Shown: in pieces, positions 1 through 64,000 of the stretch | How positions within the stretch are numbered: position 1 is the stretch's first letter | Layout of the letters: every line of letters begins with the position of its first letter | Assembly: GCA_029559035.1 (NCBI GenBank) | Contig: JAKQCT010000088.1 | Location: forward strand, 62,001 to 126,000 | Direction: 5' to 3' | DNA length: 64,000 nt | Source of the DNA: Acidobacteriota bacterium | GTDB lineage: Bacteria; Acidobacteriota; UBA4820 | Translations under genes and position numbers: made by a program | The notes under the pieces: generated by a model | Seen by the model: the letters and a program-made list of their open reading frames with translations, nothing else | Told to the model about the DNA's origin: nothing | The model's database searches: none

Positions 1-929
1 AGACGGTTGGCTTCCATGGCCTCTGTTGACGATATCTCGAGCATGTCCTTGGCATTCTGCAGTTCGCGCGTCCTCTCGCGTATCTTGTCTTCCAAAGTGG
101 TGTTGAGTTCCTCGAGTTCCTGAGCTGTCGCCAGAAGCTGGTCGGCCGTGGCGTCCTTTTCCTTCAGGAGGTTCGCGAACCTCGTGGTGGTGGTCCTGAA
201 CTGGTCGACCAGTTCGAAAAGCTCCCTTTCCCTCGGGTTGGGCAGCGGAGGGTTGTAATCGCCCTGTTCGAAAGCCTTGAAAGCCCCGATCAGGTCGAAT
301 ACCGGCTTTGTCACCTTCAGCGCTATGCCTCTGGCGACGATCATGGAAATGAAGAGGAAGGGGACGATGACCAGAACGCTGAGAAGGAATGTCTGGACGA
401 TCCTCTGCCTCAGGATCTGGGGGGTCGTCAACAGGGTGATCGTCCCCACGTTGGCAAGCTGTCTTTTTCCGCTGTAGCCGAAGATCTCCTCGGCGCTTAC
501 CATCTTCCAGCTCTGGACTTCCTTCCTGAAATAGAGCAGTTTTCCCGAGGGGGCTTTTATGACGCCGTTCCCTTCGACAGGCATCTTGGAAAGGCTGGAA
601 AGGATGAATATTTCGTCCTGGGGAAGCCTCATCTTGCTGAAAACGACCTTTCCCGAGCTGTCCTCGAAGATGACCCCCGAGGTCTCCTTCTGGAACATGG
701 CCCACTCGGCCAGCGGCTTGAGGTAGGTCTCGGACTGTCCTGTCAGCAGGCCTTCCTTGCTGCCCGCGGACAGGGCCTCCAAAGTCTGGACGGACCTTGT
801 CTCGAGGGAGACCCTCCCGTTGCGGTAGTCTGTGGCGATGGCGAAGAAAAGAAGTACGAAAAAAGGGACGGAAACGAGAAGGGCGATCCTGTAATAGACC
901 CCGCGCAGGTAAGAAGGGGCCGAGGCCAT
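1..929 (-). CDS. HAMP-domain sensor protein, C-terminus cut by the window edge
   Basis: An open frame runs leftward from an ATG at 929 to the window edge; 309 residues are visible. Two hydrophobic segments (about 14-33 and 177-200) bracket an extracytoplasmic domain of about 140 residues. They are followed by a HAMP-like linker (about 201-255) and a coiled coil (about 258-309) of the kind preceding a histidine kinase or other signalling output. The output domain lies outside the window, so kinase versus cyclase cannot be decided. The ATG overlaps the stop of the upstream binding-protein gene (ATGA), so the two are cotranscribed and translationally coupled. I infer that the periplasmic binding protein presents a ligand to this sensor. 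Confidence 0.8.
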   Translation of the reverse strand, partial: MASAPSYLRGVYYRIALLVSVPFFVLLFFAIATDYRNGRVSLETRSVQTLEALSAGSKEGLLTGQSETYLKPLAEWAMFQKETSGVIFEDSSGKVVFSKMRLPQDEIFILSSLSKMPVEGNGVIKAPSGKLLYFRKEVQSWKMVSAEEIFGYSGKRQLANVGTITLLTTPQILRQRIVQTFLLSVLVIVPFLFISMIVARGIALKVTKPVFDLIGAFKAFEQGDYNPPLPNPRERELFELVDQFRTTTTRFANLLKEKDATADQLLATAQELEELNTTLEDKIRERTRELQNAKDMLEISSTEAMEANR

Positions 930-1852
930 CACGGCCCCTCTTTGTATGCGCAGCCGAGCTCCGAAAAACGGGAACTGTCGAGCTTGATACTGAACCTTTC
1001 AAGAGCCGACTTGGCGACCCTCATTTCGCACAGCCTCGAATAGCAGAGGCCGTCGGCTCGGTCCCACTGTCCCTGCTCGCCCGCAACCATCTTGGCTACC
1101 ACCTTCGCCGTGAGCGGCTCCGAAACGGAGATGGAAAGCGCGGCCCCCAGCTCGATGTACATTGGAGCGAAACCGATTATCGGTACTTTTTCCTCGTAGC
1201 TCCTCCGGACAAGCTTTTTCAATCCCTGCTCCGTGAGGACCGTGGGTTCGGGAATGAGAAGAATCGCTTCGGTCTTCGGAAAGCCGTCGTCGAGGGTGTT
1301 CAGGAACTCTTTTTCCGATGAGACGTTCCTGAGCGAGAACTCCATGTTCTTGGGAGCCATTTTCTCCAGGTCGGATACGAACTGGGAGTTTATCCTGGGA
1401 TTCACGAATATCGTAAGGGACTTCAGGCCTACGCAGTTCCTCAGGATCTCGAACTGCTGGGGAGGGGAGGGGATCATCGCGACTCCCATGACATCAGGCG
1501 GGTGACCGCTTTCCTCCTGGGAGGGAAAAAGCACCATGGTGTAGATGAGAGGATTGGCTCCCTTCAGGGGAAGGAGTTTCCCGTAAGCTTCTTTGCCGAT
1601 GGTTATGACCGTTTCGCCGGCCTTCGGCGCCGGGACTGAGGACAGTCCCTCGAGCGATATGACCCTGCATTCGTAACCCTTGAGCTCTTTCCTGATTTCC
1701 CTCGCCATGTTCTCGTACGGAGGGATGTTCTGGCTCATGTAAACGGCAACGGATTTCACGCTCTGCGTCTTTACCGGGCCGGACAGGAATGCCGCAATGA
1801 TCAGCGGCAGGAGGCACTTCGTAAAGACGGATATGGATGAGGTTCTCTTCAT
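929..1852 (-). CDS. Periplasmic ABC-type substrate-binding protein (COG2984/DUF534-like)
   Basis: This 307-residue protein has an N-terminal signal peptide (about 1-28, ending near VKTQS). The body looks like the ABC_sub_bind family: a start VAVYMSQNIPPYENMAREI, a VITIGKEAY strand-turn and a hinge region. Members of that family are periplasmic binding proteins, often without a dedicated transporter. No ABC permease or ATPase is adjacent. Instead the gene lies 2 bp after a TonB receptor and overlaps a HAMP sensor. That context favours sensing over uptake, but this is inference. The ligand is unknown. Confidence 0.75.
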   Translation of the reverse strand: MKRTSSISVFTKCLLPLIIAAFLSGPVKTQSVKSVAVYMSQNIPPYENMAREIRKELKGYECRVISLEGLSSVPAPKAGETVITIGKEAYGKLLPLKGANPLIYTMVLFPSQEESGHPPDVMGVAMIPSPPQQFEILRNCVGLKSLTIFVNPRINSQFVSDLEKMAPKNMEFSLRNVSSEKEFLNTLDDGFPKTEAILLIPEPTVLTEQGLKKLVRRSYEEKVPIIGFAPMYIELGAALSISVSEPLTAKVVAKMVAGEQGQWDRADGLCYSRLCEMRVAKSALERFSIKLDSSRFSELGCAYKEGP

Positions 1853-1854
1853 GT

Positions 1855-3879
1855 TCAGAACCTGTATCCTATCCTGACGAGGAATGTCCTGTTCTGGGCT
1901 TTTAGGTCGTTGTACTTTGTAGGTTCGTAGGTCGGGAAGTAGTAATCCCTGTCGAGCACATTATAGATCGAGGCCGACAGCTCGAGATGTTTCAGGACGG
2001 GGTAAACTCTGACCGTGGTGTTAAGAAGGAAATAGCCCCCCGTGTCGTCCCTGTGGTAGGGAGGCGCGACCGGGTCATAGTAGTAATTGTCCCCGGGGTC
2101 CCTCGGCCTCTTTGCCACGTATCCGCAGTCGACGCCCCATCTGACCAGCTCTCCGAATTTGAGGGTCATCTGGCCGTTGAGCATGAAGGGCGGCACGTTG
2201 TACAGGCTTGTCCAGTTCCTGGAATAGGAGAACCTCAGGTCGCCCCTGTCGCTGAAGGAAAAATGGGCCCTCGCCTCAAGCCCCCTGATCTTCTTGCCGC
2301 CGTGGTTCGCGTAAGGATCCGATCCCTCGGCGTATATCGAATCGTATGTCCACTCCGAGAACAGGGCAAGGGATATCTCGTGCGTGTCTTTTATCCAGTA
2401 AGCGCCCGAGGCTTCGAGAGTCCTGATCCTCTCGGGTTTGAGGGAAAGGTTGCCGGACGGGAAGTCTCCCGTTAGGTCCACCGTGAAATACTCCCTGAAG
2501 CTCGGCGACCTGAAAGCTTCGCCGTAAAGGAGCTTGAACACGCTCCTCTTGGTCGGAGAAAACACCGCGTTTATCCTCGGTGTCGTCCGCCAGCCGTAGA
2601 GGTCGAGGTGGTCGAACCTTATCCCTCCGAGCACGGAGAACTTGGCGTTCGGCCTGAAGCTCTCCTCCACATAGGTGCTGAAGTTGGCCAGAGAATGCGG
2701 CGAAATATAGAAAGGCCTCGATCTCGACCCGTCCTGCCTGTTGTTCCAGATGTCGTCGACCCTTCCCGTCGCGATCTGGTCGTAGGTCATTCCCGCGGTG
2801 GTGCTGAAACGATCCGAATGGGTAATGTCCAGCTGGAGCTCCGCCCCGCTGCGCCACCCGTTCTTGTTCACGTCAATCTCGTAAAGAGCCATGTCCGGAG
2901 TGGATCCCGCCCGCTGCTTTCCGGAGACGAACTCCCGCCAGAAGTTCCTCGAATCGAAGTCTTCGTAGTATGCCCGCAGGAGAAGGGAGGTTTTGTCCGA
3001 GAGCTCGAATTTCCTGTCCAGGTTGGCGAAGGTGTCGTTATACCAGTAGCCCTCGTCCTTCCAGCGCCAGGTCGGGACGTCGTAGTCGCTGTAGAAAGTG
3101 TGGTAGTAATGGATCCTCGACAGCCTGAAATTCCACCCCTTGTAATCCAGAGCCACTCCCCCCGCGAGCCTTTCCTTGGGGTTCCATTTGAGAGTCTGCT
3201 GAAGGTTGTGCCTCTGTTCGTCCAGTCCGTCCCCGTCAGTCTCGTAATAGCTGAACCATCCGTAAAGACCCAGGGATCCCCTCCTGAAGCCGGCTTCCAC
3301 CGATGACCCCCGGGAATCGTAATTGCCGCCGAAGCCTTTGATTGCCAACAGAGGTTTTTCCGGGGCTTTTTTCGTGATCACGTTAACGGTTCCCGAGTAT
3401 GCGTTGCTGCCGTACAGGGCGGACGCAGGGCCGAGGATTATCTCCACCCTTTCGACATTATCAAGCGGGAAATACTCGTCGGTCGGCGCGTGCGAGTAAA
3501 CCGGATCGGCCACGGGCATTCCGTCCACCAGGAGGAGGAACTTGTCGTTGTACCTGTTCCTTACGCCGCGCATCCAGACGCTGTCCCTGGAATTGGTCTG
3601 GGTCGTCACCACGACCGAGGAAACCGTGTTGAGGAGATCGCTGATGGTCCTCGCGCCCAAATCGCTTATCTCGTCGGTCGTGAAGACCCTTATGGTTGCG
3701 GGAGCGGTCTTCACATCCTCCAGCCTGCGGGTAGCGGAGCTTGCGAGCTGCGCCTGCGGGTAGAAGAGGGAGAGATAGGTCTCGTCTCCGGCAGGTTCTT
3801 CAGCGGATATGGCGGGGGAGAGAGCAAGGATGGCCAACAGGAAGAAAAAAAGGGACCCGGCGGAAAGAAATTTTCTCAT
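1855..3879 (-). CDS. TonB-dependent outer-membrane receptor
   Basis: A 674-residue protein with a signal peptide cleaved near AISA-EEP (about residue 26). The plug domain (about 50-170) shows the typical ISDLLNTV, VWMRGVRNRYNDKFLLLVDG and ILGPASALYGSNAYSGTVNV signatures. The rest is a beta-barrel rich in aromatic and charged residues, ending in the outer-membrane C-terminal signature VRIGYRF with final Phe. These receptors import siderophores, cobalamin, metals or sugars using TonB-ExbBD energy; the substrate is not evident here. A GGGAGG ribosome-binding site precedes the ATG and a sigma70-like promoter lies at 3903-3931. It heads the operon with the binding protein and HAMP sensor. Confidence 0.93.
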   Translation of the reverse strand: MRKFLSAGSLFFFLLAILALSPAISAEEPAGDETYLSLFYPQAQLASSATRRLEDVKTAPATIRVFTTDEISDLGARTISDLLNTVSSVVVTTQTNSRDSVWMRGVRNRYNDKFLLLVDGMPVADPVYSHAPTDEYFPLDNVERVEIILGPASALYGSNAYSGTVNVITKKAPEKPLLAIKGFGGNYDSRGSSVEAGFRRGSLGLYGWFSYYETDGDGLDEQRHNLQQTLKWNPKERLAGGVALDYKGWNFRLSRIHYYHTFYSDYDVPTWRWKDEGYWYNDTFANLDRKFELSDKTSLLLRAYYEDFDSRNFWREFVSGKQRAGSTPDMALYEIDVNKNGWRSGAELQLDITHSDRFSTTAGMTYDQIATGRVDDIWNNRQDGSRSRPFYISPHSLANFSTYVEESFRPNAKFSVLGGIRFDHLDLYGWRTTPRINAVFSPTKRSVFKLLYGEAFRSPSFREYFTVDLTGDFPSGNLSLKPERIRTLEASGAYWIKDTHEISLALFSEWTYDSIYAEGSDPYANHGGKKIRGLEARAHFSFSDRGDLRFSYSRNWTSLYNVPPFMLNGQMTLKFGELVRWGVDCGYVAKRPRDPGDNYYYDPVAPPYHRDDTGGYFLLNTTVRVYPVLKHLELSASIYNVLDRDYYFPTYEPTKYNDLKAQNRTFLVRIGYRF

Positions 3880-3902
3880 CGCAGCCTCCCTTGTATAGTA
3901 AT

Positions 3903-3931
3903 AAAGTAATTCACCGCGGGCTCCGTGTCAA
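3903..3931 (-). promoter_or_regulatory. Promoter for the TonB receptor operon
   Basis: On the minus strand TTGACA (complement of 3926-3931) is followed after 17 bp by TACTTT (complement of 3903-3908), just upstream of the receptor start. The -35 is perfect and the -10 weak, which could mean activator dependence. No clear Fur-like palindrome is seen. Confidence 0.45.
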
Positions 3932-3965
3932 GTAAAACGAAGCACGCGGCCGAAACCCTCGCGTA

Positions 3966-5966
3966 TCAGCCGCGGGCTTTTCTGACAGCCCTCCTGACAA
4001 GGTCGTCATCGGCCACCCGCGGCTCGGTGATGTGCCCCTTATCCTTCATCTTCGAGTTCCACTCCCTGACGGTCGAAACGGCGTGGTCGTTGCGAGCCCA
4101 TGCCCTGCGGGCGACGCCGCCCATCACGTCCCAGTCGAGGCCGGACTTCAGGACCTTGTCCATTCTCGTCGAGCCGTCGAGGAAGATGCCGTTGCCGCCG
4201 TTGACGCATTTGCCTGTTCCCACTCCGCCGCCGTTCGAAAGGACGACATATGTCATGCCCCTCGCGATGTTTCCCGCGAAGCACTGGTGCGCCATGTCGG
4301 ACGTGAGCGCCGAGCCGTCGTAGATGTTTGCCGTTTCGCGGAACGGCGAGTCCGTCCCCGAAACGTCGTGGTGGTCCCTGCCGAGGATCACGGGGCCGAC
4401 CTTCTTTTCCCTCACCATCTTGTTGAACTTGAGGGCGATCTTTACTCTTGTTTCCGCGTCGGCGTAAAGGATCCTCGCCTGCGTCCCCACGACCAGCTTG
4501 TTCTTGGCGGCGTCCCGTATCCAGTTGAAGTTATCGAAATCCTGCGACCGCCTGCCGGGATCTATGCAGGACATCGCGGCCTTGTCGGTCTTCTGAAGGT
4601 CGGCCGCCTTTCCCGAGAGGCAGACCCAGCGGAACGGCCCATAGCCGTAATCGAAGCAGACGGGGCCCATGATGTCCTCGACGTAGCTGGGGAAGATGAA
4701 CCCGTCGTTCGTGTCCGCCGGGTTCTTCGAGATCTCCCTGACCCCCGCGTCGTAAACAGCCTTCATGAAGGAGTTGCCGTAGTCCCAGAAATGAGAGCCG
4801 GCATCGGAAAGTTTCTTTATTACGGCGTAGTGGCGCTTCAGGCTCTCGTTCACTTTCTGCTCGAACTTCTTCGGGTCGCGCTTGATAAGCTCCTTCGCAT
4901 CCGCGTATAGGAGCCCCTGAGGAGTATATCCGCCGTCGTAAACCGCGTGGCACGATGTCTGGTCGGAGATCAGCTCCGCGGGCCATTTATGTTTGTGCGC
5001 GTATTCGAGAAGCTCGACCATGTTGCCGTGGTAGGCGATCGAGTAGGCTTCCTTCTTCCGGAGCTTCTGAACCACGGTCCTCTCGATCTCCGCGAGGTCC
5101 GAGGAGACCATCGAGACCCATCCCTGCTTGTGCCTGGTCTCGATCCTGCTGCCGTCCACTTCGGCTATGACGCCGACGCCGCCGGCGATCTCGACCGCCT
5201 TGGGCTGAGCGCCCGACATGCCTCCGAGGCCCGAGCTGATGAAAAGATGGCCGCCGAGGTTCCTGTCCTCGGGTATGCCGAGGTACTGCCTTCCGGCGTT
5301 CAGAAGGGTGATGTAAGTGCCGTGGACGATGCCCTGCGGGCCGATGTACATCCAGCCTCCGGCCGTCATCTGGCCGTAGTTGACGCAGCCCAGCGCCGCC
5401 AGCCTCTTGAAGTCGGCGGGGGTGTCGAACATCCCGACCATGAGGCCGTTCGTGATTATCGCGCGGGGAGCCTCGGACCTTGAAGGGAAGAGGCCGAGCG
5501 GGTGACCGGAAGAGACAACCAGTGTTTGGTCCCGCCCCATGTTCTCGAGGTATTTCTTTATGAGAAGGTACTGCATCCAGTTCTGGAACACCTGGCCCGT
5601 CTCGCCGTAGGTGACCAGTTCATATGGATATAGAGCGACCTCGAAGTCGAGGTTGTTGTCTATCATCACCTGCATGCCCTTCGCTTCAGGTATCCTGCCC
5701 TTGTACTGCGAAACGGGCTTCCCGAAGATCCTTCCCTCGGGCCTGAAACGGTAGCCGTAGATCCTTCCCGTCCTCTTCAGCTCTTCGAGGAACTCGACAG
5801 CCAACTCATCGTGGAACTTCACAGGGATGTACCTGAGCGCGTTCTTCAGAGCCAGGATTGTATCTTTTTCGGAAAGGTTATTACCCCGGGTCGGGGCCCG
5901 TCTTATCCCTTTTACGAAATCCTTCTTCGGCGGCAGTTTCGCGAAATCGAGCTCGAACTTGACCAT
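3966..5966 (-). CDS. hutU: Urocanate hydratase (urocanase)
   Basis: Urocanase converts urocanate to 4-imidazolone-5-propionate, the second step of histidine degradation, using tightly bound NAD+ as electrophile. The glycine-rich NAD-binding stretch SSGLGGMSGAQ lies at about 244-254. Family signatures include YGETGQVFQNWMQY (120-133), TAGGWMYIGPQG (201-212), GRDHHDVSGTDSP and SNGGGVGTGK. I chose the ATG at 5966 (666 residues) over one at 6095 because it has GGAGG at 5972-5976 and lies below a good promoter (5992-6019) that the longer frame would span. At 666 residues it belongs to the long urocanases (like animal UROC1), not the roughly 555-residue proteobacterial type. No hutH, hutI or hutG is in the window. 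Confidence 0.95.
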   Translation of the reverse strand: MVKFELDFAKLPPKKDFVKGIRRAPTRGNNLSEKDTILALKNALRYIPVKFHDELAVEFLEELKRTGRIYGYRFRPEGRIFGKPVSQYKGRIPEAKGMQVMIDNNLDFEVALYPYELVTYGETGQVFQNWMQYLLIKKYLENMGRDQTLVVSSGHPLGLFPSRSEAPRAIITNGLMVGMFDTPADFKRLAALGCVNYGQMTAGGWMYIGPQGIVHGTYITLLNAGRQYLGIPEDRNLGGHLFISSGLGGMSGAQPKAVEIAGGVGVIAEVDGSRIETRHKQGWVSMVSSDLAEIERTVVQKLRKKEAYSIAYHGNMVELLEYAHKHKWPAELISDQTSCHAVYDGGYTPQGLLYADAKELIKRDPKKFEQKVNESLKRHYAVIKKLSDAGSHFWDYGNSFMKAVYDAGVREISKNPADTNDGFIFPSYVEDIMGPVCFDYGYGPFRWVCLSGKAADLQKTDKAAMSCIDPGRRSQDFDNFNWIRDAAKNKLVVGTQARILYADAETRVKIALKFNKMVREKKVGPVILGRDHHDVSGTDSPFRETANIYDGSALTSDMAHQCFAGNIARGMTYVVLSNGGGVGTGKCVNGGNGIFLDGSTRMDKVLKSGLDWDVMGGVARRAWARNDHAVSTVREWNSKMKDKGHITEPRVADDDLVRRAVRKARG

Positions 5967-5991
5967 CGGAACCTCCAGAATGCAAGGAATT

Positions 5992-6019
5992 ATTATAACG
6001 CTTTTAAAACAGGACTCAA
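5992..6019 (-). promoter_or_regulatory. Promoter for hutU
   Basis: On the minus strand TTGAGT (complement of 6014-6019), a 16-bp spacer and a perfect TATAAT (complement of 5992-5997) lie about 26 bp upstream of the ATG at 5966. This placement decides the hutU start. Confidence 0.6.
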
Positions 6020-6045
6020 CTTTGCGAGAAGAAGGGGTAAAGCCC

Positions 6046-6067
6046 CCTCCCTTGCCTGCAAGGGAGG
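6046..6067. other. Perfect 9-10 bp hairpin between hutU and the toxin-antitoxin genes
   Basis: CCTCCCTTG and CAAGGGAGG form a perfect stem around a 4-base loop. It lies upstream of both divergent genes and has no T-run, so it does not look like a normal terminator for either. It could be an operator, an RNA structure, or the remnant of a lost gene's terminator. Confidence 0.4.
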
Positions 6068-6105
6068 CCGGAAGGGATTTTCTGCTGTGCTTCAACTTTA
6101 TCCGC

Positions 6106-6135
6106 TTGCCATGCCGCTCCCATCCGGCGTATAAT
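6106..6135 (+). promoter_or_regulatory. Promoter for the toxin-antitoxin operon
   Basis: TTGCCA (6106-6111), 18 bp, TATAAT (6130-6135): five of six and six of six matches to sigma70 consensus. It lies about 50 bp upstream of the antitoxin ATG. Autoregulation by the pair would be expected of the family, but I cannot identify an operator. Confidence 0.6.
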
Positions 6136-6184
6136 CACCACAGGCGTACAGACATACAGGCGCCTGAGACATTGGGAGGCAGTA

Positions 6185-6427
6185 ATGAAGAGGATGACGC
6201 TGGTTTTCGATGAGGATTCGCTCTACACCGCAGTGAAAGTCGCGGCAGCAAAACGGAACGCGGCATTAAAGGACCTGATACCGCAGATCCTGAGAGAATG
6301 GCTGGAGGCGCAGGAAGACGCCGAGCTCCTGCCTCTCGTGGCAGAAGCGAAGGCCGAATACGAGGCGAAGGGCGGCGTCGAAGCGAGTGATTTCTTCTCT
6401 AAGAACAAGAGCAAGAGAGGGAAATGA
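6185..6427 (+). CDS. Antitoxin of a RelE/ParE-type toxin-antitoxin pair
   Basis: An 80-residue acidic, helix-rich protein. The N-terminus MTLVFDEDSLYTAVKVAAA resembles a ribbon-helix-helix beta strand followed by a helix, which would bind the operator. The C-terminus (about 45-80) is the likely toxin-wrapping tail. Its last codons overlap the toxin start (ATGA at 6424-6427), the usual arrangement in which antitoxin is made first. The fold is inferred from pattern and context, not from a specific family match. Confidence 0.75.
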   Translation: MKRMTLVFDEDSLYTAVKVAAAKRNAALKDLIPQILREWLEAQEDAELLPLVAEAKAEYEAKGGVEASDFFSKNKSKRGK

Positions 6428-6699
6428 AGCCCTCTCCATATCGAGTGGAGATCGCCCCCGCGGCAGAGCGGGACTTGCGGAAGCTTCCTGGGCCCGTGTT
6501 CGAGGTGCTCCGATCGGTGATCCTGGGATTATCATCAGCGCAAAGACCTTCTGGAGTAAGGAAGCTGAAGGGAGCAGAGAATGCCTACAGGGTTCGTTTC
6601 GGTCCCTACCGGATCCTTTACGAGATCGACGACAAGAAGAAGCTGATCGTCGTATTAAGGGTGGTCCGAAGGTCCGAAACAACCTACAGATGGGTTTAA
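6424..6699 (+). CDS. RelE/ParE-family toxin
   Basis: A 91-residue basic protein with the RelE/ParE signature: PYRVEIAPAAERDLRKLP at the start, VRKLKGAENAYRVRFGPYRI in the centre and LIVVLRVVRRSETTYRWV at the end. RelE-type members cleave mRNA on the ribosome; ParE-type members poison gyrase. The Arg-rich YRVRFGPYRILYEI strand fits the RelE side better, but the sequence alone is not decisive. It is translationally coupled to the antitoxin. Confidence 0.87.
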   Translation: MKPSPYRVEIAPAAERDLRKLPGPVFEVLRSVILGLSSAQRPSGVRKLKGAENAYRVRFGPYRILYEIDDKKKLIVVLRVVRRSETTYRWV

Positions 6700-6753
6700 G
6701 CGGGGTGAAAAAAAGCGATCGTCCTTGACAGCCGAGAATGAGGGGGACTAACA

Positions 6754-6903
6754 TTGAAAAGGGGAGGGATCAAAGATTGGTGGGAAAAAACGATGAACCG
6801 GCAAGATAGACTGACAGCCCAAGATGCCGGGGGTGATTCTATTGAACAGTCTAATTATTGGTCTGCAAATAAAGTTGAACACGACGAAAAATTCAATTCA
6901 TAA
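6754..6903 (+). CDS. Possible 49-residue small ORF
   Basis: A TTG at 6754 preceded by AGGGGGAC opens a 49-codon frame ending TAA at 6901-6903, with an internal ATG at 6793. The product is hydrophilic and contains IKDWWEKTMNRQDRLTAQ. A TTGACA at 6725-6730 lies upstream. It is the only sizeable frame in the 220-bp gap before the DUF262 gene. I recognise no family; it could be a small partner of the next gene or a chance frame. Confidence 0.25.
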   Translation: MKRGGIKDWWEKTMNRQDRLTAQDAGGDSIEQSNYWSANKVEHDEKFNS

Positions 6904-6920
6904 CGATTTCGGAGGGAATT

Positions 6921-8216
6921 ATGCAGCAAATAAGGTATGAGCCGGATCCCAAGACAATTCAAGACTTAATCAATCTCTATGAAAAAGACCATCTGAATCT
7001 CGAGCCTGGTTTTCAAAGGGATTCTGTCTGGTCAAAAACCGACCGCGCCAAACTGATCGACTCCATACTGCGCAATTATCCGTTGCCTTCGATATTTCTT
7101 TATAAGCGGGAACATGATGGTCATTACATTTATGATGTAATTGACGGTAAACAACGGATTGAATCAATTCTGATGTTCACAGGCCTTATCAAAGGGCATA
7201 GATTTTCAACAGTATCACAGCTCACCGATGAAAATGAAAAAGAAACCATAGACTGGAAACTTCTATGCAAAAGGAAATGGCAACATAGGATTACGGGATA
7301 CAAACTGCAAAGTATGGAAGTTTCTGGCGAGCTGGCAGATATTATTGATCTCTTTGTCCGAATCAACTCAACCGGCAAGGCACTCACACCGGCTGAAAAG
7401 CGCCATGCAAAATATTACAACAGCGAGTTTCTTCGGACAGCCGCAAAAGTGGCTGAACGTTACGAAGACTATTTCAGAACAAATAATGTCCTTAGTCAAA
7501 GCCAAATCACACGGATGAAGCATGTTGAACTTATTTGTGAACTGATGGTCTCTATCCATAACGAAGATGTTATCAATAAGAAAATCGCACTTGACAAGGT
7601 TATGACTTCCAATTCAATTTCTGGTAAGCATGTCAAAAGAGTTAAGGAGCAATGTATCAAGACACTTAACCGTTTGCAAATAATGTTTCCGCAGTTGAAA
7701 ACCACGCGTCTCTGTCAGCTTTCAGATTTTTACTCTCTTGCAGTGCTTATCTGGAAATTTGAGAAGAATGGTTTGATTCTTACGGATAAAAAAAGAAATA
7801 TCCTCGCATTTGATCTTCTTCGTAACTTTTCCAACGGCGTTGACGAGGCAAGAGAACTACAAAAGAAAGCCCGAGGAATTCACCCGGGGCAGGAATTATA
7901 TCGTGAATATCTCCTGACTGTTTTGCAGAGCACCGATGAAATCAAACAGAGACAAAAAAGGGAAGAGATTTTGAGAAGCATTTTGGAGAGTTTATTCGAA
8001 AAGAAAGACGATACACGAACTTACAGCAGAGAACAGAGGCGTCTTATTTGGAATACTGAAATCGAGCCTATTTGTGCTATCTGCGGGTTGCCTGTTACAT
8101 GGAAAGACTTCACAGCCGACCATATTAAAGCTCATAGTAAAGGGGGCAAAACAGTCATAGCGAATGCTGCTCTTACTCATCGGTCCTGCAATTCAAAAAA
8201 GGGAAATCGCGGATAG
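6921..8216 (+). CDS. DUF262 / HNH nuclease protein (GmrSD-like restriction/defence)
   Basis: A 431-residue protein. The N-terminal DUF262 (ParB/Srx-like NTPase) domain shows FQRDSVW (31-37) and the DGKQRI motif (75-80). The C-terminal HNH nuclease has CAIC (385-388), ADHIKAHSKGG (about 398-408) and a closing RSCNSKK. DUF262 proteins with HNH or DUF1524 domains include GmrSD type IV enzymes that cut modified phage DNA and SspE-like effectors. The gene is markedly AT-richer than its neighbours and uses AAA, AAT and TTT codons freely, suggesting recent transfer. GGAGGG precedes the ATG. No methylase or second subunit is adjacent. Confidence 0.82.
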   Translation: MQQIRYEPDPKTIQDLINLYEKDHLNLEPGFQRDSVWSKTDRAKLIDSILRNYPLPSIFLYKREHDGHYIYDVIDGKQRIESILMFTGLIKGHRFSTVSQLTDENEKETIDWKLLCKRKWQHRITGYKLQSMEVSGELADIIDLFVRINSTGKALTPAEKRHAKYYNSEFLRTAAKVAERYEDYFRTNNVLSQSQITRMKHVELICELMVSIHNEDVINKKIALDKVMTSNSISGKHVKRVKEQCIKTLNRLQIMFPQLKTTRLCQLSDFYSLAVLIWKFEKNGLILTDKKRNILAFDLLRNFSNGVDEARELQKKARGIHPGQELYREYLLTVLQSTDEIKQRQKREEILRSILESLFEKKDDTRTYSREQRRLIWNTEIEPICAICGLPVTWKDFTADHIKAHSKGGKTVIANAALTHRSCNSKKGNRG

Positions 8217-8224
8217 GCAATAAT

Positions 8225-8273
8225 AGGGACAGTCACCTATTTTCATCCTTTTCCGGTCACCTTTTCAGGGACA
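8225..8273. repeat. Degenerate dispersed-repeat remnant
   Basis: The AGGGACA word occurs at 8225-8231 and 8267-8273, and GTCACCT at 8232-8238 and 8256-8262, in a non-coding gap after the DUF262 gene. It resembles the other GGGACA/GGGGTCA elements in this window. No coding potential is seen in 8217-8333. Confidence 0.35.
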
Positions 8274-8333
8274 CAGAAGATCCCTTCGATTGAAACACTT
8301 CAAAGTTTAACTCGGAATGCCTCTTTTTTTCCC

Positions 8334-9239
8334 CTACCCCTTGCTAACGAACAACAGGACGCTTCCGATGACGGTGATGAAGGTTCCGAGGATGACCGAT
8401 TTCCTCAGCCTGTCGCCGAGGAACATCGCGGAGAGGGGGATTAGAAGGACGGGCGATGTGGTCATCAGGGCGGAGGCGACTCCCACCTTGGCGTGGGCGA
8501 CGGCGTAGAGCGACAGCCACACGCCGAGGAACGGCCCGACGATCGATCCGAAGAAGGCGAACATCAGCCCTTTTGGATCCAGCTTCCTCCGGGTCTTTTC
8601 CTGCAGGGCTTTCAGGCAGATGCTGAAGATGACCATGGTTATCGTGGCGAAAACCATCCTCATGACAGTGCCGGAGAGGGAGGGAAGCCCCTTCATCAGA
8701 CCTTCCTTGGCGAGAAGAATGCCGACCGCCTGGCAGATCGCTCCTCCCAGCGCGAGGACGACGCCCCTTACTGGCCTGACCTCATGGACCGACTCGACTT
8801 TGGCCGCGATGACTATCGAAATTCCGCTGATGGTCAGTATGATTCCCGTCAATTCGAAGGAATTGAGGCTTTCGCCGAAGAAGAAGAAAGCCATCAGCGA
8901 AGAGAAGATGGGCCAGGACGACATTATCACCATCGCCTTTTGCGTGCCGAGGTCGAGGAAGGACTGGAAAAGCAGCGAGTCGCCCAATGCAAGGCCGATG
9001 GCTCCCGAAATGCCGAGGTAGAACCACTCGCTTCTCAGAGAGAGGTCGGGGACGGGGGAGCCGTAGATGAGCCAGTGAGAGACAAGAAGATAAGCGGTGG
9101 CAAGCACCAGCCGCAGAAGGTTCACCGCGTTGGACCCGATCCTCCTGCCCGCGAGGGTGAAGAAGGTGGCGGTGAAGGCCCACAGGATGGCTGTCGATAG
9201 CGCGGCGATCTCTCCCGCTTTTGAATGAATGAGTTCCAT
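8334..9239 (-). CDS. EamA/DMT-family transporter
   Basis: A 301-residue, ten-helix inner-membrane protein made of two EamA repeats (about 8-140 and 160-298). Typical features are the GEIAALSTAILWAFTATFF start, the SYWP-like loop MSSWPIFSSLMAFFFFGESL closing the first repeat, and TSPVLLIPLSAMFLGDRL near the end. The family exports amino acids or other metabolites; the substrate is unknown. The start directly abuts the stop of the upstream membrane protein, so it is probably the third gene of the 11839-8334 operon. Confidence 0.88.
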   Translation of the reverse strand: MELIHSKAGEIAALSTAILWAFTATFFTLAGRRIGSNAVNLLRLVLATAYLLVSHWLIYGSPVPDLSLRSEWFYLGISGAIGLALGDSLLFQSFLDLGTQKAMVIMSSWPIFSSLMAFFFFGESLNSFELTGIILTISGISIVIAAKVESVHEVRPVRGVVLALGGAICQAVGILLAKEGLMKGLPSLSGTVMRMVFATITMVIFSICLKALQEKTRRKLDPKGLMFAFFGSIVGPFLGVWLSLYAVAHAKVGVASALMTTSPVLLIPLSAMFLGDRLRKSVILGTFITVIGSVLLFVSKG

Positions 9240-10316
9240 CTAGGAGTTCTTTCTCCCTGAGCGGGTTTTTTTCACGAGATCCACGCAGAAGAATAGCGAT
9301 ACTGTGCAGCAGAGGACGAAGATGAGGAAGGCCGCCCACTGGAAATGTGCCCTCTGGGCGCCGAGATCGTAAAGCCCGGATAGCTCGGCTTGCCTCAGTA
9401 TATCCCTCAATACGACCATGCCCGCTATTTCGAATATCGTGAGCACCGCCGCTATCTTCAGGAAGAACGACGGTTTTATGCTGTTCATGCCGAGAAGAGC
9501 GAAAGTGAGAGCGCAGACGGATGAAAGCAGGAGCGCGGCGAATAGCGATGTCGAGAAGAGGTCCCTTCCGAGTACCGTCATCATCGAGTCTCCGGGGATG
9601 TCGGCGAGGCGCCACACCCCCGTCCCGATAGCCATGATCGTCGCCGAAGAGAACCATGTGGCACCAGAGCGGTACTGCCACCTTCCCTGTTCGGGCTCCC
9701 TGTTGAGCTTCATGATCCCCCAGATGGCTACCCAGAGGCCCGCGACCGCAACCGAGGCGAAAAAGGAATGGAGGAACCTGGGGATCATGTCCAGGAAAGC
9801 CGGATCGATGAAGTAGCTTCCTCCGATGTCATATCCGACAAGCTTCTTTTCCCCGAGGTTCTCCATCACCGCGAAGAGCCTGCAGAAGCTGAAAAGGACG
9901 CTTCCCAGCATCGCTGATACACAAAGATACAGGTAAGCTCTCCATCTTTCGAGGGCATCCCATCTTGCCGAGAGGAAGAAAAGCAGCGAGAAAGAGGCGA
10001 AGACCGCTGCGGGGATGATAAGGAACCATCCCGACATGAACACCGCCGACCTGAAGAACAAAGACGGATAGAGCGCCTGGACGAAGATCATCGGGGCGGC
10101 CCCGAAGACGACCGCGAAAGCCATCATGAACGGGAGCCTTCGCGCCATCGCCTCCGCAATCGCGAGGTGCTTTTCCTTCCGTTTGAACAGGTAGATGGAT
10201 ACTAGCAGAGATCCTCCGAGCGTCAGGTTCATGAGAATCAGATGCGCCGATAAAGTGATGTAGGAAAGGACCGAGATCAGCACGGGAGGGGCGGGGATCA
10301 GGTAGGGAGCGTTCAT
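9240..10316 (-). CDS. Multi-helix membrane protein, CydA-like partner subunit
   Basis: 358 residues from the ATG at 10316, chosen over an in-frame ATG at 10352 because it overlaps the upstream stop (ATGA at 10316-10313). About eight to nine transmembrane helices. The first helices (VLISVLSYITLSAHLILMN) carry a His in the position where cytochrome bd subunit I binds haem, and the upstream partner has the same pattern. The resemblance to the cytochrome bd superfamily is by layout and His placement, not by a recognised full signature. With the cytochrome c-bearing upstream gene it likely forms a membrane redox complex. Confidence 0.6.
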   Translation of the reverse strand: MNAPYLIPAPPVLISVLSYITLSAHLILMNLTLGGSLLVSIYLFKRKEKHLAIAEAMARRLPFMMAFAVVFGAAPMIFVQALYPSLFFRSAVFMSGWFLIIPAAVFASFSLLFFLSARWDALERWRAYLYLCVSAMLGSVLFSFCRLFAVMENLGEKKLVGYDIGGSYFIDPAFLDMIPRFLHSFFASVAVAGLWVAIWGIMKLNREPEQGRWQYRSGATWFSSATIMAIGTGVWRLADIPGDSMMTVLGRDLFSTSLFAALLLSSVCALTFALLGMNSIKPSFFLKIAAVLTIFEIAGMVVLRDILRQAELSGLYDLGAQRAHFQWAAFLIFVLCCTVSLFFCVDLVKKTRSGRKNS

Positions 10317-11839
10317 CTGGGCGCTCCGCTCCCTGCCTGGGATGATATCCATTCGGAAAGAGCCTTGCGCTCTTCATCGGTCCCCGTCCATTCGGGCATG
10401 GATTCCGTGATCGAGCGGAGATCCCCCAGAGTGTCGTCGACTGTCTTCGCGTCGGCGCCGCGGAACCTTCTCCTGAGGGTCCTGTATCCGCGCTCCCAGT
10501 CGTGGCAGGGGCCGCACCTGACGGCAAATATGTCGCGGCCGCGTGCGAAAGGCCCCGACTTGTCAACGGAAGAAAGTATGTGTCCCGAGATCAGCGCCGC
10601 TTCTTCGTCTCCCCCGGGGAACGGAGGCATGGGGGATTTCATGAAGGTGGACTTCCTTACGAGGGAGAACGCGAACTTTTCGTCTATCCTGGAAAATACG
10701 TTCTCAAGACCTCCGGGGCCGCCTATCGCGTGACACGGAGAGCACAGCTTCGCGAACAGGAGCTTTCCTTTCACGGTGTCCCCGGGCGGAGGGGCTCCGC
10801 CGAGCGAAAGGAAACGGGCCTGTTTGATGAATCCAGAATCCTGGTATGTCTTGCATTTCTTCACGTCTATGTCGTTGGCGTAAACGGCGCCCCTGATAGA
10901 GTAGGGGAGCCTCAGGTCCTCGCGGGTCAATTCACAGAAGCCGACGGCGACGATCGCGAACGCGAGGGGCACGGCTGCCGACAGGGGCTTGAAGAGCTGC
11001 GGGAAGAGGACCGAAAGGAAGAACGTGAGAGAAATGGCGACAAGGAACAGGAGGAGCGCCGAGAACATGAGCCCCTGCAGGTAAGAGATCCTGCTGAAGT
11101 TCTCGAGGCTCATCTTCGAGGTCTGGAACCCGTACCACACGGCCGCGGAAGGTATCAGGGCGATGGCGTAGATGGATTGCCTGGAAAGCCTCCTGGCGAG
11201 CGATTTCTTGAGGTTGCCTTCTTTTTCGAACGAAAGCAGGAAAAGGAAAAGAAGGGAGGCTATCCACACCGCGAAGGATGTCCTCAGGAGAAGCCCGGGG
11301 AACGAAGTGTGATTGAAAAAGGCCTTGAAGAGGTTTATCGGTTCCCGTATCTTGCTCGGGGTCAGCTGGAAAGTTATGATGCCGTTGATGAAGAAAAGAC
11401 AAATCCAGGCGCCGACCGCGCAGGTAAGGCATATCCTCCTGTGCGTTTTGGGAGAGGCCGAGCGCCAGGCGTTGGCGTGAACGAGCATCGCGAGGACATA
11501 GAGGACCAGGAAAGCCCAGAACATGCATCCCACCCACATGAAATTCGATGTCAGGTAGGAGACGGAGAGCGGCGAGGTCACGATAAAAGTGAACCAGAGC
11601 AGGAGCCCGGCGGGAACGCCGAAAACGAGGGCAAGGCTCAGAAGTTTTTTCGACGATCTCTCGAGCCACGATGAAAGTTCAAGGTCCTCCTCGTTCTGCG
11701 CCCTTCTCTCTTCGAGGTAAAGCATGAACCACGCGCCAACGGCAATGTGCGCCGCCGCCGAAAAAAGCGTCCCCAACACCGCGATCAAAGCTGTCTGCGG
11801 TATCAGGGAAACGAAAGGCGGAAAAATGAAATCGTCCAA
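10313..11839 (-). CDS. CydA-like membrane protein fused to a dihaem cytochrome c domain
   Basis: A 508-residue protein. The N-terminal 330 residues form about eight transmembrane helices, with a His in helix 1 (SAAAHIAVGAWF) as in cytochrome bd subunit I. The C-terminal periplasmic region has two c-type haem sites, CSPCH (366-370) and CGPCH (442-446), with distal Met candidates in MKSPMPPFPGG and ESMPEW. Cytochrome c-linked branches of the bd superfamily are known; this arrangement fits one in which c-haems feed electrons to the membrane haems. Quinol-oxidase signatures were not recognised. First gene of a three-gene minus-strand operon with a promoter at 11867-11895. Confidence 0.7.
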   Translation of the reverse strand: MDDFIFPPFVSLIPQTALIAVLGTLFSAAAHIAVGAWFMLYLEERRAQNEEDLELSSWLERSSKKLLSLALVFGVPAGLLLWFTFIVTSPLSVSYLTSNFMWVGCMFWAFLVLYVLAMLVHANAWRSASPKTHRRICLTCAVGAWICLFFINGIITFQLTPSKIREPINLFKAFFNHTSFPGLLLRTSFAVWIASLLFLFLLSFEKEGNLKKSLARRLSRQSIYAIALIPSAAVWYGFQTSKMSLENFSRISYLQGLMFSALLLFLVAISLTFFLSVLFPQLFKPLSAAVPLAFAIVAVGFCELTREDLRLPYSIRGAVYANDIDVKKCKTYQDSGFIKQARFLSLGGAPPPGDTVKGKLLFAKLCSPCHAIGGPGGLENVFSRIDEKFAFSLVRKSTFMKSPMPPFPGGDEEAALISGHILSSVDKSGPFARGRDIFAVRCGPCHDWERGYRTLRRRFRGADAKTVDDTLGDLRSITESMPEWTGTDEERKALSEWISSQAGSGAPR

Positions 11840-11866
11840 TCAACCCCCTATGGGACCAAGACACAG

Positions 11867-11895
11867 ATTGTATAGACATGCGGATCATTTTTCAA
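11867..11895 (-). promoter_or_regulatory. Promoter of the oxidase-like operon
   Basis: On the minus strand TTGAAA (complement of 11890-11895), 17 bp, TACAAT (complement of 11867-11872): each five of six to consensus, about 28 bp upstream of the ATG at 11839. The rest of the 236-bp gap 11840-12075 is non-coding. Confidence 0.6.
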
Positions 11896-12003
11896 TCGCG
11901 GCTCGAACTAACGATCATCGGGACGGCAGAAGCGCGCGCCCCTGCTCCATGACGACTGCAGTGATTCCACAAAAAGCGTCATTGTTGACAAAGCGATAAC
12001 GCC

Positions 12004-12031
12004 TTGACAGGGGGCATGCGTTCTGATAAAT
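12004..12031 (+). promoter_or_regulatory. Promoter for the 174-residue unknown gene
   Basis: A perfect TTGACA (12004-12009) is followed by an AT-rich -10 region (GATAAATT around 12025-12032), then an AAGGAGGA ribosome-binding site at 12061-12068 before the ATG at 12076. Confidence 0.5.
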
Positions 12032-12075
12032 TCTGAACAGGCCCTCTGGGTCTACAGTCTAAGGAGGAAGGTACC

Positions 12076-12600
12076 ATGCACGACCACACATACCGTTTTT
12101 ATATCCGTCAGGGAGAGTTCGAACTTGATGTCGAGGGAGACCGTAACTTCGTGGAAAGCTACGTGGCCGCTTTTCTCGCAGGAGAGGCCGAGCTCGAAGG
12201 GAAAAAGGTCCTCCGCCGTCCGGGAGGCAGGAAGAAGGAAGCTTTCAAATCTTCCGGCCAGGTCGACCGCGCGGCGCTCCAGGAATTCGCCAAGGGAAGA
12301 AAGCTGGACAGCGACAGCCAGCGCTACCTGGCGTTCGCCTTCTTTCTCAAGAAACAGGGGATCGGCGAGGTCAATGCCGGCCTCATGCGGGAGTGCTACG
12401 ACGAGCTCGGCATCCCTTACAGGCCGACCAGCAGGCAGAACCTCTTCCTGATGAAGAAGAACGGCAAGGCGGAAGCAGGTTCCAGGCAGGGCTATTTCGC
12501 ACTGACCGCGAAAGGCGAGGCCGAAGCCGAAAAGCTGGGTCTTCCGGTTGAAACACCCAAGAAGAGGAAAGCCGGGAAGCTGCGAAAGTCAAGGAAGTAA
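12076..12600 (+). CDS. Hypothetical protein, 174 residues, basic C-terminus
   Basis: The start is supported by AAGGAGGA seven bases upstream and its own promoter. The N-terminus (MHDHTYRFYIRQGEFELDVEG) looks like a short beta sheet. The middle (about 72-125) looks like a small helical, possibly winged-helix domain (QRYLAFAFFLKKQGIGEVN then ECYDELGIPY and LTAKGEAEAEKLG). The C-terminal 20 residues are Lys/Arg-rich. The LTAKG motif resembles the wing of some winged-helix proteins, so a nucleic-acid-binding role is possible. I do not recognise the family. Confidence 0.75.
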   Translation: MHDHTYRFYIRQGEFELDVEGDRNFVESYVAAFLAGEAELEGKKVLRRPGGRKKEAFKSSGQVDRAALQEFAKGRKLDSDSQRYLAFAFFLKKQGIGEVNAGLMRECYDELGIPYRPTSRQNLFLMKKNGKAEAGSRQGYFALTAKGEAEAEKLGLPVETPKKRKAGKLRKSRK

Positions 12601-12660
12601 AGCTCAGTTTCAAACAGGCGCAGGGCAATTTGGAAGGTCGTTTACGGCGGCGGTTCTTTG

Positions 12661-12689
12661 TTGACAACAGGCTCTTATAGGAGTATTAT
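12661..12689 (+). promoter_or_regulatory. Promoter of the pst-like operon
   Basis: TTGACA (12661-12666), 17 bp, TATTAT (12684-12689): a near-consensus sigma70 promoter 24 bp before the pstS ATG. The -10 hexamer is embedded in the triple 11-bp repeat at 12673-12705, so a factor bound there could control transcription directly. Confidence 0.65.
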
Positions 12690-12705
12690 AGGAGTCTTAT
12701 AGGAG
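12673..12705 (+). repeat. Three tandem 11-bp repeats covering the -10 and ribosome-binding site of pstS
   Basis: TCTTATAGGAG occurs at 12673-12683 and 12695-12705, with TATTATAGGAG (two differences) between at 12684-12694. The third copy supplies the AGGAGG ribosome-binding site. Pho-box regulators bind direct repeats with 11-bp spacing, but the words here are not the known PhoB sequence. Confidence 0.7.
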
Positions 12706-12712
12706 GTGTTGC

Positions 12713-13681
12713 ATGAAGAAATTCCTTATCCCCTCTGCGTTTGTTCTCACGATCGTTTGTGTGTCAATGCTCACGGCATGCGGCGGGGGACAACGGCAGA
12801 ACTCGCCCGCAAAGGTAGACAAGAAAACAATCACGCTCTCCGGCGCTTTCGCCATTTATCCGACGGCAGTTCAATGGGGAGAAGCGTTCCAGAGACTGCA
12901 TCCCGAAGTGAAGGTGGAAGTTTCGGCGGGAGGAGCGGGCAAGGGCGCGGCCGACTGCATCGCCGGACTCGTGGACATAGGAATGGTCTCGAGGGAGCCC
13001 GACAAGGCCGAGCTCGATAAGGGAATCCTCGCGGTCCCGATCTGCCACGACGGGGTGTTCACGATCATCAGCGAGATGAACCCCGTCGCTGAGGAGATCG
13101 CCGCGAAGGGCATGACCCGCTCGCAGCTATTCGCGCTCTACAAGGAACAGAAAAAAATGACCTGGGAAGAGGTCGTCGGAAAGAGCGGAGGGAAGACCCC
13201 CGTCAGCGTTTACACCAGGTCCGACGCCTGCGGAGCCGCGGCCACTTTCGCCAAGTTCCTCGGCAAACTGAAACAGGAGGACCTCACGGGGATCGGCATC
13301 AATTCCGACCCTCAGATGATCAACGCGGTCCTTAACGATCCCAGCGGCATCAGCTACACCAACTTCAGCTACATCTTCGGCAAGGACGGCAGGATAGTCA
13401 CCGGCGCCAAGGTGGTCTCGATAGACGTCAATGAGAACGGAAAGATCGACCCCGAAGAGTCGGTGCAGGCCAGGGCGGATGCCATGAAGTTCATCGAGGA
13501 AGGGACATATCCCATCGGAAGGACGAACTTTTTTTTCCTCAGGAGCAAGCCTGACGGAATTCTCAAGGAGTTCATGCAGTTCTGCCTGGGAGAAGAAGGA
13601 ACGAGGATACTCAATGAAGTCGGCACGAGCCTTCCCCTGCCCAGGGAAAAAAGGGACCAGATCGTGAAGGAAGTGATCTAG
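12713..13681 (+). CDS. pstS: PstS-like anion-binding lipoprotein of an ABC transporter
   Basis: A 322-residue protein with a lipoprotein signal: hydrophobic stretch and lipobox LTAC with Cys23 as the lipidated residue. It would be anchored on the outer face of the inner membrane or in the outer membrane. The mature part has the PBP-like phosphate-binding fold pattern: SGAFAIYPTAVQWGEAF, then VSAGGAGKGAADCIAGLVDIGM in the ligand-loop position, then VYTRSDACGAAATFAKFL. It delivers phosphate, or a similar oxyanion, to the downstream permeases. The loop residues differ from the canonical Ser-rich phosphate loop, so the ligand is not certain. First gene of the pstSCAB-like operon. Confidence 0.82.
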   Translation: MKKFLIPSAFVLTIVCVSMLTACGGGQRQNSPAKVDKKTITLSGAFAIYPTAVQWGEAFQRLHPEVKVEVSAGGAGKGAADCIAGLVDIGMVSREPDKAELDKGILAVPICHDGVFTIISEMNPVAEEIAAKGMTRSQLFALYKEQKKMTWEEVVGKSGGKTPVSVYTRSDACGAAATFAKFLGKLKQEDLTGIGINSDPQMINAVLNDPSGISYTNFSYIFGKDGRIVTGAKVVSIDVNENGKIDPEESVQARADAMKFIEEGTYPIGRTNFFFLRSKPDGILKEFMQFCLGEEGTRILNEVGTSLPLPREKRDQIVKEVI

Positions 13682-13691
13682 GAGGGTCCTT

Positions 13692-14639
13692 TTGGACGGG
13701 GGATTTTCCGGCAAGCTGAAAAAACGGAGGCTCCTGAACCGCGGGGCGAGAATCGTCTCCAGGTTCATGAGCCTTTCCGTTTTTTCCGTGTTCGCCCTTA
13801 TTTTTTTGATGCTCTTCTGGGAATCTTTTCCCCTTATCCTCAAGAAGAGCGTTTCGGACATACTTTTCTCGACGGCCTGGATGCCCCACAGGAGCGATTA
13901 CGGCCTTTACAGGTTCATAATCGGAAGCCTTTACACGACGGCGCTAGCCCTGGTGATCGCCGTGCCTCTCAGCGTACTCACCGCCATATTCCTCAGCGAA
14001 TACCTCCCGACAAAGATGGCGATGCACACGAAAATGGTCTTCGACGTCCTTTCCGGTGTGTCGCCGGTTATATTCGGCGTCTGGGGAATCATAGTCATAG
14101 TGCCCATGGTCAGGGAGTACATCCAGCCGTTTTGCGCAGAACATTTTCCCTGCGCGCTGTTCTCGTCCGACAACGTGTCGGGGTTTTCGGTTCTATCGGG
14201 GGCTCTGGTCCTGGCTTTGATGACCTCCCCCCTTATAGTTTCCATTTCCGAAGAGGTCATAAAAGCAGTTCCGTTCGAAATGAGACAGGCCTCGATGGCG
14301 CTGGGAGCTACGAAGTGGGAGATGATCAAGAAGGTCATTCTCAGGAAGGCCGCTCCGGGGATCGTCGCGGCGATAATTCTCGGCCTCTCGAGGACGATCG
14401 GCGAAACGATGGCCGTCCTGATGGTGGCGGGATGCCACATCCGGCAGACGCCTTTTTCAATATTCGACCCCGCGTATCCTCTTCCCGCTCTTATAGCGAA
14501 CACCTTTGGCGAAACGATGTCCATTCCCCTTTATAAAAGCGCGATATTCCTCGCGGCGTTCGTCCTTCTCATATTGACGGCGCTTTCAAACCTGATCGGC
14601 TGGTCGATCCTTGTCAGGATAGAGGAGGAGAAAGCGTGA
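13692..14639 (+). CDS. pstC: Phosphate-type ABC transporter permease PstC
   Basis: A 315-residue inner-membrane permease beginning at TTG 13692, preceded by GGAGGG at 13681-13686; there is no ATG in a suitable place. About six transmembrane helices, the first at about 30-50. The cytoplasmic EAA loop that docks the ATPase is clear (MRQASMALGATKWEMIKKVI), followed by AIILGLSRTIGETMAVLMVAG, a PstC hallmark. It pairs with PstA to form the membrane channel. The stop overlaps the GTG start of pstA. Confidence 0.9.
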   Translation: MDGGFSGKLKKRRLLNRGARIVSRFMSLSVFSVFALIFLMLFWESFPLILKKSVSDILFSTAWMPHRSDYGLYRFIIGSLYTTALALVIAVPLSVLTAIFLSEYLPTKMAMHTKMVFDVLSGVSPVIFGVWGIIVIVPMVREYIQPFCAEHFPCALFSSDNVSGFSVLSGALVLALMTSPLIVSISEEVIKAVPFEMRQASMALGATKWEMIKKVILRKAAPGIVAAIILGLSRTIGETMAVLMVAGCHIRQTPFSIFDPAYPLPALIANTFGETMSIPLYKSAIFLAAFVLLILTALSNLIGWSILVRIEEEKA

Positions 14640-15490
14640 AGCGGATGAAAAAATTGGAGGAAACTTTCTTTGTCCTTCTGATGGCCGCGTCTTTCGCGGC
14701 TCTCGCCGTAGGACTCTTCTCCATAACGGTCACCGTATTCATGAAGGGCCTTCCGTCACTGAGCTGGCAGGTGCTTACGCAGACTCCCAAAGGCGGCTAC
14801 GTGATGGGGAAGGAAGGCGGGATACTCAACGCGATCCTGGGTTCCGTGATAATCGGACTGGCGGCGACGGTCCTGTCCCTCGTATACAGTCTTCCGATAG
14901 TCTTCTACATCAACATCTACCGGTTCTCGAAGTCGAAGTTCAGCCGCTCGGTAAGGTTCTTCCTGGACCTTCTCTGGGGGATCCCTTCCATCGTCTACGG
15001 CGCTTTCGGCTTCGCGATAATGATAATGTTCAAGCTTCCCGCCTCCATGCTGGCGGGCATAATAACACTTTCGTTCCTGGTCCTGCCGATCATGGCGAGG
15101 ACGATGGACGAGACGCTGAGGATGATACCGTTCGAGATGAAGCAGGCGGCGTATTCACTGGGCGCAACGCGCTTCGAGATCTCGACGAAGATAATACTTA
15201 AACAGGCGCTGCCGGGGCTCCTGACCGCCACCCTTCTCGCGTTCGGAAGGGGAATCGGCGACGCGGCTTCGGTGTTGATGACGGCGAGCTACACGGATTC
15301 TCTGCCTTCCTCGCCGTTCGCTCCGGTCGCGACGCTGCCGCTCGCGGTCTTTTTCCAGTTATCGACTCCGTTCAGGGAGATACAGGAGCGGGGCTATGCG
15401 GCGGCCTTCGTTCTGACTATAATGATGCTTCTCGTGAGCCTCGCGGCAAGGTGGATGTCCAAGGGCTTGTCGAAATATGTCGTAAGGTAG
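14636..15490 (+). CDS. pstA: Phosphate-type ABC transporter permease PstA
   Basis: A 284-residue permease starting at GTG 14636, overlapping the pstC stop (GTGA). About six transmembrane helices. The EAA loop is MKQAAYSLGATRFEISTKII, followed by ATLLAFGRGIGDAASVLMTA, typical of PstA. It forms the heteromeric channel with PstC. The next gene, pstB, starts 8 bp downstream of the stop. Confidence 0.9.
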   Translation: MKRMKKLEETFFVLLMAASFAALAVGLFSITVTVFMKGLPSLSWQVLTQTPKGGYVMGKEGGILNAILGSVIIGLAATVLSLVYSLPIVFYINIYRFSKSKFSRSVRFFLDLLWGIPSIVYGAFGFAIMIMFKLPASMLAGIITLSFLVLPIMARTMDETLRMIPFEMKQAAYSLGATRFEISTKIILKQALPGLLTATLLAFGRGIGDAASVLMTASYTDSLPSSPFAPVATLPLAVFFQLSTPFREIQERGYAAAFVLTIMMLLVSLAARWMSKGLSKYVVR

Positions 15491-15498
15491 GATGAGAA

Positions 15499-16263
15499 AT
15501 GGGCGCGAAATCACCGCTTGAAATAAAGAACCTGAACCTGTTCTACGGAAAAGAGCAGGTGCTTAAAAACATTAACCTGACCATTCCGGACAAGGGTATA
15601 ACCGTCATACTCGGCCCATCGGGCTGCGGGAAATCGACGCTCCTGAAGTGCTTCAACAGGATCATAGAACTGGAGGAGAACGTGAGGGTCGAAGGAGAGC
15701 TTCTCCTGGACGGCGAGGACATCCTCCACCCCAAGACGGACCTCATCGAGCTAAGGAAGAAAATGGGGCTTCTGATGCAGAAGCCGCAGGTGCTTCCGAT
15801 GTCGATCTACGACAACGTCGCCTTCGGCGCGAAGCTCCACAACAAGATGAAAAAGAAGGATGTGGACAGGCTCGTCGAGAGGGAACTGAAAAAGGTCAAC
15901 CTTTGGGACGAGGTCAGGGACAGGCTGAGCGCCCCCGCTTACAGGCTCTCGATCGGGCAACAGCAGAGGCTCTGCCTGGCGAGGGGGCTCGCGGTGGAAC
16001 CGGAGATCATCCTCGGCGACGAGCCGACGTCGGCGCTCGACCCGGTTTCGGGCGAGCACATCGAGAAGCAGTTCCTCGCGCTCAGGGAGAACTACACGAT
16101 CGTGCTGGTGACGCACATCCTGAGGCAGGCGAGGAGGCTCGCGGATTACGTGGCTTTCATCTATCTCGGGGAACTCATCGAAGCGGCGCCCGCGGCTGAG
16201 TTCTTCAGCAACCCGAAGGACGAACGCACGAAGAAATATCTTTCGGGCATCCTCGCGGGATAG
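15499..16263 (+). CDS. pstB: Phosphate-type ABC transporter ATPase PstB
   Basis: A 254-residue ATPase. Walker A is GPSGCGKST (39-47). The PMSIYDNVAFGAKLH stretch after the Q-loop is characteristic of PstB. The Walker B region is EIILGDEPTSALDP, and the switch His lies in LVTHILRQA. The ABC signature reads LSIGQQQR instead of LSGGQQQR, an uncommon change at the glycine that contacts ATP. It energises import through PstC/PstA. The operon ends with a perfect terminator at 16298-16325; no phoU follows. A diverged copy of its last 67 codons lies at 16416-16619. Confidence 0.9.
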   Translation: MGAKSPLEIKNLNLFYGKEQVLKNINLTIPDKGITVILGPSGCGKSTLLKCFNRIIELEENVRVEGELLLDGEDILHPKTDLIELRKKMGLLMQKPQVLPMSIYDNVAFGAKLHNKMKKKDVDRLVERELKKVNLWDEVRDRLSAPAYRLSIGQQQRLCLARGLAVEPEIILGDEPTSALDPVSGEHIEKQFLALRENYTIVLVTHILRQARRLADYVAFIYLGELIEAAPAAEFFSNPKDERTKKYLSGILAG

Positions 16264-16297
16264 AATAGAGCGGAAGCGCGGAAGCATTGTCTGCATA

Positions 16298-16325
16298 GGC
16301 GAACGGCCGTTCGCCCTTTTTTCTT
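16298..16325 (+). terminator. Rho-independent terminator of the pst operon
   Basis: A perfect 9-bp inverted repeat, GGCGAACGG / CCGTTCGCC (16298-16315), is followed by C and a T-rich tract to 16325. It lies 34 bp after the pstB stop. Confidence 0.9.
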
Positions 16326-16338
16326 TAAAGATGTAATT

Positions 16339-16406
16339 GGGGTCAGGTCTTTACTTTTAGCGTGTCAGGATTTGTGCTATCTGACTAAATATAAAGACCT
16401 GACCCC
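16339..16406. repeat. Palindromic GGGGTCAGGTCTTTA element
   Basis: GGGGTCAGGTCTTTA (16339-16353) and its exact reverse complement (16392-16406) bracket 38 bp of AT-rich sequence. This is a 68-bp REP-like or miniature mobile element with 15-bp perfect ends, placed precisely between the pst terminator and the second pstB fragment. It carries no coding capacity. Similar GGGGTCAGG words recur at 20766, 21157 and 37188. Confidence 0.75.
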
Positions 16407-16415
16407 GCAAGCCCC

Positions 16416-16619
16416 ATCGAGAAGCAATTCCTCGCGCTCAGAGAGAACTACACGATCGTGCTGGTGACGCACATACTGAGGCAGGCGAGGAGGCTCGCGG
16501 ATTACGTGGCTTTCATCTATCTCGGCGAGCTGATCGAAGCCGCGCCCGCGCAAGAATTTTTTAGCAACCCGAAGGACGAAAGAACCAAGAATTATCTCTC
16601 GGGAACGCTTGCGGGATAG
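16416..16619 (+). pseudogene. 3' fragment of a second, diverged pstB
   Basis: These 204 bases align without gaps to the end of pstB (16060-16263), stop codon included. Codon by codon I count 18 differing codons, 15 of them synonymous. The encoded tail still reads like a functional PstB end (LVTHILRQARRLADYVAF, then EFFSNPKDERTK). There is no start codon or ribosome-binding site, and the fragment begins 9 bp after the palindromic element. The silent-dominated divergence means it evolved as part of a full gene before being placed here. It is therefore a relic of another pstB rather than a fresh local duplication. Confidence 0.85.
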
Positions 16620-16650
16620 ATCAAGCTTCGCTGGACGCTCCCGCTTCCCA

Positions 16651-16677
16651 AAGAGGGGAGCGATCCTCTCCCCTCTT
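16651..16677 (+). terminator. Hairpin terminator after the pstB fragment
   Basis: AAGAGGGGAG (16651-16660) and CTCCCCTCTT (16668-16677) form a perfect 10-bp stem with a 7-base loop. It is followed by TTAGGCGCT, the same word that follows the terminator at 21517-21543 on the opposite strand. The T-tract is short. Confidence 0.7.
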
Positions 16678-16730
16678 AGGCGCTTCGCTCATCGACTCGC
16701 TGCGCTGAACACCCCCCCGGCAGGGAAAAC

Positions 16731-16756
16731 GCCTTAGCGCGAAGTGAATTCGACGC
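16731..16756 (+). repeat. Left copy of a 26-bp inverted repeat bracketing the 16.7-21.5 kb locus
   Basis: The sequence from 16731 (GCCTTAGCGCGAAGTGAATT) to 16756 is the exact reverse complement of 21438-21463. It belongs to a longer intergenic module (terminator, TTAGGCGCT, C-rich run, this core) found at both ends of the locus. The rest of 16678-16910 is non-coding, with a TATAAT-like word near 16840. Confidence 0.85.
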
Positions 16757-16910
16757 ACGGCGCAATATCTGAATTAGTATGCCATCAGCCATCAGCCTGC
16801 CCTTCCCACCTGTAGCCTGAAATGGCAAGCTAGAGGGAGTATAATTGTCTCTTGGAACAGGGGGCCGAAGTGGAGCGAGTGGATATAATATCGGCAAAGG
16901 TTTTCGTGAA

Positions 16911-19904
16911 ATGACGACGCCGGATAAATTCATTGCCGGATCAAGATCATGGGATGAATTCTTCAAGCAGGCCTGTGCACTGCCCGCGAGCGCGCCCTGC
17001 AAGGAAGCCTGCAAGGGCAACGTATTCGAGCGCCTCACGCAGCTTTATCTGACCACCCATTCGGAATACAGGACGAAATTGAAGCATGTGTGGAGGGCGA
17101 AGGAGGAGCTTCCCCCCGCGGTAAGGTCGAAGATCAACCTCCCGAAGACGGACGAGGGGATAGATCTTGTCGCCGAGACCTTCGACGGGGATCTCTGGGC
17201 CATCCAGTGCAAGTTCAGGACGGATACGCACACCCCGCTGACCGTCGGGGAGCTTTCGACCTTCACGAACCTCGCCTTCAACTACTGCAACAACATCTCC
17301 CTGGCCGTCGTCGTTCACACCTGCGCGAAACCTGTAAAAAAGAAGCAGTACCTCGGGAAAGCGACAGAGATAGGATTGGAACGGTGGCTGGAACTCGAAG
17401 CCGAGGATTGGCGTCAGATCCGCGAAGCGACCGCGAAACCTCCCTCCCCGCCGAAGCCGCGTGAACCGAGGCCTCACCAGCAGAAAGCCATCGCGGCAGC
17501 CAAAGAACATTTTATAAGTTCCAAAGAGACAAGGGGCCGCCTCATCATGCCCTGCGGGACGGGCAAGAGCCTCACCGCCTTCTGGATCGCCGAAGCGCTC
17601 AAAGCCAGATCTATCCTCGTCGCCGTGCCGAGCCTCCACCTCATCAAGCAGAGCCTCGCCGACTGGACGAAGGAGTTCCTCGCGAGGGGAGAGATCCCCG
17701 ACTGGCTTGTCGTCTGCAGCGACGAGACAACGGGAAAGCTGGAGGACGATTTCGTCAGCGACAGCTACGAACTGGGCGTGGACGCCACCACCGACCGGGA
17801 TGAGATCGGCAGATTCCTCTCAAAGAAGTCCGCGAAGAAAAAGATCGTCTTCTCGACATACCAGAGCGGGAAACCCTTGGCGGCCGCCGCGAGAAGCGCG
17901 GGATTCTCATTCGACCTGGGTATCATGGACGAAGCCCATAGGACGGTCGGCTCCCCGGACAAATCTTTCGGCCATCTGATCACCGACAAGAACGTCGCTA
18001 TCAGGAAGAGGCTCTTCATGACCGCCACCGAGAGAGTTGTGCGGGAGAAGGATGAGACCGTCCTCTCGATGGACGACTCCGAGGTTTACGGAAAATGCTT
18101 CCACCAGCTCACCTTCAAGGAGGCGATCGAAGCCGACCCGCCCATAATCTCCGACTACAAGATAATAACTATAACGGTGAGCGACGAAAGCGTGAAGCGG
18201 TTCATCGAGGATAACAGCTATCTGAAGACTGGCGACGAGGAATTGGGCCAGCGCGAGGCGCAGGCCTTGGCGGCAGGGATAGCCCTCCAGCGAGCGTTCC
18301 GCGAAGAAGGAGTGAAGCACACCATCTCTTTCCATCGGAGCATCCGTTCGGCGGAGGATTTCAGGGAACAGCAGGAACAGATCGAGAGCCGGATAAAAGA
18401 TATCGAACCGCCGCGGGCTTTGCACATATCGAGCAGAAAAACCGCTGGGGAGAGAGCCGAGCTTCTGCGCGAGTTCCGGGAAGCCAATACCGCCCTCATC
18501 ACCAACGCCAGGTGCCTCCAGGAAGGCGTCGACATCCCCGCCGTCGACTGCGTCCTCTTCGCCGATCCCAAGCAGAGCGTCGTGGACATCGTCCAGGCGG
18601 CGGGACGCGCCATGCGCCCCTGCAAAGGCAAGAAGTTCGGTTACATAGTCGTCCCCATCGTCGTCCCTTCAGGCATGGCGTTCGCCGACTTCGCCGAGAC
18701 AACCGAGTTCAAGCAGGTCGGAAGAGTCGTGACGGCACTATCCACCCAGGACGACCGCATCGCCGAAGAGTTCCGCGGAGTCAAAGCCAAAGGCAACGGA
18801 AAGGAGAGAGAAGAGAGGATCGTCGAGATAAAAGGCGATGTCCCCGTAGCCCAGCACATCGACCTAGAAGCCTTCCGCGAACAGGTGAGGCTCAAGCTCT
18901 GGGAAAGAGTCGGAAGGGCGAACTGGAGACCGTTCCAAGAGGCGAGAGAGTGGGTCAGAGGGTTGGGGCTGAAGAATGAGAAAAATTGGCGCATTTTCTC
19001 AAAGAGCAAAGATCTTCCTCCCGATATTCCTGCAACTCCAAACAGTACTTATAAGAATAAAGGCTGGAGTGGTATGGGTGACTGGTTGGGGACTGGGAGA
19101 ACTTTCAGAGGACATTGCAGGCCTTTCTTGAAAGCCCGGGAATTTGCAAGATCTCTAGGTCTTAAGAATTTCATGACATGGGTGACGTTTTGTTCTAATG
19201 GAAACTTACCGAATGATATTCCTTCCGCTCCACAGGTAGCGTATCGTAATAGTGGCTGGGTAAGCTGGGGTGACTGGCTTGGAACAGGAGCGATCTCATC
19301 AGCCAAGAGGCAGTATCTTTCGTTTGAGAATGCTAGATCATTTGCGAAGAGTCTTCAACTAAGCAATCAAAAACAATGGCAAGCTTTTGCACGTTCTGGG
19401 GAACTCCCTAATGATATTCCTGCAGTTCCTAATCATGTATATCGAAACGATGGATGGGATGGATATGGGGATTGGTTGGGAACGGAAAATATAGCAAAAT
19501 CACAACTCAAATATCGCCCATTTACGGATGCAAGAAATTATGCCAGAAGTCTTGGATTGAGAAATAGAGAAGAGTGGAACGCTTTTGCAAAAAGCGGAGG
19601 TCTGCCATCGGACATTCCTGTAAATGCTTGGCAAACTTATAGAGGCAAAGGGTTTGTTGGATGGGGTGATTGGCTAGGAACCAATAGGCCAATAAAGCGG
19701 ATTGTAAAATATATGCCTTTTACTAAAGCCCGTACCTATGCAAGAAAGCAGGGACTAAAAAATGTATATGAATGGCGGGATTTCTGTAAAGGTGGGAAAT
19801 TACCCGCCGATATTCCAGCCACACCAAACCAAATATACGGAAACCAAGGTTGGGTCGGATGGAGCGATTGGTTGGGCAATGGCAGATCACGCAGGAAGAA
19901 ATAA
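16911..19904 (+). CDS. Mrr-like nuclease / SF2 helicase with five C-terminal INT_rpt-like repeats
   Basis: 997 residues from ATG 16911 (a TTG at 16845 would add 22 unconvincing residues). Residues about 20-110 resemble the Mrr/type ISP nuclease: a KGNVFERLTQLY helix, EGIDLVAE with Asp85 and WAIQCKF with Gln99/Lys101. The helicase follows: Walker A CGTGKS (215-220), DEAH (340-343), TAT motif FMTATER and motif VI QAAGRAMRP from Gln562. From about 670 there are five units of about 65 residues: PF-AR-YARSLGL, EW-F, LP-DIPA-PN-Y and GW-GWGDWLGTG. These match the phage-integrase repeat (PF14882-type), a likely DNA-binding unit. The role is probably anti-mobile-element defence. Composition turns AT-rich inside the first repeat. 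Confidence 0.82.
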   Translation: MTTPDKFIAGSRSWDEFFKQACALPASAPCKEACKGNVFERLTQLYLTTHSEYRTKLKHVWRAKEELPPAVRSKINLPKTDEGIDLVAETFDGDLWAIQCKFRTDTHTPLTVGELSTFTNLAFNYCNNISLAVVVHTCAKPVKKKQYLGKATEIGLERWLELEAEDWRQIREATAKPPSPPKPREPRPHQQKAIAAAKEHFISSKETRGRLIMPCGTGKSLTAFWIAEALKARSILVAVPSLHLIKQSLADWTKEFLARGEIPDWLVVCSDETTGKLEDDFVSDSYELGVDATTDRDEIGRFLSKKSAKKKIVFSTYQSGKPLAAAARSAGFSFDLGIMDEAHRTVGSPDKSFGHLITDKNVAIRKRLFMTATERVVREKDETVLSMDDSEVYGKCFHQLTFKEAIEADPPIISDYKIITITVSDESVKRFIEDNSYLKTGDEELGQREAQALAAGIALQRAFREEGVKHTISFHRSIRSAEDFREQQEQIESRIKDIEPPRALHISSRKTAGERAELLREFREANTALITNARCLQEGVDIPAVDCVLFADPKQSVVDIVQAAGRAMRPCKGKKFGYIVVPIVVPSGMAFADFAETTEFKQVGRVVTALSTQDDRIAEEFRGVKAKGNGKEREERIVEIKGDVPVAQHIDLEAFREQVRLKLWERVGRANWRPFQEAREWVRGLGLKNEKNWRIFSKSKDLPPDIPATPNSTYKNKGWSGMGDWLGTGRTFRGHCRPFLKAREFARSLGLKNFMTWVTFCSNGNLPNDIPSAPQVAYRNSGWVSWGDWLGTGAISSAKRQYLSFENARSFAKSLQLSNQKQWQAFARSGELPNDIPAVPNHVYRNDGWDGYGDWLGTENIAKSQLKYRPFTDARNYARSLGLRNREEWNAFAKSGGLPSDIPVNAWQTYRGKGFVGWGDWLGTNRPIKRIVKYMPFTKARTYARKQGLKNVYEWRDFCKGGKLPADIPATPNQIYGNQGWVGWSDWLGNGRSRRKK

Positions 19905-19940
19905 TACCGAAAGTGCGGATTAGTAGATTGGAGGAGTAAA

Positions 19941-20759
19941 ATTAAACCAAAGGTTAAGATTGTACTCGACGCAGAACAATGGCCTGATTTGCAGGCCTAT
20001 GATCAAGTAATTTCTGATTTAGGAATTAGGGCTAGCGATGAAACATCTGCATCTCATCACCTGGCAATAATTCGTAGCGCAACTAACGATGGAACAGTTA
20101 TAACATCCTGTAGGTCTGAATTCTGGGAGGCTTTAAAATATGTTACAAAACTTACAGAAATTATAAATGCGCTAAAATCCCAGCCACCAAATGAACTTAG
20201 AAAGAAGCTTAATATAGTTCTTTCATGTAAAACAAATGAAGCTAATGATGTTTTATATGAACTGCAACTTGCAGCTTTGTTCAAGGAATCAGGATTTGAA
20301 GTTTCCTTAGAAGAACCGGATATCATAATTTCAGGTAAAGGTCTTAAAAACAAATTGGCAATTGCGTGCAAGAATCCGACTAGCAAAAAGCAATTGCATG
20401 ATCATGTTTCTAATGGATATTTTCAGATTAATAGGGTTGGATATCAAGGCATCGTGGCTATAGAAACAAATCAACTGTTGGATTTACCAAAGAAAACATT
20501 CGAACAACCACCCCTTAAGGAAGCAGAGAATCTGCTCACTCGATCAGTAGGTGAATGGGTAGATGAAAGGCTTCGCAACTACCCCTCCGAGAACCCAATA
20601 GATGGCTTTTTGCTTACCTATTTTATTGATTACTTTTATGGTGATCCTGTTGAACTTAGCCAAATTAGACAAATGACTTTTCAATGTGATGAGAACAATA
20701 ACCTATTCAGAGAGTTGAAGATATTGGTTGATGCAGTAAAAGAAGCCATCGTGAAATAG
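19941..20759 (+). CDS. Unknown protein, possible PD-(D/E)XK nuclease, probable ATT start
   Basis: The frame is open from just after the helicase stop and lies in the same frame. A strong GGAGGAG (19930-19936) is followed four bases later by in-frame ATT at 19941; the first standard codon is TTG at 19989. Starting at ATT gives 272 residues beginning (M)KPKVKIVLDAEQWPDL; starting at TTG gives 256. A core of Glu in YELQLAALFKESGFEVSLEE, then PDIII and LAIACK, resembles a PD-(D/E)XK nuclease with the last acidic residue replaced. The gene is AT-rich, like the end of the helicase, and probably moved with it. The nuclease call is tentative; I recognise no named family. Confidence 0.65.
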   Translation: MKPKVKIVLDAEQWPDLQAYDQVISDLGIRASDETSASHHLAIIRSATNDGTVITSCRSEFWEALKYVTKLTEIINALKSQPPNELRKKLNIVLSCKTNEANDVLYELQLAALFKESGFEVSLEEPDIIISGKGLKNKLAIACKNPTSKKQLHDHVSNGYFQINRVGYQGIVAIETNQLLDLPKKTFEQPPLKEAENLLTRSVGEWVDERLRNYPSENPIDGFLLTYFIDYFYGDPVELSQIRQMTFQCDENNNLFRELKILVDAVKEAIVK

Positions 20760-20765
20760 AACCTC

Positions 20766-20814
20766 GGGGTCAGGGCTTTAGTCTTGAATCTCGCAGGATA
20801 AGGTAGTTCACTTC
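20766..20814 (+). repeat. 49-bp direct repeat, copy 1 (GGGGTCAGGGCTTTAG family)
   Basis: It begins GGGGTCAGGGCTTTAGTCTT and runs to 20814. It matches 21157-21205 with two mismatches, and the pair brackets the cupin gene. Its first 24 bases also occur reversed at 37188-37211. Confidence 0.85.
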
Positions 20815-20841
20815 ACTTGTCGTGGCTTTGGCCTTCCCCCT

Positions 20842-21105
20842 TCAGCTAAGCACCGCCAAGAATGTCAGCCCTTTTTTCCCCGCCGTGATCCCGTGGGTGT
20901 GGCCGGTCTTGCAGACGAAGGCGTCTCCCGCCTCGAGGTCGAAGCTCTCACCGTCGAGGACGCCTTTGCCGTCGCCTTCGAGAACGAGGTAGAACTCTTC
21001 GTCGCTGTCGTGAAGGTGCTCGCCGATGACGGTATGAGGCTCGAGCTCGAGGCGGCTTATGAACTTTATATTGCGCTGGCCGTTCTCGGTCAGGTACTGG
21101 AACAT
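20842..21105 (-). CDS. Small cupin-domain protein, probably 5'-truncated
   Basis: An 87-residue single-domain cupin. The first motif has EPHTVIGEHLHDSDEEFYLV, with His/His/Glu metal ligands. The second motif is DLEAGDAFVCKTGHTHG, with the last His. Small cupins bind a metal and act as sugar or amino-acid modifying enzymes or as sensors; no substrate can be assigned. The frame stays open upstream of the ATG for about 15 codons with cupin-like sequence (VTIDREDIRGGKGKAR). It has no start codon before running into the repeat at 21157. The original start was therefore probably lost when the repeat arrived. No ribosome-binding site is visible. Confidence 0.75.
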   Translation of the reverse strand: MFQYLTENGQRNIKFISRLELEPHTVIGEHLHDSDEEFYLVLEGDGKGVLDGESFDLEAGDAFVCKTGHTHGITAGKKGLTFLAVLS

Positions 21106-21156
21106 CCTGGCCTTGCCCTTGCCGCCCCTGATGTCCTCTCTGTCTATCGTAACCCC

Positions 21157-21205
21157 GGGGTCAGGGCTTTAGTCTTGAATCTCGCGGGATAAGGTAGATC
21201 ACTTC
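21157..21205 (+). repeat. 49-bp direct repeat, copy 2
   Basis: Same sequence and orientation as 20766-20814 with two mismatches. It abuts the broken 5' end of the cupin frame. The gap from here to 21437 has no gene. It holds a GATCCTGTTCATCC phrase at about 21257-21270, also seen near 27521, and a GC hairpin near 21331-21353. Confidence 0.85.
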
Positions 21206-21437
21206 GTTTGGAATGCTGCGGGCCTTTCTCGTGATGACCGGATTCTATAACTTGCCGATCCTGTTCATCCTAGTGAATTGTAATTGTTTTTCTCTGTGTC
21301 CTCTGTAGTAAATGTTGTTGTCTTTTCTTTAAGGGCGGTTTTTGAGCCCGCCCCTATGGAAAATCAACATTCCCTGTCGACCCTTCCGCCATCAGCCTTC
21401 AGCCATCCTGCACGCAGGGCATAGAATGTTGTGCCAA

Positions 21438-21463
21438 GCGTCGAATTCACTTCGCGCTAAGGC
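21438..21463 (-). repeat. Right copy of the 26-bp inverted repeat
   Basis: Exact reverse complement of 16731-16756. Reading the minus strand, the order terminator hairpin, TTAGGCGCT, C-run, 26-bp core, then CAGCC-rich sequence is the same as on the left side. The locus is therefore flanked by two inverted copies of one intergenic module of roughly 110-150 bp. Confidence 0.85.
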
Positions 21464-21516
21464 ACATTCATTATGCGGGGGTGGATCAGCGAAACGAGCA
21501 TGCGAGTGGAGCGCCT

Positions 21517-21543
21517 AAGGAGGGAGTGCAACGCTCCCTCCTT
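21517..21543 (-). terminator. Terminator of the secreted repeat protein gene
   Basis: AAGGAGGGAG and CTCCCTCCTT form a perfect 10-bp stem with a 7-base loop, 8 bp beyond the stop of the minus-strand gene ending at 21551. On the minus strand it is followed by TTAGGCGCT, as at 16678. Confidence 0.7.
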
Positions 21544-21550
21544 GGGGAGA

Positions 21551-23077
21551 TCATCTGGTAAAGGATATCTCGGTCCCTCTTCCGTCATCGTTGAAGAACC
21601 TTATGAGGACGGGGACGCCCTTGGGGAAGTTCGACTTGAGGGAAGATCCGCCCTTCAGCATCACCTTCGTCCCGTCCATGAAGAGCGTCTTTCCCCACGG
21701 GGTGGAGCTTTCGCCTATGTAGACGGAAAAGCCCTTCCTCAGGTTCGCGCCGTTCAGGACCAGCCTGAACGGGTCCGCTTTCCTGGAGACCGAAAAGAGC
21801 TGGGGCCCGTTGTAGCAGAGCAGGTCCGCAGCTCCCAGCGGGTCCTTGTCCGCTGGTTTGCCGGGATTCATGGAGGGCGGAACCGTCGACTGGCTGACCG
21901 AGGTCGAGTAGACCTGAGGTTCGCGGGTATCCACTTCGAGGCTCGTTTCCTTGACGAAATCACAACTGTCGTCAACTTCGCCGAGTTCGTCCGTCCTGAT
22001 GACGAAGCCGTTCTCGCCCGTCGATCCGTATGACTTCGTCTTGCCGACGAGCACGAAGCCTCCGAGGGGGGATGACGCCGCCGACCATATTTCGTCGCTC
22101 AGGTCGCCGCCGTACCTCTTCTGCCATACGAGGCTCCCGTCCTGCGACCAGAGCGAGGCGTAGCCGTCGAAAGGATCGCCTTCGGAGGGCCTGAAAGTTC
22201 CCGCGAGCAGGATGTCTCCGCCCGCGGTAGAGGAAAGGCCCCTGACCGTGGCGTCCTGGCGCTGTCCGAGAACGTTCATCCACACGGGATCGAGCGACGC
22301 GTCGAGCTTGCAGAGGAACATGCTTTTGTAACTGTTCGCCATTTCGAACTCGCCCGCGAGGATAAAGGCTCCGCTGGCCATCCTGACGATCTCGGTTATC
22401 CTTCCTCCGTCGAGGGAGCCTCCACCTGTCAGGAGGAAGGCTTTTTTCACCGCGAACGAGGAATCCGTCTTGAGAACCAGAGGCACCTCGTTCTGTTCTC
22501 CCGCCGCGACGAAACCTCCCGACGGGTCCAGGACGAAGTCGTTGAGCTGGACCGACTGGATGACGCTGTTCGACAGCACGTTGTCGCCTTTTTCGATATA
22601 CCCGTCGGAACCTGCGTTCCCCACCGAATAAGCTGTGGATCCGTCGATGCGCAGTGACTTCAGCGCGGCGCCCGAATTGAAGGAGAAATGGTTCGCCAGC
22701 GAATCGGCGCCGCTGCTCTTTATCTTCATTATGTATGCCGAATCTCCTCCGTAGGCTTCCATTTTTCCGCCCACGTAGAAACTGCCGTCGCCTAGCCTGG
22801 CAACAGCCACCGCGCGGTCCTCGCCTCCCATGTCGTAGATCTGCTCCCAGCGCATGGTGCCCGAGCAGTCTATGTTGATGAGCCAGGTGTTCTCCGAATC
22901 GCCGCGCGAGGTCGTGTACCCGACGAGAACGAACCCGCCGTCGTCTAGGCCGACCGCGTTTGTGAAAACGTCGTTGCCGGCCTTGCCGAAGACCTTCGCC
23001 CAGGTCCCGACATCCGAAGCGGAACAGCACGATGAGATGAGCGCGAGAGCAACCACAATAGCGAGCTTCCTGACCAT
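21551..23077 (-). CDS. Secreted beta-propeller-like repeat protein with C-terminal IPT/TIG-like domain
   Basis: A 508-residue exported protein. The signal region (MVRKLAIVVALALISSCCS) has a possible lipobox ending at Cys17. Residues about 25-370 contain repeated units of the form DGGFVLVGYT, GDGSFYVGGKM, SGAFILAGEFE, GDILLAGTFR and GGFVLVGKT, spaced about 50-60 residues. This is typical of propellers in extracellular proteins. The last 80 residues (LFSVSRKADPFRLVLNGANL onward) resemble an immunoglobulin-like IPT domain, as does the tail of the protease at 54507-55859. Function unknown; surface binding is plausible. A weak promoter (TTGAAA, 16 bp, TATTCG) lies at 23120-23093 on the minus strand. 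Confidence 0.72.
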   Translation of the reverse strand: MVRKLAIVVALALISSCCSASDVGTWAKVFGKAGNDVFTNAVGLDDGGFVLVGYTTSRGDSENTWLINIDCSGTMRWEQIYDMGGEDRAVAVARLGDGSFYVGGKMEAYGGDSAYIMKIKSSGADSLANHFSFNSGAALKSLRIDGSTAYSVGNAGSDGYIEKGDNVLSNSVIQSVQLNDFVLDPSGGFVAAGEQNEVPLVLKTDSSFAVKKAFLLTGGGSLDGGRITEIVRMASGAFILAGEFEMANSYKSMFLCKLDASLDPVWMNVLGQRQDATVRGLSSTAGGDILLAGTFRPSEGDPFDGYASLWSQDGSLVWQKRYGGDLSDEIWSAASSPLGGFVLVGKTKSYGSTGENGFVIRTDELGEVDDSCDFVKETSLEVDTREPQVYSTSVSQSTVPPSMNPGKPADKDPLGAADLLCYNGPQLFSVSRKADPFRLVLNGANLRKGFSVYIGESSTPWGKTLFMDGTKVMLKGGSSLKSNFPKGVPVLIRFFNDDGRGTEISFTR

Positions 23078-23146
23078 TTCGTTCCTCCTACACGAATATG
23101 CTACCCCCTTTTCATTTCAAAACAAAACATCGAGGCTTTCCGTAAA

Positions 23147-23176
23147 TTGCAAACTGCGATGTAGTAGTGGGATAAT
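23147..23176 (+). promoter_or_regulatory. Promoter of the macA-like export operon
   Basis: TTGCAA (23147-23152), 18 bp, GATAAT (23171-23176), upstream of a GGAGGAGG ribosome-binding site at 23191-23198. Confidence 0.5.
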
Positions 23177-23206
23177 CCATTGTCTTGCAGGGAGGAGGAT
23201 GAGCTC

Positions 23207-24415
23207 TTGAGCGAAGAAAAACTTAAAAAACTCCAGATAGATGAATCGAGAAGGCTCTCGAACAACGGGAAGAACCGCCGGATGTGGATCATCATCGGGG
23301 GGGTCGTCTGCTTTCTCGTTATAATGATGGTGTTTAAAAGCGCCTTCAAGAGCACCGAGGTCGGGGTGGCGAAAGCTTACCAGTCGAAGGCCGGGGAGCC
23401 GGTGGTCCTCCTGAACGCCAGCGGTTATGTCACCGCGAGAAGAAGAGCCACGGTCGCGGCGAAGATCACCGGCAGGGTGAAGGAGATCCTCGTGGAAGAA
23501 GGCGCCGTCGTCAAGGAAGGCGATCTCCTCGCGACACTCGAAGAGAAGGACGCGGAGGCTTCCCTTTCGAAGGCGCATGCCTCCGTGAAAGTCGTCGAAG
23601 CGCAAGTCGCGGGCACATCCGCCAAGAAGGATGAGGCCGGCGCCGCTTACGAGAGGGGGAAGAAACTCGCTGAGAGCGGGTTCCTCGACACCCAGTCGCT
23701 TGACAAGTTGAAGGCTGACTACCTCCTTCTCGAATCGGAAGTGAAGACGCAGAAGAGGCAGATAGAGGAGGGAAGGGCCCAGGCGAGAGTGGCCGAGCGC
23801 GAACTGGTCAACTGCGAGGTGAGGGCCCCCTTCGACGGCATCGTGATCTCCAAGGACGCGCAGGCCGGCGAGATGGTCTCGCCGTTCTCGGCTGGCGGCA
23901 GCTACACCCGCACGGGCATAGTGACGATCGTCGACATGTCGTCTCTCGAGATAGAAGTCGACGTCAACGAGTCCCACCTTTCGAAGGTCAGGGCAGGCGG
24001 GAAAGTGACGGCTACGCTGGACGCCTACCCGGATTTCAAGATCCCGTGCAAAGTGCTGACGATAATACCCTCCGCCGACAGGCAGAAGGCGACCGTCAAG
24101 GTCCGCATAGCCTTCAACTCCCTCGACCCGAGGATCCTTCCCGACATGGGCGTGAGGACAGCGTTCCTCAGGGACGAGGAGATCTCCGCGGGAGCCGTTT
24201 ATGTCGCCAAGACTGCCGTCAGGAGCGCCGAAGGCAGGAGCTGGGTCTTCCTCGCCGACGGCGGCAAAGCGGAGAAGAGGGATGTGGTCCTCGGAGAAGA
24301 GGGGAGCGACGCCTTCGAAGTGAAAAGCGGCCTCAAGCCGGGGGACACGGTGATCGTCGATCCGCCGGAGAAGCTCGCGGGCGGCGACCGGATAAAGGTA
24401 AGGAACGCAGGATGA
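23207..24415 (+). CDS. MacA/HlyD-family periplasmic adaptor protein
   Basis: 402 residues from TTG 23207, chosen because GGAGGAGG ends 8 bases upstream; the nearby ATG at 23199 is out of frame. One N-terminal transmembrane segment (about 26-43) anchors it. It has the split lipoyl domain (RRRATVAAKITGRVKEILVE ... ELVNCEVRAPFDGIVISKDA) around a long coiled coil (about 110-190), then beta-barrel and membrane-proximal domains. Adaptors of this class link an inner-membrane ABC exporter to an outer-membrane channel. Its stop overlaps the ATPase start (ATGA). No TolC gene is in the window. Confidence 0.9.
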   Translation: MSEEKLKKLQIDESRRLSNNGKNRRMWIIIGGVVCFLVIMMVFKSAFKSTEVGVAKAYQSKAGEPVVLLNASGYVTARRRATVAAKITGRVKEILVEEGAVVKEGDLLATLEEKDAEASLSKAHASVKVVEAQVAGTSAKKDEAGAAYERGKKLAESGFLDTQSLDKLKADYLLLESEVKTQKRQIEEGRAQARVAERELVNCEVRAPFDGIVISKDAQAGEMVSPFSAGGSYTRTGIVTIVDMSSLEIEVDVNESHLSKVRAGGKVTATLDAYPDFKIPCKVLTIIPSADRQKATVKVRIAFNSLDPRILPDMGVRTAFLRDEEISAGAVYVAKTAVRSAEGRSWVFLADGGKAEKRDVVLGEEGSDAFEVKSGLKPGDTVIVDPPEKLAGGDRIKVRNAG

Positions 24416-25128
24416 TAAGCGTTGAAGGGGGTAGCGGCAGTTCCGCGCTGATCAGGGTCAGCGACCTCGACAAGGTCTACGTGAGGGGCGAGGAGGAGAT
24501 CCACGTCCTTCAGGGACTGAACCTCGACGTCGACAAGGGCGATTTCGTCGCCTTCATGGGGCCTTCCGGTTCGGGAAAGACGACGCTCCTAAACCTCCTG
24601 GGCGGCCTGGACCTGCCGACCCGCGGAAGCATCACCGTCGCCGGCGATGAGATCACCAGCTTTTCCCACGACAAGATCGCCTACTGGAGGTCGCGCCACG
24701 TTGGTTTCGTCTTCCAGATGTACAACCTCCTTCCGGTGCTGACAGCCTTCCAGAACGTCGAGATACCGCTTCTTCTCACTTCTCTGTCCAAGAAGGAAAG
24801 GAAGGAGCATGTAGAGGCCGCGCTCGAACTCACGGGCCTTCCCGACAGGATGGAGCACTACCCTTCCCAGCTCTCGGGCGGCCAGCAGCAGAGGGTCTCC
24901 ATCGCGAGGGCGATCGTCTCGAACCCCACTTTCCTGCTGTGCGATGAGCCGACTGGAGACCTGGACAGGAAGAGCGGGGACGAGATCCTCCAACTCCTCT
25001 CGAGCCTTTCGAAGGAGATGGGGATGACCATCCTGATGGTGACCCACGACCCGAGGGCGGCTGAGAGGGCAGACAGCGTACTTCATCTGGAGAAAGGGAC
25101 GCTCATAGAAGGAACCTCGCGCAAGTGA
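24412..25128 (+). CDS. MacB/LolD-type ABC transporter ATPase
   Basis: 238 residues from the ATG at 24412, which overlaps the adaptor stop. Walker A is GPSGSGKTT (50-58), the signature is LSGGQQQRVSIARAI, Walker B is FLLCDEPTGDLD and the H-loop is MVTHDPRAAERA. The Q-loop region VGFVFQMYNLLPVLTAFQNV is typical of MacB/LolD/FtsE ATPases that drive mechanotransmission rather than substrate import. It pairs with the two permeases downstream. Its stop overlaps the GTG start of the first permease. Confidence 0.93.
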   Translation: MISVEGGSGSSALIRVSDLDKVYVRGEEEIHVLQGLNLDVDKGDFVAFMGPSGSGKTTLLNLLGGLDLPTRGSITVAGDEITSFSHDKIAYWRSRHVGFVFQMYNLLPVLTAFQNVEIPLLLTSLSKKERKEHVEAALELTGLPDRMEHYPSQLSGGQQQRVSIARAIVSNPTFLLCDEPTGDLDRKSGDEILQLLSSLSKEMGMTILMVTHDPRAAERADSVLHLEKGTLIEGTSRK

Positions 25129-26261
25129 AATACTTCGTCCTATTCTTCTCGAACATAAAACGGAGGAAGCTGAGGACCGTCCTGACGATAGGGTCCTACT
25201 TCATAGCGTTCTTCCTCTTCGGGCTTCTCGCGGCAATACAGTCAGCCTTCAACATGGGAGTCGACGTGGCGGGAGCTAACAGGCTCATCGTCACGAACAA
25301 GATATCCCTCATAATGCCTCTGCCCCATTCCTACGAAGAGAAGATAAGAGAGATCCCCGGAGTGAGGAGGGTCGCGTACGCCACCTGGTTCGGAGGCTAC
25401 TACCAGGACCCGAAGAACTTCTTCGCCCAGATGGCGATCTCGGATAATTTCTTCGAGATCTACCCAGAGTACAGGGTTCGCCCTGACGACCTTTACAACT
25501 TCTCGAGGGATCGCGAGGGTGTCGTCGTCGGCAGGCAGACCGCCGAGAGGTACGGGTTCAGGGTGGGAGACAGGGTACCGATCATAGCGACCATATTCGG
25601 CGGCGTCTGGGAGTTCAACGTCAGGGGGATCTACGACGGCACGCGCCCGGGCGACGATACGACCCAGTTCTTCTTTCACGCTTCCTACCTCGAAGAGAGG
25701 AGGGTGTGGGGTAAAGGCAACGTAGGATGGTACTGGGTGGAGCTCTACGACCCCGACGACGGGCTGAGAGTCTCCAAGGAGATCGACGCCAAGTTCGCCA
25801 ATTCGCCCTACGAGACGAAGACCGACACCGAAAAGGCTTTCGCGGTGGGGTTCGTCAAGCAGATCGGCAACATAGAGCTGATCATCCTAAGCATCGGGGC
25901 GATAGTATTCTTCACTCTCATTCTGGTCACGTCGAACACGATGGGCATCTCGATAAGGGAAAGGAGCGGGGAGATAGCCGTCCTCAAGACGATAGGCTTC
26001 TCCGACAGGTCCCTCTATTTCCTGACCATAGCCGAATCGCTTTTCTACTCGATTGCGGGAGGATGGGCCGGGCTGATATGCGCCAAGCTCTTCTCGATGA
26101 GGGGCGACCCTACGGGCGGATTCCTGCCTGTCTTTTTCATATCCGGGACGAAGTTCGCCGCGGGATTCTTTTTCTCGATGGTCGTGGGGTTCTGCGCTGG
26201 CGCATACCCGGCATACAAAGTGCTGAAGCTGAAGATAGTCGAAGCGCTGGGGAGGGTGTGA
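25125..26261 (+). CDS. MacB/FtsX-like ABC permease 1
   Basis: 378 residues from GTG 25125. One N-terminal transmembrane helix (about 14-36), a large periplasmic domain (about 37-250), then three C-terminal helices. The FtsX segment reads VTSNTMGISIRERSGEIAVL followed by KTIGFSDRSL. This is the MacB topology without a fused ATPase. It is followed 1 bp later by a second permease of the same type, so the exporter is a heterodimer with a separate ATPase. The cargo is unknown. Confidence 0.9.
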   Translation: MKYFVLFFSNIKRRKLRTVLTIGSYFIAFFLFGLLAAIQSAFNMGVDVAGANRLIVTNKISLIMPLPHSYEEKIREIPGVRRVAYATWFGGYYQDPKNFFAQMAISDNFFEIYPEYRVRPDDLYNFSRDREGVVVGRQTAERYGFRVGDRVPIIATIFGGVWEFNVRGIYDGTRPGDDTTQFFFHASYLEERRVWGKGNVGWYWVELYDPDDGLRVSKEIDAKFANSPYETKTDTEKAFAVGFVKQIGNIELIILSIGAIVFFTLILVTSNTMGISIRERSGEIAVLKTIGFSDRSLYFLTIAESLFYSIAGGWAGLICAKLFSMRGDPTGGFLPVFFISGTKFAAGFFFSMVVGFCAGAYPAYKVLKLKIVEALGRV

Positions 26262-26262
26262 G

Positions 26263-27435
26263 ATGCCCGTACCCTACAGCTACAGCGTAAAAAGCATCAG
26301 GGCGAGGTGGGCGTCGTCGGTAGTGGCGGTCCTCGGCATCGCGGGCGTGGTCGGCGTCTTCATCGCGGTGATGGCGATGGCGCAGGGCTTCAAGAGGACC
26401 CTCGTCATATCCGGCTCTAAGGACAACGCCATCATCCTCCGGAAGGGTTCCACCGCCGAGATGATGAGCATCGTCACGCTCGACCAGCTCAAGGTGCTCG
26501 GGGACATGCCTCAGGTCGAGAAGGACTCCTCGGGAACTCCGATGGTGGACGGGGCGGTAGTCGTCGTGGCTGCTTTCAAGCACAGGTCCTCGGGAACGAG
26601 CGCGCTCGGGCAGGTGAGGGGCATATCAGGCAAGGCGCTCGAGGTACATCCCAACGTGAAAGTGTCTCAGGGGAGGTTCTTGAAGCCCGGCCTCTACGAG
26701 TTCGTCGTGGGCAGGAACGCCGCCGCCATGTACGAGGGGCTGGAGCTGGGAAAAAAGTTCAACCTTAGCGGCAGGGAATTCACCGTGGTCGGGATAATGG
26801 AGAGCGGCGGAAGCCTCTACGAGTCCGAGGTGTGGTGCGACGCCATCCTTCTGGACGAGTGCTACAGGCGCCCCGTCTACGCCTTCTCCACGGCGAGCGT
26901 CAGGATGAAGAAGGGGACCGTGATGAAGGAGTTCACGAAGGCGCTCGACCGGGACCCGAGGCTGACCGTGGAGGCGAAGAGGGAGAGCGACTTCTTCGAG
27001 GAACAGGCTCTCGTAATGACGACGCTCATAAGGGTGCTGGGGTTCCTGGTGGCGATCGTCATGGGGATCGGAGCGGTCTTCGGCGCGTTCAACACGATGT
27101 ACAGCTCTTTGGCTTCGAGGACAAAGGAGATAGCGACCCTCAGGGCGATAGGCTTCAGCCAAAGAGATGTGATACTCGCGCTTCTGTTCGAAGCGGTTCT
27201 CCTGGCACTCGCAGGGGGCATAACAGGGGCGCTTCTCGCGCTTCCGCTGAACGGATTCACGGCGAACACCCTGAATTTCCAGTCGTTCTCGCAGATGGCC
27301 TTCGCGTTCCACATAACTCCCAAACTCATGTTCGAAGGGATCATATTCGCGGTCGTCATGGGCCTGGCGGGAGGGATAGTCCCCGCGCTCAGAGCCGCCC
27401 GCATGAAGCCAGCAGACGCGCTGAGGGAAATCTGA
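26263..27435 (+). CDS. MacB/FtsX-like ABC permease 2
   Basis: 390 residues. An N-terminal helix at about 20-45 is followed by a periplasmic domain. The FtsX region contains GAFNTMYSSLASRTKEIATL, RAIGFSQRDV and a final GIVPALRAARMKPADALREI, the usual MacB C-terminus. It is diverged from the first permease. Last gene of the adaptor-ATPase-permease-permease operon. The 27436-27617 gap that follows is AT-rich and non-coding. Confidence 0.9.
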   Translation: MPVPYSYSVKSIRARWASSVVAVLGIAGVVGVFIAVMAMAQGFKRTLVISGSKDNAIILRKGSTAEMMSIVTLDQLKVLGDMPQVEKDSSGTPMVDGAVVVVAAFKHRSSGTSALGQVRGISGKALEVHPNVKVSQGRFLKPGLYEFVVGRNAAAMYEGLELGKKFNLSGREFTVVGIMESGGSLYESEVWCDAILLDECYRRPVYAFSTASVRMKKGTVMKEFTKALDRDPRLTVEAKRESDFFEEQALVMTTLIRVLGFLVAIVMGIGAVFGAFNTMYSSLASRTKEIATLRAIGFSQRDVILALLFEAVLLALAGGITGALLALPLNGFTANTLNFQSFSQMAFAFHITPKLMFEGIIFAVVMGLAGGIVPALRAARMKPADALREI

Positions 27436-27451
27436 CAACGTTGATGCGTTG

Positions 27452-27485
27452 ATTGAAAAAGTAAAATTGAAAATTGAAAAAGTAA
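27452..27485. repeat. AT-rich short direct repeat
   Basis: ATTGAAAAAGTAA occurs at 27452-27464 and 27473-27485 in the gap after the export operon. Further on, a GATCCTGTCCATCC phrase (about 27522-27535) resembles one near 21257. No gene is seen in this gap. Confidence 0.55.
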
Positions 27486-27617
27486 CAATTATAGCAACCT
27501 TATTTTCAAAGAAATCCCTCTGATCCTGTCCATCCCTGTGAAAATTCTTTTTTATAGGGATTGATCGTTCTCTCCGTGTTAAAATCTCTTCTTGGGAATA
27601 TGGATCGCGGGGTGGGA

Positions 27618-29096
27618 ATGCTGAACAGGCCACATATTACAATCATAGCGGCGCTGCTGCTGGCGCTGGCTGCGGCGTGGGCGGCGCCTGTCTGCGCGCA
27701 GAACGCTGCTACGCCAGATGAAGGGTATACAAAGGACCTGCGGCTTTCGTGGGAGACTGGTGAAGGGAAGAGCCGTCTTGTCCCCGCGCTCGAGATACCG
27801 GCTTTCATACTGCTTCTCAACGGGTTCGACCGGGCCGTTTTCTCCGACGAGGTGAAGGACGGCCGCAAGGTCTACAACACCAGCCTCTCCACATTTTACG
27901 ATCAGCTCACCGACGGCCACTGGGCGAACGACGACGATTCCTTCGAAGTGAACCAGTTCGGCCATCCGTACCAGGGGTCGGTCTATCACGGCTTCGCGAG
28001 GTCGGCCGGGCTCTCCTACTGGGAGTCGCTCCTTTACACGAACGCCGGAAGTTTTCTCTGGGAAACGGCAGGCGAGACGACCCACCCTTCCGTCAACGAC
28101 CAGGTGGCGAGCGGCGTCGGGGGAAGCTTCATCGGAGAGGCGCTCTTCAGGATGGCGTCACTGGTCCTGGAGCGCGGGGAAGGCAGGCCGGGAGTTTTCC
28201 GCGAGCTATGCGCCGCCGTCGTTTCTCCGCCGACGGGATTCAACAGGCATGCTTTCGGAGAGAGGTTCGGGGATCTGTTCCCGAGCCACGATCCCATTAC
28301 CTCGTGGCAGTTCCAGATCGGGGCGTCATGGAACGCGCGCCTCGAAGAGCCCCTCAGTCACAGCCCTTTCCAAAGATGCGAGGCGGTCGCCGTTTTCGCG
28401 ATGTCATACGGCCTCCCGGGGAAGGAGGGCTACTCTTTTTCACGCCCCTTCGACTATTTCCATTTCGAATACGCAGCGCTGGGAAACAAGGACAATCCCA
28501 TCGACAATGTGATGATCCACGGGCTTCTCCTTGGAAAAGATTTTAACCTGGGGCGAAACGTCCGTGGCATCTGGGGGCTCTTCGGCGGGTACGATTATAT
28601 TTCGCCGCACGTCTTCAGGGTCTCGAGCACTTCCGTTTCTTTCGGAACGACCTGCCGCATCCGCCTCTCGGAAAAGAACGAGCTGCAGGGTACCCTCCTC
28701 GGAGGGGCGGGATTCATCGCGGCCGGGAACATCGGGAAGGTCGGGGACAGGGATTACGATTACGGGCTCGCTCCGCAGGGGCTCCTAAGGCTCAGGCTGG
28801 TCCTGGGGGAGAGGGTGCAGCTCGACCTTACCGGCAGGTCGTTCTATCTGAACGGCATCGTGAAGCGCGGCATCGAAGGCGGCAGGGACGTGAACCGCCA
28901 CCACCTGGACGCGGGAGTCACCGTCAGGCTGAAGGGCAGCCACGGAGTGAGCGTGCAGTACACGGTCTCGACAAGAGATGTCCGCCTGCCTGAAGGCCCC
29001 GAGATCGACAAGCGGAGAAGGACCGTGAAGATCTTGTACACTTTTCTCGGAAGCAGGAATTTCGGCGCTGTCGATTGGCGCGATCAAGAAAGATAA
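27618..29096 (+). CDS. DUF3943 family outer-membrane protein
   Basis: 492 residues from ATG 27618, chosen so that the signal peptide (about 1-28, ending VCAQ) is N-terminal; in-frame TTG 27561 and ATG 27600 are less likely. The central segment NQFGHPYQGSVYHGFARSAG, then YWESLLYTNAGSFLWETAGE and PSVNDQVASGVGGSFIGEAL is the DUF3943 signature. Helices there are amphipathic, and the C-terminal half alternates as in a beta-barrel. The function of the family is not established. The next gene (alpha-2-macroglobulin) has its own promoter. Confidence 0.82.
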   Translation: MLNRPHITIIAALLLALAAAWAAPVCAQNAATPDEGYTKDLRLSWETGEGKSRLVPALEIPAFILLLNGFDRAVFSDEVKDGRKVYNTSLSTFYDQLTDGHWANDDDSFEVNQFGHPYQGSVYHGFARSAGLSYWESLLYTNAGSFLWETAGETTHPSVNDQVASGVGGSFIGEALFRMASLVLERGEGRPGVFRELCAAVVSPPTGFNRHAFGERFGDLFPSHDPITSWQFQIGASWNARLEEPLSHSPFQRCEAVAVFAMSYGLPGKEGYSFSRPFDYFHFEYAALGNKDNPIDNVMIHGLLLGKDFNLGRNVRGIWGLFGGYDYISPHVFRVSSTSVSFGTTCRIRLSEKNELQGTLLGGAGFIAAGNIGKVGDRDYDYGLAPQGLLRLRLVLGERVQLDLTGRSFYLNGIVKRGIEGGRDVNRHHLDAGVTVRLKGSHGVSVQYTVSTRDVRLPEGPEIDKRRRTVKILYTFLGSRNFGAVDWRDQER

Positions 29097-29143
29097 ATAA
29101 AGCGTAACCTCGTTTTTCTTCACTGACGTCCCATACGGTGTAG

Positions 29144-29172
29144 TTGCAAACCATCCTGAAAAGTCGGACAAT
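29144..29172 (+). promoter_or_regulatory. Promoter of the alpha-2-macroglobulin gene
   Basis: TTGCAA (29144-29149), 17 bp, GACAAT (29167-29172), followed by AAGGAGGAG at 29181-29189 and the ATG at 29193. Confidence 0.5.
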
Positions 29173-29192
29173 TCAGGTATAAGGAGGAGTCA

Positions 29193-32100
29193 ATGGCAAG
29201 CGGTGACGGAAAGACCTTTCTTTACGCGCTGAGCATCTTCCCGATAGCGGTGATAGTTTTCCTTTTGCTCGTCGTTTCGCTCGATTCGGTGAGCAGCCTG
29301 GACAACCCTTTCCAGCAGAAATTGCAGGTGGACCCGGAGCTAAATAAACTCTACGACGAGCAGAAATACTCCGCCGCTCTCGAAGAGGTGGCGAAGCTCA
29401 GGGATTCCGCGGCGCAGAAGGGCGACATAGCGAAGTGGACCTACTACCTTGTCGAGGAATTCAAGCTGAAGACCGCGCTCCACAGCTACGAGAACGGCCT
29501 GAAGGATTTCGTGAAGGCAGGGAAGCCCGACCATCCGCTCGCCAAGCTGGTCCTGAAGTTCTACGAGACCGAATCGTTCGCCTCCTACCTTCAGGGCTAT
29601 TCGTGGGAGATCCTCAAGAGGGAGAAGGTCACCGAGAAGGACCCGCTCGATTTCGACAAGTTCACGAAGGACGAGATCGCCGACAGCATCAGGGCGTCGT
29701 ACATCGAGATCTACAGGGAGCGGGGAAGGATAGAGGACATCAGCCTCGAAGCTCTTCCCGATTACCTCTCCCCGGGCGATTATCCGAAGGAGGTGCTGTC
29801 CACCTTGAGGGACCACTTCGCCGTCTCGTTCGCGGATTTCCTGGGCAACAGCGCCTACTGGACGCCCAGGCAGTCGCGCCTGACATACAAGCTGAGCCTT
29901 CCCGCGATGCTCGACCGCGAAGGGCTCGCGAGGAACGCCGACGCCGTTGCGGAGGACGGCTCGTCACACCCTCTCATGCTCGCCGCCTCTGTTTTGGCGG
30001 GGGAGGAGAAACACGCGAGGGAAAGGAACAAGGACTCCCTGGCGATGGAGCTCCACATGAGGAGAGTGAGGCTCCTTTACGCCCACCTCCCGCAGAAGGA
30101 CGACAGGGAGAAGCTGATAGCGGACCTTAACGGATACGTCGAGGACAACAGCGGCATTCCCTGGTACGCGATGGGATGCGCCCAGCTCGCCGAGATGGAG
30201 AACGGGATGGGCGACGGCAAGTGTCATGTCCGCGCGAGGGAAGCGGCCATGCGCGGGAGGAGCGCCTATCCGAATTCGCCCGGAGGGCAGAAGTGCGCCA
30301 GCATCATAAACGGCATCGAGGCTCCCGACTTCAACATCGAGGCTATGGACGCGGACCTGCCCGGGATGCCCAGCATCAGGGTATCGCACAAGAACATCTC
30401 GAAGGTCCATTTCAGGCTCGTGCCCATAAATGTCAAGGAAGAGGTCTTCAGGAACTACGACATCCCCAGGTGGGAGGAGCTATACAAACTCATCAAGGAC
30501 GAGATCCCCGCGCAGAAGTTCTCGGTCGACCTGCCGCAGACGGTAGACTTCAATTTCCACAAGACCATGGCCGAGCTTCCCGAAGGAACGAAGAAGGGCA
30601 GCTACATCGTCGTCGGCAGCGCCCTTGATTCCATGAGCGAACGGAACAACAAGATCCTCTGCTGCCTCGTCAATGTCACGGACCTCGTGATAACGACCTC
30701 GAAGGATGTGGAGAAAGGCGTTTACTCCTACAGGATGGTCGACGGATCGATGGGAAAGCCGGTGAAGGGAGTCGCCGTTTCCGCGGTGAAGACCGAATGG
30801 CGTAAGCCCGCGACGATAATCGGCACGGCCTTCAGCGACGGGGAAGGGGAGTTCAGCCTGAAGGGCTCGAACTTCGACGCCTACGCGGAGAACTATTTCA
30901 TATTCGCCGAGAAGGGAGACGATTTCGCCTTCCTCAGGCAGTACCGTGATTACGGAGGGCGCTACAGCCCGAACTCCGTCTCCTCGCTGGTGTTCACGGA
31001 CAGAAGGATCTACCGCGTCGGCCAGAAGATACTCTTCAAGATCGTGGCGTTCAGGAACGAGAAGAACAGCGGACCGTTCCAGCTTCTCCCGAACACGCCT
31101 GTCGAGATCGAACTGAAAGACCTCAACTACCAGGCAGTCGGGAAGCTTTCCCTCAAGACCGACAGGTTCGGGAGCGCGAGCGGAGAGTTCACGATACCGT
31201 CGGGGAGGGCCCTCGGCAGATGGAACATCATCTCGAGCCTGAGCGGAAGCTCGAGCGTACTCGTCGAGGAGTACAAGCGGCCCACTTTCGAGGTCGAACT
31301 CAAGGCCCCCGAAAAGCCGCTCAAACTGAACGAGACGGCGAAGGTCAAGGGAGAGGCCAGGTACTACTTCGGAATGCCTGTTTCTAACGGCGAAGCGGAT
31401 TATTCCATAACGAGGGTCGCAAGGGTCCCGTGGTGGATGTGGTGGTACGCGCCGAGACAGAACCCCGAGATCATGGAGAGCGGGATCGCGAAGATAGGCG
31501 AGGACGGTTCTTTCGAGATATCATTCATGCCGGAGGCGGATTCGAGGCTCAAGGAAAAGAAAGGGATCTCCTTCGTTTATTCGCTAAAGGTGGATGTCAC
31601 CGACGAAGGGGGCGAAACGAGGGGAACAGAGAAGCAATACAGGATCGGCTACCAGAGCCTCGAGATCGGGATAAGCCCGCGGCAGCAGGTTTACAACAGG
31701 GCGCAGGAATGCGCCTTCGACCTGACCCTGGCAGATCTCAACGGGAAAGAATCAGCCGGAAGCGGGAAGTACATCGTCAGCGAAGTGGTCCTGCCCGCGG
31801 AAACTACGCTTCCCGCAGGTTTCGGGAACCCCGCGGAGGGCGACGATTTCAGGACGAGGGACGACCGGGTCAGGCCGAGATGGGACGCCCCCCCGGGATG
31901 GGAGGAGTACGCGAGGCAGTTCCCCGAAGGGAAAGCCATCGGAAACGGAGCCGTGAAGTTCGACGAAGAGGGGAAGTTCGAGCTGAAGCTTTCGTCCCTG
32001 CCGGCGGGGGTTTACAGGCTAAAGGTGGAAACGAAGGACCCGTCGGGAGAGACGGTCGAAGCGCGGAGGGATTTCGTCGTCGCGGGGGACGGCGAAAAGC

Positions 32101-35100
32101 TTGGCCTGCCGTTCCTGATGCTTGCCGAGAACACGGTAGTGGAAACGGGCGAAACCGCGAGGATCGTCGTCTCGTCTGCCTACGAGGGGACGCCGGTATT
32201 CGTGAGGGTCTATTCGAAGTACGGCCTTCTGGAATCTAAAAAACTGGAAAGCGGGGCGTCCCGGGTGATCGAGATACCCGTTACCGAGGAGATGAGGGGC
32301 GGGCTTCACGCCGAAGCGGTCTTCGTGAAGGACCACACGCTTTTCCACGGAGCCCAGAGGATCAATATTCCGTGGAGCAACAAGGAGCTGAATATCGAGT
32401 TCGAGAAGTTCAGGGAAAAGATAACCCCGAACGTCAAGGAGATCTGGAAGGTAAAAATAAAGAACCACAAGGGGGCGCCCGTGGGCAAGGACGCGATAGA
32501 GCTCCTCGCCTCGATGTACGACAAGAGCCTCGACCTCTTCGCTCCGCATTACTGGGACGGGCTCGGCGGGTTCTTCCCGTCGGTCGCCTCGCCTCCCGCC
32601 CCGCAGGTCTCGCTCGGGAGGTCGGACGTGCTTCTCTCGAAGGGGCACGGCCTCTGGAACTACATCGGCTACCCGACATTCACCGAGCCTTCGCTCCACA
32701 GCATCAACGGTTACGGCGTTGGAGGCCCCGGAAGAAGAGGCTACGGAGGGCCGCTGATGTACAAGAGTTCGCGGATGAGGGACGGCGGCGTTGAAGGAGG
32801 AGTGGAGGGAGGCTTGATGGCCGAAGCCGTTCCCGCCCCAGCGCCCGCCGCCCAGGCGGTCGCGATGGATTCTGCGAAGGAAGAAAAAGCGAAAGGCGAC
32901 AACGAAGCGCCCGCGAAAGCTCCCGCCGAAGCCCCGCAGGGAGCGCCCGCCGAGATGCGCTCCAACTTCGCGGAAACGGCCTTCTTCTACCCGCACCTTC
33001 TGACCGAGGCCGACGGGAGCGTATCGATCGAATTCGTCCCCCCCGATTCCCTGACGAAGTACAAGGTGATGCTCTTCGCCCACGGGGACGGAGTGGTCTC
33101 GGGAAGCCTCGACAAGGAGTGCGAGGCGATCAAGGATTTCATGGTGAGGCCCTACCTGCCGAGGTTCTTCAGGGAAGGCGACGAGATCGAGCTCAAGGTA
33201 GTTGTCAACAACGCGGGCGCCGCCCCGCTCGATTGCGGACTGGACCTCAAGATCTTCGACGCGGAGACTGATAAGGAGATCACCCAGCTCTTCGAGGTCG
33301 GAGGCGCTTCAAGGAGTGTGAAGGCGGCGGCCAAGGGCAGCGGCAACGTGAAATATATCCTCAAAGTTCCAAAGATGATAGGCATTGTGAAGATAGAGGT
33401 TTCGGGAAAGGCCGGGTCCATGACGGACGGGGAAAGGCGGGTCCTGCCGATCCTTCCGTCGAGGATGCACCTGGTCGAATCGAAGTTCATCACGCTCAGG
33501 GAGAACGAGACGAGGAGCGTCGTCTTCGACGACCTGCTCAACCCTAAGGACCCGACAAGGACCAACGACAAGCTGGTTGTCACCGTTGACGCCCAGCTCC
33601 TCTACGGCGTGCTGGCCGCGATGCCCTACATCATCGAATACCCCTACGAGTGCACCGAACAGCTGATGAACAAGTACGTGACGGTCGGGATACTGAACAA
33701 GACTATCCGCGACAACCCGCCGCTCGAAAAGATGGCGAGGGAGTTCTCATCGAGGAAGACCAAGTGGGAGAGCTTCAACGACGACGACCCCAACAGGAGG
33801 ATGACGCTCGAAGAATCGCCGTGGCTAATCGAATCGCAGGGAGGAGAGGACGACAACCCGATAATCCCGATCCTCAACCCCGACGTTTCGAGGCCGGTAG
33901 AGGAGAACTCGCTGAGGAAGCTCCTCGCGGCGCAGGACCCGTCGGGCGGCTGGCCGTGGTGGGCGGGAGGAAGGCCCTCGTGCTACATGACGCTCTACAT
34001 CTGCTACGGATTCTCCAAGGCGATGGAGTTCGGCGTCGAGGTTCCGGAAGAGCCGATCCGCAGGGCCTTCAGGTACATGAAGGAGGAGGGGCTCGGCAAC
34101 GACATCGAGTGGTGCATGGCTCACGACTGCTGCTGGGAGTTCATCACCTTCCTCAACTACACGATGTCCAATTTCAAGGACTCGTCCTTCTACGACAGGA
34201 GCTTCTCCGAAGGCCTCAGGAAGAAGATGCTCGACTTCTCCTTCAAGCACTGGAAGGACCACTCGCCTTACCTCAAGCTCCAGCTCGCCATGACGCTGAA
34301 GAGGATGGGCCGCCCGAAGGACGCGATGCTGGTCCACGAGAGCGTCTTCGATTCCGCCAAGACGACGAGGGACGAGGGGACCTCCTGGGCGGTCGAGGAC
34401 AAGAGCTGGCTCTGGTACAACGACACGGTCGAAACGCAGGCTTTCGCTCTCAAGGAACTGATGGAGGTCAACCCCAACGACGAACAGGGAGAGGGGCTGA
34501 TGCTGTGGCTCTTCCTCAACAAGAAGCTGAACCACTGGAAATCGACGAAGGCGACCGCAGAGGCCCTCTACTCGATCCTCTGGTACCTGAAGTCGAAGGA
34601 CGCGGTGGCCGTGAGGGAAGGCGTCGACGTCCGGTTCGGAACAGGGGAGACGAAGCAGTTCGTCTACGAGCCCGACAAGTACACGGGCAAGAAGAACCAG
34701 ATCGTCCTCGAGAAAGAGCAGATAAAGAAGGAGACCGGCTCGATAGAATTCAAGAAGAGCGGGAAGGGGATCGCCTTCGCCTCCTCGACCCTCCACTTTT
34801 CGACGGACGAGCTTCCCGCGGCTGGCAAAGGCGACTTCTTCAACATCGAAAGGTCCTTCTTCAAGAGGATCAAGAAGGGAAGCGAGTATGTCCTCGAACC
34901 GTTCGCTCCCGGCTCCGCGATCAATGTCGGAGACCAGATCGAGGTCGAGCTCCGCATCAAGTCGAAGCACGCGGCTGAATTTGTCCACATAAGGGCGCCG
35001 AGGCCCTCCGGGTGCGAGCCCGAAAAACTGAGGTCGGGATACAGCTATGTGCTGGGAGTCTACTACTACGAGACGGTGAGGGATTCCGCGGAGGACTACT

Positions 35101-35270
35101 TCATCGACAACCTTCCTCAGGGAGAGTTCAAGCTGAGGTACAGGATACGCTGCGCGCAGGCCGGTAAATTCAGGGTCGCCCCCGCCACGGTGGAGTCTCT
35201 CTACGCCCCCGAGTTCGCCGCCTATTCGAGCGGAGAGCTGGTGAAGATCACGGAGAAGGGGCAGAATTGA
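29193..35270 (+). CDS. Bacterial alpha-2-macroglobulin family protein
   Basis: 2025 residues, held by one N-terminal transmembrane segment (about 10-32) with no lipobox. The family traps attacking proteases in the periplasm. Domains: helical N-terminal region (about 40-380), MG domains with the MG2 signature FTDRRIYRVGQKILFK (about 600), and a low-complexity Gly/Ala/Pro bait-like stretch (about 1195-1255). The A2M domain follows with FFYPHLLTEADGSVSIEFVP. The thioester domain contains PYECTEQ, with Cys1487 and Gln1490 forming the thioester. Many bacterial homologues sit beside penicillin-binding protein 1C; none is near here. Typical bacterial length is 1500-2000, so this is at the long end. 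Terminator at 35282-35306. Confidence 0.93.
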   Translation: MASGDGKTFLYALSIFPIAVIVFLLLVVSLDSVSSLDNPFQQKLQVDPELNKLYDEQKYSAALEEVAKLRDSAAQKGDIAKWTYYLVEEFKLKTALHSYENGLKDFVKAGKPDHPLAKLVLKFYETESFASYLQGYSWEILKREKVTEKDPLDFDKFTKDEIADSIRASYIEIYRERGRIEDISLEALPDYLSPGDYPKEVLSTLRDHFAVSFADFLGNSAYWTPRQSRLTYKLSLPAMLDREGLARNADAVAEDGSSHPLMLAASVLAGEEKHARERNKDSLAMELHMRRVRLLYAHLPQKDDREKLIADLNGYVEDNSGIPWYAMGCAQLAEMENGMGDGKCHVRAREAAMRGRSAYPNSPGGQKCASIINGIEAPDFNIEAMDADLPGMPSIRVSHKNISKVHFRLVPINVKEEVFRNYDIPRWEELYKLIKDEIPAQKFSVDLPQTVDFNFHKTMAELPEGTKKGSYIVVGSALDSMSERNNKILCCLVNVTDLVITTSKDVEKGVYSYRMVDGSMGKPVKGVAVSAVKTEWRKPATIIGTAFSDGEGEFSLKGSNFDAYAENYFIFAEKGDDFAFLRQYRDYGGRYSPNSVSSLVFTDRRIYRVGQKILFKIVAFRNEKNSGPFQLLPNTPVEIELKDLNYQAVGKLSLKTDRFGSASGEFTIPSGRALGRWNIISSLSGSSSVLVEEYKRPTFEVELKAPEKPLKLNETAKVKGEARYYFGMPVSNGEADYSITRVARVPWWMWWYAPRQNPEIMESGIAKIGEDGSFEISFMPEADSRLKEKKGISFVYSLKVDVTDEGGETRGTEKQYRIGYQSLEIGISPRQQVYNRAQECAFDLTLADLNGKESAGSGKYIVSEVVLPAETTLPAGFGNPAEGDDFRTRDDRVRPRWDAPPGWEEYARQFPEGKAIGNGAVKFDEEGKFELKLSSLPAGVYRLKVETKDPSGETVEARRDFVVAGDGEKLGLPFLMLAENTVVETGETARIVVSSAYEGTPVFVRVYSKYGLLESKKLESGASRVIEIPVTEEMRGGLHAEAVFVKDHTLFHGAQRINIPWSNKELNIEFEKFREKITPNVKEIWKVKIKNHKGAPVGKDAIELLASMYDKSLDLFAPHYWDGLGGFFPSVASPPAPQVSLGRSDVLLSKGHGLWNYIGYPTFTEPSLHSINGYGVGGPGRRGYGGPLMYKSSRMRDGGVEGGVEGGLMAEAVPAPAPAAQAVAMDSAKEEKAKGDNEAPAKAPAEAPQGAPAEMRSNFAETAFFYPHLLTEADGSVSIEFVPPDSLTKYKVMLFAHGDGVVSGSLDKECEAIKDFMVRPYLPRFFREGDEIELKVVVNNAGAAPLDCGLDLKIFDAETDKEITQLFEVGGASRSVKAAAKGSGNVKYILKVPKMIGIVKIEVSGKAGSMTDGERRVLPILPSRMHLVESKFITLRENETRSVVFDDLLNPKDPTRTNDKLVVTVDAQLLYGVLAAMPYIIEYPYECTEQLMNKYVTVGILNKTIRDNPPLEKMAREFSSRKTKWESFNDDDPNRRMTLEESPWLIESQGGEDDNPIIPILNPDVSRPVEENSLRKLLAAQDPSGGWPWWAGGRPSCYMTLYICYGFSKAMEFGVEVPEEPIRRAFRYMKEEGLGNDIEWCMAHDCCWEFITFLNYTMSNFKDSSFYDRSFSEGLRKKMLDFSFKHWKDHSPYLKLQLAMTLKRMGRPKDAMLVHESVFDSAKTTRDEGTSWAVEDKSWLWYNDTVETQAFALKELMEVNPNDEQGEGLMLWLFLNKKLNHWKSTKATAEALYSILWYLKSKDAVAVREGVDVRFGTGETKQFVYEPDKYTGKKNQIVLEKEQIKKETGSIEFKKSGKGIAFASSTLHFSTDELPAAGKGDFFNIERSFFKRIKKGSEYVLEPFAPGSAINVGDQIEVELRIKSKHAAEFVHIRAPRPSGCEPEKLRSGYSYVLGVYYYETVRDSAEDYFIDNLPQGEFKLRYRIRCAQAGKFRVAPATVESLYAPEFAAYSSGELVKITEKGQN

Positions 35271-35281
35271 CGATCTCGGAA

Positions 35282-35306
35282 AAGGGGCGGAGAGGATCCG
35301 CCCCTT
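35282..35306 (+). terminator. Hairpin after the alpha-2-macroglobulin gene
   Basis: AAGGGGCGGA and TCCGCCCCTT form a perfect 10-bp stem with a 5-base loop, 12 bp after the stop. The T-tract is weak, so termination may be partial and the next gene may be read through. Confidence 0.65.
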
Positions 35307-35331
35307 CCCGTTCCGCGGAAGGAGGAGAAAC

Positions 35332-35940
35332 ATGAAAACGGCGCTTATCATCATCGCTTCGCTGGGAGGGGCTTTCCTTCTGCTGGTTGCCTGGCTGGTC
35401 TTCAGGGCGATAACGGGCGGCGGGAAGGTGGCGAAGGAGCTGGCGCGGAAGCTGATGCCGGTGATCACGGCGCTGAAAGAAGGAAAAGAAGCACCCCACG
35501 CCGAAATAGAGATGCTGGCGAAAAGCCCCGACACCAGAAGCGGCCTCTTCCAGATCCTTAACGAGATGGGGCGGAAGGAACTCTTCCCCCGGGAGTACTC
35601 GTCTCTTGAAAGGATAGCTGAATCGCACCTCGTCGTCTGGCTACTCCATCCGAACGAACTTCGCAACGTGCCGGACGAGATCGAACTGATGAAGGAGATC
35701 GTCAGGGCCGAAGGAACGCCCACGGTCTCGAACCGCTACTTCGTCTTCAGGTTCAGGACCAGGGCGCCCCACTGGGCTTCAAGCATCGGTTGGATGGGAG
35801 GCGTCGCCGGTCCCTACCCCGAGGGAGAAGTCCCGCTGAGGTCTCCCGAAATGGTCTTCAGCCGTTTGGAATCCGCCGGCGATCAGACGGCCGAGGAGAT
35901 CTTCGCGATGGTCGAGAAGGGGTTCCCTGCGAGAGGCTGA
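35332..35940 (+). CDS. Hypothetical membrane-anchored protein
   Basis: A 202-residue protein with one N-terminal transmembrane helix (about 3-23) and a soluble domain. The domain includes MGRKELFPREYSSLERIAES, LVVWLLHPNELRNVPDEI and a final FSRLESAGDQTAEEIFAMVEKGF. GGAGGAG precedes the ATG. I recognise no family. It lies between the macroglobulin gene and a STAS-like gene, and cotranscription with the macroglobulin is possible through the weak terminator. Confidence 0.8.
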   Translation: MKTALIIIASLGGAFLLLVAWLVFRAITGGGKVAKELARKLMPVITALKEGKEAPHAEIEMLAKSPDTRSGLFQILNEMGRKELFPREYSSLERIAESHLVVWLLHPNELRNVPDEIELMKEIVRAEGTPTVSNRYFVFRFRTRAPHWASSIGWMGGVAGPYPEGEVPLRSPEMVFSRLESAGDQTAEEIFAMVEKGFPARG

Positions 35941-36021
35941 TGCCGGAGGCAGGAAAGTTTTGACATCGGAGTGTTTTGGTAATAACATCGCATTTTTATA
36001 ACGGTCGATGAAAGAGGAACG

Positions 36022-36402
36022 GTGAATTTGTCTTATAAAGTCAGGTACGAGGAGAGGGAAGAATATCTTTTCGCCCACATCTCGGGCCCCGAGTCCGTCC
36101 ACAACGCGATCAATTTTTTCAAGGAGCTGAGGGCGAAGGGCGACGCCGAAGGCTACGGGGCTTTTCTGGTGGTCGACGAGGTTTCGGGCAAGCTGGACAC
36201 CAACGATACTTTCCATATCAGCAAGGAGATCGCGAAACTGCACATCGGCAACACGATCGCCTTCGTCGATCCGAAGGAAGAGACATTCGCCGCCAACGCC
36301 TTCGGAGGGACCGTCGTCGCGAACCGCGGAGTGATAACGAGGGTCTTCGACAACGAGATCGACGCCGTTGAATGGCTGAAAGAAACCATAAAGAGAGGAT
36401 GA
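36022..36402 (+). CDS. STAS/SpoIIAA-like protein
   Basis: 126 residues from GTG 36022, with GAGGAAC upstream. The pattern of alternating strands and helices (YKVRYEEREEYLFAHISGPE, then YGAFLVVDEVSGKLDTNDTF, LHIGNTIAFVDPKEETF and final DAVEWLKETIKRG) resembles small SpoIIAA/STAS-like signalling proteins. A second protein of the same length and layout is at 40994-41377. No phosphorylatable Ser in the usual STAS loop is obvious. The role is not known. Confidence 0.65.
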   Translation: MNLSYKVRYEEREEYLFAHISGPESVHNAINFFKELRAKGDAEGYGAFLVVDEVSGKLDTNDTFHISKEIAKLHIGNTIAFVDPKEETFAANAFGGTVVANRGVITRVFDNEIDAVEWLKETIKRG

Positions 36403-36424
36403 CCTGAGGTCAGGGAGAAATTGA

Positions 36425-36985
36425 ATGGAACAGAGAAAAATAGCGGTGATAATCGGAAGTCTGAGGAAAGGGTCGTTCAACAGGATGATGGCCTCCGCGA
36501 TGGCGGCGCTCGCTCCGCAAAGCCTAAAGCTGGAGGTCGTCGAGATCGGGGCGCTGACGCTCTACAACCAGGACCTCGACGGCGACCCGCCTGCTGAATG
36601 GGTGGAATTCAGGAACAATGTTAAAGTGTGCGACGGGGTCCTCTTTTTCACGCCCGAGTACAACCGTTCGATGAGCGGGCCGATGAAGAACGCGATCGAC
36701 ATCGGATCGCGCCCATACGGCCATAGCGTCTGGGACGGGAAACCTGCGGGAGTCGTCAGCGTCTCCGCGGGCCCGCTGGGGGGATTCGGCGCGAACCACC
36801 ATCTCCGCCAGTCGCTCGTTGTCCTCAACGTCCCGGCCATGCCTCAGCCCGAGGCCTACTTCGCGAACGCCCAGGCGATCTTCGACAAGGAAGGGAAGCT
36901 CGCGGACGAACAGGCTAAAAAAGCCGCCGAGAAATTCCTCATGGCCTTCGAGAGATGGGTGGAGAAGAACCTGAACAGGGGATGA
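36425..36985 (+). CDS. NAD(P)H-dependent FMN reductase (ChrR/YieF type)
   Basis: A 186-residue flavodoxin-like reductase. The FMN phosphate loop is GSLRKGSFNRMMA near the N-terminus. The second signature FTPEYNRSMSGPMKNAIDIG (about 76-95) and KPAGVVSVSAGPLGGFGANH complete the FMN site. Such enzymes reduce quinones, azo dyes, chromate or other electrophiles by two electrons and are soluble. It follows the STAS-like gene by 22 bp and precedes a small basic protein by 4 bp, so it probably belongs to a short operon. Confidence 0.92.
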   Translation: MEQRKIAVIIGSLRKGSFNRMMASAMAALAPQSLKLEVVEIGALTLYNQDLDGDPPAEWVEFRNNVKVCDGVLFFTPEYNRSMSGPMKNAIDIGSRPYGHSVWDGKPAGVVSVSAGPLGGFGANHHLRQSLVVLNVPAMPQPEAYFANAQAIFDKEGKLADEQAKKAAEKFLMAFERWVEKNLNRG

Positions 36986-36989
36986 CCCG

Positions 36990-37142
36990 ATGCCGAAGGC
37001 GAAGGTCAACAAGAAAAGATCGTGGCTCTACAAGGCCAAGACCAGCAAGGCGAGAAAAAAGATAAAAAGGGCGGAGCACAAGGCCGACAGGCAGCTCGCC
37101 AAGGACGGCGCCGATACCGGGAAGCAGGGTGAAGAGAGATAG
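36990..37142 (+). CDS. 50-residue highly basic small protein
   Basis: An ATG at 36990, 4 bp after the FMN reductase stop (GGGGATGA lies just upstream), opens a 51-codon frame ending TAG at 37140-37142. The product begins MPKAKVNKKRSWLYKAKTS and contains KARKKIKRAEHKADRQL; over a third of its residues are Lys or Arg. It resembles small nucleic-acid- or ribosome-associated proteins in composition only. GC-rich codon use matches its neighbours. Confidence 0.6.
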   Translation: MPKAKVNKKRSWLYKAKTSKARKKIKRAEHKADRQLAKDGADTGKQGEER

Positions 37143-37187
37143 GGAAAGGGTGATGGATGCAGCGGAACTTTGTTGAAAAGAAATGAA

Positions 37188-37211
37188 ATTCAAGACTAAA
37201 GCCCTGACCCC
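37188..37211 (-). repeat. Dispersed GGGGTCAGGGCTTTAG element, inverted copy
   Basis: The minus strand reads GGGGTCAGGGCTTTAGTCTT and continues TGAAT, identical to the first 24 bases of the direct repeats at 20766 and 21157. It lies between the end of the small basic gene and the convergent zinc-ribbon gene. Confidence 0.8.
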
Positions 37212-37222
37212 TTTTTGCCAGA

Positions 37223-37711
37223 TTAATTGTTTAGCTTGTCGAGTTGACGGATAAGCGGCGCGTTGCCTTTGAGCTCGCCGTGCGCAAGAGACAGGAACTC
37301 TGTGATCTCCATCCTGTTCTTGTCCAGAAAAATTTCTATTCGTTCTTTCAGTTCCCTGTCGAATTTCCGATCCTCTTCAACGGGGAGGATCATCCCGACG
37401 ACTACAAACCCCGAAACAACAGCGATCCCCGCGAGAATAAAGCTTAGTGCTTTTCCTGCACCTACGGCTCCAGCGAGAAAAAAAACAAGAATGGGCGCAA
37501 GGATCGCTCCTGCAATGAAAGTGGTTACCAGCCTTGGAGTGGTCACCTGTTCAAGGTTGCTGTTTGCTGACCGGATCAAGACGACACACGCCTCCCTGGT
37601 TTCAGGCGATAGAGGAGCGAGCTCTATGCTGGATGAACAATAGGGGCACATCGATACCCTCGCGGGCAAAGGGGCGTTGCAATTCGGGCACTTGTTTGAT
37701 TCTGGGGCCAT
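37223..37711 (-). CDS. Zinc-ribbon membrane protein
   Basis: 162 residues. An N-terminal zinc ribbon has two CxxC knuckles (Cys8/Cys11 and Cys22/Cys25) of the form KCPNCNAPLPARVSMCPYCSS. Two adjacent transmembrane helices (about 60-80 and 86-108) follow, then a cytoplasmic helical tail (KERIEIFLDKNRMEITEFLS). Base composition is lower in GC than the flanks. Such double-ribbon membrane proteins are widespread and mostly of unknown role. Confidence 0.75.
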   Translation of the reverse strand: MAPESNKCPNCNAPLPARVSMCPYCSSSIELAPLSPETREACVVLIRSANSNLEQVTTPRLVTTFIAGAILAPILVFFLAGAVGAGKALSFILAGIAVVSGFVVVGMILPVEEDRKFDRELKERIEIFLDKNRMEITEFLSLAHGELKGNAPLIRQLDKLNN

Positions 37712-37822
37712 GGTCTTTAATTCCCCGAATGCTTCGCCGGCCTAATTTTGTCCGTTCCCATTTTAGCTCCTCGACATTATTCTATTGCAGGGTGGAGAAT
37801 AATTCAACATGAAATCAGTGAT

Positions 37823-37846
37823 ATCTGGGGACACAATACTTAATTC
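37823..37846 (+). repeat. ATCTGGGGAC...ATACTTAATTC element, copy 1
   Basis: 24 bases beginning ATCTGGGGACACAATACTTA, matching 38311-38334 with two mismatches in the same orientation. The 37712-37919 gap holds no gene. Confidence 0.75.
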
Positions 37847-37919
37847 TTGACAAGGGTTTCCCGGAAGAACAGAATCAAGGCATGGCAAGATTGTCAGTGA
37901 ATACCCGGGATGTCATATT

Positions 37920-38240
37920 CTATAGCGTGATCAGCCTATCGCTCTCTTCCATGATCTTGTAAAGATCGCCCAGGGTGGAGGCAGGCATTAACTCGGTTCC
38001 CTCCATTTTTCTATCCTTCAGGCAGTTCTGGCAGGCGAAGATATTTCCTCCCCAGTTCTTGAAATCTTTGAGCTGTGCGGCTATGGGGTACTTTTCATCG
38101 GAGATCACCTCGCCCTCAACGCCCTTGGCGATGAAGAAGATGTTAACCTTGTCACCCTTCTCCTGGGCGAAGACCGCGATCCTCAGCGCGTTCCAAACTG
38201 TCTCCCGGTCGTTCGAATAGACAATTATTCCCAACTTCAT
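37920..38240 (-). CDS. DsrE/DsrF-like sulfur-relay family protein
   Basis: A 106-residue protein of the DsrE fold: MKLGIIVYSNDRETVWNALR then AVFAQEKGDKVNIFFIAKGV. Two Cys lie in FACQNCLKDR (about residues 68-71), in the region where active DsrE-like proteins carry their persulfide Cys. The family moves sulfur or binds small thiol ligands. A purine-rich ribosome-binding site (GGGAGG) lies upstream on the minus strand. The gene is bracketed by copies of the ATCTGGGGAC repeat, suggesting it arrived as, or beside, a mobile segment. Confidence 0.82.
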   Translation of the reverse strand: MKLGIIVYSNDRETVWNALRIAVFAQEKGDKVNIFFIAKGVEGEVISDEKYPIAAQLKDFKNWGGNIFACQNCLKDRKMEGTELMPASTLGDLYKIMEESDRLITL

Positions 38241-38310
38241 GCGCGCACCTCCCTAAAAGTCGACGATTCTACCACATGTGCAGATATCTGGGATATCTGG
38301 GGACATGGCT

Positions 38311-38334
38311 ATCTGGGGACGTAATACTTAATTC
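38311..38334 (+). repeat. ATCTGGGGAC...ATACTTAATTC element, copy 2
   Basis: Matches 37823-37846 with two mismatches. Shorter ATATCTGGG words precede it at 38284-38300. The 38241-38501 gap is otherwise non-coding. Confidence 0.75.
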
Positions 38335-38384
38335 GAATCAAGTTCTCTCTTGTTAACGGGCACCAATTTCAAAGATAAAGAATA

Positions 38385-38407
38385 GGGACAAGGGCTTTAT
38401 TCTTGGA
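38385..38407 (+). repeat. Diverged GGGGTCAGGGCTTTAG-like element
   Basis: GGGACAAGGGCTTTATTCTT plus GGA resembles the 20766/21157/37188 family (shared AGGGCTTTA and TCTTG words) with several substitutions. Confidence 0.45.
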
Positions 38408-38501
38408 TCGCTGTGGTAGTAGAATGGATCCATCATGGAAAGGCAGCAGAGGATATAAATGCCGGATGAATTTCACGACCCCATAGAGAAAAGCTGATCG
38501 C

Positions 38502-40934
38502 ATGGAAGACGGGAAAAAGGCGGGACACGACGACCCGACGCTGGTGAAATTTTCCGATGGAAGATCCGCCGGGGATGGGAAAACTCCGCCCTTATCGGGA
38601 GACGAACCGACCGCGGCATTATCGTCAAGAGAAACGGAACCGCATGATGGAAGCGCCCGCGATTTTCCGGTTTCAAATTGGGGCCGCTACAAGTTCTTGA
38701 AGTTCCTCGGCGAAGGGGGGATGGGCCGTGTCTATGAAGCCCTCGACCTACAGCTTCACAGGAGCGTGGCGCTCAAGTTCATAAGGGGAGCCGATCCGGA
38801 GATGTCGAGGAGGTTCCTCTTCGAGGCGAGGGCGCAGGCGAAGATACACCACCCCAACATCTGCGGAGTTTACGAGACGGGCGAGGTCGAGGGGAAGCTG
38901 TACATCGCGATGCAGCTCATCAGGGGCGAAACTCTCGGAAAGGCTGCCGCGGAGTTGTCTCTCGAACAGAATGTCGCGTTGATGGCCGAGGTCGCTCTCG
39001 GCGTCCACGAAGCCCACAGGGCCGGGCTCATTCACAGGGACATCAAGCCCGGCAACATCATGGTCGAAAAGCGCGAGGACGACCGGCATCCCGTCGTCAC
39101 GGATTTCGGCCTGGCGCGTGAAGCGGAAACGGCCGGCGCGACCTCCACGGGGATGATCGTCGGAACTCCGTGGTACATGTCACCCGAACAGGCTAGGGGG
39201 GCCGGCGCCTCCATAGACCGCAGAAGCGACGTGTACAGCCTCGGCGCCACCCTCTATTCGATAATAGCGGGAAGGCCGCCTTTCTTTGAAAGCTCGGGAA
39301 TAGACGTGCTGGTGAAGGTTCTTCAGGAGGACCCTCTACCTCTCCGGAAAGCGGCGGTTTCGGTGCCTTCCGACCTCGAGACGGTCGTCATGAAATGTCT
39401 CGAAAAAGACCCCGGCAGAAGGTACGATTCCGCCAAGGCGCTGGCCGAAGACCTGAAGCGCTGGCTCGACGGCGAGCCAGTGCTGGCGAAACCTGCCGGT
39501 TTCATCTACGCTTTCGCAAAGAAGGCCAGGAAGCACAAGGCGCTATTCGCGGCGAGCGGGGCGGCGCTTGTCATGGCGATGACGCTGGGGATCTACGCGG
39601 TGGTGCAGAAGGCTCGTTCGACCGCACAGGCCAGGGCCGCCAGCCGCTTCGGGAGGATCGTAGAGGAGATCTCCGGGACGCTCAGGTTCGACGCGATGCT
39701 GCCCATTCACGACGTGACACCGGCAAGGGATGAAGTGAAAAAGAGGATCACCGGGATCGCCGGGGAGATAGCTGACACGGGGAAATCCGCCAGGGGACCG
39801 GGATTGAACGCCATGGGCAGGGCGTGCCTCGAGCTAAAAGACTACGAAAACGCGAGGAGATATCTCGAGGAGGCGTGGCGTGAAGGCTACCGCGAACCGG
39901 ACGTCGCCCTCGCGCTGGGGGAAACTTACGGCGCCATCTACCACAGGTCCCTCCGCGAGATCGACAGGGGAGGCGGGCAGGCAAGGCAGAAGGAACTGAA
40001 AAAAAGACTCGAAGAGGAACTGCTGAAGCCCGCCCTTGAGTATCTCAACATGGCTAAGGGAAAAGCTCCGGGCAGATCGCCTGAATACGCCGAAGCCCTG
40101 ATGGCGTTCTACGAGAAAAGGTACGGCGAGGCGGCCGAAAAGACGGATGAAGCGCTCAGGAGACTTCCGTGGTTCTTCGAAGCGTCGAACCTCAAGGGCG
40201 ACATCTTCCTCGCTGAGGCTACAGCAGAATGGGAGAAGGGAGGGGACCGCAAAAAGATCGGAGAACTCCTTGATTCGGCAAGGAAAGCATACACAGGTTC
40301 GGTGGCCGCCGCGCGAAGCAACGCGCCCGGTTACGCCGGATTATGCGACTGCTGGAACCTTGCCATCTACATCTCCGACCGCTCCACGGGAGAAGTGGAG
40401 AACGCCTACACCCGTGCCGTCAAAGCCTGCGGCGACGCTTTGATCGCGGAACCGGGCAACATATCGGCGCTGAACGGGCTTGCGAACGCCCACAAGAGGT
40501 GGGCGACAACCCTGACCGAGCGGGGAGAAGACCCGACCGAGGCCCTGCTGAAATGCGCTGAAGAAGCGGGGAAGGCGGCCAGGCTGGATCCCGGGTTCGC
40601 CTACGCGCACCTCAACATCGGCGTCAGCAGGAGGATGCTGGGAGAATACATGATGACGAAGGGAGAGGACCCGTCGCGGGTCTTTTCGGAAGCGATAAAA
40701 AGCCTGGAGGAGGCACGCCGTCTCGACCCGAACCTTCTGCACGCCGTCAACAACATAGGGATGATCTGGACGTCGAGGGCAAGGTGGGAAGCGGGCCGCG
40801 GCATCGATCCCGCGGATTCCATTTCAAGAGCAGGCAGGGAATTCGAGGAAGCGCTTCGGCTGGATCCGGATTTCCGCCCCGCGGGGGACAACCTGGAAAA
40901 GCTCAGGATGATAGGATCGGTTCAGGCTAAATAG
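38502..40934 (+). CDS. Transmembrane Ser/Thr protein kinase with TPR-like C-terminal domain
   Basis: 810 residues. After a disordered start, the kinase domain (about 65-325) has the glycine loop LGEGGMGRVYEA, the catalytic loop HRDIKPGN with Asp180, DFG with Asp201 and the activation segment GTPWYMSPEQARG. All catalytic residues are present, so it should be active. A transmembrane helix at about 347-367 is followed by about 440 extracytoplasmic residues with tetratricopeptide-like helical repeats (RRYLEEAWREGYREPDVALA and similar). This Pkn layout couples an external protein-binding domain to internal phosphorylation. The FHA protein encoded nearby on the other strand is a candidate phospho-Thr reader; that link is inference. 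Confidence 0.92.
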   Translation: MEDGKKAGHDDPTLVKFSDGRSAGDGKTPPLSGDEPTAALSSRETEPHDGSARDFPVSNWGRYKFLKFLGEGGMGRVYEALDLQLHRSVALKFIRGADPEMSRRFLFEARAQAKIHHPNICGVYETGEVEGKLYIAMQLIRGETLGKAAAELSLEQNVALMAEVALGVHEAHRAGLIHRDIKPGNIMVEKREDDRHPVVTDFGLAREAETAGATSTGMIVGTPWYMSPEQARGAGASIDRRSDVYSLGATLYSIIAGRPPFFESSGIDVLVKVLQEDPLPLRKAAVSVPSDLETVVMKCLEKDPGRRYDSAKALAEDLKRWLDGEPVLAKPAGFIYAFAKKARKHKALFAASGAALVMAMTLGIYAVVQKARSTAQARAASRFGRIVEEISGTLRFDAMLPIHDVTPARDEVKKRITGIAGEIADTGKSARGPGLNAMGRACLELKDYENARRYLEEAWREGYREPDVALALGETYGAIYHRSLREIDRGGGQARQKELKKRLEEELLKPALEYLNMAKGKAPGRSPEYAEALMAFYEKRYGEAAEKTDEALRRLPWFFEASNLKGDIFLAEATAEWEKGGDRKKIGELLDSARKAYTGSVAAARSNAPGYAGLCDCWNLAIYISDRSTGEVENAYTRAVKACGDALIAEPGNISALNGLANAHKRWATTLTERGEDPTEALLKCAEEAGKAARLDPGFAYAHLNIGVSRRMLGEYMMTKGEDPSRVFSEAIKSLEEARRLDPNLLHAVNNIGMIWTSRARWEAGRGIDPADSISRAGREFEEALRLDPDFRPAGDNLEKLRMIGSVQAK

Positions 40935-40993
40935 ATTTCAATCAGGGGGGCAAATTCTTCGGCGCCGGAGAGATGGTTATCCTGCGGCCCTCG

Positions 40994-41377
40994 TTAATCC
41001 TTTTCGCTCATGAGCCAGGTCGTCGCTTCAAAAAGGGTATTGAAGACTTTGGCAGGCACGCCGAAATCCGAGGATAGCGCCTGGTATTTCACGGCGTGTT
41101 TCGTGAATCTCTTGTCTTTTATGAGGATCGCGAGTTTTCTGGCTATCAGCTTGTCCGGGAATTCGCTCAGCATCTTGAGGACCTCGGTGAACTCGGTGTC
41201 GGTGAGAGATTCCCCCTCGGCGCCGGTGGTGTCGAATAGAGTGACATGCTCCCTTCTGAGCATGTTGTCCTTTGAAAGCTTCTGCAGGAGGTCGTTGATA
41301 TCTTCGGACTTCAGCTTCCCTGTAGCCTTGATGTGAAGGAATCCGCCGTTCTCCCGTATCGAATATTGAACAGGCAT
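40994..41377 (-). CDS. STAS/SpoIIAA-like protein
   Basis: 127 residues from ATG 41377, preceded by GGAGGGG; an in-frame ATG at 41455 inside cheD was rejected. The order is strand MPVQYSIRENGGFLHIKATG, helix SEDINDLLQKLSKDN, strand HVTLFDTTGAEGESLTD, helix, strand LAILIKDKRFTKHAVKYQAL, and final LFEATTWLMSEKD. This matches small SpoIIAA-like proteins and the layout of the protein at 36022-36402. It is the last gene of the cNMP-FHA / small protein / CheD operon, 44 bp after cheD. Confidence 0.7.
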   Translation of the reverse strand: MPVQYSIRENGGFLHIKATGKLKSEDINDLLQKLSKDNMLRREHVTLFDTTGAEGESLTDTEFTEVLKMLSEFPDKLIARKLAILIKDKRFTKHAVKYQALSSDFGVPAKVFNTLFEATTWLMSEKD

Positions 41378-41421
41378 TACACGCCCCTCCTCTTGTCGGC
41401 CCTCCGTCCCTTGATGGCCGG

Positions 41422-41949
41422 CTAGGATATTGTCCCCGGCGGGAGCTCTCTCCATCCGTCCCGCAGGGTTCGAACTCTAAGGATCCCGGCGGGAAGCTCG
41501 AATATGAGCGACCTTCCCGATTCTCCTCCCGTATCCTGCCAGCTGAGGTTTATCGATTTCGACCGCAGGACAGCGAGGACCCCGTCCACGTTCCTCTGGC
41601 CTATCGAAACGGTCTGTTCTTCCGCTGCGGAAAAGATCTTGGCTCCTCCCACGATCCCCGCGCGGAGCCAGGAAGGCGGGTTCAGCCGGGAATAACCCAT
41701 GCCTTCGAGGAGGGACGAGAGGGCCTCGTCGGCGTACTTGGCGGGGAGGCCGGAGCTGTCCTCCTGAAGGGACCTCGGCCCGGGAAGAAGGATGTGGGCG
41801 AGCCCGCACGCTTTCTTTCTTTCATCGTGAACGATGAGCGCCACGCAGGAGCCCAGCCCGTATACCGCCAGGACCCCCGCTTCGCCGAGGATCCCGATCT
41901 CGCCGATGCCTACAGATGTTATCAGGCTTCTTTCGCAGTCACTCTTCAA
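41422..41949 (-). CDS. cheD: CheD-family chemoreceptor glutamine deamidase
   Basis: 175 residues. CheD deamidates Gln residues of chemoreceptors and binds CheC. The catalytic Cys35 lies in YGLGSCVAL and the His52 in GLAHILLPGP; the 17-residue spacing matches the Cys27/His44 pair of the Thermotoga enzyme. The position equivalent to the third catalytic residue (Thr21 there) is Val29 here, so activity may be altered. WLRAGIVGGAKIFSA and IGQRNVDGVLAVL are family signatures. No other chemotaxis gene is in the window. It overlaps the upstream 87-residue gene by 11 bp. Confidence 0.88.
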   Translation of the reverse strand: MKSDCERSLITSVGIGEIGILGEAGVLAVYGLGSCVALIVHDERKKACGLAHILLPGPRSLQEDSSGLPAKYADEALSSLLEGMGYSRLNPPSWLRAGIVGGAKIFSAAEEQTVSIGQRNVDGVLAVLRSKSINLSWQDTGGESGRSLIFELPAGILRVRTLRDGWRELPPGTIS

Positions 41950-42202
41950 GGAATTCCCTTACCTCCGGTTTGACATACTTCGATTCGAGGTCGAACTTGC
42001 CGATCTCTCTCTTTATGACCTCGGCCTTGTCCTCGGCCTCGATGTTCCTCTTGATGATGATAACGCTCTTTCCCTTGATGAGGCAGAGCGCGCCGTCGCT
42101 CTTGATGCGCTTGGTCTCCCTGTATTCGATCCCGAGGGATCCAAGGAGCAGCTTGAGCTCTTCCAGGAGCGCCTCCCATTCCTTTTTCTTTCTTACCGGC
42201 AT
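41939..42202 (-). CDS. Conserved-looking small protein, 87 residues
   Basis: A charged protein with a helix (KEWEALLEELKLLLGSLGIE), a small sheet (RIKSDGALCLIKGKSVIIIK) and a C-terminal helix region (KPEVREFLEE). The pattern resembles a short alpha-beta domain such as a PD-(D/E)XK core or a regulatory add-on, but I recognise no family. It lies between the cNMP-FHA gene and cheD and overlaps the cheD start by 11 bp, so it is part of that operon. Confidence 0.7.
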   Translation of the reverse strand: MPVRKKKEWEALLEELKLLLGSLGIEYRETKRIKSDGALCLIKGKSVIIIKRNIEAEDKAEVIKREIGKFDLESKYVKPEVREFLEE

Positions 42203-42239
42203 AGGTCGGATTCTCTTTCGGCGCGGAAAAGGCGGAACA

Positions 42240-43064
42240 TCAGTTCCTGGCCTTCTTGCCTCCCCCGAAATGGCGGGCTTCGACGAACTTGAGGCGGATC
42301 ATCCCGAAACCGACGATTACGCCAGATTTGACGGGGACCAGAACGCCCGACTGTATCTTCTTGTTGTTGACGAATGTGCCGTTGAGGGTGCCGGGTTCCT
42401 CCGCCAGGAAGAAGTTGCCGTTCTGGTAGATCAGCTTCGCGTGCCTTCTCGAAACGGAGCGTTTTACGTCCTCGTCGGTCAGGTCAACGTCCGGGGTGTG
42501 CCCCGTGACCGGGTCGCCCCTGCCGATCAGGGTTATCTCCTTGTAAACGGGGAACACCTGGAGGCTTTCCTCGTCCATGAACTGCGCGAGTACGGGAGGC
42601 TTGTCCTCCTCCTCCTTAGCAGGGGCGGCGGGAGGCTGTTCCTTCGCTCCCGAACTTACCTCGAGGGGAGCGGTTTTCTGGACGCCTTTTACCATCGAGG
42701 CATGCTTTTCCAGAAGGGCGTTCGTCTCCCTCAGGCGGGATGAGAACTTTCTCAGCATCCTGACCGCGATCTCGATGTTCTGCCTTATCATCTGGTCGAA
42801 GACCGTGGAGTTGATCACGATCAGTTCGGCGTCTTCGAGGACCAGCGCGTTGGCGGTCCTGGGCAGTGATTCGAGAAGGCTCATCTCTCCGAAGAAATCG
42901 CCCTTTTCGAAAACTACGCTGAACCGCTTCTGCCCGTCGATCTCCTTGTATATCTCGACTTTTCCCGACTGTATGACGAACATCTCGGAACCGCCGTCGC
43001 CTTCTTTGAAGACCAAGTCGCCTTTCTGGTAGGGGACAGCATACTCTTTCAAGGGGTTCGCCAT
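42240..43064 (-). CDS. Cyclic-nucleotide-binding and FHA two-domain protein
   Basis: 274 residues. Residues about 5-125 form a cyclic nucleotide-binding domain with the phosphate cassette FFGEMSLLESLPRTANAL, where Glu and Arg contact the ligand. After a Pro/Ala/Lys linker (about 140-170), the FHA domain (about 175-262) has ITLIGRGDP, SVSRRHAKLIY and LNGTFVNNKK. These are the Arg, Ser and Asn that bind phospho-Thr. It could join second-messenger and Ser/Thr-kinase signals. It heads the minus-strand operon; the kinase at 38502 is a plausible partner. Confidence 0.92.
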   Translation of the reverse strand: MANPLKEYAVPYQKGDLVFKEGDGGSEMFVIQSGKVEIYKEIDGQKRFSVVFEKGDFFGEMSLLESLPRTANALVLEDAELIVINSTVFDQMIRQNIEIAVRMLRKFSSRLRETNALLEKHASMVKGVQKTAPLEVSSGAKEQPPAAPAKEEEDKPPVLAQFMDEESLQVFPVYKEITLIGRGDPVTGHTPDVDLTDEDVKRSVSRRHAKLIYQNGNFFLAEEPGTLNGTFVNNKKIQSGVLVPVKSGVIVGFGMIRLKFVEARHFGGGKKARN

Positions 43065-43128
43065 GTCATTCCTCCCTAAATACCATTCTAACCCAAAGAG
43101 GCGTTTACTTTCAAAAAAAGGCCCGCTC

Positions 43129-46100
43129 TCAGCGGAGCTTCACTTCGATTGCCAGCTTTTCCGCGTCGTCCACCTGCTTGAGGAAAGAGACGAAGGCGGG
43201 GTACTCGGAGGGGGGGACGATCTGGAAAGGAATGAAGGCGTTCCTCCGGACGGTGAATCCGCCGCTCTCTTTCCTTACGATTATCGAATAGCTCCCGTAC
43301 TTCGATTCCACCTTCTTTTTCCCGGGAAGTACCGCGGCCACTTCTCCGTCCGGCAGGGACAGCGTGTATGCCTGGTTGATTATGAACGGCGTGCCGGTGC
43401 TGAGAGGAAGGGACCTCTTCTCGAGGCTCCCGAAGTTCTTCATCAGTTCGAGCCTGTCGATGGGCTCTTCGATCCTGAGGACGCCTCCGGTCGCAGAGGC
43501 GTAGCTGGATACCTTTGCGGAAGCCTTCAGGACGAGGCTCTTCTCGTTCTCGTCCAGGTTCAGGAAGTCGTAATCGGCGATCTCCACGTTCCCGAACTGC
43601 TTCGCGAAGGCCATCTGGAGCACTTCCTTCCACCTGTCCTTGGGAAGTTTCTTGAACGCGCTCCTGAACTGTGCTCCCTGGTCGGGATCGAGGGCCTGGC
43701 TGAGGCTGACATTCAAGTCGCCCGTGGGGCCGAACACCCTTTTTTCATCCTGTTCGCAGGCCTTCCACGGACCCCAGTCGCTCCCGAGAGTCAGTTCTTT
43801 CCACGGCTCCGGTGAAGTTACGGACAGGGCCTTCGCTCCCTGCAGGTACCAGGGAAGTATCCCGGCGTCGCGGTAGCGCGACTCCAGGTAATAATCCGCG
43901 GTCTTTCCGCCGGGGTAGACCCTGAGCACCGGTATCCGGAAACGCCCTTCGGTCGGGAGCCGGTTCCCGTCGAGCGCTTCGGTCGTCGGTTCGGCGAAAA
44001 GGAAGTCGTACCTGATCCCGGCGGCGGCCAGCATCGCCATGGCGAGCTGCAGCCTGTTGCCTTCCCCGAGAAGCAGCGTCTCGGTGGGATTTCCCCAGCT
44101 TCTGCCTTCGCCGTCTATCTCGGACAGAACGAAGTCGATTATCGCTTCGATCTTCGCGGCGTCCGTCCCGAGCCCTGCAAGGAGGGAACCGCATTTTTCC
44201 GATATCTCCAGGGACACGGGATGAGAGCCGGTGACCTCGTTCTGAAGGGAAAGGGCAAAATCCCGCCAGTCCAGGTTACCAACCGCGTCCACGAGAGGAA
44301 GGTAGAAGTTCCTGGACGGAAGGTCCGGTTCGTAGACCAGTCTGGGCATCGACCTGTATTCGTATTTCCTTACGATCAGGCCGTCCTCTTTCGTCTCGAC
44401 GGGAGGGGCGGGCAGGTTCTGCTCGTAGAAACTCATCTTGAAGGAAGGCGGATACTTGATGGACCAGCATGTCCTGGCGAAAGGCTTCTCAACGTCCTGG
44501 AACATGAAAACGTAGGGGGTGTAGTAACAGCCTCTCTTCACTCCGTTGTATCCGGACATCATCAGGTATTCGTACTCGACTATGTCCCCGACCTCCAGGC
44601 CTGACATGCCTATGGAGCGCTTGTTAGGAACGATCTCCGGCTCGACGATGGTCCCGTCAGGCTTGATCGTCCTCAGGGTGAGCAGGTAGGCCGAGGGGAA
44701 TCGCTGTTCGCCCTCCCTCTCGACTCCGTCGCGGTCGTGGATGGCCACGACGCCGTGGTATCGCTCGAGGATGGAGCCGTCCGCATAGACCCTCGAGACC
44801 TGGTGGTCGAGCAGGTACGAAGACGAAGCGCCGCCGGTTTCGCTGCCGAGGTTCTCGAGCGCTTCGGATAGGGGGATCCTTTCGCTTTCAAAGGGAAAGT
44901 CCCCTCCGGAAAGCCATCCGAGGTGGTCCACGGAAAAGACCGAGGGGTCCCTTTCCTTGATCGCGGATAGGATCCCGTTCGCCTCCGAGTCGTTCCCCTC
45001 GAGGAAGAGTAGGCTCGCCTTCATCATGCCCCAGGTCTTGTTCAGGGGGTTCTTTTCAAGCAGTGATTCGACGGCTTTCAGTCCCTCGCGATTCCTTCCC
45101 AGCTTCCTCAGATATTCGATCTTGTTCTGTTCGATGAAGGATCCCGGGTCGCCGAAGATCCTCTGCTGCTGGGACAGCATTTCGAGGGCTTTTTCGTATT
45201 CCCCAATGGAAGCGTAGTAGTCCTCGAATTCTTCAGGGACTATCCGCAGCTTCGAAAGGGTTTCCAGCGCTTCTAACTGGTCTGCCCTGTTCTTCCTCGA
45301 TCCGCAGAAATTGAGCCACTCCTCTTCCACCTGGGAGTTCTGGGGAAAAACCGACCTCGCTCGGGAGATGACATCTTTCGCGTCAACGTTCCAGCCCAGG
45401 TCGCCGAGTTCTCTCGAGAGCTGGATGAACCATCGCGGGTCCGAGGGGTGATCGTCCGCGAGGCGTCTCAGCTCCGCCAGAAATTCCTCGCCCTGGGAAG
45501 ACGCGGATTTGAGGTAGATCTTGAAGTACCTTGCCTCCGGGCAGTCAGGGTTGTCCTTGAGTATATCGTCCACCAGGAACTCGGCGCGGCTGAGGGCGTA
45601 GCTCTCGGGAAGGTCGAACGATTTTTCGACGATGAGCTCCGAAAGAGCCAGTTTCCAAAGGAGGGAATCGGGGCGCTCCCTGAGCGCTTTGTCAAGACAT
45701 AGGCGGGCGCGCGGGTAATCGGCGACCGACCTGAAGAAGAGGCCGGCGATTCCCAGGAGAAGATGGTCGTTACCGTCGGAGCCCGAGGCCGCCGGATGCG
45801 TGAACACTCCTTCGGCGCGGCAGCCGGTTGAAGGGGCCGCGGACGGAACTGATCCCGTGAAAACGATCCTGCCGGAAGCCCCCTTCCTTCCCAGGATCGA
45901 AAAAGATGGGCCTTCGTTGCTGTTCACGGAATGGAACAGGCAGGAGGCAAGGTGGGAGCCCTTTTCCAGCCTTATCTTCAAGATGTTTATGGGCGGGGAT
46001 GTCCGGGAAAAGGGATCGTTCCCGAAAACCGGGGTTCCGTCAATCGCAAATTTCAAGGGCGACCTCGAAGAGATCAGAAGGTAATAAAGCCCGCCTTCTT

Positions 46101-46803
46101 CGCACTCGAACGGCACGTGCATCCTGCCGAGGTATTCTCCCTTGACCTCCGCCAGTGTCGACGGGATGTTGAGGAACTGGCTGTTCCTCGCGAAGCGGGT
46201 CACCGGGCCTGCAGGACCGGCGGGATAAGGAGAACGCGCGAATCTGGTCCTGGGAAGCTCCTCGTCGGGCTTTTCGAAGAAGGCTCCGGGAGGTATCCCC
46301 ATCCGGTCAAGGCACGACTCCATTCGGGCCCTGTCTCCCTTTCTGGTGGCCAGGACGTAAAGCGACCTCAGGATCCTGTACTTGAGGACCGGGTCTTCCG
46401 GGTCTCTCTCAAGAGCGGACGTCATCACCTTTTCGGCGATCTTCTCCGTGACGGCGTTGAAGGTCATCTCCTCCTCGATTATGTCGGAGAGCAGCGCCGA
46501 CACGGGGCTTTCGGGGTACACGTCGAAACCCTCCAACGCCGCGAGGATGGCTCTTTCCCTTTGACCCGCAGCCTTGAGGAAGTAGTAAAGGGAAACGTAA
46601 TCGACGGGATAAAGGGCTTCGCTGTCCTTGACGCCTTCCAGCAGCGAAACGCATCTGCCGAGGTCTTTTTCTCCGGCCAGGAGCTCGACCGATGGGGATT
46701 CGAAGGAGACCTCCGCCGGCTCCGAGGTCTTCAAAGCCTCCGGCGCGCAAGCGGCGGAGAGGGAGAACGAAATCGCGATCATGAAAAGGAGTCTTCTCAC
46801 CAT
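43129..46803 (-). CDS. DUF3857/transglutaminase-like lipoprotein with degenerate catalytic site
   Basis: 1224 residues from ATG 46803, overlapping the upstream stop by 7 bp; a longer frame to 47094 lies inside the neighbour and was rejected. The signal ends in a lipobox (LSAAC, Cys19). The first 600 residues are TPR-like. The DUF3857 region (LLDHQVSRVYADGSILERYH, LRTIKPDGTIVEPEIVP) and a transglutaminase-like fold (IEAIIDFVLSEIDGEGRSWG) follow. The active-site Cys motif GDC of its paralogue is GEG here (Gly915), and the His and Asp positions are also changed. It is probably a pseudoenzyme or scaffold in the envelope. Confidence 0.85.
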   Translation of the reverse strand: MVRRLLFMIAISFSLSAACAPEALKTSEPAEVSFESPSVELLAGEKDLGRCVSLLEGVKDSEALYPVDYVSLYYFLKAAGQRERAILAALEGFDVYPESPVSALLSDIIEEEMTFNAVTEKIAEKVMTSALERDPEDPVLKYRILRSLYVLATRKGDRARMESCLDRMGIPPGAFFEKPDEELPRTRFARSPYPAGPAGPVTRFARNSQFLNIPSTLAEVKGEYLGRMHVPFECEEGGLYYLLISSRSPLKFAIDGTPVFGNDPFSRTSPPINILKIRLEKGSHLASCLFHSVNSNEGPSFSILGRKGASGRIVFTGSVPSAAPSTGCRAEGVFTHPAASGSDGNDHLLLGIAGLFFRSVADYPRARLCLDKALRERPDSLLWKLALSELIVEKSFDLPESYALSRAEFLVDDILKDNPDCPEARYFKIYLKSASSQGEEFLAELRRLADDHPSDPRWFIQLSRELGDLGWNVDAKDVISRARSVFPQNSQVEEEWLNFCGSRKNRADQLEALETLSKLRIVPEEFEDYYASIGEYEKALEMLSQQQRIFGDPGSFIEQNKIEYLRKLGRNREGLKAVESLLEKNPLNKTWGMMKASLLFLEGNDSEANGILSAIKERDPSVFSVDHLGWLSGGDFPFESERIPLSEALENLGSETGGASSSYLLDHQVSRVYADGSILERYHGVVAIHDRDGVEREGEQRFPSAYLLTLRTIKPDGTIVEPEIVPNKRSIGMSGLEVGDIVEYEYLMMSGYNGVKRGCYYTPYVFMFQDVEKPFARTCWSIKYPPSFKMSFYEQNLPAPPVETKEDGLIVRKYEYRSMPRLVYEPDLPSRNFYLPLVDAVGNLDWRDFALSLQNEVTGSHPVSLEISEKCGSLLAGLGTDAAKIEAIIDFVLSEIDGEGRSWGNPTETLLLGEGNRLQLAMAMLAAAGIRYDFLFAEPTTEALDGNRLPTEGRFRIPVLRVYPGGKTADYYLESRYRDAGILPWYLQGAKALSVTSPEPWKELTLGSDWGPWKACEQDEKRVFGPTGDLNVSLSQALDPDQGAQFRSAFKKLPKDRWKEVLQMAFAKQFGNVEIADYDFLNLDENEKSLVLKASAKVSSYASATGGVLRIEEPIDRLELMKNFGSLEKRSLPLSTGTPFIINQAYTLSLPDGEVAAVLPGKKKVESKYGSYSIIVRKESGGFTVRRNAFIPFQIVPPSEYPAFVSFLKQVDDAEKLAIEVKLR

Positions 46804-49800
46804 TGGATCTTCATCCTTTCGGAAATGAGCTTGTCTACGTTGATGGCGAAGTCCCTGAACTTGGGGTAGTCTTCCGTCGAGACCCTCGCGGTTGAAAGGA
46901 CCGCGCTCGAAGTGACGGTCACTGAATCCCCGTTCCTCGACACTTCCCTCCTGAATGACCCGAATTCCGTTTCGAGGGCCTCCGCACCCGGCAGGTCGGC
47001 TTTCGTGCCGGGCTGGAGCGAGTAGGTCAAGGTGTGGCTCTGAACGGAGGGGTAGGGAAGGACAAGGTCCGTAGTCCTCTCCGTCAGGGCGCAATATCCG
47101 CTGAAGATCCCGCTCGCGCCCATCCAGAGCGGAAGGGTGGCCGCGTCTTCTCCGGCAGGCTTGGAGAGGTCGCTGACCGCTCCTTCGAAGCTTATGGACG
47201 GGTCCGAGTTGATGTCGCTCATGTCCGAAAACGACGCTCCCGTTATCCTTGATCCCGGGTAACTGTAGGAAAGCTGCTTTTCGAGCCGCTCCTTCTGCTT
47301 GTCGGGGTTCTTGAAATTGCTTCTCACGTCGGAAGCCTCCTGCCCCCTCACCTTCAGGGAGCCTTTCATCGCCGCGCTTTTCTCGCCCTTCCTGATGTCG
47401 AAGCTGTATTCTGCTTCGTAGGAGTTCGCTGAGGCTTCTTTCAGGGGGATCGCTCTGACCCGGGCGGTGCCGTCGTGGTTCACGACGAGGACGTCGCAGT
47501 CCTGGTCGAGGTGGGGGATCTCGGCGATCCCCGAATACTCAGCAGTCCCGTCAAGGAAAAGGTCCGCCTCAGGAACGTAACAGATGGCGTGGTTGAAGGT
47601 CGCCAGCGAAGCGGGGGATTTTTCCACTTTTCCGAGGTTGCGCGTGCGGATCAGAGCCATCGACGCTTCGACTCCCGCCTCCCTGAGCATCGAGCATAAA
47701 AGTATCGCCTTGTCCTTGCAGTCGCCGAACCTCCGTTCGAAGATCCTTCTGGCTTTGTAGGGCTTGTAGCCGTGGACCCCGAACTCGAGCCCCACGTATC
47801 TAGTCTGTCCCACGACCCACCCGTGCACCGCCTTCACCTTGTCCATCACGGAGGACTTGTCCGTCGTAAGGTTCGACACAACAGCCTTCGCCTCGCTCCC
47901 CAGTTCCCACTGGTCCCTTATGAAGGAGGAATACCACGCGCCGAGCTCCTCCCAGCTTCTGAAGGTCGAGACGTGGATGTAAGACGATCTCTCGCCGAAA
48001 CCCGGAGAGTACGCTTCCGGGCGGCTCTTGGGGATGTCCTTCCTGACCCACTGCCAGGTCGTCTTTCCCATCGCCTTGATGACGCTGGGCTCTATATCCA
48101 GCTTGTGCGGCGCGTATGCCACCTGAAGAGAGTCGGGGACCCTCAGCGTGTACCTTTTCACCATGACCGGGGATGTCTCCTCGAAGGGGACCAGGTCTCC
48201 GAAGTAGTGTCCGAAAGTGTTCGCCTCGCTCGTGTCCGTCAGCAGGTACTCTATAGAAACGGTATCCCCCTCCTTGAGGCTCGGGAAGGTCAGGACGAGC
48301 TGCCTGTTCCTGTAATATAGCTGGTACTGCGGGTCCGAGAGAGAGGAAGTCACGTAGGACTGGGCCCTTATCTTCGTCCCGCCGGGCCTGGTGACGCTCG
48401 AATCCAGGACCCTGACGTCCTGCCAGTCGGGGTCGAATGTGATCGGGAAAGAAGACATCGCCTTCACGCCCGTCAGGTCCTGGACCTTCGTGACGAACTG
48501 CACGTAACGGGAAGAAAGCCCCGATGGTTCCACGGAGACGAAGGTGTTGTGCAGAAGGATCACGAGCGGCTCTCCCTCCAGGCCTGCCCCTGCTGCGGGA
48601 ATCTCGCCCTCGGGGATCCTGAACGCGCCGTAAAAGAGCTCCTCATCGGGCTTCAGGAAGGCGAGCCTCCTCTTCAGGTTGTCGTTCTGCGGATTCAGAA
48701 GGAGCGCCTTCTCGAACTGCTCCAGGGCCTTTCCTGTCTCCCCCCGGGCGATCAATATCTCACCGAAAAGCTCCCTTCCCGCCGGCCAGTCCGGAGCGAA
48801 CTCGAAGAAAGGCCCGATCGTTTTTTCCGCCTCTTCCGGCCGGCCCATGTCGAGAAGGTATGAAGAGAGCTTGTAGATGACGCTGCGGCTGTACGGTATC
48901 TTCGAGAGGTAATCCCCGTAAAGGGCGGCGGCCTCCGATGAACGGCCCTGGGCGGCGAACAGGTTGAACAGTCCCTCGGCCGTCTCTTCTGTGTAGTCCA
49001 TCTTCAGCAGCTCCCGGAACAGCTTCTCCCGCCCGGCGAAGTCCTTGGCCGCGTCCTTCATCCAGATAAGGGTCTGAAGGACCGGGATGTTGGACTGATG
49101 TCTCTCTCGGAGTTTTTCTGCTTCCCTCATTGCCATGCCGTCGGCCAGGGAACCGGAAAGGACCGCGTACTTCTGGGCCTTCAGGTAAGGGTCTTCAGGA
49201 CGCAGGGCGAGGGCCCTGTCGAGGTACCTTACGGCGGGAAGGGTCATTCCGCGCCTGTTGTAATAGTAATAGAGCCTCAAAAAGCTTTCCGGGGAAGGGA
49301 ACGCTTCGGCCGATTTTTCATACGCTTCCCTTTTCCGGTTGGGGTCGGTCTCGGCCTCGCCTATGAAGTGGTTTATCCACAGGGGAGCGCCTTCCTTTCC
49401 CAGGGCGGATTTCATAGCGTCGACATCGGGGTGTTCCTTCTCGTCGAAGCTCCTGACCCCGTAAAGGTAGAGCCCGAGCCTGAAGGAGTCCTCCCATCCG
49501 CCCGATGCGGCCGCCTTCTCGAGCTCTTCCGCGGGATCGAAGAACCTGAACCCTTTCGAAGGCAGCCCGGGGCGTCGAAGAACGGCTTTAAGACCTTCCG
49601 CCAACCTGCCCGGATCGCTGGTGGAAACAAACCCGCGGAGGGGAGCGCCTGAAGCGTCCGTCAGTCGGGCCCTTGCAACCCAGGGGGAAAAAGCGTGGCA
49701 GGATTTGACGAGAATGACGTTCCATCCCCGGGCGAGCCTTATGGCGTAGCTGAACTGATCGAATGCGGACGGAGAATAATCGGGGTTGGACGCGACCAGG

Positions 49801-50432
49801 TCCCTGTTGAGCCAGATCTTGTGAGCTCCGGCGAAAGAACACCTGATGACCGCGTCCCTCTCAGTCTCCGAATGTATGAAGGATGCGAGGTATGCCGTGG
49901 CGTTGGAGGAAGGGTCCACGTAGTTGCCGAGAAAGGCTATCCCGTTGTAGTTGCACGGAGGAATGCGCCTCCAACTCACGTCGCGGTCGATTCCCCTGGC
50001 TGAAGCGGAGAGGTCCAGCTTCTCTTCGGGTGCGTAAACGGCGTCGAAGCCGCCCTTGTCCTCGTTGCCGAACGGGGCGATTATCATCCAGTCGGTGATG
50101 AACCCTTCGCGCTTCGCCATCGCCTCGGCATCTTTCCACCTGTCCTGGTTGGCAAGCAGGAACCTCAGGAGGCTTCTCGCCTTTGCGGCGACCATGGGAT
50201 GGGCGTCTTCGGAGGAGGCGATCTTTTCGATGCCTGGCTGGATTGAGCCGTATTCGGCGCTTCCCCAGAGGTCGTACAGGGAGCAAAGGTACGCGAGCGA
50301 TCCTGCTCCGTCCCGCTGCTCGTAGGCTTTTTCCGCCCACTCTTTGGCCCTCTCGTCCATGAACCCCTGCGAGAACAGAGGTGCAGAAGCGATCATCAGG
50401 ACGAGAAGAAAGACGGCACACATCCTTTTCAT
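46797..50432 (-). CDS. DUF3857/transglutaminase protein with TPR region, intact catalytic triad
   Basis: 1211 residues from ATG 50432 (AAGGAG upstream); in-frame ATG 50471 lies within the promoter region. A signal peptide ends near PLFSQG. Residues about 330-620 contain TPR-like repeats. DUF3857 (about 640-860) precedes a transglutaminase-like domain with Cys905 (FGDCKDKAILL), His948 (FNHAICYV) and Asp961 (LDGTAEY), a complete protease/transglutaminase triad. A C-terminal beta domain follows. The family is periplasmic and of unsettled function. It is cotranscribed with its degenerate paralogue downstream. Confidence 0.9.
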   Translation of the reverse strand: MKRMCAVFLLVLMIASAPLFSQGFMDERAKEWAEKAYEQRDGAGSLAYLCSLYDLWGSAEYGSIQPGIEKIASSEDAHPMVAAKARSLLRFLLANQDRWKDAEAMAKREGFITDWMIIAPFGNEDKGGFDAVYAPEEKLDLSASARGIDRDVSWRRIPPCNYNGIAFLGNYVDPSSNATAYLASFIHSETERDAVIRCSFAGAHKIWLNRDLVASNPDYSPSAFDQFSYAIRLARGWNVILVKSCHAFSPWVARARLTDASGAPLRGFVSTSDPGRLAEGLKAVLRRPGLPSKGFRFFDPAEELEKAAASGGWEDSFRLGLYLYGVRSFDEKEHPDVDAMKSALGKEGAPLWINHFIGEAETDPNRKREAYEKSAEAFPSPESFLRLYYYYNRRGMTLPAVRYLDRALALRPEDPYLKAQKYAVLSGSLADGMAMREAEKLRERHQSNIPVLQTLIWMKDAAKDFAGREKLFRELLKMDYTEETAEGLFNLFAAQGRSSEAAALYGDYLSKIPYSRSVIYKLSSYLLDMGRPEEAEKTIGPFFEFAPDWPAGRELFGEILIARGETGKALEQFEKALLLNPQNDNLKRRLAFLKPDEELFYGAFRIPEGEIPAAGAGLEGEPLVILLHNTFVSVEPSGLSSRYVQFVTKVQDLTGVKAMSSFPITFDPDWQDVRVLDSSVTRPGGTKIRAQSYVTSSLSDPQYQLYYRNRQLVLTFPSLKEGDTVSIEYLLTDTSEANTFGHYFGDLVPFEETSPVMVKRYTLRVPDSLQVAYAPHKLDIEPSVIKAMGKTTWQWVRKDIPKSRPEAYSPGFGERSSYIHVSTFRSWEELGAWYSSFIRDQWELGSEAKAVVSNLTTDKSSVMDKVKAVHGWVVGQTRYVGLEFGVHGYKPYKARRIFERRFGDCKDKAILLCSMLREAGVEASMALIRTRNLGKVEKSPASLATFNHAICYVPEADLFLDGTAEYSGIAEIPHLDQDCDVLVVNHDGTARVRAIPLKEASANSYEAEYSFDIRKGEKSAAMKGSLKVRGQEASDVRSNFKNPDKQKERLEKQLSYSYPGSRITGASFSDMSDINSDPSISFEGAVSDLSKPAGEDAATLPLWMGASGIFSGYCALTERTTDLVLPYPSVQSHTLTYSLQPGTKADLPGAEALETEFGSFRREVSRNGDSVTVTSSAVLSTARVSTEDYPKFRDFAINVDKLISERMKIQW

Positions 50433-50459
50433 GAGGTCTCCTTCGTTTTCAAAGCATTG

Positions 50460-50488
50460 ATTGTAGAACATCGGCTGCCAAATGACAA
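50460..50488 (-). promoter_or_regulatory. Promoter of the tandem transglutaminase operon
   Basis: On the minus strand TTGTCA (complement of 50483-50488), 17 bp, TACAAT (complement of 50460-50465): both five of six. It lies about 28 bp from the ATG at 50432. The rest of 50489-50593 has a TATAAT word at 50530-50535 that could serve the divergent gene. Confidence 0.6.
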
Positions 50489-50593
50489 AGAGGCTCTGCC
50501 GCGGAAGGCGTCGCCACTTCGGCGCGTGTTATAATTGTCGACTTACAGTGTTTCAGGTTTTCGAGCAATGCTGCTTTGACAGACGGTGGCCGT

Positions 50594-51610
50594 ATGAAGA
50601 TGAAAAAGAAGAAAAGCCAGCAAGACCAGCCGGCCCTGACGATTGCGAGGCACGATTTCGCCGCCATAAACGAAGGGTCGACGGTCGGGGAGGCTCTAGA
50701 AGGTCTGAGGGCCGGCGGGATAGGAGAGCGGATAATTTATTTTTACGTCACGGACGACAAGGGAAAGATGACCGGCGTCGTGCCTGTCAGAAGGATGCTC
50801 ACCGCTCCGCTCGACACGAAGATCGCTGAAGTAATGATAAAGAAAACGATCAAGCTCCGCGAGGACGTTACGATACTGGAAGCATACGAAGCGATGAACG
50901 AAAGAAAGCTCCTGGCGCTGCCGATAGTCGACGGGAACGGACGGATAAAGGGCGTGGTGGACGCTGGCATGTTCTCGGACGGGCCGCCAGACCATTTGGA
51001 CAAGGGGACAATTGACGAGATCTTCAAGATAATCGGCGTCCACGTCTCCGAGGCGAGGGACGTTTCCCCCGCGACGGTCTTCAGAAGGCGCTTCCCGTGG
51101 CTTGTGGCGACCATAATCAGCGGCACGACTTGCGCTCTGCTCGCGAGCGTGTTCGATGCGACGCTGGCCGCAAGCCTCGTCCTGGCTTTTTTCCTGACCC
51201 TGGTACTGGGGCTAGGAGAGAGCGTCAGCATGCAGTCTATGACCGTGGCGATACACGCTCTCAGGACCGTCAAGCCGAACGCGGGATGGTACTTCAGGTC
51301 TCTCGCACGGGAGGCCGGGTCGGCTCTGCTCCTTGGTGTTGTATGCGGGTCTGTCGTCGGATCGATAGTCTGGGCGTGGAGGGGCGACGGGGTCGCCGCC
51401 GTTTCAATAGGCGCCAGCATCCTTGCGGTCATCGTGATCGACAACGCCTGGGGTCTCACAATACCGACTTTGCTTCACCTGTTCAGGGTAGATCCGAAGA
51501 TAGCGGCGGGCCCTGTCACCCTGGCCGTTTCGGACATCTGCACGATCCTGATATATTTCACGATCGCAATGTTCCTGCTGGGACGGCATCCGCCCGCCGG
51601 GACGGGATGA
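50594..51610 (+). CDS. MgtE-like divalent-cation transporter with CBS pair
   Basis: 338 residues from ATG 50594; an in-frame TTG at 50576 is less likely. A CBS pair (about 30-150) includes VTDDKGKMTGVVPVRRML and ALPIVDGNGRIKGVVDAGMF. The C-terminal five-helix MgtE channel domain (about 175-332) has LVLGLGESVSMQSMTVA and IDNAWGLTIPTLLHLFRVDP, followed by GPVTLAVSDICTILIYF. The superhelical N domain that normally precedes CBS in MgtE is missing, so gating by magnesium may differ. It would import Mg2+ or another divalent ion. Confidence 0.85.
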   Translation: MKMKKKKSQQDQPALTIARHDFAAINEGSTVGEALEGLRAGGIGERIIYFYVTDDKGKMTGVVPVRRMLTAPLDTKIAEVMIKKTIKLREDVTILEAYEAMNERKLLALPIVDGNGRIKGVVDAGMFSDGPPDHLDKGTIDEIFKIIGVHVSEARDVSPATVFRRRFPWLVATIISGTTCALLASVFDATLAASLVLAFFLTLVLGLGESVSMQSMTVAIHALRTVKPNAGWYFRSLAREAGSALLLGVVCGSVVGSIVWAWRGDGVAAVSIGASILAVIVIDNAWGLTIPTLLHLFRVDPKIAAGPVTLAVSDICTILIYFTIAMFLLGRHPPAGTG

Positions 51611-51639
51611 TCCCGGGGAGACGGCCGCATGGCTTCCAC

Positions 51640-51658
51640 CCGGCCCCCCGGAGGCCGG
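51640..51658 (+). terminator. Short GC hairpin after the MgtE-like gene
   Basis: CCGGCC and GGCCGG pair around a 7-base loop, 30 bp after the stop. There is no T-tract, so it is at best a weak terminator. Confidence 0.3.
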
Positions 51659-51676
51659 CAAACGATCAATAAAAAG

Positions 51677-51705
51677 TTGAGGATATTGACGATTTGAGGT
51701 ATCCT
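51677..51705 (+). promoter_or_regulatory. Possible promoter for the zinc-ribbon/TPR gene
   Basis: TTGAGG (51677-51682), 17 bp, TATCCT (51700-51705), about 90 bp upstream of the ATG. Each hexamer is only four of six to consensus. Confidence 0.3.
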
Positions 51706-51793
51706 GTTCCATTGACCGGGAGCTTTCGGCAGCGGTTTTTAAGTTGCCGCGAAGTGCCGGAGGATCGCCGGTAGCGGAGCTGAAAAGGACATC

Positions 51794-52987
51794 ATGAAGG
51801 GAAAACACAGGACAAGCTTCATTTGCCAGAGCTGCGGAGCGTTGATAGACGCCCGTTCTCAGAGATGCGGGACATGCGGCCGCAACCCTGTGATCCAGAC
51901 TTCCTTCAGGGGGTCCGAGAGCGTTCATGGCCCGGACGGAGCCCCGGAGAAAAATCAATCGCGGTGCTCGGGGGAGTGCGACGAACTCAGGAGCCAGCAG
52001 TCACGCTTGCAGAAGGAGAACAGGTCCCTTGCTGCTTCTCTGGAAGAGCTGGAAAAGGAACTGATCGTGACGAAAGCCGGGCTCGAAACGCTTCTCGGTG
52101 AGCTTTGCGGCAGGAAGACGATCGACAGGAGAGGGTTCATCGGAAAATGGGCTTCCCAGGCCAAGAGCGATTTCAAGGGACTGCGGCTGAGGGAGCTCTT
52201 CCTGTCAAAAAAATGGGAGTTCCTTGGAGACAGCCCCGGAAAGAACGGATCGAAATACAGGTCGCTCATCGCAGGGGCGGAGAGCTTTTTCGCCGCGATG
52301 GAATGGGAGAAAGCCTATCCTCCGCTTGTCTCGGCGGAAGAACTCGCGGGAGAGAGTTTTCCGCTGGCCGCTTTCATGGCGAGGTTCGCCGCCGAAACGG
52401 GAAAATTCGCAGATGCAGTGAGGTACGCTTCCAAAGCTCTTGAAGAAAAGCCCCTTCCTCTGGAGACGATCAAGCTTGCCGCGCTTTCGAACCTGATGGC
52501 GGGAAACCCCGGGGAAGCGCGTAAGCTAGCGGACAGGTGGATCAGGGAAGCAGGCGAAGGTTACGAACCGCTCCTTTTCAAGGCATGCGTAAAGGCTTCC
52601 TCGGGCCGCTGGGACGAAGCCGGCAAGTACTGCGAGAAAGCCATCCGCAAGGATGAAGGGCTCATCCCCCGGCTGATCCTGGCGTTCTCCCTGCTCAGGC
52701 AAAAGAAGCGCGGCCCGGCAAAGAAGGTCCTCGACGCCGCTTCCGGTTTTTACCCCGCGAGCCCTGAAATAAAGCACATGCAGCACGCGCTTCACCTCCT
52801 CAACGGCGCCCTCGAGGAAGCGGTGACCGTGAGGTCCACTTTTCCCGAGGCCGAGGACGTCATCCTTTGCAGGAAAAGGGAGAAGCTGCTAAACGCCAAG
52901 AAGATCGAGAGATTTTTCGAAACTGTCGAACCCGACATGGAGATGGTGATGAGCGACCTGAACGCGGATAGGCCCTTTCCGGAGTAG
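51794..52987 (+). CDS. Zinc-ribbon, coiled-coil and TPR-like protein
   Basis: 397 residues. An N-terminal zinc ribbon has Cys11/Cys14 and Cys25/Cys28 (FICQSCGALIDARSQRCGTC). A coiled coil at about 55-100 (ELRSQQSRLQKENRSLAASL) follows. A helical repeat region (about 165-350) then shows TPR-like units such as AVRYASKALEEKPLPLETI and AGKYCEKAIRKDEGLIPRLI. No transmembrane segment; probably a cytoplasmic scaffold. The family is unknown to me. The phosphomutase gene follows after 26 bp. Confidence 0.78.
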   Translation: MKGKHRTSFICQSCGALIDARSQRCGTCGRNPVIQTSFRGSESVHGPDGAPEKNQSRCSGECDELRSQQSRLQKENRSLAASLEELEKELIVTKAGLETLLGELCGRKTIDRRGFIGKWASQAKSDFKGLRLRELFLSKKWEFLGDSPGKNGSKYRSLIAGAESFFAAMEWEKAYPPLVSAEELAGESFPLAAFMARFAAETGKFADAVRYASKALEEKPLPLETIKLAALSNLMAGNPGEARKLADRWIREAGEGYEPLLFKACVKASSGRWDEAGKYCEKAIRKDEGLIPRLILAFSLLRQKKRGPAKKVLDAASGFYPASPEIKHMQHALHLLNGALEEAVTVRSTFPEAEDVILCRKREKLLNAKKIERFFETVEPDMEMVMSDLNADRPFPE

Positions 52988-53013
52988 GCGCTCGTCTTTG
53001 CATGGAGAAGAAG

Positions 53014-54432
53014 ATGAACAACGTGATCAAGTTCGGTACCGACGGCTGGAGGGGGGTCATAGCCGACAACTACACATTCGAGAACCTCAGGATGGTCGCC
53101 CAGGCCGTGGCGGACTACATCGACTACAAGGGGGAGAGCAAGGAGGTCGCGGTAGGCTTCGACAGGAGGTTCTTTTCCGAAGATTTCGCCAGGACCGCCG
53201 CCGAGGTGCTCGCGGGCAACGGAATAACCGTGTTCCTCAGCCCGGCTGCCTGCCCGACTCCCCACGTTTCGTATTTCGTCAAGAAGCGGCAGATTCCCCT
53301 GGGAATAGTGATAACCGCAAGCCACAACAATTTCAGGTACAACGGCTTCAAGATAAAGGAGCGCTTCGGCGGCAGCGCTTTTCCGGAAACCACCAGGGCG
53401 GTCGAGGACTGCATCGGCAAGAATCCCGTGAGGAGCATGCCCTTCAGGGAGGCGAAGAAGCAGGAGAAAATCATAGAGACGCCGCTTAACGAAGGGTACT
53501 ACGACCTGCTCGAATCGCTCGTAGATCTCTCCCTGATAAGGAGCTCCGGCCTGAAGATCGTGGTCGACTCCATGAACGGCGTCTGCGGGTTCGACCTCGA
53601 ACACCTCATCAAGAGCCAGACCTGCTCCGTGACCACTCTGCGCGGAGAGAGGGACCCCCTGTTCGGAGGGCTGGCGCCGGAGCCGAAAGAGGAATACCTG
53701 GGGCTGCTGGCCTCCAGCGTGAAGAACGAAGGGGCGCTCGTCGGGCTCGCGAACGACGGCGACGGCGACAGGACTTCGGGGGTCCACGGCGACGGAGGCT
53801 TCTTCTCGCCGCTGGAGATGATCGCCCTGCTGGCGCTCTACATGATCGAGGAGAAGGGGATGAAGGGCCTGCTGGCCACCAACAACGCCAACACCCTCTA
53901 CCTCAAAAAGATAGCGGACGATCACGGACTGCCCTGCGCCAACACGCCCGTCGGGTTCAAGTACATCGCCGAGCTGATGATGAAGGAATCGCTCCTTATC
54001 GGCGGGGAAGAGAGCGGAGGCATAACTTTTCAGGGATTTCTCCCCGAAAGGGACGGGATACTCATAGACCTGATCCTGTGCGAGATGCTCGCGAAGACTA
54101 GGAAGACCACCAGGCAGCTTCTCAGGGAGCTCTACGACCGCTACGGTGAGTTCCATTTCAGGAGGAAGGATTTCGCGGTGGAGCCCGAGAAAGGGATCAG
54201 GCAGGTGAAGAACCTGGCCGCCCGGCCGCCGAAGGAACTTTGCGGCAAGAAAGTCGTGGACGTGAACAGCCTCGACGGGACGAAACTGTTCCTCGAAGGT
54301 GGCGCGTGGATCCTTTTCCGACAGTCCGGCACGGAACCCGCCCTCAGGATCTACACCGAAATGCCTTCCGTCTGGGAGCTCGACGAAGTTATCTCGCAGG
54401 GCATGAAAGCTCTCGGCGAAGCCGACCAGTGA
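53014..54432 (+). CDS. Phosphoglucomutase/phosphomannomutase-family enzyme
   Basis: 472 residues from ATG 53014, preferred over ATG 53002 because GGAG at 53004-53007 is correctly spaced. The alpha-D-phosphohexomutase family moves a phosphate between C1 and C6 of hexoses. Catalytic Ser103 is in ITASHNNFRYNG (usually TASHNP). The metal-binding loop is NDGDGDRTSG, the sugar-binding loop is GGEESGG and the phosphate-binding loop is RQSGTEPALRIY. All four functional loops are present. Substrate (glucose, mannose or glucosamine phosphate) cannot be decided. It may feed the UDP-sugar genes at 58511-60753. Confidence 0.9.
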   Translation: MNNVIKFGTDGWRGVIADNYTFENLRMVAQAVADYIDYKGESKEVAVGFDRRFFSEDFARTAAEVLAGNGITVFLSPAACPTPHVSYFVKKRQIPLGIVITASHNNFRYNGFKIKERFGGSAFPETTRAVEDCIGKNPVRSMPFREAKKQEKIIETPLNEGYYDLLESLVDLSLIRSSGLKIVVDSMNGVCGFDLEHLIKSQTCSVTTLRGERDPLFGGLAPEPKEEYLGLLASSVKNEGALVGLANDGDGDRTSGVHGDGGFFSPLEMIALLALYMIEEKGMKGLLATNNANTLYLKKIADDHGLPCANTPVGFKYIAELMMKESLLIGGEESGGITFQGFLPERDGILIDLILCEMLAKTRKTTRQLLRELYDRYGEFHFRRKDFAVEPEKGIRQVKNLAARPPKELCGKKVVDVNSLDGTKLFLEGGAWILFRQSGTEPALRIYTEMPSVWELDEVISQGMKALGEADQ

Positions 54433-54506
54433 ACGGGTTCCAGCCCTGGATTTTCATTACATTGACTCCTCTCCGCTACAGGGAGAGGTTCGGAGGTTCG
54501 AATATC

Positions 54507-55859
54507 ATGAGACGATTCCTGTTTGTAATGGTCATGGCCCTTTGCGTGTTCCCGCTCTGCGCCCAGTCGCTGGCGGGATACGTGGCGGATTACCGCGCCG
54601 CATCGCCGGCTCTCTCGGAAGGCGGGTCGTGGACCCTTCCCGTGGTCTTTGAAGGGGCTGGGTTCGTAAAGGTCCATCTTTCCGCGGTTTCTCTCGGAGA
54701 AGGTGAAAGGATAGATGTTTTTCGCGGAGGGGATCACGGAAAGGCCGTTTTTAGTCTCAAAGGCCCTTTCACCGGCGATTTCTGGCTTCCCTCGGTGGAC
54801 GGAGAGGCGGCGCTTGTCCGGATGTTTTCGGCCGGAAGAGCATCGTTTTCCGTCGACAGGGTTGGAGTGGGATTATCCGAGATAAGCGGTGCCGGAAGCC
54901 CGGAAAGAGTTTGCGGCAACGACGACCGCCAGGACCCCGCCTGCAGCGACGCGGTTCTCAGGGGCATCGGGGACAAGGTTGGCAGGATAATGTTCGAGGC
55001 GAACGGCACCCTCCATTTCTGCACGGGGTTCCTCGCAGGGCCGGACGGGCTTTTCGTGACCGCCCAGCACTGTATCTACGACGCCGCGACGGCAGCGAGC
55101 GCAGAGGTCAGGTGGAAATTCGAGAAGACGTCGTGCGGCGGGAACGAGGAGGCTTACGACACCGTCTCGGCGGGTTGCCAGCTTGTAATGGAAGATTACA
55201 ATACCGACCTTGCACTCATCAGGTTCTCTTACGACAATCCCGCCTCTAGATACGGGTACCTGACGCTGGACGACAGGGAGCCGGTCAAGGACGAGGTGGT
55301 CTGGATCCCCCAGCACCCGATGGGCGGAGTCAAGAAGTTCGCCGTCCATAGCGACGCCGACGGAGGTGCTACCGTCCTGGCCAAGAGCCTTGCCGGGGTA
55401 AAGACTGCTCAGGCGATAGGTTACAACCTGGATGTCGAGGCAGGTTCTTCAGGGTCTCCGGTGCTGGATTCTGACAACGAGGTGATCGCCATGCACGTCT
55501 TCACTGCACTTGACGACGACTGCGAGAACCCGGATCTCAACAGGGGCATCAGGACGGATGTCCTCTATCCTCTGATCGAGCCATACCTGGCCACCTGTTC
55601 AGGAACTCCTCCCGTAATAGTCAAACTGAAATACGTTTCCTCGGAAAGGTCTTTCAAGCTCAACGGCAGCGGTTTCACCGAAGACACGGTCGTGCTCGTG
55701 GACGGCGTCGTGCAGAACACGAAGCTCAAAAAGAACGGCAGGCTGGTGGGTTACATGTACGAAAAGGTCCTCAGGGGGGACACGGTGAAGGTCAGGGTGT
55801 TCTGCCCCGACACGGGGTGCAAGAGCGACGAGGTGTCGTACACCCGTCCGTGGCGATGA
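54507..55859 (+). CDS. Secreted trypsin-like serine protease with C-terminal IPT-like domain
   Basis: 450 residues from ATG 54507 (GGAGG at about 54492-54496); a longer frame from 54240 lies inside the mutase gene and was rejected. The signal peptide ends near PLCAQ (about 20). An N-terminal beta domain (about 25-125) resembles pre-peptidase sandwich domains. The protease domain has His188 (VTAQHCIYD), Asp234 (NTDLALIRF) and Ser315 (EAGSSGSPVL), a complete triad with the Lys-endopeptidase-like GSSGSP motif. The last 75 residues (SFKLNGSGFTEDTVVLVDG) look like an IPT/TIG domain, as in the protein at 21551-23077. Confidence 0.88.
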   Translation: MRRFLFVMVMALCVFPLCAQSLAGYVADYRAASPALSEGGSWTLPVVFEGAGFVKVHLSAVSLGEGERIDVFRGGDHGKAVFSLKGPFTGDFWLPSVDGEAALVRMFSAGRASFSVDRVGVGLSEISGAGSPERVCGNDDRQDPACSDAVLRGIGDKVGRIMFEANGTLHFCTGFLAGPDGLFVTAQHCIYDAATAASAEVRWKFEKTSCGGNEEAYDTVSAGCQLVMEDYNTDLALIRFSYDNPASRYGYLTLDDREPVKDEVVWIPQHPMGGVKKFAVHSDADGGATVLAKSLAGVKTAQAIGYNLDVEAGSSGSPVLDSDNEVIAMHVFTALDDDCENPDLNRGIRTDVLYPLIEPYLATCSGTPPVIVKLKYVSSERSFKLNGSGFTEDTVVLVDGVVQNTKLKKNGRLVGYMYEKVLRGDTVKVRVFCPDTGCKSDEVSYTRPWR

Positions 55860-55865
55860 GCTGAG

Positions 55866-56624
55866 ATGGCGTTCCAGGGAGCGAAGAAAAGGATCGAAAC
55901 TCTGGGAGGCATCTCACTTCTGGCTTCGAGGACCGTGAGGAGCCTTTTTTCTTCGCGTCCCGAATTTCCGCAGATCTCCTACCAGATGGTCCTCATGGGC
56001 TACCAGTCGCTCTCCATAGTCATAATAACCGCCCTTTTCATCGGCATGGTCCTCGCCATCCAGACGGCATATTCCCTTGAGGCTTTCGGGGCCAAGCTCT
56101 ACATCGGGGAGGTCATATCGCTGTCCATGACCAGGGAACTGGGGCCGGTTCTCATAAGCATAATGGTGGGAGGAAGGGTCGGCGCGGGCATAACGGCGGA
56201 GCTCGGAACGATGAAGGTCACGGAGCAGATCGACGCCCTGAGGTCGATGGGGGCGGATCCCGTGAGGAAGCTGGTATGCCCGAGGATGTACGCGTTCGTG
56301 CTCACTCTCCCGATGCTTGTCCTTATCGCGGACGCCCTCGGCGTACTGGGCGGAATGATAATATCCGTCATGCAGCTGGACATATCGGCGAGATTCTATC
56401 TGGAACATGTCTTCAGGATCCTCAAGTTCAACGACATCTTCTCGGGGCTTGGGAAGACTTTCTTCTTCGCCACCTTCGTGACACTGATCAGCTGCTACAA
56501 CGGCTTCCAGGCGGAAGGGGGAGCCGACGGCGTGGGGAGGGCCACCACTTACACGGTCGTTCTCTCTTCAATTGTGATACTGATCTCGAACTTCTTCCTT
56601 ACGAAACTGTTCCTGACGCTGTAG
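55866..56624 (+). CDS. mlaE: MlaE-family lipid transport permease
   Basis: 252 residues and about five transmembrane helices. The MlaE signature is complete: FIGMVLAIQTAYSLEAFGAK, then MTRELGPVLISIMVGGRVGA and GITAELGTMKVTEQIDALRS. MlaE forms a dimer in the inner membrane that, with MlaF and MlaD, moves phospholipids between the inner and outer membranes. It starts the mlaE-mlaF-mlaD cluster, 6 bp after the protease stop. No mlaB or mlaC is present, which is common outside Proteobacteria. Confidence 0.94.
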   Translation: MAFQGAKKRIETLGGISLLASRTVRSLFSSRPEFPQISYQMVLMGYQSLSIVIITALFIGMVLAIQTAYSLEAFGAKLYIGEVISLSMTRELGPVLISIMVGGRVGAGITAELGTMKVTEQIDALRSMGADPVRKLVCPRMYAFVLTLPMLVLIADALGVLGGMIISVMQLDISARFYLEHVFRILKFNDIFSGLGKTFFFATFVTLISCYNGFQAEGGADGVGRATTYTVVLSSIVILISNFFLTKLFLTL

Positions 56625-56629
56625 CCGAC

Positions 56630-57361
56630 ATGAAAGACCTGATCTCATACAAGGGCATCGAGAAAGCCTTCGGAAAAAAAGAGGTCCTTGAAGGCATCGA
56701 CCTGTCAGTCGGAAAAGGGGAAACCCTCGTCATCCTCGGAGGATCCGGGAGCGGCAAGTCGGTCCTGCTGAAGATCACGATCGGCCTAATGTACCCGGAC
56801 GCGGGACGCCTCCTCATCGACGGAGAGGACGCCACGGATTACGGCGAGCGGGAATGGCTGGAGGTCCGAAAGAAGATCTCCTACATGTTCCAGTGGGGAG
56901 CCCTTTTCGATTCCATGAACGTCTACGACAACGTCGCTTTTCCGCTCCGCGAGCAGAGGGTCGACGAGGCGCAGATCAAGGAAAGGATATCGGACGCCCT
57001 GGACACGCTCGGACTGGAGGGCACGGAAGCGGTTTTTCCGCACGACCTTTCGGGAGGCATGAGGAAAAGGGTCGCCCTCGCCAGGTCGATCATCTCCAAG
57101 CCGGAGTGCATACTCTACGACGAACCCACGGCAGGGTTGGACCCGGTGACCTCGGACCAGATAAACAGCCTGATCAGGAAGACCCAGGAAAAATTCCACG
57201 TCACGTCGGTCGTGGTGACCCACGACATCCGTTCCATGGCGTTCGTGGCCGACAAGGTGGCTTTCCTTTACGAGGGAAGGATCGCCTTCTCGGGAACCCT
57301 TGAAGAAGCGAAGAAAAGCGTTCACCCGGTTCTAAAGGAATACCTTTCAGGGAGGGTGTGA
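56630..57361 (+). CDS. mlaF: MlaF-family lipid transport ATPase
   Basis: 243 residues from ATG 56630, 5 bp after the mlaE stop. Walker A is GGSGSGKSV, the signature is LSGGMRKRVALARSI (typical of the MlaF/TGD3 family) and Walker B is CILYDEPTAGLDPV. The MFQWGALFDSMNVYDNVAF stretch is an MlaF hallmark. It provides energy to MlaE; the stop lies 1 bp before mlaD. Confidence 0.94.
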   Translation: MKDLISYKGIEKAFGKKEVLEGIDLSVGKGETLVILGGSGSGKSVLLKITIGLMYPDAGRLLIDGEDATDYGEREWLEVRKKISYMFQWGALFDSMNVYDNVAFPLREQRVDEAQIKERISDALDTLGLEGTEAVFPHDLSGGMRKRVALARSIISKPECILYDEPTAGLDPVTSDQINSLIRKTQEKFHVTSVVVTHDIRSMAFVADKVAFLYEGRIAFSGTLEEAKKSVHPVLKEYLSGRV

Positions 57362-57362
57362 C

Positions 57363-58514
57363 ATGAAACCCGAAAACAGGGACAACCTCTACAAGATAGG
57401 ATTGATGGTGGCGGTCGCGCTGATCGTTGTCGGGCTCGCGATAGCGGGGATAACGAGCAAGCAGAGGCTCTTCGAGAGGAAGGCGGAGTATTTCACCTTC
57501 TTTCCCGACGCTTCCGGACTGAAAGAGGGAAGCAGCGTCTGGTTCCAGGGGGTCGAAGTCGGCTACGTTTCCAAGCTCGATTTCTCCGAGGACAGCGACA
57601 ACACGACCGTGAAGGTCACATACCGCATATCGTCCAAGCTCCTCCCGCGGATCAACGGCGACACCAGGGCGATAATAAAGAGCCTCGGGCTCCTCGGGGA
57701 CAAGTTCATCAGCCTTGAAAAAGTGCCCGGCGAGACAGGCAATCCCCAGAACCTGCTCCCGGGTTCGGAAATAAAGAACTACGCGCCCGTCAGCCTGCGC
57801 GAGCTCGGACAGGGCGCCCAGGACATCATGGCGACCCTCAACGAACTGAACAAGAACATGAACGCCCTGGTCGTCCAGGCGCAGAAAGGCGGAGGCCCGG
57901 TCTCGAGGCTTCTCAGCGACCAGCAGCTGGGCAACGAGATGATCGAGCACACGAGGCGGATCCTTGAAGACCTCGAGAAGATCACCAAAAGGCTCGACGA
58001 AGGGCGGGGGCTCGCCGGTGGGCTGATGGCTCAGGACGGCGGGAGCGACAAGGCCGCCAGGGACCTCAGGGATTCCATTGAAGAGCTCAACAAGCTCCTT
58101 GCCGGAATCAACGAGGGAAAAGGAGTCCTGGGACTCCTGGTGACGGAACTCGACGACGGAAGGGACGCAAGGCAGTCGATGGTCGACTTTTTCGCCGCGC
58201 TGTCGGTCTTCTCGAAATCGCTCGAGGATTCTGATTCGCTTCTGCACAAGCTCGTGGTCGACGAAGAGTACGGCAGGGAGATGGCGGAGCGCCTCATATC
58301 GATAAACCGCTCGCTCGACGAGATCCTGAAGAAGGTCGAGAAGGGAGAGGGAACGGTCGGCGGGCTTGTCAACGATCCGTCCGTGTACAAGTCGCTTTCG
58401 GCGGCTGCGGAGGGGATACAGAAGTCCGGCATCGTGAAATGGTACATCGAGAAGAAGGCGCGTGAAGCCGCCGAAGCGGAGAAAAAGGCGGAAGAGGAGA
58501 AGAAACAGCAATGA
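57363..58514 (+). CDS. mlaD: MlaD/MCE-domain lipid-binding protein
   Basis: 383 residues. An N-terminal transmembrane helix (about 9-30) is followed by one MCE domain (about 38-125) with FFPDASGLKEGSSVWFQGVE and the SLGLLGDKFISL strand. A long helical region (about 140-370) with heptad-like repeats then follows (LNELNKNMNALVVQAQ). Single MCE domains form hexameric rings that pass lipids; the long helical tail may extend across the periplasm, as in other tunnel-forming MCE proteins. The stop overlaps the next ATG (ATGA), although that gene is for sugar metabolism. Confidence 0.93.
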   Translation: MKPENRDNLYKIGLMVAVALIVVGLAIAGITSKQRLFERKAEYFTFFPDASGLKEGSSVWFQGVEVGYVSKLDFSEDSDNTTVKVTYRISSKLLPRINGDTRAIIKSLGLLGDKFISLEKVPGETGNPQNLLPGSEIKNYAPVSLRELGQGAQDIMATLNELNKNMNALVVQAQKGGGPVSRLLSDQQLGNEMIEHTRRILEDLEKITKRLDEGRGLAGGLMAQDGGSDKAARDLRDSIEELNKLLAGINEGKGVLGLLVTELDDGRDARQSMVDFFAALSVFSKSLEDSDSLLHKLVVDEEYGREMAERLISINRSLDEILKKVEKGEGTVGGLVNDPSVYKSLSAAAEGIQKSGIVKWYIEKKAREAAEAEKKAEEEKKQQ

Positions 58515-59461
58515 AGATACTTCTAACGGGCGCTGCGGGGTTCATCGGGTCCAACCTCTGCGAAGCACTCCTGAAAAGGGGAGACCACGTCGTCGCGGTC
58601 GACTCGTTCGATCCCTATTACGACAGGGAGATCAAGGAGAGGAACATCGCGGGCCTTCGCGGCCAGAACGGATTCAACTTTGTCGAAATGGACCTCAGGG
58701 AGAAAGCGGGGGTCAGGGCGCTGCTCGACGAGGGGTTCGACGTCGTTGTCCATCTCGCGGGCCGCGGCGGGGTGAGGAGGTCGATACAAGAGCCGGAATC
58801 ATACCTGGAGCTGAACTACCTGGCGACATTGAGGCTCCTCGAGGCGATGAAGGAAACATCCCAGAAGAAGATCGTTTTCGCCTCCACCTCGAGCATTTAC
58901 GGCGACCGGAGCAAGGTCCCGTTCCGGGAGGAGGAACGGGCCGACTGGCCGATCTCGCCTTATTCGGCCACGAAAAAAGCTTGCGAGACGATGCTTTTCA
59001 CATATCATCACCTTTACGATTTCCAGGTCTACGCGCTCCGCTTCTTCACCGTCTACGGCCCGAGGCAGCGGCCCGACATGGCGATATACAAGCTCGTCAG
59101 GTCGATAGTCAGCGAAGAGACCTTCGAGAGGTACGGCGACGGAAAGACCGAACGCGATTACACCTACGTGGACGACATAGTGGCCGGAGTCATCAGGGCC
59201 GCGGAGAGGGTGGCGGGATATGAGATAATCAACATCGGAGGGTCCAATACCGTCCAGCTCCAGAGGCTCATCAGCCTCGCCGAGGAGATAATCGGGAAGA
59301 AGGCGGTGATAATTGAAAAGCCTCTCCCTGAAGGAGACGTCTACAGGACTTACGCGGACGTGTCGAAAGCCGCTAATCTGATAGATTTTGAACCAAAGGT
59401 CAGGATAGAAAAAGGACTTGAGAAATTCGTCAAATGGTATCTGAAGGAGCATAAAAAATGA
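58511..59461 (+). CDS. NAD-dependent nucleotide-sugar epimerase (UDP-glucuronate 4-epimerase-like)
   Basis: 316 residues of the extended short-chain dehydrogenase family. The NAD-binding GAAGFIGSN is at the N-terminus and the catalytic Tyr151/Lys155 lie in PYSATKKACE, with SSIYGDRSKVPF before them. RFFTVYGPRQRPDMAI is typical of UDP-glucuronate epimerases. It most likely interconverts UDP-glucuronate and UDP-galacturonate. The adjacent UDP-glucose dehydrogenase would supply that substrate, so the pair likely makes uronic acids for envelope polysaccharide. It overlaps both neighbours by 4 bp. Confidence 0.88.
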   Translation: MKILLTGAAGFIGSNLCEALLKRGDHVVAVDSFDPYYDREIKERNIAGLRGQNGFNFVEMDLREKAGVRALLDEGFDVVVHLAGRGGVRRSIQEPESYLELNYLATLRLLEAMKETSQKKIVFASTSSIYGDRSKVPFREEERADWPISPYSATKKACETMLFTYHHLYDFQVYALRFFTVYGPRQRPDMAIYKLVRSIVSEETFERYGDGKTERDYTYVDDIVAGVIRAAERVAGYEIINIGGSNTVQLQRLISLAEEIIGKKAVIIEKPLPEGDVYRTYADVSKAANLIDFEPKVRIEKGLEKFVKWYLKEHKK

Positions 59462-60753
59462 AAGTGGTAGTGATAGGAACGGGATACGTGGGCCTGGTGA
59501 CGGGAGCGTGCCTCTCGGAATACGGGCTCTCTGTTACATGCGTCGACCTCGACAGCGACAAGATCTCCAGGCTCAGGAAGAACGAGATGCCCATCTACGA
59601 ACCCGGCCTCAAAGAGATCGTCGAGAAGAACCAGAAGGCCGGAAGGCTCTCTTTCGAAGTGAACGGCGAAAGATCCATCTCCGAGGCCGACGTCGTCTTC
59701 CTGGCGGTAGGAACCCCGCCCCTCCCGGACGGATCCGCCGACATGAAGTACGTTTACGAGGCGGTGCGGACGTTTTCGAGGAACCATCGATCCTACCAGG
59801 TTCTGGTCACCAAGAGCACAGTGCCGGTCGGCACGGGCGCCAGGCTCGAAGAGATAATGATGGAAAACCATTCCGGGGACACGTTCGCCGTGGCCAGCAA
59901 CCCCGAATTCCTCAGGGAAGGCTGCGCCGTCGCCGATTTCATGAACCCCGACAGGATAGTAATCGGGTGCAACGACCCCAAGGGGCTCAAGGTCCTGCTC
60001 GATCTATACGAACCGATGAGAAAGGCCAACGCGCCCATCCTGGTGACCGACAGGGCATCTTCGGAGCTTATCAAGTACGCCTCGAACGCTTTCCTCTCGG
60101 TTAAGATATCGTTCGTCAACGAGCTCTCGAGGCTCGCCGAGAAGGTCGGCGCGGACATAGCGAGCGTCGCCCAGGGGATGGGAATGGACAAGAGGATTGG
60201 GCCGGCGTTCCTACTGCCCGGGCCGGGGTACGGAGGTTCGTGCTTCCCCAAGGACACCAAGGCCCTGCTCGACACTTCCAGGGCGTTCGGTTCGCCGTTG
60301 AGGCTCGTGGACGCGGCCGAGCAGGCGAACAGGGAGCAGGTGGAATTCGCCGCGGGCAAAGTGCTGGCGGCTGCCGGGGGGGAGAAAAAGACCGCGGCGC
60401 TTCTAGGCCTGGCGTTCAAGGGCGGCACGGACGACGTGAGGGAATCTCCCGCGCTCAAGATCGCCGAAATACTCATGAGCAAGGGGATAGCCGTAAAGGC
60501 TTATGACCCCGAAGCTTCCGCGAACGCCCTCAGGGAGGTTCCCGGGCTCGATGTCGTCGGGTCGGCCGCGGAAGCGGCGAAGGACGCCGACATGCTCGTC
60601 ATCGCGACGGAGTGGAACGAGTTCAAAACCCTGGATCTCCCGAGGCTGAAAGAGATAATGAAGAGCCCGGTGATAATCGACCTCAGGAACCTTCTCGATC
60701 CGAACCATTGCCGCGAGCTCGGCTTCGCCTATACAGGCATAGGCAGAGCCTGA
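59458..60753 (+). CDS. ugd: UDP-glucose 6-dehydrogenase
   Basis: 431 residues. The enzyme oxidises UDP-glucose to UDP-glucuronate with two NAD+. The Rossmann motif VVVIGTGYVGLVTGACLSE starts the protein. The catalytic Cys262 lies in GPGYGGSCFPKDTKAL. TKSTVPVGTGARL and SNPEFLREGCAVADFMNPDR are family signatures. Length is usual for the single-domain bacterial enzyme. Its ATG overlaps the epimerase stop. Confidence 0.95.
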   Translation: MKVVVIGTGYVGLVTGACLSEYGLSVTCVDLDSDKISRLRKNEMPIYEPGLKEIVEKNQKAGRLSFEVNGERSISEADVVFLAVGTPPLPDGSADMKYVYEAVRTFSRNHRSYQVLVTKSTVPVGTGARLEEIMMENHSGDTFAVASNPEFLREGCAVADFMNPDRIVIGCNDPKGLKVLLDLYEPMRKANAPILVTDRASSELIKYASNAFLSVKISFVNELSRLAEKVGADIASVAQGMGMDKRIGPAFLLPGPGYGGSCFPKDTKALLDTSRAFGSPLRLVDAAEQANREQVEFAAGKVLAAAGGEKKTAALLGLAFKGGTDDVRESPALKIAEILMSKGIAVKAYDPEASANALREVPGLDVVGSAAEAAKDADMLVIATEWNEFKTLDLPRLKEIMKSPVIIDLRNLLDPNHCRELGFAYTGIGRA

Positions 60754-60757
60754 AACG

Positions 60758-61405
60758 ATGTCCCTGAACTTGCCGCCCCCGTGGGAAGCTTTCCCGCGAT
60801 TCGAGATAGGGGACTGGTGGAAGGAAGAGTCCCTGCCCCTGGCCTTTGGCAATTTTTTTTCTTACAAGGATCTCTCCGTGGAAGTGGGGTTCGGCCACGG
60901 CGAGTTCCTTCACCAGATGGCAAGGTCGAGGCCGGAAGACCTTTTCATAGGGATCGAGCACTTCGGGGAAGGCTTCAGGAAGCTTGTCCGTGAAGTTAAA
61001 AAGGAAGGGACGGCCAACTGCCTGCCGCTGATAGGCGATGGTTTCATAGTACTTCAGGTTGTTTTCGGCGACGGGGAGATCTCGGACCTGTATGTCAACT
61101 TCCCGGACCCGTGGCCTAAGAAACGCCACGAGGACAGGCGGCTTTTCGTGAAGGAGTTCTTCTCTCTCGCTGCACGGAAGATCAAGGACGGCGGGATCCT
61201 CCATCTCGCCACGGACCACCTTCCGCTCGCGGAACAGGCGATGACCGACATCAGGGACGTGGCAGACTTCGCGAACGCTGACGGCCCAGATGCTTTCAGA
61301 AGGGAATCTCCCTATCCGTTCAGGACGAGGTACGAAACAAAGTGGATGAGCGAGGGAAGGAATCTGTTCTACTTCACTTACGAGAAGAAGAAATGCCGCA
61401 CGTAA
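60758..61405 (+). CDS. trmB: tRNA (guanine-N7-)-methyltransferase
   Basis: 215 residues. TrmB methylates G46 in the variable loop of tRNAs using S-adenosylmethionine. The SAM site is EVGFGHGEFLHQMA and the signature VNFPDPWPKKRHEDRRL is diagnostic. DHLPLAEQAM follows. It begins 4 bp after the ugd stop and ends overlapping the next small gene by 13 bp. Confidence 0.94.
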   Translation: MSLNLPPPWEAFPRFEIGDWWKEESLPLAFGNFFSYKDLSVEVGFGHGEFLHQMARSRPEDLFIGIEHFGEGFRKLVREVKKEGTANCLPLIGDGFIVLQVVFGDGEISDLYVNFPDPWPKKRHEDRRLFVKEFFSLAARKIKDGGILHLATDHLPLAEQAMTDIRDVADFANADGPDAFRRESPYPFRTRYETKWMSEGRNLFYFTYEKKKCRT

Positions 61406-61824
61406 AATTGAGAAAGCCCGCCGACCTCCTGGGGATATGGAAATCGCCTCCCGCATTTTCTTACAGGCTGACGGGCAAGGATATTTCGTTCAATTTCAAC
61501 AACTGCTATGTTTCATCGGACGAAAATGAGCTTCTTTTCAAGTGGGTTGTAGCCGAGGGGAGGCTGGTACAGCATGTTTTCTTTTCCCTGAGGCTTGAAG
61601 AGGATTTCATGATCATGGGGATATCGAAGAACTATCCCGTGCTGAGGACCGAAGGAGTCAAGCTGCTCATGGCCGTGATCGCCTCGGCCCTGGAGGATGA
61701 GGGGAATCCTATAATTTCTTCGAGCCTGGAACCCTTCCTCAGGGACGGAAGGTTCTACCAGAGAAACATATCAGGGAATTCAGCCGGGAATAATCTTGAC
61801 AGAAAGCCGGTTGGGAACATATAA
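61393..61824 (+). CDS. Hypothetical protein, 143 residues
   Basis: From ATG 61393, with a purine-rich GAGAAGAAGAA site inside the end of trmB; a longer frame from 61342 lies within trmB. Alternating strands (FSYRLTGKDISFNFNNCYVS, LLFKWVVAEGRLVQHVFFSL) suggest a beta-rich domain. The final helix region is KLLMAVIASALEDEGN. No family recognised. The promoter for the next operon overlaps its last codons. Confidence 0.7.
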   Translation: MPHVKLRKPADLLGIWKSPPAFSYRLTGKDISFNFNNCYVSSDENELLFKWVVAEGRLVQHVFFSLRLEEDFMIMGISKNYPVLRTEGVKLLMAVIASALEDEGNPIISSSLEPFLRDGRFYQRNISGNSAGNNLDRKPVGNI

Positions 61825-61825
61825 T
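61796..61825 (+). promoter_or_regulatory. Consensus promoter of the rhodanese-MauE pair
   Basis: TTGACA (61796-61801), 18 bp, TATAAT (61820-61825): both hexamers perfect. It lies over the 3' end of the preceding gene and about 22 bp upstream of the rhodanese ATG. Confidence 0.8.
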
Positions 61826-61847
61826 TATCTACTTGAGAGGTATATGG

Positions 61848-62321
61848 ATGAAGAAATATGCGATTCAGGCTCTGGTTATTCTCATCATCGGATCCGCAAT
61901 GGGGTTCGTCTACAATATCGTTTCGCCGGAAGGGATCTCGATAATCGCAGCGGAGAACAAGACCCTTACCGGTTTCAGGATGGTCACCACGGAAGAGACG
62001 CAGCTCTACCTGAGAGAAGGCGGGAACGTGGTCCTCATCGATTCAAGGTCCCCTGAGGAATACTTTCTGGGCCACATACCGGGGGCGATAAACATACCCG
62101 AGGGCCAGGTCGATGAGTATTTCAGGAAATTCGAGCAAAAACTCAAAAAGGCCCAGCTTCTCATAGTTTACTGTTCCGGAGGTTCGTGCGGCACTTCCGA
62201 GGAAGTAGCCAAGGAACTGATATCAAGGGGAATACCAGACTCCAAGGTGGCGGTCGACCAGGACGGCCTCCCCGGCTGGATCCGCAGCAAGAAACCTATA
62301 GAGACCGGCGCCCAGAAGTGA
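61848..62321 (+). CDS. Membrane-anchored rhodanese-domain protein
   Basis: 157 residues from ATG 61848 with GAGAGG upstream. An N-terminal transmembrane helix (about 5-24) places the rhodanese domain (about 50-148) in the periplasm. Conserved parts are VLIDSRSPEEYFLGHIPGAI and the catalytic loop VYCSGGSCGTSEE with Cys109. The loop matches single-domain rhodanese sulfurtransferases. The stop overlaps the GTG start of the MauE-like gene, which suggests a shared role in periplasmic thiol or sulfur chemistry. Confidence 0.9.
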   Translation: MKKYAIQALVILIIGSAMGFVYNIVSPEGISIIAAENKTLTGFRMVTTEETQLYLREGGNVVLIDSRSPEEYFLGHIPGAINIPEGQVDEYFRKFEQKLKKAQLLIVYCSGGSCGTSEEVAKELISRGIPDSKVAVDQDGLPGWIRSKKPIETGAQK

Positions 62322-62971
62322 ATCTGAAGAGATACTTTTCGCTATCATCCCTTTCCGCGGTTTCGCTATTCGCATGGACTCTGTTTTCCGTGCTGGGCGC
62401 CGATGAAATGAAGACCGCCATAAAGGTTTTCATGCCTTTCCTGGGAGACCGGGGGGCGTTGCTCCTTTTCTCGGCGATGCTCGTCTTCTATTCCGTTTCA
62501 GGTCTCCTCATCTATCTGGGAATGGGAGGAGGAAAACTCGCCGGGATCGTCTTCAGGCTAATGCTTGCAGTGACGTTCATGGCGGCGGCCGTTCCCAAGA
62601 TACTCGATCCCGCCGGCTTCGCGCTCGACATCTCCCACTATGATTTTTTCCCCAGATCGGTCGTCAACATTATAGCCATAACCGTGCCCTGGGTGGAAGG
62701 AGTCATCGCTCTTTCGCTAATCCTGACCGTGTTCGACCGGGGCGGAGTAGCGCTCGTGAACATCATGATGGCGGCATTCCTGGTGCTCCTTGGTCAGGCG
62801 TGGTTCAGAGGCCTGGACATAAACTGCGGATGCTTCGGGCACACGGGGGCCACCGAAGCCGTCTCGAAGGTGTTCGTCAGGGACCTTTTCATGATCTCAT
62901 GGAGCATACTGCTCTTCCTGTACATGTGGAAGGAGCGCGAAAGGGAAGCCGCCCCGGCGCCCCGGGCCTAG
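62318..62971 (+). CDS. MauE/DoxX-like membrane protein
   Basis: 217 residues from GTG 62318, overlapping the rhodanese stop. About six hydrophobic segments. MAAAVPKILDPAGFALDISH, NIIAITVPWVEGVIALSLIL and DINCGCFGHTG (Cys170/Cys172) match the MauE/DoxX family, whose CxCF motif is thought to take part in disulfide redox exchange. Homologues help mature methylamine dehydrogenase or act in general thiol oxidation. The partner here is a periplasmic rhodanese. Confidence 0.82.
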   Translation: MNLKRYFSLSSLSAVSLFAWTLFSVLGADEMKTAIKVFMPFLGDRGALLLFSAMLVFYSVSGLLIYLGMGGGKLAGIVFRLMLAVTFMAAAVPKILDPAGFALDISHYDFFPRSVVNIIAITVPWVEGVIALSLILTVFDRGGVALVNIMMAAFLVLLGQAWFRGLDINCGCFGHTGATEAVSKVFVRDLFMISWSILLFLYMWKEREREAAPAPRA

Positions 62972-62973
62972 GC

Positions 62974-63738
62974 TCAGATCCCGAGGTCCTCGCCCGTCAC
63001 ATCGAGCTCCTGGATCAGGTTCTCGTCAGGTTTTTCCCCGATCTCGACATAACCCAGGATATAAAGAGCCCAGAGGAATTTCAGGATGGAAGCGTGTATG
63101 TTGATCGGGTGCGAAGAGAACAGGGAGGGGAAAGCGCCACCCTTTTTCAGAGAGAAGAGAAGGTCCGTTTCGGTCTTGCTTAGCGAAAGGATCCCCATCA
63201 GGCTCTCCGGTGGCTTGGTGAGGGTCATGTACCCCTGCTGCTTCTCGAAATCCGCCAGCACCCAGGAGATCCTGTCCATCGAGAGGATCCCCTGGCGTAT
63301 CAGTTCCGGGGTGTTGATGTTAAGAGTGATGACCTCGTTCCCCGCCTGCGCTCCGCCCTCGAACCTGTAAGAGATGAAAAGTTCGCCGAAGAGGGAGAAG
63401 ATGATCTCCTTCACCTGTTCCTTAACCGCCCAAACGAGCTGTTCCGGAGTCAAAAGCCCCATTTCAATAAGGATCGTCCCGAACCTTTTTCCCGGACCGA
63501 CCCGGGAGGAGGCCAGAAGGAAATCCTGAACGGAAATGACGCCCCTGCGGATCAGCATCTCTCCCAGGCGGTCGTTCCTGTCGTTCGATGTGGCGAAGAT
63601 GACCGAACCGCCGTCGAGGTATATCCTTTTCTGTATCTCTCCGGCCTGGACTATGAGGGCGCCGGACTCCTTCCTCTGGAAAGAAAGGGCCAGCGCTTTC
63701 GGAAGAGCCATCGAGCTTGCCTTTAGGTGCAGATCCAA
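62974..63738 (-). CDS. DUF4388/PATAN-type protein
   Basis: 254 residues. The N-terminal part (LPKALALSFQRKESGALIVQ, RIYLDGGSVIFATSNDRNDR, LGEMLIRRGVIS) is the DUF4388/PATAN pattern. A second segment continues with GTILIEMGLLTPEQLVWAVK, common to type IV pilus-associated and gliding-regulator proteins. The domain is a protein-interaction module found beside response regulators. No receiver domain is visible. Convergent with the MauE-like gene, 2 bp apart. Confidence 0.82.
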   Translation of the reverse strand: MDLHLKASSMALPKALALSFQRKESGALIVQAGEIQKRIYLDGGSVIFATSNDRNDRLGEMLIRRGVISVQDFLLASSRVGPGKRFGTILIEMGLLTPEQLVWAVKEQVKEIIFSLFGELFISYRFEGGAQAGNEVITLNINTPELIRQGILSMDRISWVLADFEKQQGYMTLTKPPESLMGILSLSKTETDLLFSLKKGGAFPSLFSSHPINIHASILKFLWALYILGYVEIGEKPDENLIQELDVTGEDLGI

Positions 63739-63804
63739 TCGTCTCTCCGTTCTTGTCCGCGGGACGGCGCGGCGCCCCCCCCTGTTTGTTTCCTCCGAAG
63801 GGAC

Positions 63805-64000
63805 CTATTTTTTCGGCTTTTTCCCCTTCGGAGCTTTAGCTTTCTCCGCCAGGTGCGCCGATGAAAGGCTCCTGAAGCTTCCGCCTTTCTGAAGCATTTC
63901 TATCACTCCGTCAGCGGTCTGTTCCGTCGCTTTCTGAAGGGTCAGCACTTCGGCCAGTTTCTCGAAATCGTAATCCGCGACAACGGTTTTTCCGGCCGGT
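63805..64000 (-). CDS. C-terminal end of an unknown protein (partial)
   Basis: The frame enters from the right edge and ends TAG at 63807-63805; 64 residues are visible. It starts PAGKTVVADYDFEKLAEVLT and ends in a Lys-rich tail (EKAKAPKGKKPKK). A helix QKATEQTADGVIEMLQKGG precedes the tail. The family cannot be judged from this piece. Confidence 0.6.
   Translation of the reverse strand, partial: PAGKTVVADYDFEKLAEVLTLQKATEQTADGVIEMLQKGGSFRSLSSAHLAEKAKAPKGKKPKK

Follow-up and report, generated by a model that had tools for sequence, protein, structure and literature searches.

Type ISP restriction enzymes, of which LlaGI and LlaBIII are the described examples closest to the protein considered here, are single chains with an N-terminal Mrr-type nuclease and an SF2 motor, followed by a coupler, a methyltransferase and a specificity domain. 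Translocation starts at an unmodified site, and cleavage follows a collision (PMC4666363; PMC7049714). Their specificity lies in the methylase and the specificity domain, which are hard to redesign, and they protect self by methylation. SauUSI, an ATP-dependent type IV enzyme, likewise combines nuclease, helicase motor and target reader in one chain; it has no methylase and reads its target through a single methyl-reading domain. The target has to be methylated (PMC7913695). Two further groups bear on the comparison. HA-repeat helicases (PF03457) carry kin of the same motor with a C-terminal array of four to seven repeats of ~65 aa; literature searches on PF03457 returned nothing relevant. INT_rpt units (PF14882) occur in GmtZ/VPA1269 of the gamma-mobile-trio islands, together with an Integrase_2 domain, as well as in jumbo-phage proteins, viral helicase fusions and repeat-only ORFs. 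No functional literature on INT_rpt was found, PF14882 being merely listed in one repeat-modelling paper.

The window analysed here (the whole 64,000-nt stretch of DNA) contains a gene in which a nuclease and an SF2 motor are joined to five INT_rpt units. Its product, P0001, has the following layout.

16911..19904, + strand: whole gene (ATG start), nuclease-helicase-INT_rpt fusion P0001, 997 aa
16968..17438, + strand: PD-(D/E)XK nuclease domain of Mrr_cat_2 type, residues ~20-176 (Pfam PF13156, invariant residues, model, LlaBIII alignment)
17451..18785, + strand: SF2 helicase/translocase motor, residues 181-625, with GTGKS, DEAH, TAT and QAAGRAMR (Pfam ResIII and Helicase_C; LlaBIII/LlaGI by sequence and fold)
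18786..18917, + strand: low-confidence linker and helix joining motor to repeats, residues 626-669 (pLDDT below 50 at 621-671)
18918..19091, + strand: repeat 1, residues 670-727 (family profile 81.7 bits)
19092..19283, + strand: repeat 2, residues 728-791 (71.2 bits)
19284..19481, + strand: repeat 3, residues 792-857 (86.9 bits)
19482..19679, + strand: repeat 4, residues 858-923 (76.7 bits)
19680..19877, + strand: repeat 5, residues 924-989 (79.5 bits)
18918..19904, + strand: compositionally foreign module, the repeat half (GC at 4-fold sites, with a break at the array start)

The ATG is preceded by AAAGG, and the frame is already open from a TTG at 16845. This layout agrees with a first-pass annotation of the locus, which had recognised nuclease motifs and an entire SF2 helicase ahead of five repeated units. 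We favour a reading of P0001 as a restriction-like motor nuclease that works as one protein without a methylase, reads DNA through its repeats and is re-targeted by swapping of the array; our estimate of its probability is about 0.52. It would then be a defence enzyme of restriction type that has not been described before, a possibility already raised in the first-pass annotation.

The nuclease-motor half is of type ISP kind

Pfam identifies three families in the enzyme half: Mrr_cat_2 (PF13156) at residues 49-146 (E 7e-14), ResIII at 185-373 (E 7e-18) and Helicase_C at 464-569 (E 2e-12). The nuclease had been assigned to PF04471/Mrr, for which PF13156 has to be substituted, and the catalytic set singled out at the time (Asp85, Gln99, Lys101) is correct. 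E40, D81, D85, Q99 and K101 are invariant in 18 homologues, and D85/Q99/K101 align with D78/Q92/K94 of LlaBIII. Likewise invariant are the P-loop GxGK, DEAH and QAxGRxxR motifs of the motor. To judge from this conservation, the family is maintained as an active enzyme, with nuclease and motor under strong constraint.

In an AlphaFold2 model built with 18 homologues, the nuclease is alpha-beta and the motor has two lobes; a disordered joint (621-671) leads to an array that is helical throughout. The alpha-beta order of the nuclease fits a PD-(D/E)XK core at 35-136 with good confidence, and the nuclease fold, the lack of which would have told against the first-pass annotation, is thus present. 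By sequence, the closest solved relative is LlaBIII (residues 34-618, E 1.5e-61), with LlaGI next; Foldseek also ranks LlaBIII first for the model (E 3e-32) and lists SauUSI among the fold matches to the motor. The top PADLOC model, for a type IIG restriction-methylase, spans 1646 positions, of which only the first 661 are matched. The first 618 residues are thus type ISP-like, as had been proposed, and in both cases the gene is solitary.

Past the motor the likeness ends. Neither the ISP coupler (PF22240) nor the Type_ISP_C specificity domain (PF18135) is found by Pfam in P0001, whereas the ISP controls do match (L019, L020 and L025 for the former, L019 and L020 for the latter). Linker 626-669 sits at the coupler position, and the INT_rpt repeats occupy that of the specificity domain. 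Pfam gave no match to an adenine-N6 methyltransferase domain in P0001 or in four scanned family members, and no modification gene is conserved beside the family loci. The P0001 family therefore cannot protect self as ISP enzymes do. The earlier statement that there is no modification enzyme stands on these grounds. Its companion, that methylase and target-recognition domain had been replaced by the repeats, holds for their absence; replacement is not supported, the family forming a separate clade that is not nested in ISP.

Lack of a methylase would also be explained if P0001 were a modification-dependent, type IV-like restriction enzyme, its repeats recognising modified or abnormal DNA and not plain sequence. 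SauUSI, which matches the motor by fold and needs a methylated target, is a functional precedent (PMC7913695). However, one domain suffices to read a modification, whereas the family carries 4-12 exchangeable units that differ in their hypervariable residues, and Pfam detected no SRA or other modification-binding domain in P0001; we consider this explanation quite unlikely. The resemblance to SauUSI in fold is confined to the motor; the nuclease of SauUSI is PLD-type.

The repeats belong to the INT_rpt family

The five units end at residues 727, 791, 857, 923 and 989. Units 2 to 5 measure 64-66 aa and unit 1 is shorter (~58 aa). Five units of ~65 residues were thus counted correctly in the first-pass annotation, while the GWxGWGDWLGTG ending given for them is approximate, as the fifth unit ends GWVGWSDWLGNG. 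The INT_rpt family itself (PF14882) is matched in P0001 below the Pfam gathering cut-off (20.8 vs 26.5 bits), which other members exceed (73.8 bits in L122, 28.0 bits in L050). A repeat profile built from family units other than those of P0001, with the window left out, finds exactly five units in P0001 at 71-87 bits each; it also matches GmtZ (7-8 stretches) and the jumbo-phage INT_rpt protein (five). Recovery of all three sets of repeats by one profile shows that the proposed INT_rpt assignment is right, the sub-threshold Pfam score notwithstanding. HA repeats were not found in P0001 by Pfam, nor were the HA controls matched by the INT_rpt family profile.

Modelled alone, the array has a pLDDT of 89.6 and four helices per unit; the mean net charge per unit is +4. 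A Foldseek search of the five-repeat model against the PDB returned nothing usable, and hence no solved relative of the repeat fold. A weak PDB match named 'Tet4 Variant' covers ~60 residues at ~6 bits per stretch; it recurs three times along the chain and was put down to chance.

A rare family with a patchy distribution

Single-sequence scans of genome contigs and viral contigs with P0001 gave no matches. The family was found by an alignment weighted to the repeats, which yielded 38 loci in genome contigs; 16 of these encode intact full-length nuclease-helicase-repeat proteins of 4-10 units besides P0001. Of the incomplete loci, L035 is interrupted within its array, L042 is split, and others run off the ends of their contigs. 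Genome searches added two members, L121 and L122; as 12 units were detected in L122, arrays range from 4 to 12 units across relatives. Hosts belong to seven phyla (Bacteroidota, Verrucomicrobiota, Lentisphaerota, Acidobacteriota, Pseudomonadota, Myxococcota and Thermodesulfobacteriota). The family is rare and patchily spread: carriers amount to one of 297 Acidobacteriota genomes (the window's own), four of 338 Verrucomicrobiota genomes (two of them seeds) and one of 346 Bacteroidota genomes (the seed itself), and ISP-type matches were several times commoner in the same searches. The majority of members are known from metagenome assemblies, in which repeats may be wrongly assembled; L049 (472-3828), however, is from an isolate, Salinimicrobium xinjiangense DSM 19287.

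In a motor tree of 36 rows, the P0001 family lies on one side of a branch (90/94) and the ISP enzymes on another (100/97). P0001 groups with a Bacteroidota sequence, and more than one phylum is represented in several of the sub-clades, which indicates transfer. Because the tree is unrooted and its viral rows sit on long branches, we claim no direction for any replacement of domains. Sporadic occurrence and cross-phylum clades would count for a restriction-type explanation.

The motor also occurs with the other kind of repeat. L079:125-3379 and L078:954-3827 encode Mrr nuclease-helicase-HA proteins and belong to the genomes of L044 and L056, respectively, which carry the INT_rpt version as well. 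HA and INT_rpt being different sequence families, one nuclease-helicase chassis thus takes two unrelated repeat arrays. Relatives of this kind raise the question whether P0001 might be a helicase of mobile elements or DNA processing (transfer, end maintenance, recombination or competition between elements), addressed to particular elements by its repeats. The same motor family with C-terminal HA repeats is found on Streptomyces and Pseudomonas plasmids, mobile islands (through GmtZ), phages and viruses all encode proteins with INT_rpt units, and several family neighbours are integrases. Yet the HA helicases scanned on plasmids are free of nuclease, unlike the P0001 family with its strictly conserved nuclease site, and the plasmid, phage and viral contigs searched yielded no full-length member. 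This alternative appears unlikely to us.

The array is exchanged whole and unit by unit

Close relatives differ sharply in their repeats. Between L036 and L051 the enzyme halves are 95% identical and repeats 1, 2, 5, 6 and 7 are 93-99% identical, but repeats 3 and 4 share only 70% and 66% of their residues. At the DNA level repeats 3 and 4 are 67% and 73% identical, compared to 94-99% for the remaining repeats. The difference thus appears as a two-unit replacement, of repeats 3-4 alone. As units within the L036 and L051 arrays differ from one another (mean identity 56%), collapse during assembly is unlikely. L038 has an enzyme 91% identical to those of L036 and L051, nine units against their seven, and best unit matches of 0.56-0.73 (0.56-0.71 to L051). 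In the pair L041/L122 the enzymes share 85% identity and the units match at best at 0.47-0.59. Going by these alignments, the repeats are an exchangeable module, swapped between relatives both whole and unit by unit, which is new here.

Composition changes at the same boundary. GC at 4-fold sites in the window gene is 0.81 in the enzyme half vs 0.35 in the repeats (z 9.6), and plain GC drops from ~0.59 to ~0.43 at the array start. Corresponding 4-fold-site values are 0.88 and 0.29 in L036, 0.85 and 0.31 in L051, and 0.85 and 0.40 in L038. A codon-usage break at the array was seen in the window, L036, L038, L040, L044, L046 and L051. It is missing from L037, whose repeats have a 4-fold-site GC of 0.74; low GC is therefore not intrinsic to the repeats. 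In high-GC hosts the repeat half carries foreign codon usage.

One Lentisphaerae genome (RIFOXYA12_64_32; L080, L081 and further contigs) encodes a full-length member together with at least four repeat-only INT_rpt ORFs of 616-876 aa. These ORFs are possible donors for array exchange.

Hypervariable positions within a constant framework

In arrays made of similar units, differences cluster at positions 3, 6, 7, 29, 30, 33, 52, 53, 55, 56 and 66. Non-synonymous changes affect these positions in 0.62-0.79 of unit pairs; at framework positions they mostly stay below 0.1, with synonymous changes reaching 0.3-0.5. Hot positions chosen in two viral arrays predict the variable ones in 13 bacterial arrays (mean entropy 1.64 vs 0.69; 0 of 20,000 permutations). 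The alignments thus point to ~11 hypervariable positions per unit, set in a rigid framework and common to viral and bacterial arrays. By predicted secondary structure, most of them fall in the inter-unit linker or where helices 2, 3 and 4 begin. We make no claim of positive selection, as the non-synonymous excess at hot positions is close to the neutral expectation.

The first-pass annotation had spoken of a modular, repeat-based DNA reader. Array turnover and the hypervariable positions give strong support to modularity; DNA reading is the inferred part, against which it may be said that surface loops vary in any repeat protein. Hypervariability and swapping also mark ligand-sensing repeat arrays. 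The repeats could accordingly be a protein- or RNA-binding sensor or a multimerisation scaffold, with swapping that tracks phage proteins and a nuclease-helicase that is non-specific once triggered, and a repeat fold lacking a solved DNA-binding relative in the PDB (Foldseek) would suit such a role. The known INT_rpt partners, however, are DNA-acting enzymes, the units are net positive, and the array stands where ISP enzymes have their specificity domain. We therefore hold a sensor or scaffold to be very improbable. Fusion of INT_rpt units to other DNA enzymes, such as the GmtZ integrase and an HNH-like jumbo-phage protein, would rather favour a DNA-reading role.

If P0001 is a DNA-reading motor nuclease, its units would lie along duplex DNA and jointly recognise a sequence or a structural feature; each would make its contribution by way of the inter-unit linker and the residues with which helices 2-4 begin. 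Binding of the target by the array would switch on the motor, which would then translocate; by analogy with LlaGI and LlaBIII, the nuclease would cut when motors collide or stall. As no methylase accompanies the protein, we propose that the host would be spared because the array target is absent, rare or wrongly arranged in its genome. The simplest guess is a long composite target that the host lacks, or a need for paired sites. The missing methylase nevertheless tells against this reading, as protection of self is left to be accounted for. Swapping of arrays would re-target the enzyme against changing invaders.

A bolder proposal, which we regard as possible but doubtful, is that INT_rpt arrays represent a hitherto undescribed class of repeat that recognises specific DNA sequences in modular fashion. 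A short duplex stretch would be read by each unit through its fixed set of hypervariable residues, and bacteria would shuffle units and whole arrays to re-target a methylase-free motor nuclease. The reader would be common to integrases, HNH-type phage proteins and viral helicases, and a readable, engineerable code may exist. HsdS target-recognition domains and TAL effector repeats offer an analogy, being exchangeable modules with few variable residues in a constant framework; their folds are unrelated to INT_rpt, for which no code is established.

Should the repeats read DNA, targeting of a restriction-type enzyme would evolve by exchange of a cassette, here a visibly swapped tandem-repeat module, with no matching methylase. 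How self is spared would become a testable question, and a function would be given to INT_rpt units in mobile islands, jumbo phages and viral helicases.

Genomic surroundings

The window gene sits between pstB and a cupin-like ORF, outside any defence island, with no defence genes adjoining it. No neighbour is common to most family loci, which suggests that a P0001-type protein is probably self-sufficient. Clear defence or restriction genes adjoin four of 25 loci. L050 has BrxL and PglZ (BREX) as neighbours, along with a helicase that weakly resembles Nhi/PDC-S41; L048 adjoins AbiEi/AbiEii and PDC-S02, L042 is near PDC-S02, and L122 adjoins a BglII-type endonuclease. Weaker defence-like neighbours were seen at L041 (IetA-like) and L043 (caspase-like). 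The remaining loci lie among housekeeping or uncharacterised genes, and several neighbours elsewhere are integrases. The defence surroundings expected from the first-pass annotation are thus met with at some loci and not at the rest, and locus context backs a defence role at most moderately; that the majority of loci lie outside defence islands tells against it.

Several minor features surround the gene in the window. The pstB 3' end is duplicated upstream of it (16059-16264 and 16415-16620; 206 nt, 89%), and a short palindromic GGGGTCAGGTC... element lies between the copies, at 16339-16406; the arrangement points to past recombination at this spot. Directly downstream, 19989-20759 encodes an AT-rich orphan of 256 aa (GC ~0.36) in which a PD-(D/E)XK-like E...PDII...IACK pattern can be recognised by eye. 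Its only relatives, at 26%, are on Pseudomonas and Stenotrophomonas plasmids. We rejected this gene as an obligate partner, as it is not kept beside other members and a search of 148 further genomes of the phylum turned up no relative. Two dispersed non-coding repeat families flank the gene (16646-16768, 21426-21548, 20760-20819 and 21151-21210). The 123-nt family has ~40 copies in the genome and the GGGGTCAGGGCTTTAG family ~10. A long inverted repeat around the gene, considered as transposon ends, was accordingly set aside as a dispersed repeat with ~40 genome copies.

Other INT_rpt proteins

A protein encoded by a 485-kb phage (L016:5221-6999, LR745208.1) consists of an N-terminal half that looks HNH-like by eye, with no Pfam match, followed by five INT_rpt units; it is possibly a homing-type endonuclease with the same reader. 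Like GmtZ, it has homologous repeats but an HNH-like or integrase-like partner domain in place of a motor nuclease. The order is reversed in L027:5995-10224, L057:7974-11696 and L058:2008-6867, where an INT_rpt array precedes an SF2 helicase and a Methyltransf_8 domain; the sources are a viral contig, a cyanobacterium and an Anaerolineaceae MAG. About six consecutive INT_rpt paralogues stand in a row in L029:5428-12365 (a 308-kb viral contig) and in L062:7995-17304 (a Nitrosopumilus contig); both rows look like expanding clusters of repeat proteins.
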